From Acidobacteriota bacterium (GTDB lineage: Bacteria > Acidobacteriota > Terriglobia > Bryobacterales > UBA6623): a stretch of DNA of 55,740 nucleotides. The translations under genes and the position numbers were made by a program. Under the pieces are notes generated by a model. That model searched no databases and was not told where the DNA came from. It saw nothing but the letters and a program-made list of their open reading frames with translations. The stretch lies in assembly GCA_027624045.1 (NCBI GenBank), contig JAQBUE010000009.1:1-55740 (forward strand), in the 5' to 3' direction. The stretch's first letter is position 1, and every line of letters starts with the position of its first letter. Shown here piece after piece: positions 1-55,740 of this stretch.

Positions 1-7
1 CCACACC

Positions 8-1174
8 CTATTTCGTCCCCGGCCTCGACCTACCGCATTTCAGGATCATTCTTGGATTGGAAAATGCTAGTGGACCCGGCAACTTGTTGCGGCCGCGAAA
101 GTGACGAACGAAGACAACGACCGCTCCACGCATGATGACGCGTCGATCCCGACCCGGCGGGCAGTAGCCCGCCTGGCACGGCATGCCGTGCGGCACAAGA
201 GAGTTGGGCGCATGTGGGTTCGGTAGACCGGCAGGGCGGCCCTGTAAGGGCGGTGTGCCCAACCCGTCGCTGGCGCTCTGGGCTCGGTGGCCGCGCTTTG
301 GGATCGTCTGCATGGGCGAAGAATGGTGGGAAGCGGCGGGCAGTGGGTCGAGTGGAAACCGGCGGGGGCGGGCTAGGCACGGTTCAACCTGGGAAATAGA
401 GTTCGCCGCCGATCTCAGAAACGGCGTGTCCAACTTGTGTTGTGCTGCTGCCTCCCTCGACTCCCCGCATTGGGGCTTGTGTTCAAGCCAATGCACGCCT
501 TGTGAGTCGAGGCGCACGATATCGATGGGCGGTCCGACTTCCGAAGTATTCAACTTGATCTCGTTTTCAATGATTCGCCGAATCGCCGCTTCGGGATCCT
601 GATCGAAGCTGACAGCGTTCTTTTTCACGAACGCTTCGACGAACGTTCCGACCGCCACATACTCATTCAGTTCAAGCAGATTGGGCGCCCCTCCGAGCAC
701 GTTGTCCTCTGTCAGCCAGAAGCTCAACAACACCCCCTGCGCGCCACGTGGGGAAGTCGTTGCGACAACAGTCTGTAAAATATACTTCCCCGGCTCAGTA
801 AGTCGCTCATACATGGCCGGATCATTCTTTCTCACGGATTCGGCCGCACGGGGCAAGCCGTACTTCAGATTCGCAACATAGACACCAATAAAGTCACTGA
901 GATTTTGAGCCTCCCGAGCGGCCCCAACAAATAGACTTGACACGTCCCATCCCACTCCCCTGGAGTAGGCCAGTCCAGATGCTGCCTGCACAAAGTTGCC
1001 GCTGCGCTGGATCTTGCAAACCAGGCGGGCAGATGCACGATCAGTTCCTGAGAGTGTCTCCTTGCTATCGGCACCTATGAAGACAACACCATTGGAGGCG
1101 TGAGCGACAAGGGTGGTCAGGCCCCAGCAGTGCTGCGCGACGAGCAGTACAAGAAACAGGAGGCGCGTTTTCAC
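8..1174 (-). CDS. Secreted proteasome-like (Ntn-hydrolase fold) protein; C-terminal ~140 aa low-complexity, possibly not native
   Basis: Likely GTG start at 1174 (MKTRLLFLVLLVAQHCWG signal peptide) overlapping upstream stop; TTLVAHASNGVVFIGADSKET resembles the N-terminus of proteasome beta/HslV. Confidence 0.6.
   Translation of the reverse strand: MKTRLLFLVLLVAQHCWGLTTLVAHASNGVVFIGADSKETLSGTDRASARLVCKIQRSGNFVQAASGLAYSRGVGWDVSSLFVGAAREAQNLSDFIGVYVANLKYGLPRAAESVRKNDPAMYERLTEPGKYILQTVVATTSPRGAQGVLLSFWLTEDNVLGGAPNLLELNEYVAVGTFVEAFVKKNAVSFDQDPEAAIRRIIENEIKLNTSEVGPPIDIVRLDSQGVHWLEHKPQCGESREAAAQHKLDTPFLRSAANSISQVEPCLARPRRFPLDPLPAASHHSSPMQTIPKRGHRAQSASDGLGTPPLQGRPAGLPNPHAPNSLVPHGMPCQAGYCPPGRDRRVIMRGAVVVFVRHFRGRNKLPGPLAFSNPRMILKCGRSRPGTK
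156..191. repeat. Two adjacent palindromes: GGCGGGC-agta-GCCCGCC and GCACGGCATGCCGTGC
   Basis: Perfect 7-bp-arm hairpin at 156-173 and perfect 16-bp palindrome at 176-191, read directly. Confidence 0.7.
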
Positions 1175-1704
1175 CCAACTTTCCTCACTGCCTCTCGTAT
1201 CGAACGAGCATCGGACTCGTCCAGACCAGATTCGAGAGAAAGCTTGTAGAACTCCACCTCCTTTGACTGTTTCGAATCTAGCCCATGGGATCGAGTCAAG
1301 TCTTTCGCCAACCGCCACAGCTCCGGTAGGTCTCCCGATGTGACATCGCCGCATTCAACGATCGCCTTCTGAAATGCCTCTATGACGGCTGACGGTAGTT
1401 TGGGGCCGTAGAGGAAGTAGTGCAGATACTTGAGGAAGTTGCCGTCACGGAAAATCTCATCACCGGTCTTACCCTTTCGCCCAAAATGCATCTTTGGCGA
1501 AATGCCCCCGTGTAGGTCGGGATTGGTGAAGAAGTCGAGACGTACCGGCGGAATCGCCTCTCGGCTCAACAACGAGTGCATGAGCCGGCAAGCCGCTTCA
1601 CCGGATCTTTGTACCGCACCGGCCTCGCGAGACCTCGGAGGCTCGGTGAATTCGATCTGATCTAGGAGCGCCTGCTCCTCTTCGGTTAATGTCACTGGGG
1701 CCAT
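1171..1704 (-). CDS. Conserved-looking hypothetical protein, translationally coupled to the downstream Ntn-hydrolase-like gene
   Basis: 177-aa ORF with regular coding composition; stop TGA (1171-1173) overlaps GTG start of the next gene. Confidence 0.6.
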   Translation of the reverse strand: MAPVTLTEEEQALLDQIEFTEPPRSREAGAVQRSGEAACRLMHSLLSREAIPPVRLDFFTNPDLHGGISPKMHFGRKGKTGDEIFRDGNFLKYLHYFLYGPKLPSAVIEAFQKAIVECGDVTSGDLPELWRLAKDLTRSHGLDSKQSKEVEFYKLSLESGLDESDARSIREAVRKVG

Positions 1705-1814
1705 GCTGGTCGCCTCGCGTTGCTACTGCCGATCAGCCTATCAGAGGAGACGTTGATAGTAAGCAACAATGAGCAGGACCAGTTTCCTGCCCTCAAGCTC
1801 TCAAGCTCGAGGTT

Positions 1815-2160
1815 GGGGAAAATGGGACAGGCACAATTTTGACAAGGTGAAGCGCGTCGTGGCAAGCTATCGATCTGCCGCGCATTGCTCGCGTGATGGC
1901 GGTCGGCGCACCGCAGCACGTCACGCAGCGGAGGAACAACCGCCAACGGGTCTTCTGTTCCGACAGCCAGCGACGCAGCTATCTGGCATGACTCGCCGAA
2001 CAGGCTGCCCGTTATGAGCTTCGCATTTGGGGCTATTGCCTGATGCCGAATCACGTCCATGCGGTGGTCGTGCCAGAGCGATGGCTAGGGGCTTTGGGCG
2101 TGGCCACAACGCTTACAGTCGCTACTTCAATAGCGTTCGACTCCCCCAGCCCAATCCCCA
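1815..2160 (+). pseudogene. Degenerate REP-associated tyrosine transposase (RAYT, IS200-like Y1 transposase) remnant
   Basis: Fragments YELRIWGYCLMPNHVHAVVVPER and, in another frame, FGRGHNAYSRYFN match the RAYT core; frame interruptions; preceded by AAAATGGGACAGGCACAATTTTGACAAGG. Confidence 0.8.
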
Positions 2161-2280
2161 TCAAATCGACGGACTATCCACAAAGGCACCGGAGGAGACA
2201 CGTACCGAAGGATGCGATCAACTCCCGGTTTGCGCCCGTGATACCATTGTCCGCTCGCGCCTTGCAATGAGCTGACACCG

Positions 2281-3627
2281 TTGACCCCCGCCACGGCATC
2301 CGAGTCGCCCACACGAGCGCGCTATCTCATGATGCTGCTGGTCGCGCTCGCTTCGGCCACCGCTTATCTAACGCGCCATGCCATCGCTCCGGCCGCCACC
2401 ACGATCCAAGCCGAGACCGGGCTGAGCAACGAGCAGATGGGCTATGTGCTGAGCGTGATGTCAATCGGCTATTTCGTGTTCCAGATTCCCACCGCCTGGT
2501 TAGGGACGCGTTTCGGAACCCGCTTTGCCCTGCCCGTTCTGTGTGTGGGGTGGTCGTTGTGCGCGGTATGGTTCGCGGGTATGTCGTCGTTCTGGGGGCT
2601 GATTTCCGCCCGTATCGGCGTTGGCGCCATGCAGGCGGGTCTCGTTCCCAACTCGGCGCAGGCTGTCAAGGATTGGTTCCCGCTGCCGCAACGCGGACTC
2701 GCGAGCGCCGCCAACGCGTCGGCGATGTCCGTCGGCGGTGCGCTGACCGTCGTGCTGACCGCCGTCCTGCTGGAGTCGTTCACGTGGCGCATGACGTTCG
2801 TCATCATGGCGGCGGTTAGTTTGGTGTGGGCGGCGGCGTTCTATATCCTGTTTCGAACTCGGCCCGAAGAGCATCCCTGGGTAAACGCCGCTGAACTGGC
2901 GCTGATTCGCGGGGACCAAGCGCAGGGGCCGGACAAGACGGAAGTATCGGGCGAAGCGCAGGTGCCGAGCAAACCGGCCGCGGGACTGGTCAGCCTCAGG
3001 AGTCATTTCGCGGATGCGGGTTCTTCGCTCAGCCTATGGGCGCTTTGCGCGCAGTCGGCCTTTCGTGCCGCCGCGTACCAGATGTTCGTGACCTGGTTGC
3101 CTGCGTTTCTCGAAAAGGGCTACGGCGTCACGCGCGAAAGCGCCGGCTGGCTATCGAGTTCCCCTTTGGTGGGAGTTGTGGTTGGCGCTCTGGCCGGCGG
3201 TGTGCTCATTGACTGGCTGCTGGTAAAGACAGGCAGCAAGTTCATCAGCCGTTGCGGAGTGGCGATCGTGACGATGGGCTTGTCGGGACTGCTGTGCTTG
3301 ATGGCCTCCTGGACGCACGACCCCAACTGGCTCGTGGCGGCGATCGCGCTGGGCGCCTTCTTCTCAGGCCTTGGCGGGCCCGCCGGGTGGGCCGCCACGA
3401 TGGATCTGGGAGGGCGCCAGACAGCCCTCGCCATGGCCCTGATGAATATGGGCGGCACGATCGGCGGCTTCTGTCTGCCGATCGCGGTCGGCTACATGAT
3501 TGGTGATATCGAACGCACGGGCGGCGACTGGAATCAAGTCCTTTATTTGATTACCGCGATCTACTGGCTCGCGGGCGTTTGCTGGATTTTCGTGAATCCT
3601 AAGAAAGTCCCGGTCGCGTGGCGGTGA
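2281..3627 (+). CDS. MFS transporter (ACS-type)
   Basis: 448-aa polytopic protein, MFS signature WLGTRFGTRFALPV, 12-TM pattern. Confidence 0.85.
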   Translation: MTPATASESPTRARYLMMLLVALASATAYLTRHAIAPAATTIQAETGLSNEQMGYVLSVMSIGYFVFQIPTAWLGTRFGTRFALPVLCVGWSLCAVWFAGMSSFWGLISARIGVGAMQAGLVPNSAQAVKDWFPLPQRGLASAANASAMSVGGALTVVLTAVLLESFTWRMTFVIMAAVSLVWAAAFYILFRTRPEEHPWVNAAELALIRGDQAQGPDKTEVSGEAQVPSKPAAGLVSLRSHFADAGSSLSLWALCAQSAFRAAAYQMFVTWLPAFLEKGYGVTRESAGWLSSSPLVGVVVGALAGGVLIDWLLVKTGSKFISRCGVAIVTMGLSGLLCLMASWTHDPNWLVAAIALGAFFSGLGGPAGWAATMDLGGRQTALAMALMNMGGTIGGFCLPIAVGYMIGDIERTGGDWNQVLYLITAIYWLAGVCWIFVNPKKVPVAWR

Positions 3628-3716
3628 CCTGAGGGTGAGGTAGGCGCGACGGCGGGAATGCTAACCTGAGCGATTCGGTGGTCTGGCCTGGGCCGGCGAA
3701 CCACCCTTAAACCAAA

Positions 3717-5126
3717 ATGGTAGAACCCCGTTTATCGAGAGGATTGCGCGATCTGCTGCCCGATACGATGCTGGCCCGGCAGCGTATGATCGATACGATC
3801 CGCGGCGTTTACGAGCTATACGGTTTCTCGCCGCTCGACACCCCGGCTATTGAGTATCTCGACGTTTTGTCGGGGTCGGCCGGCGAGGACGCCCAGCAGC
3901 AGATCTTCCAGGTAACGAATCCGGAGGGTGAAGCTCTCGGCCTGCGCTTCGACCTCACGGTGCCGCTTTCGCGCGTCGTGTCGCAGTACCCCGACATGGT
4001 GTTTCCGTTTCGGCGCTACCAGGTGTCGTCGGTGTGGCGCGCTGATAAGCCCGAGCCTGGCCGCTATCGCCAATTCACGCAGTTCGACCTCGATTCGGTG
4101 GGCGCCGAGTCGGACGTCGCGGATACGGAAATCCTGGCGGCGATGTGCGATACGTTGGACGCGCTGAAGGTCGGCCCTTACATCGTTCGCTTCTCGAGCC
4201 GCCGCATCCTGAATCTGGTGCTTGACTACGCGGGTATCGCGCACGATGGCGGTCCGGCGGTGTTCCGGATACTGGACAAGCTCGACAAAATCGGGCTCGA
4301 CAAAGTCAAGCTGGAACTCACGACCGGCTACAGGGATGAATCCGGCGCACCGATTGCTGGGCTCGGACTGAGTTCCGATCAGGTTGAAAAGATCGAGCGC
4401 TTTCTGGGCATCAAAGGCGCTAGCCGCGGCGAGGTCCTCAAGCAACTGCGCGCGCTGTTCGCAAACGTCGAGAACGCGCAGGAAGAGATCGACGTCATTG
4501 AGCGCATTTCATCGCATCTGGAATCGCTCGGGTATGGGAGCGACCGAGTTGCGGTCGATCTGACCATCGCGCGCGGACTGGCCTATTACACCGGACCTGT
4601 CTTCGAAGCGAACCTGCTGGACGCGCCACAGTTCGGGTCGGTTTTCGCAGGGGGCCGTTACGACGATCTGGTGAAGCGTTTTACGGGACGCAGTATCCCG
4701 GCGACAGGAGCCTCGATCGGCGTTGACCGGCTACTGGCGGCGCTGATTGAATTGGGCCGCATCGAGCAGCCCAAGACCACTTCCCAAGTCCTTGTGACGG
4801 CGATGGATGGCGGGCTGATGTCGGAGTACCTTGCGATTACGTACGAGCTGCGGCGGGCCGGCATTCGAACCGAGATTCACGTTGGCGCACCGAAACGGCT
4901 GGGTAAGCAGATCCAGCGCGCGGACCGCCTCGATATACCGTATGTCGTGATCATGGGATCGGACGAAGCCCAGCGCGGTGTCGTCACGGTCAAAGAAATG
5001 ATCGTCGGCCGCGAAAAAGCCGCTGACGTCGGGTCGCACGAGGAATGGAAAGCGGGCCGCTTCGGCCAGCAAGAGATTGCCCGCACCGATTTGGTCAAGA
5101 CGCTGCGCCAGCTCCTCGGCCAGTAA
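3717..5126 (+). CDS. hisS: Histidyl-tRNA synthetase
   Basis: Class II aaRS motifs: RGLRDLLPDTMLARQRMIDTIRGVYELYGFSPLDTPAIEY, FRRYQVSSVWRADKPEPGRYRQFTQFDLDSVG, ARGLAYYTGPVFE. Confidence 0.96.
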   Translation: MVEPRLSRGLRDLLPDTMLARQRMIDTIRGVYELYGFSPLDTPAIEYLDVLSGSAGEDAQQQIFQVTNPEGEALGLRFDLTVPLSRVVSQYPDMVFPFRRYQVSSVWRADKPEPGRYRQFTQFDLDSVGAESDVADTEILAAMCDTLDALKVGPYIVRFSSRRILNLVLDYAGIAHDGGPAVFRILDKLDKIGLDKVKLELTTGYRDESGAPIAGLGLSSDQVEKIERFLGIKGASRGEVLKQLRALFANVENAQEEIDVIERISSHLESLGYGSDRVAVDLTIARGLAYYTGPVFEANLLDAPQFGSVFAGGRYDDLVKRFTGRSIPATGASIGVDRLLAALIELGRIEQPKTTSQVLVTAMDGGLMSEYLAITYELRRAGIRTEIHVGAPKRLGKQIQRADRLDIPYVVIMGSDEAQRGVVTVKEMIVGREKAADVGSHEEWKAGRFGQQEIARTDLVKTLRQLLGQ

Positions 5127-5154
5127 TTGCCCACCCTTTCAGGCTCGGTATCAG

Positions 5155-6036
5155 TTACGGCACTTGCCCGGCGACCTGAATCGTCGTGAACGCGCCAATA
5201 CCTTCATCCTGAGCAACAAAGCCTACTGCCGCGAGGCTTCCTTCGGGACCAACGACCTCGATCGTGCCCTCCGGTGACAGACCACTGCCTCCTTTGAGGG
5301 CCTCGATCGTGCAAGGTAACTCGTTCTGAACCAGGAACGGGAAGTGATCCCCAGCGCCCATCATGCGGTTGAACGAACAGCGCGTGATGCCGTTTGTATC
5401 GCGCGCGTTCACCGTCACCAATTGTTCCGTCAGGGACACCAGCGCCAGAGAAGAGCGCTGACCGAAGCGGTTGTTGTAGACGGAAAACAGTCGGTCGTGA
5501 TTACGGGTCGTCATCGGGATACTGGCCTGAAACAGGGGGCTGCCTGGAACCAGATTGTTGTAGAGGGCCGTGACGACGACAGCGCCCGGGGGATTGCTCG
5601 TAACGACGGCATAGCCGAGCCGCACGTCGGCGCCGAACGGCCAAGTGGTCGAGAACCGCACACCGTTGGCCGGCACGGTATCGGCGACACCGATGAAGTC
5701 CTCTGTTACATCCGGATTCACGTCCACGAGGGCCGGCAGCGCTAAAGGATCGCCGTTCGGTCCGAAGTAGTCAAGCGTAAAGTCAGCCGGAGAGTCGGTA
5801 ATGTTTTGAATACTGAATTCGGTGAAGAAGATCTGGCCACCGCCCAGCTCGCCATTGGCAATCTGAGGTATGACGTCGTCGCCGTTGAGTACGAACACTT
5901 TCGGCCGCACCGAGCCGGCGGGAATGCCGCGAGCGGTCAGCTCCGGAGGATGTATCGTCGGCCCGACACGCCTCTGACCGAACAGAAAAGGGGCTGTCAA
6001 GATAAGCAGAGAGACAAGAGTGATTGGTCGTTTCAT
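5155..6036 (-). CDS. Hypothetical secreted protein
   Basis: MKRPITLVSLLILTAPFLFG signal peptide then beta-rich sequence. Confidence 0.65.
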   Translation of the reverse strand: MKRPITLVSLLILTAPFLFGQRRVGPTIHPPELTARGIPAGSVRPKVFVLNGDDVIPQIANGELGGGQIFFTEFSIQNITDSPADFTLDYFGPNGDPLALPALVDVNPDVTEDFIGVADTVPANGVRFSTTWPFGADVRLGYAVVTSNPPGAVVVTALYNNLVPGSPLFQASIPMTTRNHDRLFSVYNNRFGQRSSLALVSLTEQLVTVNARDTNGITRCSFNRMMGAGDHFPFLVQNELPCTIEALKGGSGLSPEGTIEVVGPEGSLAAVGFVAQDEGIGAFTTIQVAGQVP

Positions 6037-6294
6037 AAGCGTCCATTCCTCGCGCGCCGCCGCGCGATTACACACTGAGTAGTATGTCATGTGGCAGCCG
6101 GTAACCCCAAACGCGGTTTGCGAACGGCATCACACTCGGCCCCTGGACGGGAGCTCCGTCGCGGGGTGGCGGAGGTTCGTTGAGCCTTCCGATCAAAAGT
6201 TTTATGCGTCCTATACACACCGCTTTGGAGCCGATTCGCTGTGTTAGCATGTGGGATTCTCGGAGCCTGCTCTGGGCCATATTTGGAGGAATTG

Positions 6295-7716
6295 ATGAGC
6301 ACGATTAGAACCCCGGCGGAAGTACTGCACTTTGCGCAGGAGAACGACGCCAAGATGCTGGATGTGCGTTTTGCGGACCTGCCCGGCCTGTGGCAGCACG
6401 TAACCTACCCCATTGAGATGCTCAGTGAGGATACCTTCGAGGAAGGTTTCGGCTTCGACGGATCGAGCATCCGCGGCTGGAAGGCCATCAGCGAGAGCGA
6501 CATGCTGATCGTGCCGGATCCGAACACGGCCATGATGGACCCGTTCACCGAGGTTCCAACGCTGGTCCTCATCGCCGATATCATCGATCCGATCACGAAG
6601 CAGCACTACGAACGGGACCCGCGCTGGATTGCCAAGAAGGCTGAGAATTACCTGCACTATCTCGGTGTGGGCGATGAGGCTTTCTTCGGAGCTGAGTCGG
6701 AGTTCTTCATCTTCGATAGCGTTCGCTTTGACCAGACCCCCAATCAGGGTTTTTACTACATTGACGCCGAGGAAGGCCGCTGGAATTCGGGCCGCGCTGG
6801 GGACAACCTTGGCTACCGCCCGCGCTACAAGGAAGGCTACTTTCCCGTCCCGCCAACGGACCACCATCAGGATCTTCGTACTGAGATGGTGCAGGTCATG
6901 CAGCGCTGTGGCCTCACGATCGAGGCCCACCACCATGAAGTGGCGACCGGCGGACAGGCCGAGATCGATCAGAAGTTCGCGCCCCTGGTCATCTCCGCCG
7001 ACAACATGATGATCTACAAATGGATCGTCAGGAACGTGGCCTTCCAGCATGGCCACACCGTGACGTTCATGCCGAAACCGCTCTGGAACGACAACGGCAG
7101 CGGCATGCACACCCATCAGAGTATTTGGAAGGGTGGTGTACCGCTCTTCGCGGGCGATCAGTATGCCGGGATGAGTGAGATGGCCCTGCATTACATTGGC
7201 GGCCTACTCAAACACGCGACCGCGCTCGTTGCGATCACCAACCCGACGACGAACAGCTACAAGCGTCTCGTGCCGGGCTTCGAAGCGCCGGTCAACTTGG
7301 CCTACTCGCGCCGCAACCGCTCGGCGGCCGTCCGCATCCCGATGTATTCGGCAAGCCCGAAGTCGAAGCGCATCGAGTTCCGCTCGCCCGACCCGGCCTG
7401 CAATCCGTACCTTGGGTTCGCGGCGATGCTGATGGCCGGCCTCGACGGAGTCAAGAACAAGATCCATCCCGGCGAGCCGCTCGACAAGGATATCTACGAT
7501 CTGTCTCCCGAAGAGTTGTCATCTGTACCGTCGCTGCCCGCTTCACTCGACGGCGCTCTCGACGCCCTTGAGAAAGACCACGACTTCCTCACCCAGAACG
7601 ATGTCTTCACCGAGGAACTCATCGAAGCCTACATCGACTACAAGCGCACAGCGGAAGTGGACCAGATGCGGCAGCGGCCTCACCCGTATGAGTTCTCGCT
7701 GTACTACGACATTTAG
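6295..7716 (+). CDS. glnA: Glutamine synthetase type I
   Basis: [43 protein letters not shown]-terminal [25 protein letters not shown] upstream of ATG 6295. Confidence 0.96.
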
Positions 7717-7744
7717 TTGCTTTTGTAACTCGAAACGATTCCGG

Positions 7745-7780
7745 GCGCGGTCGCTGGCGAAACCATCGGCCGCGCTCTTT
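7745..7780 (+). terminator. Putative intrinsic terminator after glnA
   Basis: GCGCGGTCG ... CGGCCGCGC stem followed by TCTTT. Confidence 0.4.
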
Positions 7781-7787
7781 CGTTGGG

Positions 7788-8639
7788 GTGCGCAGCCGAC
7801 CCGCGGCTGCATTCGCCGAGAGCTGCACATCCAATCGTCAACTAGGCTATGATCGGGAAACTTTCGACGCTCGCGGGCCTCAACTGATCCCGCCACACAA
7901 GGGGCCGCGCCTGGAGGTTTATCGGACTCCGGTCCCCTGGCACGCTTCAGTTCAGATGACAAAACTTGGCAGCGAGAAGCCGGTCCATCCGCAATGGACC
8001 CTCGGCGAGAAACTTAGGCGCTGTATCGATGTGGCGCGAAAAGAGGGTCTCGCGAGCCTCTGGTTCAAGCTTGTGGGCGAGTGCTGCTACCGCCGGCTCG
8101 TCATTCTGGAACACGACCTGCCGCCGGAGATCCAGAAGATGAAATTGCCCGGCCACATCGAGATGAGGCTCCTGACAAGCGATGACGTTGACGCCTACCT
8201 TGATGCGCGCCCGGAGGGGATTCGTGAAGACATTCTTGGACGCCTCCAGAAGGGGCAGTTCTGCTTTAGCGCCTGGCAGGATGGGCGCGTGGTTGGGGCT
8301 GTTTGGGCGGCGACGGGGGATGCCTATATCGAATACGTCGATTGCTCGATCGAACTCGACCCCGATCAGGTCTACGTCTATAACGCCTTCACGCGGCTCA
8401 GCTACCGCGGGCAGCAGATCGCTCGCGAAAGGGGTCTATTCGTCGCGCAGTATCTGCAGCGGGCCGGCTATCGCAAACTGTTTGGCGCCGTGATGCCTGA
8501 AAACAAGGCCGCCCTGCGCGCGCCGAACGATGTCAGCGCGCGTCATATCGGCTGGCTGCGCCGTTACCAGCTTGGGCCCTGGCGCCGCTTTTCACTTCAA
8601 GTGGAGCCCGGCGCCCGCGGCGTTCGGTTGGTTAAATAA
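7788..8639 (+). CDS. GNAT-family acetyltransferase-like protein
   Basis: MRLLTSDDVDAYLDARPE...VYNAFTRLSYRGQQIARERGLFVAQYLQRAGYRKLFGAVMPENKAALR; exact start uncertain (ATG ~7956 also possible). Confidence 0.65.
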   Translation: MRSRPAAAFAESCTSNRQLGYDRETFDARGPQLIPPHKGPRLEVYRTPVPWHASVQMTKLGSEKPVHPQWTLGEKLRRCIDVARKEGLASLWFKLVGECCYRRLVILEHDLPPEIQKMKLPGHIEMRLLTSDDVDAYLDARPEGIREDILGRLQKGQFCFSAWQDGRVVGAVWAATGDAYIEYVDCSIELDPDQVYVYNAFTRLSYRGQQIARERGLFVAQYLQRAGYRKLFGAVMPENKAALRAPNDVSARHIGWLRRYQLGPWRRFSLQVEPGARGVRLVK

Positions 8640-8732
8640 CGTCTCAGCCAGGCATCACGCCGATGGAGACGCTTAGCGCGCTGTTTGGAAGGTTTCCGTC
8701 GCTTGGGGGTGCATGAGGGGACACCCCGTGAG

Positions 8733-9167
8733 CTAGTCTTCGATCAACTCGAGCAACACGCCGGCCGCCGACTTGGGGTGGACGAAGATATAGCGATAGC
8801 CGCCCGCTCCCCCGCTACGGATCGAATCGGTGACGAGCCGTCGCCCCGAGGCCCGCAGTCTCTCCACGGCGGCATCCAAGTCATTCAGCTTGATCGCCAA
8901 GTGGTGTAGGCCTGCGCCACGCTTAGCGATAAATTTCGCAATGGGCGAATCGTCGCTGGTAGGCTCCAGGAGCTCGATGCGGCTCTCACCCAGCCGAATC
9001 ATCACAACGCGCACCTGCTCTTGGGGAACCTCGACGGGGGGCTCGGCCTCACAGGCCAGATCCGCTGCATAGAGTTTCAAACCCTGCGCAAGCGATTCCA
9101 CTGCAATTCCGATATGGTCGATTCGCGGCTGCCCGCCGATGCCGGCAATGGGTGTGTTGTCCCTCAT
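8733..9167 (-). CDS. mce: Methylmalonyl-CoA epimerase (VOC/glyoxalase family)
   Basis: IDHIGIAVESLAQGLKLY...GAGLHHLAIKLNDLDAAVERL...FVHPKSAAGVLLELIE. Confidence 0.9.
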   Translation of the reverse strand: MRDNTPIAGIGGQPRIDHIGIAVESLAQGLKLYAADLACEAEPPVEVPQEQVRVVMIRLGESRIELLEPTSDDSPIAKFIAKRGAGLHHLAIKLNDLDAAVERLRASGRRLVTDSIRSGGAGGYRYIFVHPKSAAGVLLELIED

Positions 9168-10411
9168 CCGGCGAACGGCCCGCTCACCTCAAAGGTCACG
9201 CCGTTCTCGGACTGCCCGGTCTCGCCGCGTTGCGAACTGAAATACAAGCGCGTTCCGGTAGGGTCAAACACAGGCCCCGCGATCTCAGAGCCGTCGTGCC
9301 CGACGACTTGCAGTACAACCGACGTGCGGCCGCCCGGAAGTACGGCCACGATCTGGTTGTCGCCGCCATCCTCGGCGACCAGCACATCACCGCCGGCTGA
9401 AACCGTCACGTTATCGACGCCGCTCAGTTCGACACCCGATAGGTGATCGTGGTCGTAGATGACAGCGATCACGGATTGCTTTGTGTCATACGCCCATACA
9501 CGCTCGTCGCCCTTGGTGGTGAAGTAGACGATCTGGTCGTGCATCCAAACCCCTTCACCGCCCCTGAAAATAGTGGCCTTCGGTACTTGCATGCGTGTCG
9601 GCTGCACGGAGCCGGCGGGGTTCTTCACGTGGTGCCAGACGACTTCCCCGCCCTCCAGGACCTGCGCTGCTTCGAGCACACCGCTAGAGAGATCAGGTAA
9701 ATCGCGATCGGCGTTCTTTGGACGGAAGCGATACAGCAGACCGTCGCCGCGATCCTCGGTGAGATAAATATCGTGGGTCAGCGGGTCGACAGCGGTCGCC
9801 TCGTGTTTGAACACGCCCATGGCGGGCCACACAACCGCAGCCTTCTTACCCAGCGGATCGCACTCCCAGACGCGCCCCTGGTCATACTCTTCGCAGGAGA
9901 GCCATGTGCCCCACGGAGTGGGTCCACCGGCGCAGTTCGCAGTGGTGCCGCTGAGGATCGAATAGGCATCGATCACCGCTCCTTCGGAGTTGAATCGCAA
10001 AGCGCCCACGCCTCCGCCATTGCCCCCGACCTCGCTGTTCGAAACATAGATCCAGCCGTCAGACGTAGGGAAGACGGCCGCGCCGTCCGGAGCAGGGTGC
10101 CAGCTGTAGCCGCAACCCGCGATGGGCTCTTCGCTGGAGCGAGCCAGGATGCGAGACGAAAACCCTTCCGGCAGGCGTACGCCGTTCTCATCCGCTGGGC
10201 GTAGCGGCCCCAACTTGCCCATGCGGTCCCCGATGTGCAGTTCGCGCCGCTCCGGGGTAATGGGAGACGCGCTGACGGGACTCGCCTCGCGACAACGTGA
10301 CAGCACGGACCCCGTCGCCAGAACGCCCATCCCCACCAAACCACGGCGCAGAAAGGCGCGCCGCCCGCGATGGTCGCGTTCAAATAACTGACTTCTGGGG
10401 TGCTCCGGCAT
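9164..10411 (-). CDS. PhoX/DUF839 family protein with Tat-type leader
   Basis: RRAFLRRGLVGMGVLATGSVLSRC leader; GGPTPWGTWLSCEEYDQG, MGVFKHEATAVDPLTHDIYLTEDRGDGLLYRF; ATGA overlap with mce. Confidence 0.85.
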   Translation of the reverse strand: MPEHPRSQLFERDHRGRRAFLRRGLVGMGVLATGSVLSRCREASPVSASPITPERRELHIGDRMGKLGPLRPADENGVRLPEGFSSRILARSSEEPIAGCGYSWHPAPDGAAVFPTSDGWIYVSNSEVGGNGGGVGALRFNSEGAVIDAYSILSGTTANCAGGPTPWGTWLSCEEYDQGRVWECDPLGKKAAVVWPAMGVFKHEATAVDPLTHDIYLTEDRGDGLLYRFRPKNADRDLPDLSSGVLEAAQVLEGGEVVWHHVKNPAGSVQPTRMQVPKATIFRGGEGVWMHDQIVYFTTKGDERVWAYDTKQSVIAVIYDHDHLSGVELSGVDNVTVSAGGDVLVAEDGGDNQIVAVLPGGRTSVVLQVVGHDGSEIAGPVFDPTGTRLYFSSQRGETGQSENGVTFEVSGPFAG

Positions 10412-10487
10412 TTCGCGTCAACCTCTTCGAAGCTATAAGTACTTAATGGTAGCAATCCGCTTGCCACAAATCGGCTTCAAGATTTCG

Positions 10488-11339
10488 CTACGTTTCTAAC
10501 TCCGTTTCTAACTCCGCTTCTAACTCATCGGCAATGTCTCTCGCGCGCCGCGCCGCCGCCGTAACCGCCTCGATCAGGGCCTGCCGCACGCCATCGCGCT
10601 CAAGGACTTCCAACCCCGCGATGGTAGTGCCAGCGGGTGTCTTCACTTGCTCAATCCACTCACTTGGAGACACCTCTGTTTCGAGCGCCAGCCGCGCCGC
10701 GCCCAGCAGTGTCTGCCTTGCCAGCGCGTCCGCGACAGGGCCGGACACGCCGGCGCGCCGCCCCCCCTCAGCCAGCGCTTCGAGCAGGTAGAAGATCAGC
10801 GCTGGACCACTCCCGGCGAGCGCTGTGACGCCGTCGATGGCCTCTTCCTCGACAAACGCCACCTCTCCCACAAGCCGAAACACGCTCGCAACGAGAGTAC
10901 GCTGTTCGTCTGTGACGGCCGCGTTCGGGCAAAGGGCGGTCGCGCTCTGCCGCAGGGCCATTGCGATATTCGGCATCGCGCGTACTATGGGCGTCGAAGG
11001 TTGTAGCTGCGCTTCGATTAGCCGCAGCCGGACGGCGGCCGCCAACGAGACGATCACTTGAGAGGGGCGCAGGACAGGGCGGATCTCCCGCAGTACCGAG
11101 CCGACCTTGGCCGGCTTGACGGCGATGATGACGATGTCCGCGCCGGACACGGCGGCGGCGTTCGAGCCGGCGGCTGTATCGATCGAGTAACGCTGCGTCA
11201 AATACTGAGCGCGCTCGGTGCTCGCCACGCTTGCCCGCAAGAGCGTTCGGCTAACCGCACCCGTATCCAGCAACCCGCGAAGGAGTGCTTCGCCGAGGCG
11301 TCCGGCTCCCAAGAGCGTGATCTGTGTGTCTTGAAGCAT
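10488..11339 (-). CDS. proC: Pyrroline-5-carboxylate reductase
   Basis: ITLLGAGRLGEALLRGLL, VRAMPNIAMALRQSATALCPN, ALAGSGPALIFYLLEALAEGGRRAG, TPAGTTIAGLEVLE. Confidence 0.93.
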   Translation of the reverse strand: MLQDTQITLLGAGRLGEALLRGLLDTGAVSRTLLRASVASTERAQYLTQRYSIDTAAGSNAAAVSGADIVIIAVKPAKVGSVLREIRPVLRPSQVIVSLAAAVRLRLIEAQLQPSTPIVRAMPNIAMALRQSATALCPNAAVTDEQRTLVASVFRLVGEVAFVEEEAIDGVTALAGSGPALIFYLLEALAEGGRRAGVSGPVADALARQTLLGAARLALETEVSPSEWIEQVKTPAGTTIAGLEVLERDGVRQALIEAVTAAARRARDIADELEAELETELET

Positions 11340-11596
11340 TGCAATTCCGAGCCGTGACCGCAAGAGAGCGGTCCAACATCAGCAGCGCAGCAGGAGTAAA
11401 AATCTGGCCCCTGGGTGACATCCATCATAGGCAAAACTCAACGATCGATGCAGACATTCTAAACCGCTCCCAGCGTCCTCAACCAGATGAAAGTCACAAA
11501 CACCGGACGATTGACAGGCTGCGCTGTTACCATCATCTGTTCGCTGGCGGCGAGTACGCCAGAAGACTTGCGCCGAGAATATCGAGGTTGCGTTCC

Positions 11597-13114
11597 ATGC
11601 CTGCCGATCGCTTTCTAGAACTTTCGATGTTGGCCGCCTATCTCGTGCTGCTTCTTTGGATCGGCTTTCGATCCGCCCGGCGCATTCAAACATCCGCCGA
11701 CTATACGCTGGCCGGCCGCGGCGTCGGGTGGGTGGTCGTGCTGGCGACGACGGCGGCGACGATGGTCGGTGGCGGAGCATCGGTTGGGATGGTGTCGCGT
11801 GTCTACGAAGTCGGAATCGCGGCCGCTTTGGTGACGTGCGCCTGGCACCTCCAGCTTATGTTTACCGGGTTCTTCGTGGCACCGAAGCTGCGGGGGCTCA
11901 ACCTGATTACGGTTGGTGACTACTTCCATTTGAAGTTCGGTCCGCTCGCCCGTGAGCTAGCCGTGGTCAACTGTGTCATCTTCCTCGTGGGGGCGCTAAC
12001 GGCTCAGATGGCGGCGATGGGCACCGTGACGAACACGGTTTTAGGTATCCCCTATTCCACGGCGCTACTGATCGGTGCGGCTGTTACGGTGCTCTACGCG
12101 ACGGTGGGCGGAATGCGGGCGGTCGTGAATACTGACGTTCTGCAGTTCGCCATCCTGGTCGCCGGCATTGGTACGGGCGCGGCCCTGGTGGTATGGCAGC
12201 ACGGGGGACTCGAGCCCATGCTGGCCGCGGCAAACGTCGGGCAGGCGGGCATCACCACTCATTGGTCCGCGACAAAGGTGGTGAGCCTGTTCTTCGCGTT
12301 CCTGCTTGGCGAAACGTTCTGTCCGCCGTACACGGTGCGCTGCTTTATCGCACGCGACGGCTCACATGCGCGTTGGGGTGTCGCCGGGGCCGGAATTTTC
12401 TTATTGCTGTTTCTGCCGATCGCGACATTTGTTCTCGGCACGGCCGCTCAGATCAGTCCCGGGGTGCAAACGGCGGTGATTGCCGAGCAAGAGATGGTCA
12501 TGGAAAGGGCCACGGCCCTGGGGCAGCCCATGAGCCAGGATGACGCCCGCGACCGCGCCTACCAGGTCGCCTTTCCGGCGCTGATCCGCTCGACTTTCCA
12601 CCCGGCGTTTGCCGGCATCATTATCGCGGCAATCATTGCCGCCGTGATGTCTTCGGCCGACAGCAATTTGTCGTGCTTCGCCGCCGTCGTGATGGAGGAT
12701 TCCTACCGCCGGCACATCAATAAACAAGCAACGGATCATCAACTGTTGCGGGTGGCTAAGGCAACGACCTTGCTGGCGGGGGCCGCGTCGGCCGTGTGTG
12801 CATTCTTCTTCAATAATGTCGCGGATATCCTGGTGTTCGTGTACGACTTCTGGGCTCCCACGATGATTGTGCCCTTCCTGGTCGGGGTGTTTTGGTATGA
12901 TCGATCGCGCATTTATGCCGTTGTCACCTCGATGATTGTGGGCGGTATCGCAACGGTTGTCTGGCGTTTCGGACTGGGAGCGCCGGGTGATATCGGGCCG
13001 GCGCTGTTCGGTTTCGTGGCTGCGTCGGTGGCGTTCGGGGTGGCCCTGCCGTTTACGCGACACTTGCCCCTGTCCCCCCTCTTCCAACCCAGCGATCCGC
13101 AGGAGACGACATGA
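11597..13114 (+). CDS. Sodium:solute symporter (SSS) family protein
   Basis: DYTLAGRGVGWVVVLATTAATMVGGGASVGMVSRVYEVG; about 13 predicted TM segments; start at ATG 11597. Confidence 0.88.
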   Translation: MPADRFLELSMLAAYLVLLLWIGFRSARRIQTSADYTLAGRGVGWVVVLATTAATMVGGGASVGMVSRVYEVGIAAALVTCAWHLQLMFTGFFVAPKLRGLNLITVGDYFHLKFGPLARELAVVNCVIFLVGALTAQMAAMGTVTNTVLGIPYSTALLIGAAVTVLYATVGGMRAVVNTDVLQFAILVAGIGTGAALVVWQHGGLEPMLAAANVGQAGITTHWSATKVVSLFFAFLLGETFCPPYTVRCFIARDGSHARWGVAGAGIFLLLFLPIATFVLGTAAQISPGVQTAVIAEQEMVMERATALGQPMSQDDARDRAYQVAFPALIRSTFHPAFAGIIIAAIIAAVMSSADSNLSCFAAVVMEDSYRRHINKQATDHQLLRVAKATTLLAGAASAVCAFFFNNVADILVFVYDFWAPTMIVPFLVGVFWYDRSRIYAVVTSMIVGGIATVVWRFGLGAPGDIGPALFGFVAASVAFGVALPFTRHLPLSPLFQPSDPQETT

Positions 13115-13221
13115 TTCCAATACCGCTGCTCACGGCACTACACTATTTGTCGCTGGCCGCCGCTGTGGCGATACTGCTGTTGCTGTGTTGGCACTACCTA
13201 AAGTCATCTGGAACGGAGTAG
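13111..13221 (+). CDS. 36-aa single-TM small protein, putative symporter accessory peptide
   Basis: MIPIPLLTALHYLSLAAAVAILLLLCWHYLKSSGTE*; ATGA overlap with symporter stop; ends 3 nt before next ATG; absent from ORF track (below size cutoff). Confidence 0.65.
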   Translation: MIPIPLLTALHYLSLAAAVAILLLLCWHYLKSSGTE

Positions 13222-13224
13222 AGG

Positions 13225-14448
13225 ATGTTACCGAAGTCAGCGAATGTTGTTGTGATCGGCGGCGGCGTGCTTGGCACGAGCGCCGCGTTTCATCTCGCGG
13301 AGGCCGGTCAGGGTGAGATCCTGCTGATCGACCGCGGACCGATCGCGAGCGCCACGACACCGCAGGCCGCCGGCCAAACCGGCTACTTGAACGTCGATCG
13401 TTTTGCACTGAAGTTCGGAACCTACTGCATCGAGTTCTTCGAGAACTTCAAGCAGCGCACGGGCCACGCCGTCGACTTTCGCCAATGCGGCAGTCTGCGG
13501 GTCGCCCTGACCGAGCCGTTTCAGAAAGACCTCGAAGCGCGGTACGCGGCGGCACGCGAACTCGGGCATCATGTCGAGTTTCTGTCGCCCGCTCAGGCGC
13601 GTGAGCTCGTACCCACCTTCGATCCGCCCGAGGGTTGCACTATCCTGCTGATTCCGCGTGACGGGTACGTTGAGCCGAAGTCCGTTGCCGTTGCCTATGC
13701 CGCGGCGGCAAAGGACCGCGGCGTGGCCATTGAAACACGAGTCGAGGCAACGGGTTTGCGAATCGACAGTGGGCGTGTCACGGGTGTTCAGACCAGCGAG
13801 GGAACGATCGCGGCCGAATCGGTTGTCTTGGCTGCGGGAGCGTGGGCGCGGCAGTTTGGCCAGCAGGTCGGGCTGAACCTGCGGACAGTGCCGGTGCGTC
13901 ATCAAGCGTTCGTGACGGCACCGCTCCCCGGTGTGCTGGCGATGCAACCGATTGTTCGTGTCACCGAGCCGCAAGTCTACGTCCGGCATGAAGCCGGCGG
14001 CTTACTCGTCGGCGGTTACGGTTACCGTCCGCTGAGCTTTGACATGAACGAGTTTCATGCCGGCTTTGAGGTGGCTTCACTGGAGGCCGACCCGGTCTAC
14101 TATCAACAACTCCGCACGGCTGCCACGAAGTTTTTTCCGTCGCTTGCCGATGCCGTGTTGGTCCAGGAACGGCGCGGCTTACCGACGATCTCGCCTGATG
14201 GCCGCTTGATCGTATCGGAGCCCGGCGGGTTGCGCGGACTCGTCGTGCTTTCCGCCTGCGGCGTGGGTGGTATTGACCGTTCCCCCGGAGCCGGCCGCAT
14301 GGTGGCCGATATCGTCAGCGGCCGCCCGCCATGGATCGATCCCTCCATTCTCAGCGCCGACCGTTTCGGTGACGACTACGCGACGGATGCAAGCCTGCGG
14401 GCTCGCTGCGAAGAACTTTACGCGCATCACTACCACGAGATTTACTGA
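13225..14448 (+). CDS. FAD-dependent oxidoreductase (DAO/glycine oxidase family)
   Basis: VVVIGGGVLGTSAAFHLAEAG Rossmann motif; GLPTISPDGRLIVSEPGGLRGLVVLSACGVGGIDRSPGAGRMVADIVSG. Confidence 0.9.
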   Translation: MLPKSANVVVIGGGVLGTSAAFHLAEAGQGEILLIDRGPIASATTPQAAGQTGYLNVDRFALKFGTYCIEFFENFKQRTGHAVDFRQCGSLRVALTEPFQKDLEARYAAARELGHHVEFLSPAQARELVPTFDPPEGCTILLIPRDGYVEPKSVAVAYAAAAKDRGVAIETRVEATGLRIDSGRVTGVQTSEGTIAAESVVLAAGAWARQFGQQVGLNLRTVPVRHQAFVTAPLPGVLAMQPIVRVTEPQVYVRHEAGGLLVGGYGYRPLSFDMNEFHAGFEVASLEADPVYYQQLRTAATKFFPSLADAVLVQERRGLPTISPDGRLIVSEPGGLRGLVVLSACGVGGIDRSPGAGRMVADIVSGRPPWIDPSILSADRFGDDYATDASLRARCEELYAHHYHEIY

Positions 14449-14476
14449 CGGCGGTTCTCACAACGGCGGGATGAGT

Positions 14477-15463
14477 CTACAGGGGAACGGCCTTTTCTTT
14501 CACGTAGGAGTCAACACGTCCCGCGCCTTCGGCGGCCACCGCTGAGGGTCCCCAGTAGTGATACTTTTCAGCCCACTCGAGGCCGTATTTGCGGCCCAAG
14601 GTTCGGTTGTGTTCCAGCGCGAATTCTTTGATGTAATTGACGTCGGCGGCCTCATCGTCATCGCCCAGCAACGGTAGCCGCATTCCCTTCTCCGCCAACT
14701 CGTTCTTCAGCCGTGAGCCTCGCGACCCGCCCGGCCCCTGCGTCTGGCACACCTGCAATGACTTCGCCTTGATGTCGATCACCGACGAGATATCGACGAT
14801 CCGGTTCACGAGTTGCGGACCGCGCGCATAGTAGTACGTCTCCCGAATTCGCGACGGCTCGAGCCCGGCGTCGAAGTGTTCGGGATAATCTTTCGCGCCG
14901 CCGGCCATCCATAGCGCCGATTCCACCGCCCGCGCCGTCATCCAATGATCCGGGTTGCGGTCGTAGTGCCCCCACGTGTCGTAGCTGATGATCGCATTCG
15001 CCTTCAGTAGCCGAAATAGGAAGATCAACCGCGCACGCACCTCGACGATCGATACGTTGTCCATGCGGTGGTTGCGATAACCCAGGTCGTAGACCTTCTT
15101 GAAGCCCATCACCCTCCCAACCTCGAAGTTGTCGATCTCATTCGCCTTGTTCGTATCGGCTGGAGTGCCGGGACCGGGCTGGTCGTCGTTCGTCGTTCGA
15201 ATGAGGTAGCCCGTGTAGCCTTCCTTCATCAGCTTTGCCGCCGCGCCGGCGTAGTAGATCGGCATGTCGTCGTTGTGCGGCTGAATCGCCACCAGTACCT
15301 TGCCTTCGTGTGGCCGCCCGGGTTGATCGCGCTCGATGTAGACTTCCGAATCCTGGGCCGCATGGGTTGCCGGCATGTGTACGCCGGTCTGTGCGCCCGC
15401 GCTCGCCGCCGCCAGACCGGTGCCGCCCGCCAACATAGCTTGCATCCAATCACGTCGTTCCAT
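14477..15463 (-). CDS. PIG-L family deacetylase, secreted
   Basis: VLVAIQPHNDDMPIYYAGAAAKL, RTTNDDQPGPGTPADTNKANEIDNFEVGRVMGFKKVYDLGYRNH; N-terminal leader. Confidence 0.85.
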   Translation of the reverse strand: MERRDWMQAMLAGGTGLAAASAGAQTGVHMPATHAAQDSEVYIERDQPGRPHEGKVLVAIQPHNDDMPIYYAGAAAKLMKEGYTGYLIRTTNDDQPGPGTPADTNKANEIDNFEVGRVMGFKKVYDLGYRNHRMDNVSIVEVRARLIFLFRLLKANAIISYDTWGHYDRNPDHWMTARAVESALWMAGGAKDYPEHFDAGLEPSRIRETYYYARGPQLVNRIVDISSVIDIKAKSLQVCQTQGPGGSRGSRLKNELAEKGMRLPLLGDDDEAADVNYIKEFALEHNRTLGRKYGLEWAEKYHYWGPSAVAAEGAGRVDSYVKEKAVPL

Positions 15464-15465
15464 TT

Positions 15466-15762
15466 TCAGCTTCTCCTTCTCACAAAACTCGGTAAGTCAG
15501 TACGGTGGCGCGTCGAGGCCGGATCATGGAGGTAATACCCCACAGGATCAACGTCTCGGCGCTGATAGTTAAACCAACATGTCACGTATGCCGGCGGCCC
15601 CGTGTGTTCCAGCCTAAGAACCCCCCAGCAGCCGGATGACGGCTGAACGATGGGATCGTCAAGGATGTAGTCGTCGTCGAAATGAAATGACCCGGGGACT
15701 GACGGCGAGAGAATAGGGAGTGTCAGGCTGCGGTTGATGAAGAGCGACTTCGTGGATACCAT
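15466..15762 (-). pseudogene. Truncated N-terminal remnant of a TPR/O-mannosyltransferase-like membrane protein
   Basis: SFHFDDDYILDDPIVQPSSGCWGVLRLEHTGPPAYVTCWFNYQRRDVDPVGYYLHD resembles the FDDDxxI...RPLTYLTFxxNYxxxGxxPxGYHxxN start of these proteins; then degenerates. Confidence 0.6.
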
Positions 15763-15877
15763 GCTATGATCGCTCTTTAACCCCCGGCGATTGCGTCAAC
15801 TGTAGCATGAGCCGCTGTGCGGTTCCTCACACGCCCTCCAGCGACGCAACTACCGCGCGAGACGTACCAATCGATGT

Positions 15878-16546
15878 ATGACCAAGGTGCTGAAACCGCG
15901 TAACGCCGCAGAGCGGAAGCAGCGGCTCGCAACGATTCTGCGGCGTCTCGACAAAGACTACCTGGACGCCGAATGCGCGCTCCATCACGAATCCGCCTGG
16001 CAACTGCTGGCGGCGACGATTCTTTCAGCGCAGTGTACCGATGTGCGGGTGAACATGGTGACGCCGGGTCTGTTTCAGAAGCTTCCCACGGTACACGATA
16101 TGGCAAACGTGCCGAAGGAAGCGCTCGAACGCGAGATTCAGTCGACGGGATTCTACCGCAACAAAGCGAAGTCGTTGATCGGCGCCGCCAAAGCGATTCT
16201 CGCGGATCACGGCGGTGAAGTTCCCGATGAAATGGACGACCTGTTGAAACTGCCCGGCGTGGCGCGCAAGACGGCCAACGTTGTGCTTGGTGTGTGGTTC
16301 AAGAAGGCCGTCGGCGTCGTTGTCGACACGCACGTACTCCGCATCTCCGGCCGGCTCGACCTGACGAAACAGACAGACCCGAAGAAGATCGAGCAGGACC
16401 TCATAAAGATTCTGCCTCGGGAACGCTGGATTGGTTATTCGCACCAGATCATTCATCACGGACGCAAAGTGTGCGTGGCCCGCAAGCCCCGTTGCGCTGA
16501 ATGCGGTTTGGAAGATCTCTGCTATTCGAAGGACAAAACGAACTGA
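15878..16546 (+). CDS. nth: Endonuclease III
   Basis: HhH motif LPGVARKTANVVLG, VDTHVLRISGRLDLT, 4Fe-4S cysteines CVARKPRCAECGLEDLC. Confidence 0.95.
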   Translation: MTKVLKPRNAAERKQRLATILRRLDKDYLDAECALHHESAWQLLAATILSAQCTDVRVNMVTPGLFQKLPTVHDMANVPKEALEREIQSTGFYRNKAKSLIGAAKAILADHGGEVPDEMDDLLKLPGVARKTANVVLGVWFKKAVGVVVDTHVLRISGRLDLTKQTDPKKIEQDLIKILPRERWIGYSHQIIHHGRKVCVARKPRCAECGLEDLCYSKDKTN

Positions 16547-16627
16547 TTCGTTCCTGGAGCGGCGAACTTCGCATTCGCCTCGCGGGCCGTATCCTGACGT
16601 ACTTTAGGCTCTCCCAAGCGAGACAAC

Positions 16628-17236
16628 ATGAATTGGTTACGAGGACTGGGTGAGCGATTTTCCGTATTGGCCGCGACGCTGGGACCGTGGGGCGTGTTCT
16701 TCGTCGCCTTCGCCGATTCCGCGCTGATACCCATGCCGCAAGGCGTGGACGCGCTGCTCGTGGCGCAAGCGATCGCTACCCCGGATATCACCTACCTGGC
16801 AGCCGCTCTCGCCGTCGTGGGTTCGGTGCTGGGCTCACTGGTTCTGTATGTGATCGCGCGGCGCGGCGGGCGTTTGATGCTCGAACGCAAGGTTTCGAAC
16901 AGAGGCGTGGCGCACATGCGCGCGCAAATCGAGAAGTGGGACGCGCTCGTGCTGCTTTTCCCCACCATGTTGCCGCTGCCGCTGCCGATGAAGCTGTTCG
17001 TCATCGCGGCGGGTGTCTTCCAGATGCATGTCTGGCGCTTCATCGCCGTTCTCGCTTTCGCCCGCGCGGTCCGATATTTCGGGATCGCGTATTTAGCGCT
17101 ACGCTACGGCGACAAGACGATGACGATATTGACTGAAAACGCTTGGATCGGCCTGCTCGTTCTGGCGGGCATCATTGCCGTCTTCTTCGTCGTGAAGCGC
17201 TGGAGCGGACGGCAGGTTCAACAAGCGGGCGATTGA
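16628..17236 (+). CDS. VTT-domain (DedA/YqaA-like) membrane protein
   Basis: GPWGVFFVAFADSALIPMPQGVDALLVAQA; hydrophobic multi-TM. Confidence 0.85.
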   Translation: MNWLRGLGERFSVLAATLGPWGVFFVAFADSALIPMPQGVDALLVAQAIATPDITYLAAALAVVGSVLGSLVLYVIARRGGRLMLERKVSNRGVAHMRAQIEKWDALVLLFPTMLPLPLPMKLFVIAAGVFQMHVWRFIAVLAFARAVRYFGIAYLALRYGDKTMTILTENAWIGLLVLAGIIAVFFVVKRWSGRQVQQAGD

Positions 17237-17268
17237 TCTTCGCAACGCTGCCGTTGCGCGCGACTCCG

Positions 17269-18609
17269 CTACCGCACCGCGTGGGAGACTAAGCGGCTGT
17301 GAACCGAGGCCGGAGCCTCCGCGGTGACCTTTGAGCCATCCTCGCGGTCGGCCCGCTCGATGATCCTGCCGTGCGAGTAGAGAAACGAAAGCTTGTCGCC
17401 TTCGTCATGGCGGAATAGATAGCTCACGGTTGAAAGCTCGTCTCCGGGCAGGTGACGGTCGATCGCATCCACGAGAGCGGCCAACCCAGTGCGTTTGAGG
17501 GCCGATAGTTCAACCGTAGCTAGGTGCGCGCCCGCATTCGTCTCGCCGGCGTGAATCAGACCGGCTTCGCTGCTTGGGATGCGATCCGTCTTGTTCAGCA
17601 CGAGAATCTGGGGCGTATCGAGCGCGTCGAGGTCCTTGAGAACCTTGTTGACCTCGCGGATGTATTCCGAGCGGTTCTCACTCGACGCATCGACGACGTG
17701 CAAACACATGTCCGCCTCGGTGACTTCCTCCAGCGTTGCTCGAAAGGCGCGCACCAGCCCCACCGGCAATTGGCTGATGAAACCCACCGTGTCAGACAGC
17801 AAGACGCGCCGCCGAGACGGCAGGTCGAGCGCCCGGATCGTAGGATCGAGTGTCGCGAACATGCGGGCGTCGGTGAGCACATTGCCTTCTGTCAAGGCGT
17901 TGAAGAGTGTCGACTTGCCGGCATTGGTGTAACCGACAAGGGCCACGGTCGATAGCGGCACCGCGTCACGTTTGCTGCGCTGGCGGCCACGGTGCGCGCG
18001 GACGTTTTCGAGTTCCTCTTCCAGCTTCGCGATGCGTCGGCCGATGCGCCGCCTGTCGGTCTCTAGCTGCGTCTCACCGGGACCGCGCGTGCCGATGCCG
18101 CCGCCAAGCCGCGACATCTCGGTTCCTCGGCCCGTCAAGCGCGGAAGCAGGTACTGAAGCTGCGCCAGCTCCACCTGAAGGCGACCTTCCCGCGAGCGGG
18201 CATGGCCGGCGAAGATATCGAGGATGAGCTGTGTTCGATCGAGAACGCGGCAGTCGAGCTGCTTCTCTAGATTGCGAAGTTGTGTGCCGCTCAGTTCGTG
18301 TCCGAAGAGAACAAAGTCCGCGCCGCACTCCTCGACCGCCAGACGGATCTCATCCACCTTGCCGCGCCCGATGAGAGTGGCCGGATTAGGCCGCTCGCGT
18401 ACCTGCAGATACGCACCGGCAACCTCCGCGCCGGCGCTCCCCGCCAACTCGGCCAACTCGGCGAGAGACTGCTCCACCTGCTCTTGCGCCTCGGCTTGGC
18501 TCAGCTCGTCACGCTTCCCTTTCAGGGCCAATCCGGCGAGGATGCACTTCTCCCGCAGGGCATGTGTGGACCGGCCTCGGCCGCTCTTAGTGAGATGTTC
18601 GCCCGTCAT
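17269..18609 (-). CDS. hflX: GTPase HflX
   Basis: GRGTEMSRLGGGIGTRGPGETQLETDRRRI; VALVGYTNAGKSTLFNALT; DTVGFISQLP. Confidence 0.95.
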   Translation of the reverse strand: MTGEHLTKSGRGRSTHALREKCILAGLALKGKRDELSQAEAQEQVEQSLAELAELAGSAGAEVAGAYLQVRERPNPATLIGRGKVDEIRLAVEECGADFVLFGHELSGTQLRNLEKQLDCRVLDRTQLILDIFAGHARSREGRLQVELAQLQYLLPRLTGRGTEMSRLGGGIGTRGPGETQLETDRRRIGRRIAKLEEELENVRAHRGRQRSKRDAVPLSTVALVGYTNAGKSTLFNALTEGNVLTDARMFATLDPTIRALDLPSRRRVLLSDTVGFISQLPVGLVRAFRATLEEVTEADMCLHVVDASSENRSEYIREVNKVLKDLDALDTPQILVLNKTDRIPSSEAGLIHAGETNAGAHLATVELSALKRTGLAALVDAIDRHLPGDELSTVSYLFRHDEGDKLSFLYSHGRIIERADREDGSKVTAEAPASVHSRLVSHAVR

Positions 18610-18733
18610 GGCTCACCCTCGGGTGACAAGCTTCATTGTAGGCAGGGGTCTCGGAGGCCGCGTGCCCTTCCGCACAGGTCGCGGAGTCGCGCCTTGCAGC
18701 AGGATTGAGTTTCGAGTCGCGGGCCGCCGGGCT

Positions 18734-19066
18734 TCAGCCCGAGCTCGCAGCCGGTTCCGCGACGCCCAACACAGGTTTCTCTTCCAACTGTTCTGACGAA
18801 GGCCGCTGGCTCAGCGGCGCGTGTTGGGACTCGGAAGCGCGAGGGGAACTCGGACCGTAGTGCGGCTGCTTCGAGGTTACGACGGTCGAGATGGCGTGTT
18901 TGAAGATCAACTGCTCCTGGTGGTTCGTCTCGAAAACGACGCAGTACTTGTCGAAGCCCTTAACGCGTCCAGAGAGCTTCACGCCACTGGTGAGGTAGAT
19001 CGTAACAGGGAGTCTGTCTTTGCGGGCATTGTTGAGAAAGCCGTCTTGCAAGTTTTGACTGGACAT
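18734..19066 (-). CDS. hfq: RNA chaperone Hfq
   Basis: [63 protein letters not shown]; adjacent to hflX. Confidence 0.95.
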
Positions 19067-19265
19067 AGGGGTCATCCACTGTCTCGGGCAGTTCAGATAG
19101 GAGCTGCTGCCGCTAGAATATCCAGGGACGAAAAAAAGAGCGTAGCCGCCCCCAGCCAACGTCCTGTCATTGTACGGGAATGGCGCGGCAGGCCGCAACG
19201 CAACCGTAACGTTCAACCGCAGCCGATGTCGGCGCAATGCGAAGTAACGCCGGGAGGGGTTCCCC

Positions 19266-20159
19266 CTACGTCTTCACTTCCACGCCGGCCCACTCTTCCA
19301 ACAATTTGACCGCGGCGCAGAAGTCTTCGTCGCCGTGCCCCTTGGCGACACTCGCGCCGAAGAGTTCATGGACAAGCGAGGTAGCGGGAAGCGGGACGTT
19401 CATCTCGTTGCCGGAATCGAGCATCAGGCCGATATCCTTGTGCATCCATTTGAGAGGGAAAGCGGCTTTGAAGTCCCGAGCGAATATGTACGGAGCCTTG
19501 AAGCTGATCAGGCCCGCTTTGGCGGCGCTGGCATTGAGGATCTCAAACATCAGTTCCGGCTTGACGCCGGCCTTGGTCGCGAGGACCATCCCCTCAATGA
19601 AGCCCTGCATCATATTCGCAAGCACGAGGTTCTGCGACAGCTTGGCGTGCAGACCCATGCCCTGCGAGCCGCAGTAGAAGAGAGCTTGTCCCATCGGCAG
19701 GAAATTTTCACGAACGCTCTCGAAGACCTTTTTCTGGCCACCGATCATGAACGTCAACGTTCCGCCGATCGCGCCGGGAGTTGATCCTGTACACGGCGCG
19801 TCGAGATACTTCGCCTTGGCCTTCTCGATGACCTTCGCGATGCGCCGCGCCACGGTAGGAGCGATTGTGCTGCAATCGGCCACGACCGCTCCGGGCCTGA
19901 TGCCTTCGACGACGCCGTTCTTGCCGGTTAGCACTGATTCCGACATTGCGGAATCGCCAACGCATAAAAACACACAGTCAGCGAATTTGCCGACGGCTTT
20001 GGGCGTCGCGCAATAGCGAGCGTTCTTATACTCGGCGGCGAGCTTTTTCGCTTTCGTCGAAGTGTGGCTCCAGACAGCCACGTCGTGTCCCGCCTTGAGA
20101 AGGTTGACGGCCATGGGGCCGCCCATGAGTCCGAGTCCAAGAAACCCAAGTTTAGCCAT
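19266..20159 (-). CDS. NAD(P)-dependent 3-hydroxyisobutyrate dehydrogenase / tartronate semialdehyde reductase family protein
   Basis: [52 protein letters not shown]. Confidence 0.9.
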
Positions 20160-20245
20160 AAGTGATGCTCCTGCCATTCGGGCCGGGCCCGTTGCGAAGT
20201 CCCCAATTGTAAGCCTTCGAAAGGCTGTGAGACAATGTGTCTCCC

Positions 20246-21220
20246 ATGAAACCTCGCGTCTTGGTCACCAAAAGAATCTATCCGTCAGCGGTCGAGTATC
20301 TTCGTCAGCACGTCGACGCTGAGTATCACGAGTCCGATGACGGCTACGGCGCCGAGCAGTTATTGGAGCATCTCACCGGCAAGCAAGCCGTCGTCAGTCA
20401 GCTCACTGACAAGTTTAGCGCTGACGTCATTGCCGCGCTGCCGGACCTGAAAGTCATCTCGAACGTCGCGGTGGGCTATGACAATATTGACATCGCGGCA
20501 GCCACCCAGCGGCGCATCGTCGTCACGAATACGCCGGACGTGCTGACGGATACGACGGCGGATTTCGCGTTCACCTTGTTGATGGCAACGGCGCGGCGAT
20601 TGGTCGAGGCGGATAAGTATCTACGGGTGGGCAAGTGGACGCAGTGGCGCATCGATTTGCTGACCGGCCACGACATTCACCACGCCACGCTCGGCATTTT
20701 GGGTATGGGGCGGATCGGCCAGACGCTGGCACGGCGGGCGCGTGGTTTCGAAATGCGCGCTATCTACAGCGATGTACAGCGCGCGGCGCCCGAGCTTGAG
20801 CGGGAATTACAGCTTGAGTACCTGCCGTTCGACAGCGTGCTCGAGCAGTCCGATTTCATCAGCGTTCACGTGCCGCTGCTCGCCGCCACACGTCACCTGC
20901 TCGGCGCCGAGCAATTCGCGCGCATGAAGAAGAACGCGATCCTGATCAACACCTCCCGCGGACCCGTGGTCGACGAAGCCGCTCTGGCCGATGCGCTTGC
21001 GGCGGGGGAAATCGCGGGCGCAGGGCTCGATGTGTTCGAGCGCGAGCCTCAAGTTGAGCCGCGTTTGCTCGATATGGATAACGTGGTTCTGGCGCCCCAC
21101 ATCGCCAGTGCTTCGGTCGATACGCGAACGAAGATGTGCGTCATGGCGGCGGAGAACTGCGTGACGGCGCTGGCGGGCACTCGGCCTCCGAACCTTGTCA
21201 ATACGGCGGTTTTCGAATAG
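20246..21220 (+). CDS. D-isomer 2-hydroxyacid dehydrogenase (glyoxylate/hydroxypyruvate reductase-like)
   Basis: LGILGMGRIGQTLARRARGFEMRAIYSD; NTSRGPVVDEAALADALAAGEIAGAGLDVFEREP. Confidence 0.93.
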   Translation: MKPRVLVTKRIYPSAVEYLRQHVDAEYHESDDGYGAEQLLEHLTGKQAVVSQLTDKFSADVIAALPDLKVISNVAVGYDNIDIAAATQRRIVVTNTPDVLTDTTADFAFTLLMATARRLVEADKYLRVGKWTQWRIDLLTGHDIHHATLGILGMGRIGQTLARRARGFEMRAIYSDVQRAAPELERELQLEYLPFDSVLEQSDFISVHVPLLAATRHLLGAEQFARMKKNAILINTSRGPVVDEAALADALAAGEIAGAGLDVFEREPQVEPRLLDMDNVVLAPHIASASVDTRTKMCVMAAENCVTALAGTRPPNLVNTAVFE

Positions 21221-21260
21221 CCGGTATCTACCCAGAGATGACCGGCATGAAGCTAGCCCC

Positions 21261-22556
21261 ATGAAGCAGACTCTGCGTGAACTGTTTCTCACGACGCTCG
21301 GCGACCTGTCGCTCGAGCGGGTCATACCGCGTAAGATCTCCTGCGAAGGCGGAGTCCTGCGCTTCGGCGACGAGGAGATCGCGCTCGATGCCTATAAGAA
21401 GATCATCGGCATTGCGATCGGAAAGGCGGCTTTCCCGATGGCGCGGAGCTTCTCGGAGATCGTCCATCCAAGGATAGTTACAGGCCTCGCGGTGAGTTCA
21501 GAGCCGCCGGCGGGGTTGCCCTACTACGTGGGTTATCAGGGCGGACATCCCTATCCTGACATTCAAAGCGTGCGGGCGGCCGAGGTTGCGCTCGAAGCAT
21601 TGAGCGACCTCAAACCGCATCACCTTGTTGTCTATTTGCTGTCGGGCGGCGGCTCGGCGATTTGCGAAAAGCCGATCTCGGACGAAATCTCGCTCGAAGA
21701 CTTGCGTGAGTTCTACCGTGTCCTCGTAACTTGCGGCGCCGATATCGTACAGATGAACGTGCTGCGAAAGCACTTCTCGGCGATTAAGGGCGGACGTCTC
21801 GCGGGCATGGCTTTTCCCGCGAAACAAGCGACGTTTTATGTTTCGGACGTCCCTCCCGACAAGCCCTCGACGGTTGCCTCGGGACCCACAATGCCCGATG
21901 AATCGACCGTGGCGGACGCGGGCGAGATTGTCGAGGAGCTCGGAATCCTGGAGCGGCTTCCGGCACCGATTCGAAGTTTCTTCCACGACCAGCGAATTCC
22001 CGAAACTCCGAAGCCCGATCACGAATCATTTCGAAACAATTCGTGGTTCTGCCTGCTCGACAGCCGTGACGCACTGGCGAGCCTCACACAGGGCGCGAAG
22101 AGTCAAGGGTGGGTGGTGGAGACGGACGTCTCCGTCGATGATTGGCCACTTGAAAAAGCCGTCGACCACTTGTTGACGAAACTACGAGCGATGCGCGACG
22201 CCTACCCCGGGCGGACCGTGGCCTTGCTCACGGCGGGCGAACTGAGCTGCCCCGTGGTCGGCGATGGAAACGGTGGCCGAAATCAAGCGTTCGTTCTCGC
22301 CTGCGTTCCGAAGATCGCAGGCGAGAACATAGCGATACTGAGCGCCGGCACCGACGGGATTGATGGAAATTCGCCCGCGGCCGGAGCCGTGGCGGATGGA
22401 GTGACACTTGATCAAGGACACCGGCAACGCATGAATCCTGAGGACTACACGCGCCGGTCCGACTCGTATCACTACTTCAAGCGGCTAGAGGAGGACATCA
22501 CAACCGGCCGAACGGGCAACAATGTCCGTGACCTGCGAATCCTCGTCGCATGGTAA
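21261..22556 (+). CDS. Glycerate 2-kinase (GckA/TtuD, DUF4147/MOFRL type)
   Basis: VVYLLSGGGSAICEKPI; HFSAIKGGRLA; YVSDVPPDKPSTVASGPTMPD; GNGGRNQAFVLA; SAGTDGIDGNSPAAGAVAD. Confidence 0.92.
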   Translation: MKQTLRELFLTTLGDLSLERVIPRKISCEGGVLRFGDEEIALDAYKKIIGIAIGKAAFPMARSFSEIVHPRIVTGLAVSSEPPAGLPYYVGYQGGHPYPDIQSVRAAEVALEALSDLKPHHLVVYLLSGGGSAICEKPISDEISLEDLREFYRVLVTCGADIVQMNVLRKHFSAIKGGRLAGMAFPAKQATFYVSDVPPDKPSTVASGPTMPDESTVADAGEIVEELGILERLPAPIRSFFHDQRIPETPKPDHESFRNNSWFCLLDSRDALASLTQGAKSQGWVVETDVSVDDWPLEKAVDHLLTKLRAMRDAYPGRTVALLTAGELSCPVVGDGNGGRNQAFVLACVPKIAGENIAILSAGTDGIDGNSPAAGAVADGVTLDQGHRQRMNPEDYTRRSDSYHYFKRLEEDITTGRTGNNVRDLRILVAW

Positions 22557-22665
22557 GTCGAATGGACAGTCGGATTTCTCCGCCGTATCCTTCGAAGGGC
22601 TTGAACTTGATCACCGAAAAGAACGGGGTGGTCGAAACTTGGGAAGAACCCTGACCGACTCGTCC

Positions 22666-22878
22666 CTACTCGGCGCCCCGGGGCAGTACGTTGACGGCCT
22701 GTAAGCCCTTCGGGCCCTGCTGTACGTCAAACTCGACTTCCGACCCCTCTTGGAGACTGCGATATCCGTCACCTTGAATAGCCGAAAAATGTACGAACAC
22801 ATCCTCTCCGCTTGCGCGCTGGATGAATCCGAAACCTTTTGCATCGTTGAACCACTTAACTGTGCCTTGCTCTCTCAC
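22666..22878 (-). CDS. Cold-shock domain protein
   Basis: [64 protein letters not shown]. Confidence 0.96.
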
Positions 22879-23085
22879 TTCAAAACTCCTAATTGCTGAT
22901 CGCTGCTGAGGGCTCGATCCGGGCTGCTCAATCTATCGCCGGCGAATTCGGTGGCCGCGAAAAGGCTTCCTTCGATTCCGCGAGAAACAATCGGGCAGCT
23001 CCGTGCGAACTGCTTTCAGTCTCGGATATTATCGCACATGGCGACAATTATTAGTCGTCTTCCGAGGGGCTAAGGTTTCGGGAGA

Positions 23086-24999
23086 CTACGGCGTGCCGAC
23101 GGTGAACTGCAGATTCGCGGTTCCATTCGCCTCGACCTGGACGGTCTTTTCCGATGTGATGTCCCCGCTCTGGATACGCACGACATGACTACCAGGTGTG
23201 AGCTTAAGGAAGGCGTTCGTCTTTCGGGCCTGCTTGACGCCGTCCACAAAAATATCCGCCCCGCTGGGCGTGCTCGACACCATGACTGTGCCAACGATGG
23301 GGTCCGGCTTGAAACTCACGTCCAAGGCGGTTCCCTCTGAGCGGAAGGAGCGGCGAGCCGGGAAGTGTCCGACGATCGACGCTACGGCGGTGTGATCGCC
23401 GGCGGGCAACTCTAACTGACAGGGCGCCAGACACGCCCATCGCGGCTCGTTATCCACTACGACCTTGGCTCCTGACGGCTGGCTGCTGAATGACACCATT
23501 GCCAACACCGCCGGCGTGGGAGCGGGCTTTGGCTGCACCTTTTTCGCGGCAGCAGGAGGCTTGGGTTTGGGTTCGACCACGGGAGGAGTCGCCGCACGTG
23601 TCGCTGGTTCGGCTGGTGGCGGTGCCTCGACGGTCTCATTCGCCTGCGGTACGGCTGGCGTCGAAGCCGGATCGGCAGTCGAACCGGTTACATCGGGAGC
23701 GATACTGGTATCCGTGGGAGCTGTGGTCGGCGAGGAGCCGATCCCCTCATCCGGCGGCGCGATGCCGGCTATTCCATCCTCGGTCTGAAATAGCCCCAGC
23801 AACGCCATCGTCTGATTGACGATCGAAGGGTCGAGCACCACCACCGTGATGGCGACCCCGAGCACCGCGGCGAGCATATATTCCAGCCATACTCTGGAGC
23901 GATTTTTCTGCTTCGGAATTGCCTGATCCGCTGCCACCTCTATTCCGAAGGCGTTGGTTCCGAGCGGCGGCAGGGTCTGCTGCCGCGCCGACGCGGCGGA
24001 TGTCTTCTCCTGGTCCTGCTTCAAGCTCGACGCGTCGACGAAAACAGTCTCTTCCTCTTCGGCGCTGATGCCGCTCCCTGGCCGCACGGCCGCGGTTTCC
24101 TGTAACTCCGCAATCATGGTCGCCGGCGGAGGCTGGCGGGCCGTCTTGAGAGGCGTCGCATTGACAGGGGGTTTTACGACGACGCCGGTAAGACACTCCG
24201 ACAGACCCTCCGCAAACTCCCTGCAAGTATCAAACCGCTGTTCAGCGCTCTTTGCCAAGCCTTTGGCGATGATCTCATCGAGATTCTCGGGCAACTCCGC
24301 GTTGATCTCGCGTGGGCGGGTCGGCTGTTCGGAGACGATCTTGAATATGACCGCGGTGAGGCTGTCTCCGGTGAAGGGCTTGCGCCCCGTCACGAGTTCG
24401 TAGGCGATCACGCTCAACGAAAACTGATCAGAGCGGCCGTCGATGGTCTCGCCCCGCACTTGCTCCGGCGACATGTAACTTGGCGTGCCCATCACGGTGC
24501 CGGTCTGGGTCATCGTTGACGACGCAATGCGGGCAATCCCGAAGTCGGTGACCTTGATGTCCCCTTCGGGCGTCACGAGGATGTTGGCGGGCTTGATGTC
24601 GCGGTGAACGATCTCTCGGGCGTGCGCGTAGTCGAGCGCCGCGGCCATCTGCTCAACCAGACGAACAACGTTGGAGAAGTCTCTCACCTCTCCCGCGTTC
24701 ATCAAGCTTTCGAGAGTGCGCCCTTCGACGAACTCCATCGTAATGTAGGCAACGCCGCCCTCTTCGGCGATGTCGTAGATGGTGACGATACCCGGGTGGG
24801 AGAGCCGACCGGCCGATTGAGCTTCACGGAACAGGCGGTCGCGCAAGCCCTGTGTCTCGTCGGGTGCGGCCCGCTCGGCGAGCTTGATCGTCTTGATCGC
24901 GACGTCGCGGCCAATGCGCGGATCGTGCGCGCGGTAGACAATACCCATCGCGCCGCGGCCCAGTTCCGAGACAATTTCGTAGCGTCCGATGCGATCCAT
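23086..24999 (-). CDS. Serine/threonine protein kinase with C-terminal PEGA repeats
   Basis: GRYEIVSELGRGAMGIVYRAHDPRIGRDVAIKTI; IVHRDIKPANILVTPEGDIKVTDFGIARI; two PEGA-like units in C-terminus. Confidence 0.95.
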   Translation of the reverse strand: MDRIGRYEIVSELGRGAMGIVYRAHDPRIGRDVAIKTIKLAERAAPDETQGLRDRLFREAQSAGRLSHPGIVTIYDIAEEGGVAYITMEFVEGRTLESLMNAGEVRDFSNVVRLVEQMAAALDYAHAREIVHRDIKPANILVTPEGDIKVTDFGIARIASSTMTQTGTVMGTPSYMSPEQVRGETIDGRSDQFSLSVIAYELVTGRKPFTGDSLTAVIFKIVSEQPTRPREINAELPENLDEIIAKGLAKSAEQRFDTCREFAEGLSECLTGVVVKPPVNATPLKTARQPPPATMIAELQETAAVRPGSGISAEEEETVFVDASSLKQDQEKTSAASARQQTLPPLGTNAFGIEVAADQAIPKQKNRSRVWLEYMLAAVLGVAITVVVLDPSIVNQTMALLGLFQTEDGIAGIAPPDEGIGSSPTTAPTDTSIAPDVTGSTADPASTPAVPQANETVEAPPPAEPATRAATPPVVEPKPKPPAAAKKVQPKPAPTPAVLAMVSFSSQPSGAKVVVDNEPRWACLAPCQLELPAGDHTAVASIVGHFPARRSFRSEGTALDVSFKPDPIVGTVMVSSTPSGADIFVDGVKQARKTNAFLKLTPGSHVVRIQSGDITSEKTVQVEANGTANLQFTVGTP

Positions 25000-25226
25000 G
25001 GAGCGGGGGAAACAACAGCCGAAGATACGTACACCACTTTATCACGGAAGCAGCCCGAAGTTTCCCTCTCGCGGTACGTCAGTTCAGCCAGAAAGCGCAA
25101 GCCAGGTGCTTCAGACGGGCCGCGTAATCGACCGGAATGTGGGGAACTTCCGATTCTTCGACTCGGCGTTTTACGTCCGTCTGGGCGGGTCTGCGATTCG
25201 AGGGCATTGTGGCACTTACAGTCCCA

Positions 25227-26525
25227 CTACAAAGTTTTCAGATATTCAACAAGATCCCAACGCTGGTCATCACTGAGGGCGGATCCAAACGTGTGCCCGG
25301 CATTTGAGTTTCCCCTCACTGAGGTGTCGAGAAGCGACGTGTGTTCGCCCTGGCTCGTGTCGAGGCCGACGTGTGCCGGGTCGAACTCCCGGCTGCCGAC
25401 ATGGAACATCTTGCTACGCTGCTCAGTCGGAAGGAGCAACTCGTAGAGATTAGGGACCGAGCCGTTGTGAAGATACGGCGCCGTCGCCCAGATACCCGCC
25501 AGAGGCCCCGCCTTATACGAGAGAACTCTTGCCTGTTCGCGATCATCGCGGAAGCCGCTGTGTTCGAGTTGTTCTAGTTCGGACAGACCCAGTTCCGCGA
25601 ACTGTCGTTTCATCACTTCCTGGAAGACCACCTTGCTGAGAGGGCCGGTCAGCGCGACGTCGGTCCCGGCGACTTCGGTGAGAGGGCCGGTATTCGCGGT
25701 GCGGATCGAGAAGTCCAGTATGGCTTGAGAGTCGGTGCCAAGGGCCGTGAAAGGCACCATCGTAATAGGGATAAACCGGCGGCCATATTCGTTGTCACTC
25801 GTCAGCGGATAGGGTGGAGCCGCCGAGTGGCAAGCCGAGCACCCCGCCGCTTCGCTTTCGAAGAGGGCCTTGCCTCTGGCGGCTCTTTCTCGATCGACGG
25901 CGCCGAGAATGTGCTCCGGCCAGCGGGGAGGTTCCAACGATTCCAACTGCATTTCGAGCAGGAACAAGTTGTGCACGTCCGCGCTTGACTTGAAGCGATC
26001 AGCCGGGGCGCCGGTTAGTGTGAGTTGAGCGAATACGCCAAGGACTTCGCCGATGTTCCGCAAGAGGGGGATATGCACCGTGCCGTTCCACTGCACCCAT
26101 TCGAGCTGAGGCGTGTTCCAAAGAAAGGGATAGCTGACGGGAGCGTTGGGAACGCGAACGTTTTCCGGCATTCCGAGCGCGGTCCCGACGACCTCGTTGG
26201 TGAGGATGCCGAAGGCGTCGAGACGCCCGAATCCGTACGGACTCGGGGAGCGGCTTCGTTGGAACGAGGCCGTGATCCCGCTTCGAGATTGCCTGGAGGC
26301 CGACGGTACTCCCGCCCGGTCCACCGCCAAGCCGGTCCGCAAGACGCCAGCCCCCACCAAACAACCTAAGAAAAGCAAACGCCGCTGGATGGATGGTTTC
26401 GTCGTTGGCGATCCGGCCAAGCGGCACGAGCCGGAGCCCGCAACTCCAGTCGCCCTACGGGCTCCTTCCGTAGCGGGCAGCGGCCCATGATTACCGATGC
26501 AAGAGGATCGTTCTACTTTGCACAA
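25227..26525 (-). CDS. Di-haem cytochrome c peroxidase/RoxA-like protein, N-terminal part atypical; possibly 5'-truncated
   Basis: GCSACH haem motif, PPYPLTSDNEYGRRFIPITMV, AGPLAGIWATAPYLHNGSVPNLYELL; only one CXXCH present. Confidence 0.7.
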   Translation of the reverse strand: MCKVERSSCIGNHGPLPATEGARRATGVAGSGSCRLAGSPTTKPSIQRRLLFLGCLVGAGVLRTGLAVDRAGVPSASRQSRSGITASFQRSRSPSPYGFGRLDAFGILTNEVVGTALGMPENVRVPNAPVSYPFLWNTPQLEWVQWNGTVHIPLLRNIGEVLGVFAQLTLTGAPADRFKSSADVHNLFLLEMQLESLEPPRWPEHILGAVDRERAARGKALFESEAAGCSACHSAAPPYPLTSDNEYGRRFIPITMVPFTALGTDSQAILDFSIRTANTGPLTEVAGTDVALTGPLSKVVFQEVMKRQFAELGLSELEQLEHSGFRDDREQARVLSYKAGPLAGIWATAPYLHNGSVPNLYELLLPTEQRSKMFHVGSREFDPAHVGLDTSQGEHTSLLDTSVRGNSNAGHTFGSALSDDQRWDLVEYLKTL

Positions 26526-26587
26526 TCAGGGGATCTTTCTAAATTGCGTTGACACGAACCTTTGGTGGTAGAACTTTCGATGCTATG

Positions 26588-27920
26588 TCAGTTCAGCGCT
26601 GAGCGACGCTTCAGCAGATGACCGCCGATATTCAAGCCCGTCAAGTCACCCAGCACGGCCATCGATAGCTGGTAAGGGTTGATCCACAAAGAAGCCAGAC
26701 GTTGAACATCCTTCGGAGTAACTTCCTCGATGGCGGTGAACTCTTCTTCCCACGACAGCAGCCGCTTGAAGTAGCGTTCGGCACGAGCCAGGCCCGCGAC
26801 TCGATTGGGCAACGAATCCACCTCGCCGAGCAGAGCCGTCTTGCGGGTGGTGCGCGCACGTTCCAGCTCATCCGCGCCGAGTGGCGTGTCGGCGATCCGC
26901 CACAGCTCAGCGACAACTCGCGCGATGGCCTGTTCAGCGTCTTTGGGGGCGGCGCGCCCTCGGATGGAGAGGCATCCGACATCCTCGAACATTCGCAGCC
27001 GTGAAGCGACTGCCAGAGCGGGCAGGTCGCCTTTGGAGGCTAGTCGCGCCAGCCTGGAGCCAGAGCTACCCGCGATGGCTGCATTCAACAGCGCGGCCTC
27101 GTGGCGCTGATCATCGGCAGCCGCACAAGCAGGAAATCCGATCTCGAAGCGGACCTTTGGGAATTCTGCCCGGTTGCGCAGTGCCAGAAACTTGTACGCA
27201 TTGGGCGTGATTGTGGAAGCCCTTGTTTTCGGCGGCTCCAAGGAGCCGAACAAGCGCTCGGCCAATTTCTCCATGGCATCGTGACGAACGTCGCCGGCCG
27301 CGACCAACGTTAGCGCCTCAGGATGGTGGCTGTGTGTGAAAGGTTTGGATCTTATTAGGCTTGAAAGCCTCCAGTTTCGTATTGCCCTTCATCATCAACA
27401 ACCGGCCGCGCGGCGCACGGCAAAGACCGTGCCCCTTCCACAGACTTCGCAGGAACATGCCTTCCACGACGAAATCGGCGTCCTCCTCAAGGGCGAGAAG
27501 ATCCTCGATCAGCTTGTCGGACTCAGCGGTCAGCGCGGCTTGGGTCAGATTGGGCCGTAAAGAAACGTCAGCGATCAGCTCCGCCGCCGCTTTGATGTTG
27601 TCCGGGCTGACCCGAACCTGGTAAACGGCGGTATCACGCTGGGCCTCCATCTGAAAGTCACCGCCGAGGCGGTCGATCGCTTTAGCGACGAGCTTGGCGG
27701 AGCGATCCCCGGCGCCATGTAACGCCATGCGCTGGATCAGGTGAGTAACGCCGGCTTCAGTCAGCTTTTCATAGCGGGCCCCGGAGTCGACCCACAGGCT
27801 GATCAGCGCCGCCGGTGATCCCTTCACCCGCTCGCTGATGATCCGTACACCGTTGCCAAGGACGCTCCGTTCAACGTCTCGTGATGGTATCTTGATTGCT
27901 CTCCGCTTTTGATTAGGCAT
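26588..27920 (-). pseudogene. M16 (insulinase-like) peptidase homologue split by a frameshift; zinc motif lost
   Basis: N-half (27318-27920) ...IQTFHTQPPS* and C-half (26588-27307) re-join in frame as FH.SHHPEALTLVAAGDV; shift in a (CA)n run at ~27331-27338; HLIQR in place of HXXEH. Confidence 0.75.
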
Positions 27921-28227
27921 GTTTTGATGCGCGCATGTAGTGTAACGTCTCTGGAAGCAGGAGCAAACGTTCGGGGCAGGCTCAGTTTGATATCGCCCTG
28001 GGCGATGCCGCCAGATTCAAGCTCGATCGGGTTCAAGCGCGAAGCTGGAAGCGTCGGCGGCGCGATCGTCAATCCGGCGGTTGCTATACTGAGCCCTCGA
28101 TTGTCATAGGGCCGTGCGGAGGATTCCCCCGCATCCACTAAGCGGCGATAGCCGTTTCTTCCCGCTTTGAAATGACACGCGTTCGTTTTGCGCAATCCCC
28201 TGCGAAAGGTTTGAAGTTGGGACAGCA

Positions 28228-29805
28228 ATGCTGATACTGGGTATCGGGGGCTGGCTGCATGATGGCGCGGCCGCATTAGTCAAGGACGGCCGCTTAATCG
28301 CGGCCATGGAGGAAGACAAGCTTCGGCGGCAAGCGCACTCAGGAGGGTTGCCGGAACGGGCCGTTGCGGAATGTTTGAGAGTGGCCTCGGCGAAGCCCGC
28401 CGATGTGGATTGTGTCGCTATTGCGAGACCGATGGCGATCGGCCCGGACCCTTCGCATCACCTGCATCTCAAGTCGTTGTTTCCGAATAGCCGGCTTGTG
28501 ATTGTGGATCATCACGTGGCGCATGCCGCCAGCGCTTTCTATCCGTCACCGTTTGAGAAGGCTCGCGTCGTTACTCTCGATTCCCTCGGAGATATGCGCT
28601 GCGGCGCGTTGTGGGAGGCGGCAGGCGTAAGTATCGAGGCGCTCGAAGAGCTCTACGCACCCGATTCTCCCGCATCGTTTTATAGCCGAATCACGCAGCT
28701 TCTCGGTTATCGCGCAGGCGCCGAAGAGCACAAAGTGCAGTGGATGGCGCCCGGCGGAAAACCGCGTTTCCGTGATCCGTTTCTCGACATTCTTGGTGCC
28801 GGAAACGGTACCCGCCCGCGGCTCGACCAAAGCTACTTTGACACCTCGCGGTCCACGGCCGGCGGCTTCAGCGATCGCTTCTACTCCATGCTGGGCTTTG
28901 ACCACGGGGCACAGCTCTCCGAGCAGGATCGCAGCGACATCGCGGCCAGTGTTCAGTCCGCCGTCGAAGAGATGGTCCTCGAATTCGCGGGCGAGGGCGA
29001 GAACCTTTGCTTGGCTGGTGGATTGATGCTGAACGCATCGTTGGTTTCAGCCCTCGAACATTCCGGACGCTACAAACACGTGTGGGTACAACCGGCGGCC
29101 GGCAATGCCGGTACCAGCGTCGGCTGCGCCTTCCACGCATGGCATCAAACCTTCCGCAACACGGAACGGCATCCGCTGGATAACTTGTTCCTGGGTCCCG
29201 AGTACGACCGCGAGCAGATCAAGGAGGTGGTCGAGAACTGTAAGCTGCGGTTCAGTTACATCACGACCGACGAAGAAGTCGTCGAGACCGCCGTTCGCCG
29301 CCTGAGCGACCATCAAATCGTTGCCTGGTTTCAGGGGCGCATGGAATTCGGCTCGCGCGCGCTGGGCAATCGCAGTATTTTCGCGTCACCGCTGAATCCG
29401 TACTCAACCGAAAATCTGAACGTCTACATCAAGCGGCGTGAGCCCTTTCGTAAATTCGCGGCGTCGGTTCCCGAAGAACTTGCTTCGGAATACTTCGAGT
29501 GCAGCGATAGTGCCCGCTTTCTAGCCTCGATCAGCCGCGTTCGCGAGAAGCATCGCAAGACCTTCGAGGCGGCCACACTTGGCGGTGACCAGATCCGCGT
29601 TCATACTGTGCGCCGCCAAGACAACCCCCTGTGCTGGGAACTACTGCAAGCGGCGGGCCGTGCCAGCGGACTCCCGGTGCTCTACAACACCTCGTTTAAC
29701 CTGTTTGGAGAACGGCTTGTCTGTGATCCCCGGGCCGCTGTGAGAAGCTTCTACTCCTCGGGCATCGACAGTATGTTTGTCGGCAATTTCCTGCTGGAAA
29801 AATAA
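28228..29805 (+). CDS. Carbamoyltransferase (NodU/CmcH/TobZ family)
   Basis: ILGIGGWLHDGAAALVKDGRLIAAMEEDKLRRQAHSGGLPERAV; VDHHVAHAASAFYPSPF; LCLAGGLMLNASL; FGSRALGNRSIFASP. Confidence 0.93.
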   Translation: MLILGIGGWLHDGAAALVKDGRLIAAMEEDKLRRQAHSGGLPERAVAECLRVASAKPADVDCVAIARPMAIGPDPSHHLHLKSLFPNSRLVIVDHHVAHAASAFYPSPFEKARVVTLDSLGDMRCGALWEAAGVSIEALEELYAPDSPASFYSRITQLLGYRAGAEEHKVQWMAPGGKPRFRDPFLDILGAGNGTRPRLDQSYFDTSRSTAGGFSDRFYSMLGFDHGAQLSEQDRSDIAASVQSAVEEMVLEFAGEGENLCLAGGLMLNASLVSALEHSGRYKHVWVQPAAGNAGTSVGCAFHAWHQTFRNTERHPLDNLFLGPEYDREQIKEVVENCKLRFSYITTDEEVVETAVRRLSDHQIVAWFQGRMEFGSRALGNRSIFASPLNPYSTENLNVYIKRREPFRKFAASVPEELASEYFECSDSARFLASISRVREKHRKTFEAATLGGDQIRVHTVRRQDNPLCWELLQAAGRASGLPVLYNTSFNLFGERLVCDPRAAVRSFYSSGIDSMFVGNFLLEK

Positions 29806-29874
29806 CTCGGGATCTGCTTTCGGACGGCAACATCACAGTCGACTCCGTGAGCGCTTTAACAGTGCTTTATTGCT

Positions 29875-30636
29875 TTATCCGGCGTTTCCTTTCGCGGGGA
29901 GCAGTTGTACGTACGGATCGACGAAGGATTGGTCATCGTATCTGTCATGGTGACGAACCCATTCCATGCCGTACGGAAGGTCAGCCTCGTCCCGCCCTTT
30001 GGGGACGAGATCGAGAAGATTGTAGGCTCCGATGAGGATGTCGAGTCCGCGGGCATAGGCGGAGTACGTGTGGAAGATGTCTCCCTCTTCGTTCTTACAA
30101 AAGGCGCTGATGCCGGGGCCTTCGGATGAGGGAAAGGGGCCGAGCCGGTAGTTGTAGTACATCTCTTTGCGCTCTTGCTCTTCGGGGGTGAATGAGGCTT
30201 GGTAGTCCCAGTTGAAGTCGCTTTCGAGCGAAGAGACCCACTTGAAGCTCCAGCCCATGCGCTTCTTAAAAGCTTCAAGCTTGTGGAGTGCCGCGCGCGA
30301 GACGGTGACCATCGTGACGTCGCGGTGCGCGAGATGTATGATCGAGCGGTCGTAGTGGTCGGCCAACAGGGAGCAGGATTTACAGCCTTCGCCCCACTCG
30401 GGGTCGAACATGAAATGGTAGATGAGCACCTGACCGCGGCCATCGAAGAGATCGGATAGGGTTTCCTTGCCGTCCGGGCCATCGAAGACGTAATCCTTCT
30501 CAACCTTTTCCCAGGCGAGCTCGCGGCGCTGCCGGCTGATCTCGTCGCGAAGGCGGCTGAACTCCTTCTCTTTGGTGAGCAGTTGCTTGCGGGCTTCGAT
30601 CCATTGGTCATGGGGGACGATGGCGTGGGGTTTCAT
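29875..30636 (-). CDS. DUF899 family thioredoxin-like protein
   Basis: LIYHFMFDPEWGEGCKSCSLLADHYDRSIIHLAHRDVTMVTVSRA; DIFHTYSAYARGLDILIGAYNLLDLVPKGRDE. Confidence 0.9.
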   Translation of the reverse strand: MKPHAIVPHDQWIEARKQLLTKEKEFSRLRDEISRQRRELAWEKVEKDYVFDGPDGKETLSDLFDGRGQVLIYHFMFDPEWGEGCKSCSLLADHYDRSIIHLAHRDVTMVTVSRAALHKLEAFKKRMGWSFKWVSSLESDFNWDYQASFTPEEQERKEMYYNYRLGPFPSSEGPGISAFCKNEEGDIFHTYSAYARGLDILIGAYNLLDLVPKGRDEADLPYGMEWVRHHDRYDDQSFVDPYVQLLPAKGNAG

Positions 30637-30667
30637 TGGTTCCTTGGATGGTCTTGATGGACCAACG

Positions 30668-30683
30668 TTTACCTATTGGTTAA
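30668..30683. promoter_or_regulatory. Imperfect palindrome TTTACCTATTGGTTAA upstream of DUF899 gene, operator candidate
   Basis: TTAACC-AATA-GGTAAA on the minus strand, 32 bp upstream of start codon. Confidence 0.4.
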
Positions 30684-30806
30684 GTGTTATCAACGGCACA
30701 GCGATCTGTCAAGTTGCTCTTGGACCGGCCCCCAACGAGGGCGAGTGCGAAGCTGAGCTGAGCAGGTCGAGACGCGCCCGTACAATGAACCGACAAGGCG
30801 CATTTC

Positions 30807-31259
30807 ATGACGGACTGGAAACGAAACTCTCTCACTATCGTCGTGCTGCTTTGGGCGGGGATTCTGTTCGGCGTTTCCTTTCTGGCAACGCCCGCAAAGT
30901 TTCAAGCTCCGAGCCTGACCTTGCCGGCGGCAGTGGATGTGGGACGGTCAACATTCGCGGCATTGAATCGCGTCGAGCTAGGCTGCGCCCTTCTAGCCGG
31001 GGCCTTGCTGCTCGGCGGCGCGGCGCGGGGACTGTGGCTACGCTTCGCGTCGGGGTTGGCGATTCTGGGGGTGCTGCTGGAAACAGTCTGGTTGTTGCCG
31101 GTGCTTGACGAACGGGCGCGGATCGTGATCGATGGCGGCATGCCGCCGGCATCTAACCTCCACGAGCTCTACATTGCGCTGGACGTTGTTAAGTTTCTGG
31201 CGTTAGTGACAGCAGCGTTCCTGCTTTTGTCACGAACCGAGCCGGCACTGCACCACTAG
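30807..31259 (+). CDS. Small polytopic membrane protein (DUF4149-like), hypothetical
   Basis: 150 aa, four hydrophobic segments. Confidence 0.65.
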   Translation: MTDWKRNSLTIVVLLWAGILFGVSFLATPAKFQAPSLTLPAAVDVGRSTFAALNRVELGCALLAGALLLGGAARGLWLRFASGLAILGVLLETVWLLPVLDERARIVIDGGMPPASNLHELYIALDVVKFLALVTAAFLLLSRTEPALHH

Positions 31260-31261
31260 AC

Positions 31262-31623
31262 CTAGCCCAGGGAGTTTCCGCCTCCCAACTCGCAGCGCAG
31301 CTTCTTCGTCAACTTGGAGAAGACAAGCTCATAGGATAGGCTGAGCAGCCGCTCCACCTCTCGGCTGTCGAGTGCGTCAGGGTCATCAAGCGCGATCCAG
31401 CTTGCCCGGCAAGATACGGCGCGGGACGGCAACCGGGACGCTCTGACAACTCGGCGAACTCTTCCGGCGTGCATTTGAATGAGAGCCACGTCTCGCCCGG
31501 TTCCAGGCGAGTGATTGCAAACATCTTGCCGCCAATCGAAAAGACGAGATTGCTCTCCCACTTGATGTCCTCGGTAACGTGCGGCAAGGCGAGACAATGG
31601 CCGCGAACCCACTCGACACTCAT
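31262..31623 (-). pseudogene. MmcQ/YjbR family protein interrupted by a frameshift near 31405
   Basis: MSVEWVRGHCLALPHVTEDIKWESNLVFSIGGKMFAI...PAPYLA then, in another frame, RASWIALDDPDALDSREVERLLSLSYELVFSKLTKKLR. Confidence 0.8.
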
Positions 31624-31659
31624 ATCAACCAGCTCACTTACCCTCTGCTAAGGCTCACC

Positions 31660-33171
31660 TCAATCTCGCCGCAGTTCCACCCAGGACGTCAGTGCATTAC
31701 TCAGCTTCGAACCCGGCACGCTCAGCGCCGTCACTAGGCCGCTCAACTTATCTCCACTTCTCTGCAGCGAGAAGCGCAAGTCATACTCCCGCTTGCTTGC
31801 ATCGGCCGTGCCAATATCGCCGTCGAAGCGGCCTGTCAGATTGCCGTCCTCGACCTTCAGAGCCGAGACGCTGACACTTCCCTGCCCTGCCAACTCCGCG
31901 GTGGCTTCGCCTGCCGGTGTGATCGACAGGCGTATCGGCAGCTGTCCTTCGTAGGTGTGAACGGTCCCGCTCCACTCGCCCGTCCATTGCTCGGGTAGCA
32001 TCCCGGTGCCGGCGCTGTTCGAAGACCCATCCCGGCCTCGCTCGTCCGCTGGCGGCGTGCGCTCTTCGGCCGTGCGGCGGCCATAGCGCGGCAACAGAGT
32101 TGTGAGGATATCGCCCATGATCTGGTCAACAACCTGCGAGGTGCGATTCGCAAGGACGACAACGGCAATCTTTTCGCTCGGGATCAGCGACAGATTCGCT
32201 CGAACGCCTCCCATCACGCCGCCGTGATGAACCAGCCGATACTCGCCCTGTTTGGGATAGAGCATCCACCCGATTCCGTACTGCGAAGGCGCGTCGTCCT
32301 TCCCGACCTGCTTCTGCATCTCTTCGATACGCCTGCGCGGCAAGACCGCCTTCTGATCCGGCAGCAGGGTTTCGAGATGAGACATGCCGAAGAGCACCAA
32401 GTCGTGCGCCGACGCGAAAACCGCCGAACCGCCGCGATGGTCGAAATCGTAGAACGGCAGCGGCGTGTCATCTCCCCAGTAGCGCACCGCGCGGTCCGGC
32501 GCCGGCTCCGCCTTCGCCGGAACGTCAGAGTGCTTCATCCCCAACGGTTCAAAAACGTGTTTCTCCACGAACTCGCCATACGCGCTCCCTGACGCCTGCT
32601 CAATCGCGTACTCGAGCAACCCATAGCCAAGGTTCGCGTACTGGAACTTTTCGCCGGGAGGGGTGACCAAGATGCCGTAGCGCCGAATCGTTTCCGCCAT
32701 CGAGGGCCGTTGATACGCCTCGCCGTCGAGAAAGAAGTGGTAGTGGAGAGGCAACCCCGAAACGTGTCCGGCAACGCGCCGCACAGTTGCCTGCGACGCA
32801 CTCCCGGCGTACCCTTTGAGCTTCGCCCCGCCGAGATAGTCGTCGATCGGCTTGTCGAGGTCGATCTTGCCGGCCTCGACCAGCGTCATCAAAGCAGTGG
32901 CAGTGATTGGTTTTGAGATCGATGCCAGCGAGTACTTCGTCTGTACGGTCGCCGGAACGTTATTTTCGACATCGGCGAGCCCGAACGCTTCTTCCCAAAC
33001 GATCTTGCCGTTTTGGGCGACCGCAAGCGAGAGCGACGGCACTGTCCCCGTCGCAATCTCTTTCCGGATGGTCTCGCGGATCGGCTCGAAGGGGTCCGTC
33101 TGGGCCGCCACGATGGCGGGGACTAGGGCCACGAGTAAGAGGGCGCCGAAGGGGCTGGGGCGAATTCTCAT
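31660..33171 (-). CDS. Serine hydrolase, class C beta-lactamase-related
   Basis: SLASISKPITATALMTLVEAGKIDLDKPIDDYLGG (SxxK), YANLGYGLLEYAIEQASG (YxN), HHGGVMGGVRANLSLIPSEKIAVVVLAN. Confidence 0.92.
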   Translation of the reverse strand: MRIRPSPFGALLLVALVPAIVAAQTDPFEPIRETIRKEIATGTVPSLSLAVAQNGKIVWEEAFGLADVENNVPATVQTKYSLASISKPITATALMTLVEAGKIDLDKPIDDYLGGAKLKGYAGSASQATVRRVAGHVSGLPLHYHFFLDGEAYQRPSMAETIRRYGILVTPPGEKFQYANLGYGLLEYAIEQASGSAYGEFVEKHVFEPLGMKHSDVPAKAEPAPDRAVRYWGDDTPLPFYDFDHRGGSAVFASAHDLVLFGMSHLETLLPDQKAVLPRRRIEEMQKQVGKDDAPSQYGIGWMLYPKQGEYRLVHHGGVMGGVRANLSLIPSEKIAVVVLANRTSQVVDQIMGDILTTLLPRYGRRTAEERTPPADERGRDGSSNSAGTGMLPEQWTGEWSGTVHTYEGQLPIRLSITPAGEATAELAGQGSVSVSALKVEDGNLTGRFDGDIGTADASKREYDLRFSLQRSGDKLSGLVTALSVPGSKLSNALTSWVELRRD

Positions 33172-33231
33172 TTGAGGCCTTGATCGAAGCTGTAGTCGGG
33201 TCAGTGGGGCGCGGTCAACTGTCGATCAATT

Positions 33232-33435
33232 CTACTCCGGCTTCCCGCCAGGGTGAAAGATATCTTCGATCTTGAGGTCGAAGAGTTCGGCGATTCTAAA
33301 GGCCAAGGGCAGGCTAGGGTCGTACTTTTCGTTTTCTATAGCATTGACCGTTTGACGCGAAACCGATAGAAGGCGAGCCAGAGCGCCTTGGGACCATTGG
33401 CTCTCTGATCGAAGTTCGCGGACGCGGTTTGTCAC
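33232..33435 (-). CDS. Short XRE-family HTH regulator
   Basis: MTNRVRELRSESQWSQGALARLLSVSRQTVNAIENEKYDPSLPLAFRIAELFDLKIEDIFHP. Confidence 0.95.
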   Translation of the reverse strand: MTNRVRELRSESQWSQGALARLLSVSRQTVNAIENEKYDPSLPLAFRIAELFDLKIEDIFHPGGKPE

Positions 33436-33890
33436 GAGTATCGACGCGCGGCCAGTACCATACCAGGCCCCCGAAGGAACTCAGCACAGAGTACAAGGGC
33501 GGGGCTTACTGAGAAGTGGTACTGGATCGCCGCCCAGCCGAGCGGCACGACAATGGCCATCGTTACGCAGTACGCGAATGCCATGCCCTCCAGATAGATA
33601 AGTCGATTCAGTTCGTCGAGGGCACGCATGTAGTGGAAACCCTTCACGAAAACGTATCCGAAACCAGCCGCTAGGATCCCCGTGAACAGGTGCTCGACTC
33701 CCGGCACGACCTCGCGGATAGCGAAAGCGCCCGCTAGAGCGAGCAGCATCAATACGAGAGGCCGGCTGGGCCGCGGCGTGAACTCATGACCACCGGAGTC
33801 GTATTCTCCGAAGTGTCCGTAGATCAACATCGTGCGGTAAGGCCAGCGCTTACCGATTTCGTCCGCGGGATAAGAAGGATTGGCGCCCAT
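33432..33890 (-). CDS. Four-TM membrane protein in operon with XRE regulator
   Basis: Start MGANPSYPADEIGKRW; preceded by AGGAGG; stop overlaps XRE ATG (ATGA). Confidence 0.75.
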   Translation of the reverse strand: MGANPSYPADEIGKRWPYRTMLIYGHFGEYDSGGHEFTPRPSRPLVLMLLALAGAFAIREVVPGVEHLFTGILAAGFGYVFVKGFHYMRALDELNRLIYLEGMAFAYCVTMAIVVPLGWAAIQYHFSVSPALVLCAEFLRGPGMVLAARRYS

Positions 33891-33899
33891 TGAGCCTCC

Positions 33900-33917
33900 T
33901 GTAAAGTGTGCTTGACA
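33900..33917. promoter_or_regulatory. Operator candidate, downstream copy: TGTAAAGTGTGCTTGACA
   Basis: One-mismatch inverted repeat, 16/18 identical to second copy. Confidence 0.6.
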
Positions 33918-33943
33918 GATATTGTGCAACAGATATGGCCAAC

Positions 33944-33961
33944 TGTCAAGTGTCCTTGACA
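33944..33961. promoter_or_regulatory. Operator candidate, upstream copy: TGTCAAGTGTCCTTGACA, overlaps -35 TTGACA of the minus-strand promoter
   Basis: Perfect 7-4-7 inverted repeat; minus-strand TTGACA-17 bp-CACAAT. Confidence 0.65.
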
Positions 33962-34117
33962 TATTATTCATGTGCTCCGCCACCGATACGAAGCGCCAAG
34001 CCAAATCCTGATCGCCCACAGCGGAACTCCTCGCGCCTTCGTTGTATACTACACTTAACTCGCGCGGGGCCGAAGCGAAGGCGATCCGCCGCGATCCAGC
34101 ATAGGGGACAAAACATC

Positions 34118-35335
34118 ATGAACTGGCTCAAACCGCATCGTCGTTCCATTCTGCGCAGTCTGGCTGCGCTTCCAGGTGTGGGCGCGCTCATGCCGGCCAC
34201 AGCTTCCGCCGCCGCTGCCGCTCGCATCGGGGCCGTTGACCGTGACGTGATCAGCGAACTCGGCGTACGCACGTTCATCAACGCCGCCGGCACGTATACG
34301 AGCCTGACGGCCTCACTGATGCCGCGCGAGGTTTGGAACGCAATGACCGTTGCGTCCCGTAAATATGCGCCGCTGCAAGACCTGCATGACGCGGTCGGAG
34401 CGCGCATCGCCGAGTTGACAAAGAGCGAAGCGGCGCTCGTGAGCGCGGGCGCGGCATCGGCGCTGGCGATTGGAACAGCGGGTGTGATCGCGGGCACCGA
34501 CCGCGAGAAGATCGAACAACTCCCCGATACGCGCGGCATGAAGAACGAGGTGATCGTTCAGAAGAGCCACCGCAACGGCTACGACCACGCAGTTCGCAAC
34601 GCCGGTATCCGCATGATCGAAGTGGAAACGGCCGAGGAACTCGAAAGCGCCATCCACTCGCGCACGGCGATGATGTTCTTCCTGCAGTCCGCTAATGACA
34701 CGGGGCAGATTGGCTACGAAGAGTTCGCCAAGCTCGGCAAGAAGCACAACATCCCCACCATGATTGACGCCGCCGCGGACCTTCCGCCGGTGGAGAATTT
34801 CTGGAAATTCACGAAGGCCGGATTCGACCTGGCAATCTTTTCGGGCGGCAAAGGCATCAAAGGGCCGCAGTCGGCGGGCCTGCTGCTGGGCCGTAAAGAC
34901 CTTATCGAAGCCGGACGTCAGAACAGCAGTCCGAACTCCAACTCACTCGGCCGTATCAGCAAGGTCAACAAGGAAGAGTTGGTCGGCATGATGGTGGCGG
35001 TCGAGATGTTCGTCAACCGTGACCACGCCGCCGTCTGGAAAGATTGGGAAGACCAGTGCAACCGTATCGCCGGCTACGTCAAGAGCGTAAAGGGTGTGAC
35101 GACCGAGATCAAGGTTCCCGAGCTGGCCAACATGGTCCCGCACCTGCATGTGAATTGGGATCATGCCACGGTGGGCAAAACCCCGAAAGACGTCGTGAAG
35201 GAATTGCGCGAGGGCAACCCCAGCATTGAGGTGCGTCCCGGATCGACCGAAGAACTCGTGGTCGCGGTTTGGATGATGCAGCCAGGTCAAGACCGCATCG
35301 TGGGCCAGCGCTTGGGACAAGTCCTCAAGGGTTAG
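34118..35335 (+). CDS. SelA-like PLP-dependent aminotransferase/lyase with Tat-like leader
   Basis: RRSILRSLAALPGVGALMPATASA leader; LGVRTFINAAGTYTSLTASLMPREVWNAM; FDLAIFSGGKGIKGPQSAGLLLGRKDLIEA. Confidence 0.88.
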   Translation: MNWLKPHRRSILRSLAALPGVGALMPATASAAAAARIGAVDRDVISELGVRTFINAAGTYTSLTASLMPREVWNAMTVASRKYAPLQDLHDAVGARIAELTKSEAALVSAGAASALAIGTAGVIAGTDREKIEQLPDTRGMKNEVIVQKSHRNGYDHAVRNAGIRMIEVETAEELESAIHSRTAMMFFLQSANDTGQIGYEEFAKLGKKHNIPTMIDAAADLPPVENFWKFTKAGFDLAIFSGGKGIKGPQSAGLLLGRKDLIEAGRQNSSPNSNSLGRISKVNKEELVGMMVAVEMFVNRDHAAVWKDWEDQCNRIAGYVKSVKGVTTEIKVPELANMVPHLHVNWDHATVGKTPKDVVKELREGNPSIEVRPGSTEELVVAVWMMQPGQDRIVGQRLGQVLKG

Positions 35336-35540
35336 GAGCGAGACGGGGCACAGCATACCGTGTCCTACATCTGCGTTTGGCGGCCCCTGTTTTCTGATAT
35401 TTGGATGTATCGGCACCTGACGGCCACGTTCAGGGGAATCCGCGTCAGTTCCATCGCTGGTGCCTGCCTCTAGCGGGGAAATCGGTTCCCGTTTGACAGT
35501 TGACGGTACTTTGTGGGCGTGAACCTTCTCTCGCCGATTG

Positions 35541-35882
35541 TCAACGCGGGCGTACTTCCGCGGCCCGAACTTTGTCTGGGGACCCCGGCTCTTGGGCGGG
35601 CGCTGAGCGTCGTTCGAGCTCGGCGCTAATCATTTCGGTGAAACCGAAGGCGTGGCTGCCGGCAATGGCTTCGGCGACATACTTCTCGGCGAATTCGATG
35701 TAGCTGTCCGCGCCCGTCATCTCATCTTCTTTCTCGTTGATTTCACCAGCCTCGCGGGCCGTCTTCATCCAGGCGGCAATGAGCATGGTTTCGAACTCCC
35801 TCGCCGCGTCGGTGGCGCTCATACCCTGGTGTAGGCGCGGTGCGCGGGCTGCCGCGGGAGAGACAACAATCGGATCGATCAC
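35541..35882 (-). CDS. flgJ: Flagellar rod-binding protein (FlgJ N-terminal domain only)
   Basis: AAREFETMLIAAWMKTAREAG...YIEFAEKYVAEAIAGSHAFGFTEMI; downstream of flgI. Confidence 0.8.
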   Translation of the reverse strand: MIDPIVVSPAAARAPRLHQGMSATDAAREFETMLIAAWMKTAREAGEINEKEDEMTGADSYIEFAEKYVAEAIAGSHAFGFTEMISAELERRSAPAQEPGSPDKVRAAEVRPR

Positions 35883-36997
35883 ATGACCTCCAGTTCGGCC
35901 TCGAGCGCGCCGGCGGCCGCAATGCTCTGCATGATGGCGATAATGTCCCGCGGCGTCGAGCCAATCGCCATCAGGGCCTTGATCAGGTCTTCGACGCTGG
36001 CGCCTTCCTTGATGGAGACTTCGCGGGCTTTCTCCTCCTGCACCCTGACGTCGACCTGCGGCGTAACGGTTGTCTCGCCGCCAGAGAACGGAGCGGGCTG
36101 TGAGACGAGATAGTCCGTCACGACCTGCACGGTCAGATTACCGTGGAGTACGGAAACGGAAGCGATCTTGACCTCGCTGCCAATGACAACCGTGCCGGTA
36201 CGTTCGTTCAGGACCACCTTGGCGCGCCGGTCTGTCGCGATCTCGAGCGTGTCGATTTGCGCGATGAACTCGACAGGTCTTTCTCTGTACGCCGACGGCA
36301 TCCGGACGACGATCGCGGCCGCGTTCTCGGCGCGCGCTTCACCGCCGGGGAAGGTGTCATTGATCATCTCGGTGATGCGTGAGGACGTGATGAAATCCGG
36401 ACGCCGAAGCTGCAGCCGGAAGCCATCCGGATCAGGGCCGATGCTCGGGGCGGTGAGTTCCACCAGGGCGCCATCGGGTATGCGGCCCACCGTTGGGTGA
36501 TTCACTTGCACCCCCGTCCCTCCACCGCCGGCCGAGAATCCGCCGATCGAGATCGGTCCTTGAGCCACGGCGTAGACATCGCCGTTGGCGGCCTTCAGCG
36601 ATGTGAGTAGCAAGGTGCCTCCTTGCAGGTTCGAAGCGTCCCCGATCGACGAGACGAGGACGTCAAGGCGCGTCCCCGGTTGCGCGAACGGAGGCAGGTT
36701 GGCGGTGGTCATAACAGCGGCTATATTCTTGACTCGCAGGGCGGTTGGCGACACGTTGACGCCCATCTTCTGTAGTAGGTTGGCGAGGCTCTGTGTTGAG
36801 AAAATCGTTTGTTGGCGGTCGCCGGTGCCGTTCAGCCCCACGGCAAGCCCATAGCCGATGAGCATGTTGTCGCGTACTCCCTCGATCGTCACGAGATCTT
36901 TGAGACGGGCGGCTGCGAGGAAAGCAGGAAGCGCGAGCAGCATGACCAGCACCGTTGTTCCCGTTGTTCTTCGCAAGCTTGCTGTAAGAAGGCTCAT
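35879..36997 (-). CDS. flgI: Flagellar P-ring protein FlgI
   Basis: ARLKDLVTIEGVRDNMLIGYGLAVGLNGTGDRQQTIFSTQSLANLLQKMGVNV. Confidence 0.96.
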   Translation of the reverse strand: MSLLTASLRRTTGTTVLVMLLALPAFLAAARLKDLVTIEGVRDNMLIGYGLAVGLNGTGDRQQTIFSTQSLANLLQKMGVNVSPTALRVKNIAAVMTTANLPPFAQPGTRLDVLVSSIGDASNLQGGTLLLTSLKAANGDVYAVAQGPISIGGFSAGGGGTGVQVNHPTVGRIPDGALVELTAPSIGPDPDGFRLQLRRPDFITSSRITEMINDTFPGGEARAENAAAIVVRMPSAYRERPVEFIAQIDTLEIATDRRAKVVLNERTGTVVIGSEVKIASVSVLHGNLTVQVVTDYLVSQPAPFSGGETTVTPQVDVRVQEEKAREVSIKEGASVEDLIKALMAIGSTPRDIIAIMQSIAAAGALEAELEVM

Positions 36998-37004
36998 GAT
37001 GGTT

Positions 37005-37760
37005 TTAGAAGGGCAGTATCTTTTTGATCAGGCGATAGAGAAAGTTAGGACGCCGGATGGCGTCGTTCACGACCCCTTTGCCATTGACGCGCAACTCCAG
37101 CATGGCGATGCGGTCGGAGGTGATGCTATTGTCCGGACGCAGGTCGACCGGGCGCACGGCTCCTCGCAGCCAGATTTCCTGCCGCTCGGCGTTGACAACA
37201 ATTTCCCGCACACCTTCGATGATAAGATTGCCGTTCGGCATCACATGCGTGACGTGTCCTGTAATGCGCGTCGTGACACTGGTAGTCCGCCCGGTGCTGC
37301 CCTGACCGTCCAGGGCGCTGTCACCGCCGGAACTGGCCAGATTTGCGAGCGCTCCCGCCGTGTTCAACCCCCCGAAAAAGCTCGTGATCGAGTGGTTGTT
37401 CGATGAAGCACGGGAACTCGAAACGGTACCGCTCGACAAGGCGCTCGCCTGCTCGATCACCTGAATCGTGATCAGGTCGCCGACCGTCGCCGCCTTGGGG
37501 TCGCGGGCTGTTTCGGCCAGATAGGAGCTATTGAGAAAGAGGGAACCCGGAGAGGCTTTGCCCGCTTCGGCGGCTCGCCCTGTTCTTCGGATATACTCGT
37601 TCAGCTTTTCGTCGCTTGTTTGCCCGCCCAGCGGTGCTGCCGCCGCGATGCTCGCCAATAGCACCGCGGCGATAAGGAACCTCGGCGCTGTTCGGGGCAG
37701 CGCTGTTTGCTTCAGCGCTGTGTCGGCCCCCGCTCGTTGGGGTATCCCTGTTTCGGTCAT
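37005..37760 (-). CDS. flgH: Flagellar L-ring protein FlgH
   Basis: GDLITIQVIEQASALSSGTVSSSR; TTRITGHVTHVMPNGNLIIEGVREIVVNAERQEIWLRGAVRPVDL. Confidence 0.93.
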   Translation of the reverse strand: MTETGIPQRAGADTALKQTALPRTAPRFLIAAVLLASIAAAAPLGGQTSDEKLNEYIRRTGRAAEAGKASPGSLFLNSSYLAETARDPKAATVGDLITIQVIEQASALSSGTVSSSRASSNNHSITSFFGGLNTAGALANLASSGGDSALDGQGSTGRTTSVTTRITGHVTHVMPNGNLIIEGVREIVVNAERQEIWLRGAVRPVDLRPDNSITSDRIAMLELRVNGKGVVNDAIRRPNFLYRLIKKILPF

Positions 37761-38764
37761 TGCTCTGAAACCTCAGCCAACTTCGGTGAAATCACGCGCG
37801 CCACGATGCGGCGGCCGCTGTCGAGATTGCGGCACTGTATGCGCTCGCCGACCGAGCCGGACTCTTCGGCCCGCGCCGGTGTTTGCAGAACGACATCCCC
37901 GAAACGCAACCGAATTTGAATCAGATCACCGCGCTCGATCGTTTCCGCAACGACAAGCAATCGCCGGTCGAGCGGCCGTCCGGCGAGCAGCGAACTGCGC
38001 AATTCCATACCGCTGACATCCGGCGGCGAGAGCACGAAGCGTTGCGGCGCACCGGGCAGCGCACCTTCCTCAAAATCAAAATCGTCGGGGCCGATTTCCG
38101 TGCCGGTCGGCAGATCTCGCTTCGCAACCGCATATTGGCCGTCGATCGCGACCGATGCACGCACCATGACTCGTCCCGTTCGCCCATCCGTGTCGCGCCA
38201 CTCGATCGCGAGCGGTGTGAGGCGATTGAAGACCAGATTGCCCTGAGGCAGTTCAAATTCCAACTTCCCGGCCGGCAACAGCGCGGGTCGATAGCCTTCC
38301 AACTTGACGTGAATGTCGTCCGTGCTGAGTTGGAGGCCGGCCGCAAGGTTGCGCAGAACCAGGTCGAGCGCCTCGGCATGGCCTAGGCGGCGCGTGGCGC
38401 GCCGCACCAGCACCGACGCGGGTAGCCTATCTTGATCGAGATCAAGGCCGTGATCCCGCCCCCAACTCATCAGTTTCGCGCGGGCAATTTGACGGTGCGC
38501 TCCAGGACGCGGCGCATACGCCAGGAACGTAGTGGGTTCGACGACTGCCCAGGCCGGGATGACGCGGGCCAGTTGGCCGGCTGTGATTCGATCTCGCTCA
38601 ATGATGAGTTCAGGTACTTCAGATTGCTCAGGTAGCTCAGGAGGTTCGGCCGCAAGCGTCGGGGAGATCCCGAGCAGCACTAGAAGAGCGCCTCCCGCTA
38701 CAGCTCGTCGCCATGCGAGTCTCCATGGTTGTTTGAAGGCGCAAAGCCCGATGTTAGGTCTCAT
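37757..38764 (-). CDS. flgA: Flagella basal body P-ring formation protein FlgA
   Basis: C-terminal SAF-like: VAKRDLPTGTEIGPDDFDFEEG...LLAGRPLDRRLLVVAETIERGDLIQIRLRFGDVVLQTPARA. Confidence 0.88.
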   Translation of the reverse strand: MRPNIGLCAFKQPWRLAWRRAVAGGALLVLLGISPTLAAEPPELPEQSEVPELIIERDRITAGQLARVIPAWAVVEPTTFLAYAPRPGAHRQIARAKLMSWGRDHGLDLDQDRLPASVLVRRATRRLGHAEALDLVLRNLAAGLQLSTDDIHVKLEGYRPALLPAGKLEFELPQGNLVFNRLTPLAIEWRDTDGRTGRVMVRASVAIDGQYAVAKRDLPTGTEIGPDDFDFEEGALPGAPQRFVLSPPDVSGMELRSSLLAGRPLDRRLLVVAETIERGDLIQIRLRFGDVVLQTPARAEESGSVGERIQCRNLDSGRRIVARVISPKLAEVSEQ

Positions 38765-38773
38765 AGCTGACTC

Positions 38774-39565
38774 CTAGCGGGATAGCGAATTGGCTTCCTG
38801 ATACATTTCATCCGCCGCGCGAACCACCCGCGCGTTGGCCTCATAGGTGCGCTGACCGACGATCATGTTGATGAACTCCTCGACAACGCTAACGTTCGAG
38901 TTTTCGAGAAATCCTTGCTGCAGTGAGCCATGCCCCTGTGTACCCCCGGGCTCTCCGATCACCGCCTCGCCGGAGGCCTCGGTGATCTGAAACAAGTTTT
39001 TGCCGATGGCGCGCAGACCGGCCGGATTCTGGAACAGAGCCAGCGTAATCGGTCCCTTCTGTGTCGTCGTCTCAGAGCCTGGCAACTGATAGCTGACCGT
39101 GCCATCGGAGGCGATCTGAATGAAAGGGGCCTCCGCGTCAATACTGATGGACGGTTCAATCTGATCGCCGTCAGAGGTCACGACATTACCGTCGCGGTCG
39201 AGGTGGAAGGCGCCTGCCCGCGTGTAGGCCACTTCTCCCGTGGGCAGCCGTACTTGAAAAAAGCCCGCACCCTCGATGACAAGATCGAGTGGGTTTCCTG
39301 TCGATATGAAGTCGCCCTGAGAGAAGATCACCTCGTTCGAAACAACTCGTGTGCCGAGTCCGAGTTGCAGGCCCGACGGAAACGTGGTCTGCTGGCCGGC
39401 GGCGGCTCCCGGCGCGGTAAAGTTCTGATAGAGCAAGTCCTGGAACTGCATCCGGCGGTGCTTGAATCCCGTCGTGCTGGCATTCGCCAGATTATTGGCG
39501 ACATTGTCAATGTTCATTTGCTGCGCGAGCATGCCGCTCGCCGCGCTGAAAAGTGCTCGAATCAA
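38774..39565 (-). CDS. flgG: Flagellar distal rod protein FlgG
   Basis: MIRALFSAASGMLAQQMNIDNVANNLANASTTGFKHRRMQFQDLLYQ; NSNVSVVEEFINMIVGQRTYEANARVVRAADEM. Confidence 0.95.
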   Translation of the reverse strand: MIRALFSAASGMLAQQMNIDNVANNLANASTTGFKHRRMQFQDLLYQNFTAPGAAAGQQTTFPSGLQLGLGTRVVSNEVIFSQGDFISTGNPLDLVIEGAGFFQVRLPTGEVAYTRAGAFHLDRDGNVVTSDGDQIEPSISIDAEAPFIQIASDGTVSYQLPGSETTTQKGPITLALFQNPAGLRAIGKNLFQITEASGEAVIGEPGGTQGHGSLQQGFLENSNVSVVEEFINMIVGQRTYEANARVVRAADEMYQEANSLSR

Positions 39566-39591
39566 TTTCGGTCTCCTTCGCTTCAGCCGCT

Positions 39592-40335
39592 CTAACGGCC
39601 GAAGCCTCCTAACTCGTCGATGGCGCGGCCGTTCATCTCGTCGCCGATCAGCGATGCGGCCTGTCGCAGCATTTGAAAATTGCGTGTCGCTAGCATCAGC
39701 CTGACCGCCGACAGCGGTGCGTCTACATTGGAACCCTCCAGATACCCCTGCCGGACGGTTGTTTCGGACGCTGGGCGGGCGAGGCCGGACGCGGCGGCCT
39801 GAAAGGCGTTCGTGCCCGCCTTGCGCAACGGCGGCGCGCCGTCGAACTCCACAATGGCGAGTTGCGCGACTGGCAAATCGTCAACCAGAACCATGCCTCG
39901 CGGTCCGATGTCGATGCGCGCGCCGGCTGGCAGGACGATCTCGCGGTCCTCGGTGTCAAGTACCGCACGGCCTTCCGGCGTTGTCAAACGGCCGTCAGCC
40001 GACATGCTCAAATGGCCGCTACGCGTATAGAAGGGTGCATCCGGCGATCCAACGACCAGGAAACCCGGGCCCATCAAAGCGACATCAAGCGCCGCCTCGG
40101 TCGGAAGCAGCGGACCCTGCTGATAGTCGACCTTCGATCCCTCTACGACCGGCATCAAGGCCGGGTCTTCTTCAAGAAACGCCGCCTGTGCTCGCTCGGT
40201 GACAAACAGACGCTGGAACTCGTTGTCCCGCTTGTATCCGGTTGTCGAAGCATTCGCGATGTTGTTGCCAAGCAGTTCCAAGGTTTCAACTTGGGCCTTC
40301 ATGCCGGCAGCAACGGTGAGTAAAGCCTGGTCCAC
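39592..40335 (-). CDS. flgF: Flagellar basal-body rod protein FlgF
   Basis: LLGNNIANASTTGYKRDNEFQRLF; GTG start chosen at 40335; adjacent to flgG. Confidence 0.85.
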   Translation of the reverse strand: MDQALLTVAAGMKAQVETLELLGNNIANASTTGYKRDNEFQRLFVTERAQAAFLEEDPALMPVVEGSKVDYQQGPLLPTEAALDVALMGPGFLVVGSPDAPFYTRSGHLSMSADGRLTTPEGRAVLDTEDREIVLPAGARIDIGPRGMVLVDDLPVAQLAIVEFDGAPPLRKAGTNAFQAAASGLARPASETTVRQGYLEGSNVDAPLSAVRLMLATRNFQMLRQAASLIGDEMNGRAIDELGGFGR

Positions 40336-40537
40336 TGAGCATGACGTGAGCAATTGTGCGGCCAAAGGCGATAGGCCCGTGATTCGGGCCTTTTAGCAGG
40401 GAGCCTGGCTCGGGACGCTTCACAAAACTTGCCGTACGCCATTATGTTGGCGCTCGATGAAGCGCCGGCCTTTGTGGCGGGCTTGTGTTTTCAACACTCC
40501 GCCGCTTTGGCCCTCGACTTGCCCTGTGTCGCCGTGA

Positions 40538-43408
40538 ATGCAGGCCGTTACGATAGCGCCGGAAGCACCGCTTTCTGCCCGTACCACTCGTCTCCAACGG
40601 GGTGCGGTCACGTTCGGCGCCGCGGCACCCGCACTGCGGGGCAAAGCCGCGGACAACACGAGGCAAGGAGCGTTTTTGCGATTGGTCCAGGCAGAAAGCC
40701 GAAGCCAGATCGACTCGCACTTACAGAGCACGTCCCCTGCCTTGTCAGAACCCTCCCACGGCGAGAGGTCGTCGGGTAAGACCGGTCGAGGCGGCTCGGG
40801 TGACGCGCATCCCCGGCAGCAGTCCAACTCACTCTTCGATGAAGGACGGGACCGGCAAGCTTCCCGACAACCGCTTGAACCCGCCATTCCCGACTCGCCA
40901 CCCGATCTCGCCTCGCCGCCAGTTCGCGCGCCGGCTGGGACTGTGCCGCCCCGTCCCGCAAGGCCCACTGAGCTGGGCGAGTTCGGCACGTTCGGTGCGT
41001 CCGGACCGGAAGAGGCGCTCCTTGCCCAGAGGCCCGCCGCAATTGTCGAGCCGACGATTCAAAGTCCGGATTGGCTGCCAATTGGCGAACCTGCCGACGT
41101 TGCTCTGGAGCCGCAGCCGTTTGGTGAGATCAGACCGAAAGAGGCCCTTCCTGGCGAGGGACCCGTGCTCGTCGCCGAGCCCATGATTCGAAACGTGGAC
41201 TGGCTGCCAACGAGTGAACTTGCCAGCGTTGGGCTGGTGCCGACGCCGCTTCACCAGCCAAATCGGCCGGCTTCCGGGCCCGTATCTCTACCGGCTCGAT
41301 TGGCGCAGCGCCCGGGCGCTCAACCCGGGGTACCCTCTGAGCCGGCGAATGACCGCGCCACTGATCCCGCCAGGCAGCGTCCGAGAGCAGCAGCGGCGTC
41401 CGAATCCTCCGCTCCAGGGAAGCCGCCCCCCACGGATGCCGCTTCCACAGCTAAGGACAAACTGGACCCGAGCTGGCAACAAACCTCCCTCAGATCCAAC
41501 GGCCTTCCCGTATTGCAAGACTCCACTGCTGGAGTGGACAGGGAAAGCAGCGGTAACGCCTCGTTGACATCAGGTGTCGGTATAAATAATAGCTCTCAAA
41601 CGACTGAAATAACGATAGTACGTCTTACAGAACAAGGCCACGGCGGCGACGACGTCCAACCTGAGGGTCTCAACCGCCCTCCCGCCGGCGCACGGCGGAG
41701 CGTTACAGCCGCCGTTGTGGAAAACACCCCGTATGCTGGATCAAGCCCCCAGAGAGCAGAATACCCACAGAGTGGAAATCCTGTGGAAAACTCTCAACTG
41801 AAGGCCCTGCTGCCCGACGGTGAGCCTCACACCCTAGCCTACGGTGCGCCTTCTGCGCAGCCGTCGTCTCCTGTGATGGCGACACCCGCCGAGTTGGCGT
41901 CTCCCGCCGAACTCAACGCGCCCATCGGGAACACTGCCGGGCGACCTCGTGAGATCCCCTCAAGCAATCATGCACGCTCCTACGGCCAGCCTCGAGAAGC
42001 CGATAACCGGAACGACTCGCGGATCGGAATAGGAAATGTTATAGATCATGTCGTATCAGTTACTTTGTTAGGTTTAGATGGCTTAACTAGCACGTCTACA
42101 CAAACCATTCCGGATGTGGCCAGTGATATTGCGACGCCATCTCCGTCGAGCGGCACCCTATCAGACCAACGGTTGAGAGCCTCTACGAGCGAGGACTCAT
42201 CGGGTCGCCCTGAGACTATCGCGGCGGTGGTGGCGAGGGATCAGGATGCTGTCCAGACGGTTCGCATCGCCGCGACGGCCAGCGGGTCGCCACAGGCTGC
42301 AGATCTCGAGGTTTACAGCCTGCGACTGAAGCCCGATCTCGCCGGCCAGTATCCGTCGGTGTCAGCGTTCGAAGACATCGCTCGGGGCTCGGCTCCTGAG
42401 ATCTCCGCCGCGATATCCACAGCTCGTCCACAGGCCGTTGGCAGGGATTTCGAGAGTGCCGCCGCGGCGCCAATCTTTGACCGTGCCGCTACCGGGGGGA
42501 TTGCCGAGCGGCTTCCCGAGCTATTCTCCGCGCTCCGCGAGGCCAGCATGTTGGCCGACCCCGAGGCGACGCTCAAAGCCAGTAGCATCGAAGGCCCGTC
42601 CCCACAACGGAGCAACGGCAAAACGGTTCAGACCGTGCAATCCTCCGCGCAAACATCTGCGGAAACAACCTCGCAAACAGCCCCGCCACCATCCTTGCCA
42701 CCATCCAAGCAACGGCCCGCACACGAGTCCATGGCAGAGCGCGACGCGGCACCTCCACATCCCTCCATTGACGAACAGCCAGCTCAGGCAGCGCTTCGGG
42801 TGACTCATGAGACGCCGTCCGCATTTGGGGGTGCGAAAGCCTCGCTCAGCGCCGCACACCAAGCGCCGCCCAACGCGACAGGCCGGCGTACGGCTTTAGA
42901 CACTTCGAGCCCGGAAGGGATGCCGGTATCACGCTCCAGCCCCGAGACGGCCGCGCAGGGCGTGGCGGCAGCTTTGCCTTTCGCGCCGCGCACCCCTCTG
43001 CCGGCTAGCGGCGTGTCACAGGCAGCTGAGCCTGGCGCGGCCCGGGCGACGGCGGTCCAGACAGCGCTACTTGAAAAGACCCCTGAGCAGCAGACTCTTC
43101 AGTTGCAGATCCAGGATGAGAAATTGGGGCGCGTCGTGATCCGCCTCACCGAACGAGCCGGCCTCATAGACGCCATGGTGCGGACCGACGGGACACGATC
43201 CCGCGAGCTTTTAGGGCAGCAGTTGCCGCTACTGGTCGAATCGCTGGCACGGCGCGGCTTTGCCACACGCCAGGACAGCCCATCAAGCAACCCGGACAGC
43301 CGTGAAGGCGCCGACCACAATGACCAACCGTCGCGGCGCGAGCAGCAACCCCGCCGGCAGCGGCGCGACCAGAAGGCCCGGCCTTCCTTCAAGGTACGCT
43401 TGAAATGA
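40538..43408 (+). CDS. fliK: Flagellar hook-length control protein FliK (956 aa)
   Basis: C-terminal QTLQLQIQDEKLGRVVIRLTERAGLIDAMVRTDGTRSRELLGQQLPLLVESLARRGF; precedes flgD. Confidence 0.85.
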   Translation: MQAVTIAPEAPLSARTTRLQRGAVTFGAAAPALRGKAADNTRQGAFLRLVQAESRSQIDSHLQSTSPALSEPSHGERSSGKTGRGGSGDAHPRQQSNSLFDEGRDRQASRQPLEPAIPDSPPDLASPPVRAPAGTVPPRPARPTELGEFGTFGASGPEEALLAQRPAAIVEPTIQSPDWLPIGEPADVALEPQPFGEIRPKEALPGEGPVLVAEPMIRNVDWLPTSELASVGLVPTPLHQPNRPASGPVSLPARLAQRPGAQPGVPSEPANDRATDPARQRPRAAAASESSAPGKPPPTDAASTAKDKLDPSWQQTSLRSNGLPVLQDSTAGVDRESSGNASLTSGVGINNSSQTTEITIVRLTEQGHGGDDVQPEGLNRPPAGARRSVTAAVVENTPYAGSSPQRAEYPQSGNPVENSQLKALLPDGEPHTLAYGAPSAQPSSPVMATPAELASPAELNAPIGNTAGRPREIPSSNHARSYGQPREADNRNDSRIGIGNVIDHVVSVTLLGLDGLTSTSTQTIPDVASDIATPSPSSGTLSDQRLRASTSEDSSGRPETIAAVVARDQDAVQTVRIAATASGSPQAADLEVYSLRLKPDLAGQYPSVSAFEDIARGSAPEISAAISTARPQAVGRDFESAAAAPIFDRAATGGIAERLPELFSALREASMLADPEATLKASSIEGPSPQRSNGKTVQTVQSSAQTSAETTSQTAPPPSLPPSKQRPAHESMAERDAAPPHPSIDEQPAQAALRVTHETPSAFGGAKASLSAAHQAPPNATGRRTALDTSSPEGMPVSRSSPETAAQGVAAALPFAPRTPLPASGVSQAAEPGAARATAVQTALLEKTPEQQTLQLQIQDEKLGRVVIRLTERAGLIDAMVRTDGTRSRELLGQQLPLLVESLARRGFATRQDSPSSNPDSREGADHNDQPSRREQQPRRQRRDQKARPSFKVRLK

Positions 43409-43465
43409 TTCCATGTATCGTCTGACAACAAAGAATATACAAATCATAATACAACGGAGGTATTC

Positions 43466-43774
43466 GTGACAACAACTAGCATCCTCGCCGGCGCTACCGC
43501 CGCCTCGGATCGGTCGGGCAATCAAGTACTGCTGGGAGATCAGACCGGCCAAGACACGTTCCTAAAGCTGCTGGTCACTCAGATACAGAATCAGGACCCG
43601 CTCAGCCCGCAAGATCCGACTGAATTTGTGTCGCAACTGGCGCAGTTCAGCTCGCTCGAACAGCTACTCCAGATGAGTAAATCTCTCGCATCCATCGAAC
43701 TTTCGCTGGGACTCGGCGGCGAGATCCCAGGCGACTCCCAGTTGGGTACCCCGGAACTGGGCGCGGGCGCTTAG
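43466..43774 (+). CDS. flgD: Flagellar hook assembly protein FlgD, short form
   Basis: DTFLKLLVTQIQNQDPLSPQDPTEFVSQLAQFSSLEQLLQMS. Confidence 0.95.
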   Translation: MTTTSILAGATAASDRSGNQVLLGDQTGQDTFLKLLVTQIQNQDPLSPQDPTEFVSQLAQFSSLEQLLQMSKSLASIELSLGLGGEIPGDSQLGTPELGAGA

Positions 43775-43816
43775 CCTTTCATTACTTTTTCATAACGTCA
43801 AGGAGAACTCACACCC

Positions 43817-45118
43817 ATGCCAAGTGCATTTTTTACCGGACTATCAGGGCTCAGAGCCCACTCTCGAGCGGTTGAAGTGATCGCCAACAACCTCGCCAAC
43901 CTGAACACTATTTCCTTTAAGGGAAGCCGCGCGGACTTTCGTGATCTCTTCTACCAGCAGATCGGCCAGAGCCGTTCCGGCGTCGCGTCGCAGGTCGGTA
44001 TCGGCGTATCACCGATCACCGTCTCGCGGCGCTTCGAGCAGGGAACGATTCAGAACACCAGCGGGCTGCTCGATGCCGCGATTCAGGGCGAGGGATTCTT
44101 CATCGTCCAAGACGGCGATCTTACGCAATACACTCGCGCCGGAAATTTTCAGATCAACGCGCTGCAGCAGCTGGTCACCATTGACGGCGCGCGGGTACAG
44201 GGTTGGGTGCGCGATACGACGGGGAATCTCGACACCAACCTGCCCTTCGACGATATTACCCTTCAAGGTCAGCAGACCATCAACCCTACAGCCACGTCCG
44301 ATCTGCTCGTGCGGGCGAATCTGCAAGCCGGCTCGGCAACCCCATTTTCACGGCCGGTGCAAGTCTTCGACGCGCTGGGCGACTCCCACATCCTGACGAT
44401 GACATTCACCCCGGTTGTGCCGGCCCGCGCCGGTGCATCAAGTTCGTTTGACCTGACGGTGACGATTCCGGCCGAAGACGTGATTGATGAGCTGACCGGC
44501 CTGCCGCCGGGAGCGGACGTCGATATCGTAAGCGGCACGCCGTTCGCGGTCGACTTCGACGGCTCGGGTGCTTTAATCATTCCTTTGCTCCCGACCATTA
44601 CGCTCGACATGGCGGCGGTGGCTCCAGCCATCGAGTACGCCAATGGCGCGGCGGACATGCTACTCACATGGGACCTGCTCGACAATCTGGGCCAGCCGAC
44701 TCTAACGAGCTTCGGGTCTCCGTCGGCGGTGACAGAACTGTTTCAGAACGGCAGCGCGGCGGCCGAACTGACATCGATTTCGATTTCCGACGGCGGCGAC
44801 CTGTCCGGGCTTTACAGTGACGGCCGTACATTGACGCTGGCACGGATTGGTCTTGCCCGTTTCACCAACCCCCAGACGCTCGTCGCAGTGGGCAACAACA
44901 ACTACGTACCGACGGCGGCGGCCGGAACGCCAACGACCGGTGAAGCGAATACGGCGGGGCTGGGTTCAGTGGTCGGTCTATCGCTTGAGTTCTCGAACGT
45001 CGATATTGCTCAAGAGTTTACGAATCTTCTGACTTTTCAGCGGGGTTTCCAGGCCAACTCGCGTGTTATTACAACCGCGGACGAGCTAAACCAGGAGGCC
45101 CTGAATCTGAAACGATAA
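43817..45118 (+). CDS. flgE: Flagellar hook protein FlgE
   Basis: AFFTGLSGLRAHSRAVEVIANNLANLNTISFKGSRADFRDLFYQ; NVDIAQEFTNLLTFQRGFQANSRVITTADELNQEALNLKR. Confidence 0.95.
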   Translation: MPSAFFTGLSGLRAHSRAVEVIANNLANLNTISFKGSRADFRDLFYQQIGQSRSGVASQVGIGVSPITVSRRFEQGTIQNTSGLLDAAIQGEGFFIVQDGDLTQYTRAGNFQINALQQLVTIDGARVQGWVRDTTGNLDTNLPFDDITLQGQQTINPTATSDLLVRANLQAGSATPFSRPVQVFDALGDSHILTMTFTPVVPARAGASSSFDLTVTIPAEDVIDELTGLPPGADVDIVSGTPFAVDFDGSGALIIPLLPTITLDMAAVAPAIEYANGAADMLLTWDLLDNLGQPTLTSFGSPSAVTELFQNGSAAAELTSISISDGGDLSGLYSDGRTLTLARIGLARFTNPQTLVAVGNNNYVPTAAAGTPTTGEANTAGLGSVVGLSLEFSNVDIAQEFTNLLTFQRGFQANSRVITTADELNQEALNLKR

Positions 45119-45124
45119 CCGCCA

Positions 45125-45520
45125 ATGGCACAGCCTGAATCACAAGCCGAAGCCGCCGCCGGGGACGTCTCGCCGCAGCGGTCCGTCCCTGAAACCTCCG
45201 CCTTACGTCGACAGGAAAGTTTGGTCTATTCGCCACCCGCGAATGATCGGGACCAGTTTCGTAGCTTCTTGGATCTGCCGATCCAGGTCAGCGTACAGAT
45301 GGGGCGCAAGCTGGTGAAGTTCAGGGAAGTGCTTGATCTCGAAGTTGATTCGGTGATCCGGATGAACAAGTCGGCTGGAGAAAATGTCGACCTTTTGCTC
45401 GAGAACCTGACGGTGGGGCGGGGAGAGATCATCGTCATCGAAGACATGATGGGTTTGCGGATCACCGATCTAACCCAAGACGAGGCGGATCACGAGACGC
45501 AGGAAGCCGACGAAGCGTGA
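45125..45520 (+). CDS. fliN: Flagellar motor switch protein FliN (SpoA domain)
   Basis: LDLPIQVSVQMGRKLVKFREVLDLEVDSVIRMNKSAGENVDLLLENLTVGRGEIIVIEDMMGLRITDL. Confidence 0.92.
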   Translation: MAQPESQAEAAAGDVSPQRSVPETSALRRQESLVYSPPANDRDQFRSFLDLPIQVSVQMGRKLVKFREVLDLEVDSVIRMNKSAGENVDLLLENLTVGRGEIIVIEDMMGLRITDLTQDEADHETQEADEA

Positions 45521-45864
45521 TGCAGTCGATGGCAGCCGTCGTCGTGGTGCTGGGTTTCTTGATCGGCCTGCTGTGGATCGTGCGACGGCCGGCCTTTGGA
45601 CGCGGCGCGAGCGGTCAGTACCTGCTGGTTCTCGACACGGCCACCATCACGCCGGGCCAAAGCTTGGCTCTGGTCAAGGTCGCCGGCCGTTGTCTGCTGG
45701 TCGGAGCGGGCAACGGGCACATGGAGAAGCTTGCCGAGTTTCCTGCCGCCGACTTGCCCGCGCCCGACGGCCGGAAATCTAGCCGTCTGGAGTCGGGTCA
45801 CCTGGCGATCTGGTTGAGCCGGCTGCGGCCGCGGGATACGCCCCCCGCCCGCTCAACGCCATGA
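45517..45864 (+). CDS. fliO: Flagellar biosynthetic protein FliO
   Basis: Single N-terminal TM followed by short basic domain; between fliN and fliP with ATGA overlaps. Confidence 0.75.
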   Translation: MMQSMAAVVVVLGFLIGLLWIVRRPAFGRGASGQYLLVLDTATITPGQSLALVKVAGRCLLVGAGNGHMEKLAEFPAADLPAPDGRKSSRLESGHLAIWLSRLRPRDTPPARSTP

Positions 45865-46667
45865 GGCCGCCCGTCGCAAGGAACGGAAACCGGCGAATCG
45901 GATTGACGCCGCTGCTGCCGCCATGGCTGCTCCTTACCATTCTCGTGCTACTTGCGCCGCTGGCAATGGTGGCGCAAACAGCGCCGTCCGCGCCAGCCGC
46001 CAGTCCGTTTGTCGGTCTGGGACTCGACGGTGGCTCCGGGCAGATGGGGCTGCCGCTTCAAATCATCGTCTTGATGACGCTTCTCACGCTGTTGCCGGCG
46101 GTGGTGGCCTCTCTCACCCCTTTCTTGCGCATCGTGATCGTGCTGCACTTCCTGCGGCAGGCCATTGGCAGGCAGACCGCGCCCGGCAACCAGACGCTAA
46201 TCGGCCTGGCACTATTCCTGACCGTTGTCCTGATGCAGCCCGTCGCCGACCAGGTTTACGAGGAAGCGATCACTCCACTTCAGGCCGGCGAAATCGATCA
46301 CTACGAAGCGCTCGCGAAAGCGAGCGGACCGCTGAAGGAGTTCCTAGCGCGTTTCACAAGAGAGAAAGATGTAGCGCTACTGATCGGGATCACCGGCAAG
46401 CCGCGCCCACGCACCAGGGCGGACCTCGATCTGACGGTCCTGATGCCAGCCTACATTCTGTCGGAACTGCGGATCAGCTTCCAAATCGGCGCGGTGCTGT
46501 TCTTGCCATTCCTCGTGATCGACCTTCTCGTCGCTTCGATCACGCTGTCACTAGGGATGATTCAGTTGCCGCCCGTGATGATCTCGATGCCGTTCAAGCT
46601 TCTGCTTTTCGTCCTGGTGGACGGCTGGAATTTGGTTGTCGGTTCACTCGTGAAGGGATTCTATTGA
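45861..46667 (+). CDS. fliP: Flagellar export protein FliP
   Basis: QIIVLMTLLTLLPAVVASLTPFLRIVIVLHFLRQAIG; PAYILSELRISFQIGAVLFLPFLVIDLLVASITLSLGMIQLPPVMISMPFKLLLFVLVDGW. Confidence 0.97.
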   Translation: MRPPVARNGNRRIGLTPLLPPWLLLTILVLLAPLAMVAQTAPSAPAASPFVGLGLDGGSGQMGLPLQIIVLMTLLTLLPAVVASLTPFLRIVIVLHFLRQAIGRQTAPGNQTLIGLALFLTVVLMQPVADQVYEEAITPLQAGEIDHYEALAKASGPLKEFLARFTREKDVALLIGITGKPRPRTRADLDLTVLMPAYILSELRISFQIGAVLFLPFLVIDLLVASITLSLGMIQLPPVMISMPFKLLLFVLVDGWNLVVGSLVKGFY

Positions 46668-46686
46668 TGACGGCGGGCGCGGCGAC

Positions 46687-46956
46687 ATGAACGCGGACCT
46701 TGCCGTCGAAGTGATTCGACAAGCCTTCTGGAACGCCTTGTTCGTAGGAGGGCCGATCCTTCTGATCGGATTCGTCGCCGGTATTGTCGTCAGTCTGGTG
46801 CAGATCGTGACGTCAATGCAAGACCCGGCATTCAACTCGGTGCCTCGGCTGCTGGTGTTCCTGTTCGCGGCGATGCTGCTGCTTCCCTGGATGGCTGACC
46901 ACATGATCCTCTACACCGAGACTCTCTTCGGGAACCTGGACCGCTTTGCCCACTAG
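46687..46956 (+). CDS. fliQ: Flagellar export protein FliQ
   Basis: GPILLIGFVAGIVVSLVQIVTSMQDPAFNSVPRL. Confidence 0.95.
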   Translation: MNADLAVEVIRQAFWNALFVGGPILLIGFVAGIVVSLVQIVTSMQDPAFNSVPRLLVFLFAAMLLLPWMADHMILYTETLFGNLDRFAH

Positions 46957-46970
46957 CGAGATGCCGCTCG

Positions 46971-47753
46971 ATGATCTTGGAATTCTCCACGGCCTGGCTG
47001 ATCAACTTCACGCTACTGCTGGCCCGAACGGGGGCCTTCGTGGTCTTCATCCCGATCCCTGGGATGCGCTCCGCTCCACCTCATGCCAAGATCGTGTTGG
47101 CCGCGGTGCTGGCCGTCATCCTGGCGCCTCTGGCGTCGGTTCTAGGCGGGACCCAGATGCTGAGCCAGCCTGGAAGCGTATGGGCGTTGACGGCGCTCAT
47201 GCTGCCTGAAGCCGCCTTTGGTTTAGCCAGCGGGGCCGCCGTGGCCTTGCTTATTGAAGCCTTTGGACTGGGCGCGCAGATGCTCGGTTTTCAGGCCGGC
47301 TACTCGTACGTCAACATGGTTGATCCCGCGACGCAGGTTGATGCCACGATCCTGAACGTTTTTCTCAGCCTGCTGGGCAGCCTGCTCTTTTTCGTCTTCG
47401 ATCTGCATTTGCACGTCGTTCAGGTGTTCGCTGATAGCCTGCGCGCATGGCCGCTTGGCTCGTTTCGCACGCGGCCGGCTGACGCGCTGATGATGATCCA
47501 GTTAGGCGCCTCCGTGATGGAAACCGGCGTGCGCTTGGCGGCCCCGGTCGTGGGGGTGTTGCTGCTGATCGATTTGACGCTGGGGCTGCTGAACCAGGTC
47601 AACGCCCGGTTGCAACTGCTGACTTTGGCTTTTCCGATCAAGATCATCGCCGCGATTGCCTTGCTATACCCGCTTATTCTGGTGACGCCCTCGCTGTTTT
47701 ATTCGCTAGCCGAGGAGATGATTGAGGTCCTACGGGCGCTCGCGAGCCGTTGA
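46971..47753 (+). CDS. fliR: Flagellar export protein FliR
   Basis: LLLARTGAFVVFIPIPG; FQAGYSYVNMVDPATQVDATILNVFLSLLGSLLFFVFDLHLHVVQ. Confidence 0.95.
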   Translation: MILEFSTAWLINFTLLLARTGAFVVFIPIPGMRSAPPHAKIVLAAVLAVILAPLASVLGGTQMLSQPGSVWALTALMLPEAAFGLASGAAVALLIEAFGLGAQMLGFQAGYSYVNMVDPATQVDATILNVFLSLLGSLLFFVFDLHLHVVQVFADSLRAWPLGSFRTRPADALMMIQLGASVMETGVRLAAPVVGVLLLIDLTLGLLNQVNARLQLLTLAFPIKIIAAIALLYPLILVTPSLFYSLAEEMIEVLRALASR

Positions 47754-47759
47754 CATCCC

Positions 47760-48833
47760 ATGGGAGCTGACCAAGCGCAGCGGACCGAAGAACCTACACC
47801 GCGGCGTACCCACAAGGCGCGCGAAGAAGGCCAAGTCCCCTCCAGCCGGGAGTTCACCGCCTCGGTTCAGTTCGCCGCCGCGGTGCTGATGCTTTGGGTT
47901 TGGGGTCGAGAGATCGTCGAGGGGCTGAATCGAGCGACTGTCGGACTATTTAGGGAAGCATTTCATGCTTCTCTTAGCGTGGAACGGCTGCGGCAGGTTG
48001 TTATGGCGCTTGGAACCGATAGCCTGTCGTTCCTCGCTATCTATGGCGGCGTCCTGCTCACGCTGGGGACGATGATCCATATGGCGCAGACTGGCTTTGC
48101 CCTCACGGTGAAGCGGCTGAGCCCGGATTTCAACCGCCTGAACCCAAAACAAAGACTCTCTGACCTTCCCGGTGAGAACGTCTCGCAACTGCTGAAGGCG
48201 CTCGTCATGCTGCCCGTCGTAGGCACCGTCTTTTGGTACATCGTTCGCGATGAGCTCGATACTTTCATGCGGCTGCCAAATATGCCTTTCGAGCTGGGCG
48301 CGAGTATTCTTACGGGCACAATTACCGAACTATTGGCCAAGGCGGCCGTGGTGCTGCTTGCCCTGGGCCTATTCGATCTGTTCCGGCAGCGCCGCAAAAC
48401 CCACAAGAAGCTCATGATGACCAAGCAGGAAATCAGGCAGGAGAACAAGGATCTCGAAGGCAACCCCCAGATCAAAGCCAAACTGCGCCGCCTGCAGCGC
48501 CAGATGATGCGTCGCCGCATGATGACCGACGTGCCGAAATCGACCGTCGTCGTCACGAACCCCACTCATTACGCGGTCGCTCTGCGGTATGTGCCCGAGA
48601 GTATGCCGGCACCGGTCGTCGTCGCCATGGGCCTCGACCATCTGGCGTTGCGAATACGCCGCGTCGCCGAGGAGCATCAGATTCCCATCGTCGTCAATCC
48701 ACCCTTGGCCCAGGCACTTTACAAAAGTGCCGAGATCGGTGCGGAGATTCCGCTGGACCTGTATCGGGCGGTGGCTGAAATTTTGGCTCACATCTTCCGA
48801 TTAAATCAGGGGACATCGACGCCGCGCGAATAG
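47760..48833 (+). CDS. flhB: Flagellar export protein FlhB with NPTH autocleavage motif
   Basis: QRTEEPTPRRTHKAREEGQVPSSREF; TVVVTNPTHYAVALRYVPESMPAPVVVAMGLDHLALRIRRVAEEHQIPIVVNPPLAQALY. Confidence 0.96.
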   Translation: MGADQAQRTEEPTPRRTHKAREEGQVPSSREFTASVQFAAAVLMLWVWGREIVEGLNRATVGLFREAFHASLSVERLRQVVMALGTDSLSFLAIYGGVLLTLGTMIHMAQTGFALTVKRLSPDFNRLNPKQRLSDLPGENVSQLLKALVMLPVVGTVFWYIVRDELDTFMRLPNMPFELGASILTGTITELLAKAAVVLLALGLFDLFRQRRKTHKKLMMTKQEIRQENKDLEGNPQIKAKLRRLQRQMMRRRMMTDVPKSTVVVTNPTHYAVALRYVPESMPAPVVVAMGLDHLALRIRRVAEEHQIPIVVNPPLAQALYKSAEIGAEIPLDLYRAVAEILAHIFRLNQGTSTPRE

Positions 48834-48879
48834 CACCGCGTTTCGTACACGCATCCGCGCACACGTACTCCCTGCCAAG

Positions 48880-50928
48880 ATGGCCGCCCAGAACCCTATC
48901 CCGTTACCAACGATCGACAAGCTGAACGCCGCTGTTCCGTTGGCGATCATGCTGACGGTGCTCATGATGGTACTGCCGGTCCCGCCGATCTTACTCGACC
49001 TGCTCATCACCGTCAACATTACGCTTTCGGTGGTCACTCTTGTCACGACGATGTACCTGAAGCGGCCGGTGGATTTTAGTGTCTATCCGTCGCTGCTTCT
49101 GCTGTTAACGATTCTGCGATTGTCACTCAATATTTCGAGTACCCGGCTGATACTGCTCGGCGGACACGAGGGTACCCAAGCGGCCGGTGAAGTCATCGAG
49201 TCGTTCGGAAACTTCGTCGTTGGCGGGAACTTCATCATCGGTATCGTCATCTTCATCCTGCTAATCGCGATTCAGTACATCGTGATCAACCATGGCGCGG
49301 TCCGCATTTCCGAAGTGACGGCGCGCTTCACTCTCGACGCGCTCCCGGGCAAGCAGATGAGCATTGACTCGGACCTGAACGCCGGGCTGATCGATGAAAC
49401 CGAAGCGCGGCAAAGGAGAGACGACGTCAGCCGCGAGGCGGAGTTCTACGGAGCGATGGACGGAGCTGTACGCTTCACGCAGCGCGACGCCATCGCCAGC
49501 ATCATCATTACGGCTGTCAACATCGTCGCGGGCATTCTGATCGGCACCCTGCAACACGGCATGGGGATCGCCCAAGCGCTCGAAAGCTATACGGTTCTGA
49601 CGGTGGGGGATGGCCTTGTGACGGTAATTCCCGCTTTGCTGATCTCCGTATCCGGCGGCATTCTGACGACGCGCGCCGCCGGCGACGCTCAACTCGGGAC
49701 CGACTTCGGTCAACAGCTCTTCTCGCAGCCCCAGCCGTTGCTGATCGCGTCAGGCCTATTGACCGGCATGGCCGTGATACCAGGCTTACCGACGCTACCG
49801 TTTCTTGTGATGGCGGCAGGGGTTGGCGGACTCGGCTGGAACCTGCGGAAGAAAGCCCTCGAACCGCCGCCCCTCGCTCCCAGCACGCTGCCGGCCGAGC
49901 AGGATCACGTCGAGAGTCTGCTGCGCGTCGAACCCCTGGCAATCGAAGTCGGACTCGGTCTGGTGAAGCTGGTCGATACGCAGCAAGGCGGCACACTGCT
50001 CAAGCGCATCGCCGGCGTCCGTAAGCAACTGGCCGGCGACCTTGGATTCGTACTTCCACCGGTGCGCGTCACCGATAACCTCTCACTCAAATCACGGGAA
50101 TACGTCGTGCTGCTGAAAGGGGCGGAGATTGCGCGCTTCGAACTCGAGCCCGGGGCCGAGCTGGCGATCAACCCCGGCCACGCGCAAGGAAAACTCGCGG
50201 GCGCGGCCTGCCGCGAACCCGCCTTCGGCCTGCCTGCTTTGTGGATCCAGCCCGAAGAGGTTGATAAAGCGCGTGTCATGGGCTACACGGTGGTCGACGC
50301 GGCGAACGTTGTCGCGACGCACTTAACGGAACTGATCCGCACTTACGCGCACGAGCTGTTTACGCGCCAGGAAACCAACAAGCATCTGGATCGAATCCGC
50401 GAGGAGAACCCGAAACTGATCGAGGATCTTGTGCCGAAACTCGTTGCTTCCTCAACCGTGCAGCGTGTTTTTCAGAATCTGCTGCGTGAACGCGTTTCGA
50501 TTCGCGATGGCGTCACGATTCTCGAATCACTCGCCGAAGCCGCTGGAGCGACGAAGAATCCCACGCTGTTGAGCGAGTTCGTACGGCAGGGTTTGGCACG
50601 CACGGTCGTCAGGCCTTATCTGAATGAGCGCGGCGAGTTGCCGACGTTCTTTATGGACCCAGCCCTCGAACAAACCATTCAAAGCGGTGTTGAGCACACC
50701 GAGGTGACGACCCGGCTGGCGTTGACTCCCAAGACTCTGACGGAGATTATCGAGAGGATCAAGAAAGCGGTCGGTTCGTTGCAAGGGCCGACGGTGCTGA
50801 TGTGCTCCTCGGCGGTGCGCTTCGCCGTCAGGCAGATCGTGGAAAGTGAACTTCCGCTGCTGGCCGTTCTCTCTCACGGCGAAGTGCCGGCCCACCTCAA
50901 GGTCGTCTCATTGGGGCGCGTGCAATGA
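48880..50928 (+). CDS. flhA: Flagellar export protein FlhA
   Basis: DFSVYPSLLLLLTILRLSLNISSTRLIL; ARFTLDALPGKQMSIDSDLNAGLIDETEARQRRDDVSREAEFYGAMDGAVRF. Confidence 0.97.
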   Translation: MAAQNPIPLPTIDKLNAAVPLAIMLTVLMMVLPVPPILLDLLITVNITLSVVTLVTTMYLKRPVDFSVYPSLLLLLTILRLSLNISSTRLILLGGHEGTQAAGEVIESFGNFVVGGNFIIGIVIFILLIAIQYIVINHGAVRISEVTARFTLDALPGKQMSIDSDLNAGLIDETEARQRRDDVSREAEFYGAMDGAVRFTQRDAIASIIITAVNIVAGILIGTLQHGMGIAQALESYTVLTVGDGLVTVIPALLISVSGGILTTRAAGDAQLGTDFGQQLFSQPQPLLIASGLLTGMAVIPGLPTLPFLVMAAGVGGLGWNLRKKALEPPPLAPSTLPAEQDHVESLLRVEPLAIEVGLGLVKLVDTQQGGTLLKRIAGVRKQLAGDLGFVLPPVRVTDNLSLKSREYVVLLKGAEIARFELEPGAELAINPGHAQGKLAGAACREPAFGLPALWIQPEEVDKARVMGYTVVDAANVVATHLTELIRTYAHELFTRQETNKHLDRIREENPKLIEDLVPKLVASSTVQRVFQNLLRERVSIRDGVTILESLAEAAGATKNPTLLSEFVRQGLARTVVRPYLNERGELPTFFMDPALEQTIQSGVEHTEVTTRLALTPKTLTEIIERIKKAVGSLQGPTVLMCSSAVRFAVRQIVESELPLLAVLSHGEVPAHLKVVSLGRVQ

Positions 50929-51110
50929 GTCCGCTGGCGACCTCGGGCAGCGGCTGTGAACAAAGTGGGTACTGTACCAAGCGCCGTCATCGTTACTTCC
51001 GCGGTTCCAGTAGACAGATATGGCGCGCCGCCTCTGTCCCCGAGTTTTTCACCGCCTCGCAAACGCGCGGGTCCCGGCCCGCGGATCTCGCACGCCGAGG
51101 CCTGAAGTAA
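50925..51110 (+). CDS. Candidate small basic protein (61 aa), first copy of a duplicated element
   Basis: ATGA overlap with flhA stop; shares CTKRRxRxF with ORF at 55471 and about 70% nucleotide identity over a 59-bp core (hand alignment). Confidence 0.35.
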   Translation: MSPLATSGSGCEQSGYCTKRRHRYFRGSSRQIWRAASVPEFFTASQTRGSRPADLARRGLK

Positions 51111-51141
51111 CTCGCCCGATCCGCCGAACAAGAAAGCTGCA

Positions 51142-52662
51142 ATGAAACTCCGGAGCTACCACACAGAGACGGTCGAAGCGGCGATCCGCATGGCGGCGAT
51201 CGAGCTGGGGGATGAAGCGATCTTCCTGGGCTCGAAGAAGGCGCCAGACGACGGTTCCTACGAAGTCACGTTCGCCGTCGTGGAAGAGCAAACAAAGTCG
51301 GATCAGCCTACGAGCCCTAGCGCACCGGCGGGGGCCGCGGCCCAGGCTAACGACCCCGGGCTGAAAGCCAGACAGGGTCCGGTGGCCGCGCGTCCCGATC
51401 AGGGCCCGATTCACTGGCGGCAGTTCGTACCGGTCCTTGAAGATACCCCGCCGCAGCCGGATGCGGCCGTCTCAGCCGTTCCCGACTCCTCCACGGCGGC
51501 AGCGGCGCGGCAGGTGGCGTCCCCCGGTGGCATAGCGGAGGCGAAGACATTCGGGCTTCCGGCGGAGCAAAGGCCGACGCCCGCTCCCGGCGGCTCGCCA
51601 GTCGACGATTTCGGCCGTCAACCCGTGGTCTCCCAGCTGTCGGATCGAGAATCCCGCCTGGCGGGGTCTCAGCTGCGGCGCTTGCCGTCGGCACAGGAAC
51701 GCTTCCAGAGGGAAGAGCGACTTGTCGAGTCAATGGCCGAGTTGACGCGGTCCCTGCGAGATATCCAGGAGTGGCTCCTGCGGCAGCGCGGGGTAAACGA
51801 CCGGTGGTTGCTCGCGGACCAGTTGCCCGTGGAGCACGAGTTGCTCGATGATCCGCTGTGTGCGGCCATTTACACCCGCTTGATGCAACAGGGTGTGGAG
51901 GACCAGCTGGCTGCTCAGATACTACGCGGCATTGCCTCCCGCGATGAACAGCGCCCCGGCGTCGATGAAGGGGAAGCGGTTTTGGAGGAGCGTCTCGGGT
52001 TCCTTTGTGAGAAGGCCGGCGCGCCCGGCAAGCGTGGTACGGATGTTGACATTGTTGCCTTGGTCGGTCCGGCCGAAAGCGGCAAGACTTCCGCGTTGGC
52101 GAAGCTCGCCATCCGCTATGGGCTCAGCCGGGGGATCAAGGTGCACTTTGTGGGTGCTGATCCTCTGCGCGTCGGAATCGCGGAATCTCTTGAGGCCTAC
52201 GCCCGTTTACTCGACGCGCCCCTGACGCAAGTGACGGATTGTGAGAAGCTACGCGCTGCGGTGGGGCACATCGCCGACGCGCACGGCGCCGACAGTCCCG
52301 TCCTGATCCTGATTGATACGCCGGGCTACGGCGTGGCGGATTGGCCGTCGGCCGAGAGGCTTGCCGGGGCGCTGCTTGAAACTCCCCAGATCGATACCCA
52401 CTTGGCTGTGAGTTTCGCCACCAAGCCGCTCGACTTGCGCCGCATGATTGAGCGTTATCGGATCTTTCGGCCGCGCAAGCTCTTGTTTACGAAGCTGGAT
52501 GAGACCGAAACGTATGGTTCCGCCGTGAACGAGGCGGCCCGGACCAAGCTGCCACTTTCATTCTTCGCAAGCGGCCCCAGCGTGCCGGAGGACCTACTGG
52601 AAGTGACACCGTCACTGCTGGCCCGGCTTCTGTGGCGGCGCGGCGGCAGCGTAGCGGCATAG
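51142..52662 (+). CDS. flhF: SRP-family GTPase FlhF
   Basis: MKLRSYHTETVEAAIRMAAIELGDEAIFLGSKK; VDIVALVGPAESGKTSALAKLAIRYGLSRGIKVHFVGADPLRVGIAESLEAYARLL. Confidence 0.92.
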   Translation: MKLRSYHTETVEAAIRMAAIELGDEAIFLGSKKAPDDGSYEVTFAVVEEQTKSDQPTSPSAPAGAAAQANDPGLKARQGPVAARPDQGPIHWRQFVPVLEDTPPQPDAAVSAVPDSSTAAAARQVASPGGIAEAKTFGLPAEQRPTPAPGGSPVDDFGRQPVVSQLSDRESRLAGSQLRRLPSAQERFQREERLVESMAELTRSLRDIQEWLLRQRGVNDRWLLADQLPVEHELLDDPLCAAIYTRLMQQGVEDQLAAQILRGIASRDEQRPGVDEGEAVLEERLGFLCEKAGAPGKRGTDVDIVALVGPAESGKTSALAKLAIRYGLSRGIKVHFVGADPLRVGIAESLEAYARLLDAPLTQVTDCEKLRAAVGHIADAHGADSPVLILIDTPGYGVADWPSAERLAGALLETPQIDTHLAVSFATKPLDLRRMIERYRIFRPRKLLFTKLDETETYGSAVNEAARTKLPLSFFASGPSVPEDLLEVTPSLLARLLWRRGGSVAA

Positions 52663-52670
52663 GGTGCACG

Positions 52671-53414
52671 ATGTACGATAACGCATCGCAACAGCTTGAA
52701 ACACCAACCGCCGAGCGAGACCGGCTGATCATCGAGCATTTGCCGCAAGTCAAGCTCATCGCGTCTCGCATTCATGACAAGGTGCCCAACAGCGTCTGCC
52801 TCGATGATCTGGTAAGCGCTGGTGTGCTTGGCCTCATAGATGCCGTTGACCACTTCGACCGCTCGATGAACTTCAAGCTGAAAACCTACGCGGAACACAA
52901 AATTCGCGGCGCGATCCTTGATAGTCTGCGCAGCCTTGACTGGGCGCCTCGCAATAAGCGCCGCAAGGCAAAGCAGATCGAACAGGCCATTTCAGCCGCC
53001 GAGAGGCAGCTTCAACGCGCACCGAGTGAAGAGGAAGTCGCCTCGCAGCTCGACATCAGCATGAAAGAGTACCATCGCTGGCTGGTCGAGACACGAGGTG
53101 TCAACCTGGCGCCCATCGCGCAGCCCGGCCGCGGAGATGGAGAATCGACCGATGTGCTGCGCTTTGTCTCGGATGAGGAAGACCATTGGCCCTCGAATCT
53201 ATTCGAGCGGTCGGAGTTGTCACGGCATGTGGCCGCCGCCATTGAGCTTCTGCCCGATGTCGAGCGTACGATCGTGTCGCTCTACTACAAGCAAGAGCTG
53301 ACGCTCCGCCAGATAGCGAAGGTGGTTCACCTGCACGAGACACGCGTGTCACAACTCAAGTCACAAGCGGTTCATCGCATGAGAGCGTCTCTGCGTGCCA
53401 AATGGCCCGCCTAG
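52671..53414 (+). CDS. fliA: RNA polymerase sigma factor FliA/WhiG family
   Basis: DLVSAGVLGLIDAVDHFDRSMNFKLKTYAEHKIRGAILDSLRSLDWAPR; LTLRQIAKVVHLHETRVSQLKSQAVHRMR. Confidence 0.95.
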   Translation: MYDNASQQLETPTAERDRLIIEHLPQVKLIASRIHDKVPNSVCLDDLVSAGVLGLIDAVDHFDRSMNFKLKTYAEHKIRGAILDSLRSLDWAPRNKRRKAKQIEQAISAAERQLQRAPSEEEVASQLDISMKEYHRWLVETRGVNLAPIAQPGRGDGESTDVLRFVSDEEDHWPSNLFERSELSRHVAAAIELLPDVERTIVSLYYKQELTLRQIAKVVHLHETRVSQLKSQAVHRMRASLRAKWPA

Positions 53415-53439
53415 GCGCGGCTTTACCTGCAACTAGACC

Positions 53440-54402
53440 ATGGACTCAAAACTCTCACAGGACGACATCGACCGACTCTTTCTCAAGTCGGACACAGCCC
53501 CGGTTCGCAAACACGGTGCCCCGCCCGCCCCCGCCTATGACTTTCGGCGGCCCGACCGCATCCCGAAGGAGCAGCTTCGATCCATCCACCTGATGCACGA
53601 CTTTCTGGCGCGCAATCTGGCCACATCGCTCGGCGCTTACCTGCGGGCTTACGTCACGGTCACGCTCGTGTCGGTCGAACAACTCTCATTCGGAGAGTTC
53701 CTGCAATATCTACCGACGCCCACCTGCCTTTCCATCATCGGCATGAGACCGATGGATGGCAACGGTGTCCTCGAGATGAGTCCTTCGGTTGTCTTCCCCG
53801 TGCTCGATATCCTTCTAGGGGGGACCGGACGGGGCGCTGAGGGAGAGCCGCGCGAGATCACCGAGATCGAGCGCAGCATCTTCGAGGGCGTCGTGCGCGT
53901 CGTGCTGCACGATCTCAAGGACGCCTGGAACAACGTAGCCAAAATCGACTTCACGGTCGAAGGCACCGAGACACAACCTCAGATGATGCAAATCCTGTCT
54001 CCCAATGAGGCCATCGTCGCCATTGGGTTTGAGGTCACGATGGGCGAGGCCCGCGGCATGATGAACCTCGGCATCCCGTCCATCCAGCTCAAGATGATGG
54101 GAGCAAAGTTCGACCAACAATGGTCCATGCGGCAGCGCCATGGCGATGCGGGAGGCAAGACCGTTATGGCCGCGCTGCTCCGCCGCATGCCCGTGGCGGT
54201 CGACATTCGGCTGGAGGGAGCAACGCTGAAAGTGCGGGAATTGTTGCGCCTCGCCCCCGACGACGTCGTCTCGCTCGATATCCCCCTCGGGCGTCCGGCC
54301 GAGATGCAACTCAACGGCTGCCGCAAGTTCTGGGGGCAGATTGTGGCGGCCGGCGGCGTGCGGGGTTTCCGCGTCGAGGAAAAGGTGCAAGAGCAGTGGT
54401 AG
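53440..54402 (+). CDS. fliM: Flagellar motor switch protein FliM
   Basis: LSQDDIDRLF; YDFRRPDRIPKEQLRSIHLMHDFLARNLATSLGAYLRAYVTVTLVSVEQLSFGEFLQYLPTPTCLSIIGMRPMDGNGVLEMSPSVVFPVLDILLGGTG. Confidence 0.97.
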   Translation: MDSKLSQDDIDRLFLKSDTAPVRKHGAPPAPAYDFRRPDRIPKEQLRSIHLMHDFLARNLATSLGAYLRAYVTVTLVSVEQLSFGEFLQYLPTPTCLSIIGMRPMDGNGVLEMSPSVVFPVLDILLGGTGRGAEGEPREITEIERSIFEGVVRVVLHDLKDAWNNVAKIDFTVEGTETQPQMMQILSPNEAIVAIGFEVTMGEARGMMNLGIPSIQLKMMGAKFDQQWSMRQRHGDAGGKTVMAALLRRMPVAVDIRLEGATLKVRELLRLAPDDVVSLDIPLGRPAEMQLNGCRKFWGQIVAAGGVRGFRVEEKVQEQW

Positions 54403-54608
54403 CCGGCTTTTTCGACCACCTGACGCTCGAAGCACGTCATGCGCCCGCCGTTGCTTCGCCGGGGTTGCTCGCCGCGTTAGTGTCAGGTACGCCCCAGGAT
54501 CACAGCGCCCAGTCCCTCACCGCTCCCGCGCCTCGTACCGGCAGGCCTTTCAAAAACATCGCCTTGCCACGTGATAAGAAGAGACCGCATGGGGCGGGCG
54601 GCTACTGA
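54396..54608 (+). CDS. Candidate 70-aa small protein between fliM and the second fliN-like gene
   Basis: GTG start overlapping fliM stop region, TGATG stop/start junction with next gene: MVAGFFDHLTLEARHAPAVASPGLLAALVSGTPQDHSAQSLTAPAPRTGRPFKNIALPRDKKRPHGAGGY. Confidence 0.5.
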   Translation: MVAGFFDHLTLEARHAPAVASPGLLAALVSGTPQDHSAQSLTAPAPRTGRPFKNIALPRDKKRPHGAGGY

Positions 54609-55474
54609 TGAGCGCGACCTGGACCGATCAACGGCTTTCGAACTGGTTCGTTTCCGCGCTTGCCGATCAGCTCACCCAGGCGTTGCGCGAGGGACCCGGC
54701 GCAAGCAAGTTCGGTTCGGCGGAGCTGGTTCCCGGCGAACCTCGCGACGATGTTTGGAAGGCTTGGACCGATCCGGTGTGGTACGCGGTGCAGGCGGAGA
54801 TCAAGCAAGGCGCCACCCTATTCATCGGCTGCGCCCGGGACACGGCGCTACAACTAGGCGGCGCTGAACCGGGAGACGAATCCGGCACCGCGGCTACCGC
54901 TCTCACTGCATACGAGCAGCTTTTGAACGAGGCGGTTACTGTCGTTGATGCCGTCGTAGAGCACAAAACGGGGAAGCCCGCCCAGTTCCACGCTTTTCAT
55001 TCGGACGGTCATCCCAGCTTTGCCAGCCTCGGCCTCGAGTACCGCTTCCATCTCGGCGAAGCCACGCATCTGTTGGCCCTGGCGCCGAGCCCCGCCCTGC
55101 TTGACAGCGTCATCCTCGCCAAGCTGGCCGGTCTTGGCGAGTTGAAAATCGAGGGCGCCGGCGCGATGGGGACCGGTCACCTGGCCAACCAAAGTGAGTT
55201 GAGCCCCGCAGCCGCCGAAAACCTGCGGTTGCTCATGGATGTCGACCTAGACCTGTCGATCAGCTTTGGCAAGACACGCCTGCTCCTTAACGACGTCCTG
55301 AAGCTAGCTTCCGGGGCCGTTGTGGAATTGAACCGCTCGGCGAATGACGCAGTCGACGTGCTTGTCAATAACAGCATCGTTGCCCGCGGCGAAGTCGTCG
55401 TCATTGACGGCAATTATGGAGTTCGAGTGACCGAAGTCGTTAGTCAGACCGCCCTCATGAGGTCGGTTATGTGA
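54608..55474 (+). CDS. FliY/FliN-type protein: novel N-terminal region with C-terminal SpoA domain
   Basis: C-terminus DLDLSISFGKTRLLLNDVLKLASGAVVELNRSANDAVDVLVNNSIVARGEVVVIDGNYGVRVTEVVS. Confidence 0.9.
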   Translation: MSATWTDQRLSNWFVSALADQLTQALREGPGASKFGSAELVPGEPRDDVWKAWTDPVWYAVQAEIKQGATLFIGCARDTALQLGGAEPGDESGTAATALTAYEQLLNEAVTVVDAVVEHKTGKPAQFHAFHSDGHPSFASLGLEYRFHLGEATHLLALAPSPALLDSVILAKLAGLGELKIEGAGAMGTGHLANQSELSPAAAENLRLLMDVDLDLSISFGKTRLLLNDVLKLASGAVVELNRSANDAVDVLVNNSIVARGEVVVIDGNYGVRVTEVVSQTALMRSVM

Positions 55475-55683
55475 GTGCCCGCGGCAGCAGCCGTGAGAGC
55501 AATCGGGGCTGCACCAAGCGCCGTGATCGTCACTTCTCTCGTTCGGCCAATCTGCTACGGCGCGGCGCGCAGTCACGCCGATCTTTTCACGGCCCGCCGC
55601 GAGCGGCCGGCCTTGCGCCGCGCGATAACAGAAGGGGGAAAGGCAGTGTTCGAAACTGTATTTATCCCGCATTTCCAATTTGA
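55471..55683 (+). CDS. Candidate small basic protein (70 aa), second copy of the duplicated element
   Basis: GTGA overlap with preceding stop; homologous to 50925-51110. Confidence 0.35.
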   Translation: MSARGSSRESNRGCTKRRDRHFSRSANLLRRGAQSRRSFHGPPRAAGLAPRDNRRGKGSVRNCIYPAFPI

Positions 55684-55740
55684 TTTCGTCATCCCGACCT
55701 TCCAGCGGCCTTCAGCGTCTTTATTCATAGGGGTTCAAGC

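Follow-up and report, generated by a model that had tools for sequence, protein, structure and literature searches.

In a bacterial MAG of the phylum Acidobacteriota (5.52 Mb in 342 contigs), the flagellar genes flhA and flhF are separated by 213 nt, and part of the sequence in this gap recurs 3' of a fliN-like gene on the same contig. What is this sequence, and does it belong to the flagellar operon? A preliminary description made from the sequence had left three options open, namely a small protein, a structured RNA or attenuator, and a dispersed intergenic repeat. We investigated the two copies, here called A and B, within the window, that is, the whole of contig C45 (55,740 nt), and then in the remainder of the genome and in related genomes. 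Only the third option stood: we are highly confident that A and B are decayed copies of a mobile repeat that is dispersed through the genome and has no flagellar function.

A dispersed palindromic repeat family

The match itself is secure. Between positions 50941-50999 and 55478-55536, the ungapped comparison yields 43 identities of 59, exactly the figure that had been counted by hand, with 33 of 59 for the next-best ungapped 59-mer on either strand of the window; the local alignment score of A against B is 56, whereas 2000 dinucleotide shuffles average 19 and never exceed 36. The two sequences are not, however, the duplicated pair they had been taken for. With copy A as the query, about 20 further places were found in its own genome, and the best of these, on contig C79 (77% identity, E 2e-12), is closer to A than B is (E 6e-4). 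Searches with copy B and with a consensus of the best-kept copies returned largely the same set, and a family model built from 22 copies, which themselves match by construction, detected about 29 distinct places in the genome at E < 1e-6, A and B among them, bringing the genome-wide copy number to roughly 30. The coordinates are collected in Table 1.

Table 1. Copies A and B, their neighbours and putative target-site duplications in the window, and inverted repeats around RAYT-like genes at other loci of the genome.
Feature	Position	Strand	Evidence
flhA (FHIPEP family), upstream neighbour of copy A	48880..50928	+	PF00771, E 3e-247
61-aa open frame, judged a chance frame, not a gene	50925..51110	+	frame unconserved in family; no Pfam match
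Left 3-bp direct repeat GCA, putative target-site duplication of copy A	50947..50949	.	flank comparison
Copy A, 109-bp palindromic repeat, diverged, between flhA and flhF	50950..51058	+	family model, 88.3 bits, E 1e-22
Right 3-bp direct repeat GCA, putative target-site duplication of copy A	51059..51061	.	flank comparison
flhF-like gene (SRP54-type GTPase), downstream neighbour of copy A	51142..52662	+	PF00448, E 1e-16
fliN-like gene (FliMN_C), upstream neighbour of copy B	54608..55474	+	PF01052, E 1e-22
Copy B, more diverged, 3' of the FliN-like gene	55487..55596	+	family model, 72.2 bits, E 1e-17
Inverted repeats bounding RAYT-like gene	L081 45-62 / 761-778		
Inverted repeats bounding RAYT-like gene	L082 1435-1460 / 2157-2182		
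Inverted repeats bounding RAYT-like gene	L086 1302-1344 / 1969-2011		

The best-kept copies form 109-bp palindromes that are nearly perfect (young copies, GGGGCTGTGAAAAAATGGGGACTGTACCAAGCGCCG…CGGCGCGCCGTGGACTGTCCCCGATTTTTTCACAGCCCC), and their consensus, to which copy A is 74% identical over consensus positions 3-107, folds as a single long hairpin (-57.8 kcal/mol, z -7.6). The inverted ends GGGGCTGTG...CACAGCCCC are exact in the copies on contigs C180 and C285 and recur in the best copies, but are degenerate in others; in the majority of copies, one end or both are degenerate and flanking repeats are missing. Several copies, L051 and L054 among them, keep the inner arms only, and the exact moving unit is therefore uncertain. 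A short form on contig C135 looks like the product of an internal deletion between repeated CGCCG words. In our reading of the alignment, there appear to be two subtypes of inner sequence, with A and B grouping with the copies on C79, C132 and C165.

The neighbours of the copies across the genome include genes for a mannose-1-phosphate guanylyltransferase-like protein (NTP_transferase/ManC), a TrpB-like PALP enzyme, alanyl-tRNA synthetase (alaS), TsaD and TatC. Because these genes are unrelated, the family shows no flagellar association, and the link to flagella that the preliminary description implied comes down to chance; numerous scattered copies beside non-flagellar genes were indeed the outcome that it had associated with a generic repeat. 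About 10 copies lie within 25 nt past the stop of a neighbouring gene, an approximate count given that simple ORF calling is rough in GC-rich DNA. A position just past stop codons is usual for extragenic repeats, so the placement of A and B after flhA and the fliN-like gene needs no special reason, and their adjacency to flagellar genes is incidental.

Coding and RNA readings of the two copies

One rival reading posits that both places encode a small protein (61-70 aa) whose translation is coupled to the upstream gene, with ATGA and GTGA overlaps between its start and the upstream stop. Both frames do begin on the stop of the upstream flagellar gene, the ATG at 50925 overlapping the flhA stop (50926-50928) and opening a 61-aa frame as originally described, and both contain CTKRR-R-F. 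Yet the residues common to the two frames correspond to the most conserved DNA of the repeat, and the similarity begins 21 and 12 nt past the respective stops, not at the start codons, such that the element as defined by the family does not lie exactly at the flhA stop as had been proposed. In many full-length copies, a TGA interrupts the CTKRR frame close to where the element begins; compared with these copies, A and B carry one extra base, and the family alignment reveals no conserved frame in the 109-bp element. Mismatches between A and B are distributed 8/4/4 over the codon positions, an excess at the first position rather than the third. Moreover, the 61-aa frame has no Pfam match, frames of 61-70 aa are common in the window, and none of the 68 flhA-flhF loci from relatives contains an orthologous frame at the junction, where the gap is usually too short to hold one. 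We regard a protein at these positions as extremely unlikely.

Scarcely more probable, and still very unlikely, is a structured RNA, attenuator or regulatory leader acting on flhF and on the genes 3' of the fliN-like gene. The strong hairpin of the young consensus and the location of copy A in a gap between genes of the same direction would suit such a role, but the copies in question fold weakly, A at the level of shuffled sequences (z -0.09) and B near it (z -1.8). No Rfam match was found at E<=1, and neither a terminator-like nor a promoter-like site was seen. Both-sided change occurs in 2 of the 9 consensus pairs, with an unfavourable covariation term (+0.23), and there is no comparable insert in the flhA-flhF gaps of relatives.

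These relatives are Bryobacterales/Solibacter-type Acidobacteria, which makes the host an uncultured member of the same group. They have a median flhA-flhF gap of 13 nt (68 loci, start codons assigned by a simple rule), and the gap is 4 nt in the nearest relative, whose flhA is 70% identical. The repeat is absent from all 68 loci; in the MAG, 112 of the 213 nt are the element plus one duplication. Separately, we observed that in seven Bryobacterales relatives the flhA-flhF gap includes the pattern CTACAG...(C/A)CGATA with sigma-28-like spacing, which resembles a FliA promoter and is a possible promoter for flhF in those relatives; the pattern occurs nowhere in the window.

Distribution among related genomes

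A strict nucleotide search did not find the repeat in 60 relatives, and an exact pattern scan of genome contigs for its core had no hits. The family model, applied to 150 genomes of the order, identified one and two weak copies, respectively, in the two congeners and no copy in the 15 other genomes of the family; four further genomes of the order gave weak matches. This distribution points to an expansion of the repeat family in this lineage, because the congeners hold few and weak copies and the 15 other genomes of the family none. Genome G083 (loci L237 and L244), which belongs to another genus of the order, is matched at a shorter palindrome that shares the GGGGACTGTCCC core. A search for the end motif in 257 genomes of the order produced matches in two other genomes only, G169 and G098. 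In G169 (loci L246 and L249), this motif led to two related but different palindromes. The related palindromes of the other genera (G083 and G169), some of which are clustered, read AAAAATGGGGACTGTCCC...GGACTGTCCCCATTTTT and GGGGCTGTGAAAAAATTGGGACAG.... In G098, one contig has the motif at each of its ends, within a longer repeat starting further out (CCCTCCCTTAC...), and we set this case aside as probably an unrelated IS. Viral contigs and plasmids lack the end motif.

Probable insertion and mobilisation, and comparison with known repeats

Exact 3-bp repeats flank three copies, those on C180 (TCA/TCA) and C285 (TGA/TGA), and copy A (GCA/GCA); none is visible at copy B when the flanks of its family-defined ends are compared. 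Such flanking repeats occur in 3 of 23 copies versus 0.52 expected under flank permutation (p 0.008), and in three of the four copies with at most two mismatches at each end. They are putatively the pattern left by insertion with a 3-bp staggered cut, on the evidence of three copies of 3 bp each. Several IS families, subgroups of IS5 for example, have DDE transposases that produce duplications of this length.

The family has several of the features by which MITEs are recognised: it is short, carries no transposase gene, and is represented by dispersed copies with defined ends and terminal inverted repeats. The best reading is a lineage-specific MITE family, or else TIRYT-type TIR repeats such as those described from Acidobacteria. 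Under the MITE reading, a non-autonomous palindromic element of about 109 bp would have spread in this lineage by transposition in trans, through a transposase that recognised the inverted ends GGGGCTGTGAAAAAATGGGGAC... and duplicated 3 bp of the target upon insertion. Copies would survive mostly between genes, often just past stops, because insertions there do little harm, and subsequent drift would have left A and B as old, decayed copies that have lost most of their pairing. Neither has a detectable function in the flagellar operon.

The identity of the mobilising enzyme is the point on which the alternatives diverge. No inverted pair of these ends 0.8-3 kb apart, as expected of an autonomous element, was found in an arm search of the MAG's own sequence with up to 3 mismatches, and the end search across 257 genomes of the order made none evident either; MAG assemblies frequently lack IS copies. 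Possible, if less than even in our estimation, is that the family consists of TIR/REP-type dimers spread by a RAYT-like HUH tyrosine transposase, rather than a DDE-type MITE, in which case it would still be mobile and without flagellar function. In Acidobacteria, the TIRYTs form the most sharply defined group, their TIRs share the motif GGGGWSAS, and TIRs form dimers and repeated families (Di Nocera et al. 2013, PMC3733652). The right arm of the repeat described here, read in reverse (GGGGACAGTCC), fits this motif, but the left arm (GGGGACTG) does not. The genome includes nine Y1_Tnp (PF01797) matches, some of which lie between inverted repeats that are perfect or nearly so but differ in sequence from those described here (AAGGGGTCAGGACTCTTT at L081, GGGACAGGCACCTAAACTCT at L082), and the shorter related palindrome in G083 likewise accords with a TIRYT-type origin. 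Against it, the arms of our family are found at none of the nine Y1_Tnp loci, with only chance-length matches near those genes, although a copy bearing them may have been lost from the MAG, and HUH enzymes are not expected to duplicate 3 bp of their target. On balance, we lean slightly towards a DDE-type over a RAYT/TIRYT-type enzyme.

Several further observations concern RAYT-like genes in this genome. Three of them, with long near-perfect inverted repeats that differ from the sequence of this family (Table 1), resemble TIRtron-like units (cf. PMC3733652), and the window itself contains, at 1917-2084 (+), what is left of a RAYT-like (Y1_Tnp) transposase, interrupted by an internal TGA. We also considered and rejected a candidate RAYT bearing the ends of the family: contigs C278 and C264 share their first 66 bases (L078 1-66 = L084 1-66), C264 bears a Y1_Tnp gene, and the arm GGGGCTGTTAAAAAATGGGGACTG follows directly on C278, but the sequences diverge there, as at an assembly break in another repeat. 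The shared start is probably another multi-copy element at an assembly break, and possibly a lead to the mobilising element. It is conceivable, albeit improbable, that the repeats represent an undescribed long palindromic miniature family of Acidobacteria, with an enzyme that makes 3-bp duplications and an arm sharing the RAYT/TIRYT GGGGACAG motif; if so, such a family would connect TIR repeats with DDE-type MITEs.

These findings explain the odd 213-nt gap in the flagellar operon, warn against calling a small ORF or riboregulator between flhA and flhF, and, for an uncultured acidobacterial family, add a repeat family that is specific to one lineage and has a plausible target-site duplication of 3 bp; their significance extends little beyond annotation.

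Compared with REP, REPIN and BIME elements, the copies are similarly extragenic palindromes often located just past stop codons, but they measure 109 bp rather than units of 20-40 bp, number about 30, and show no GTAG/CGTC tag at the element ends in the family alignment. Like the TIRYT or RAYT-like TIR families of Acidobacteria (PMC3733652), they are palindromic dimers with the GGGGACAG motif in one arm, in a phylum known for such repeats and a genome with RAYT-like genes, whereas they differ in that no Y1_Tnp gene of the assembly is flanked by these arms and in their apparent 3-bp target duplications. Unlike prokaryotic MITEs, such as the QMITE families of Coxiella burnetii (review PMC10969869), they form a near-complete palindrome instead of short TIRs around an internal core, and have no identified autonomous parent IS. 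With those same MITEs, they share short, non-coding sequences with inverted ends, tens of dispersed intergenic copies in every state of decay, and short direct repeats bordering intact copies. The repeat constitutes a new family within a known kind of element, and its copies in the window are decayed.
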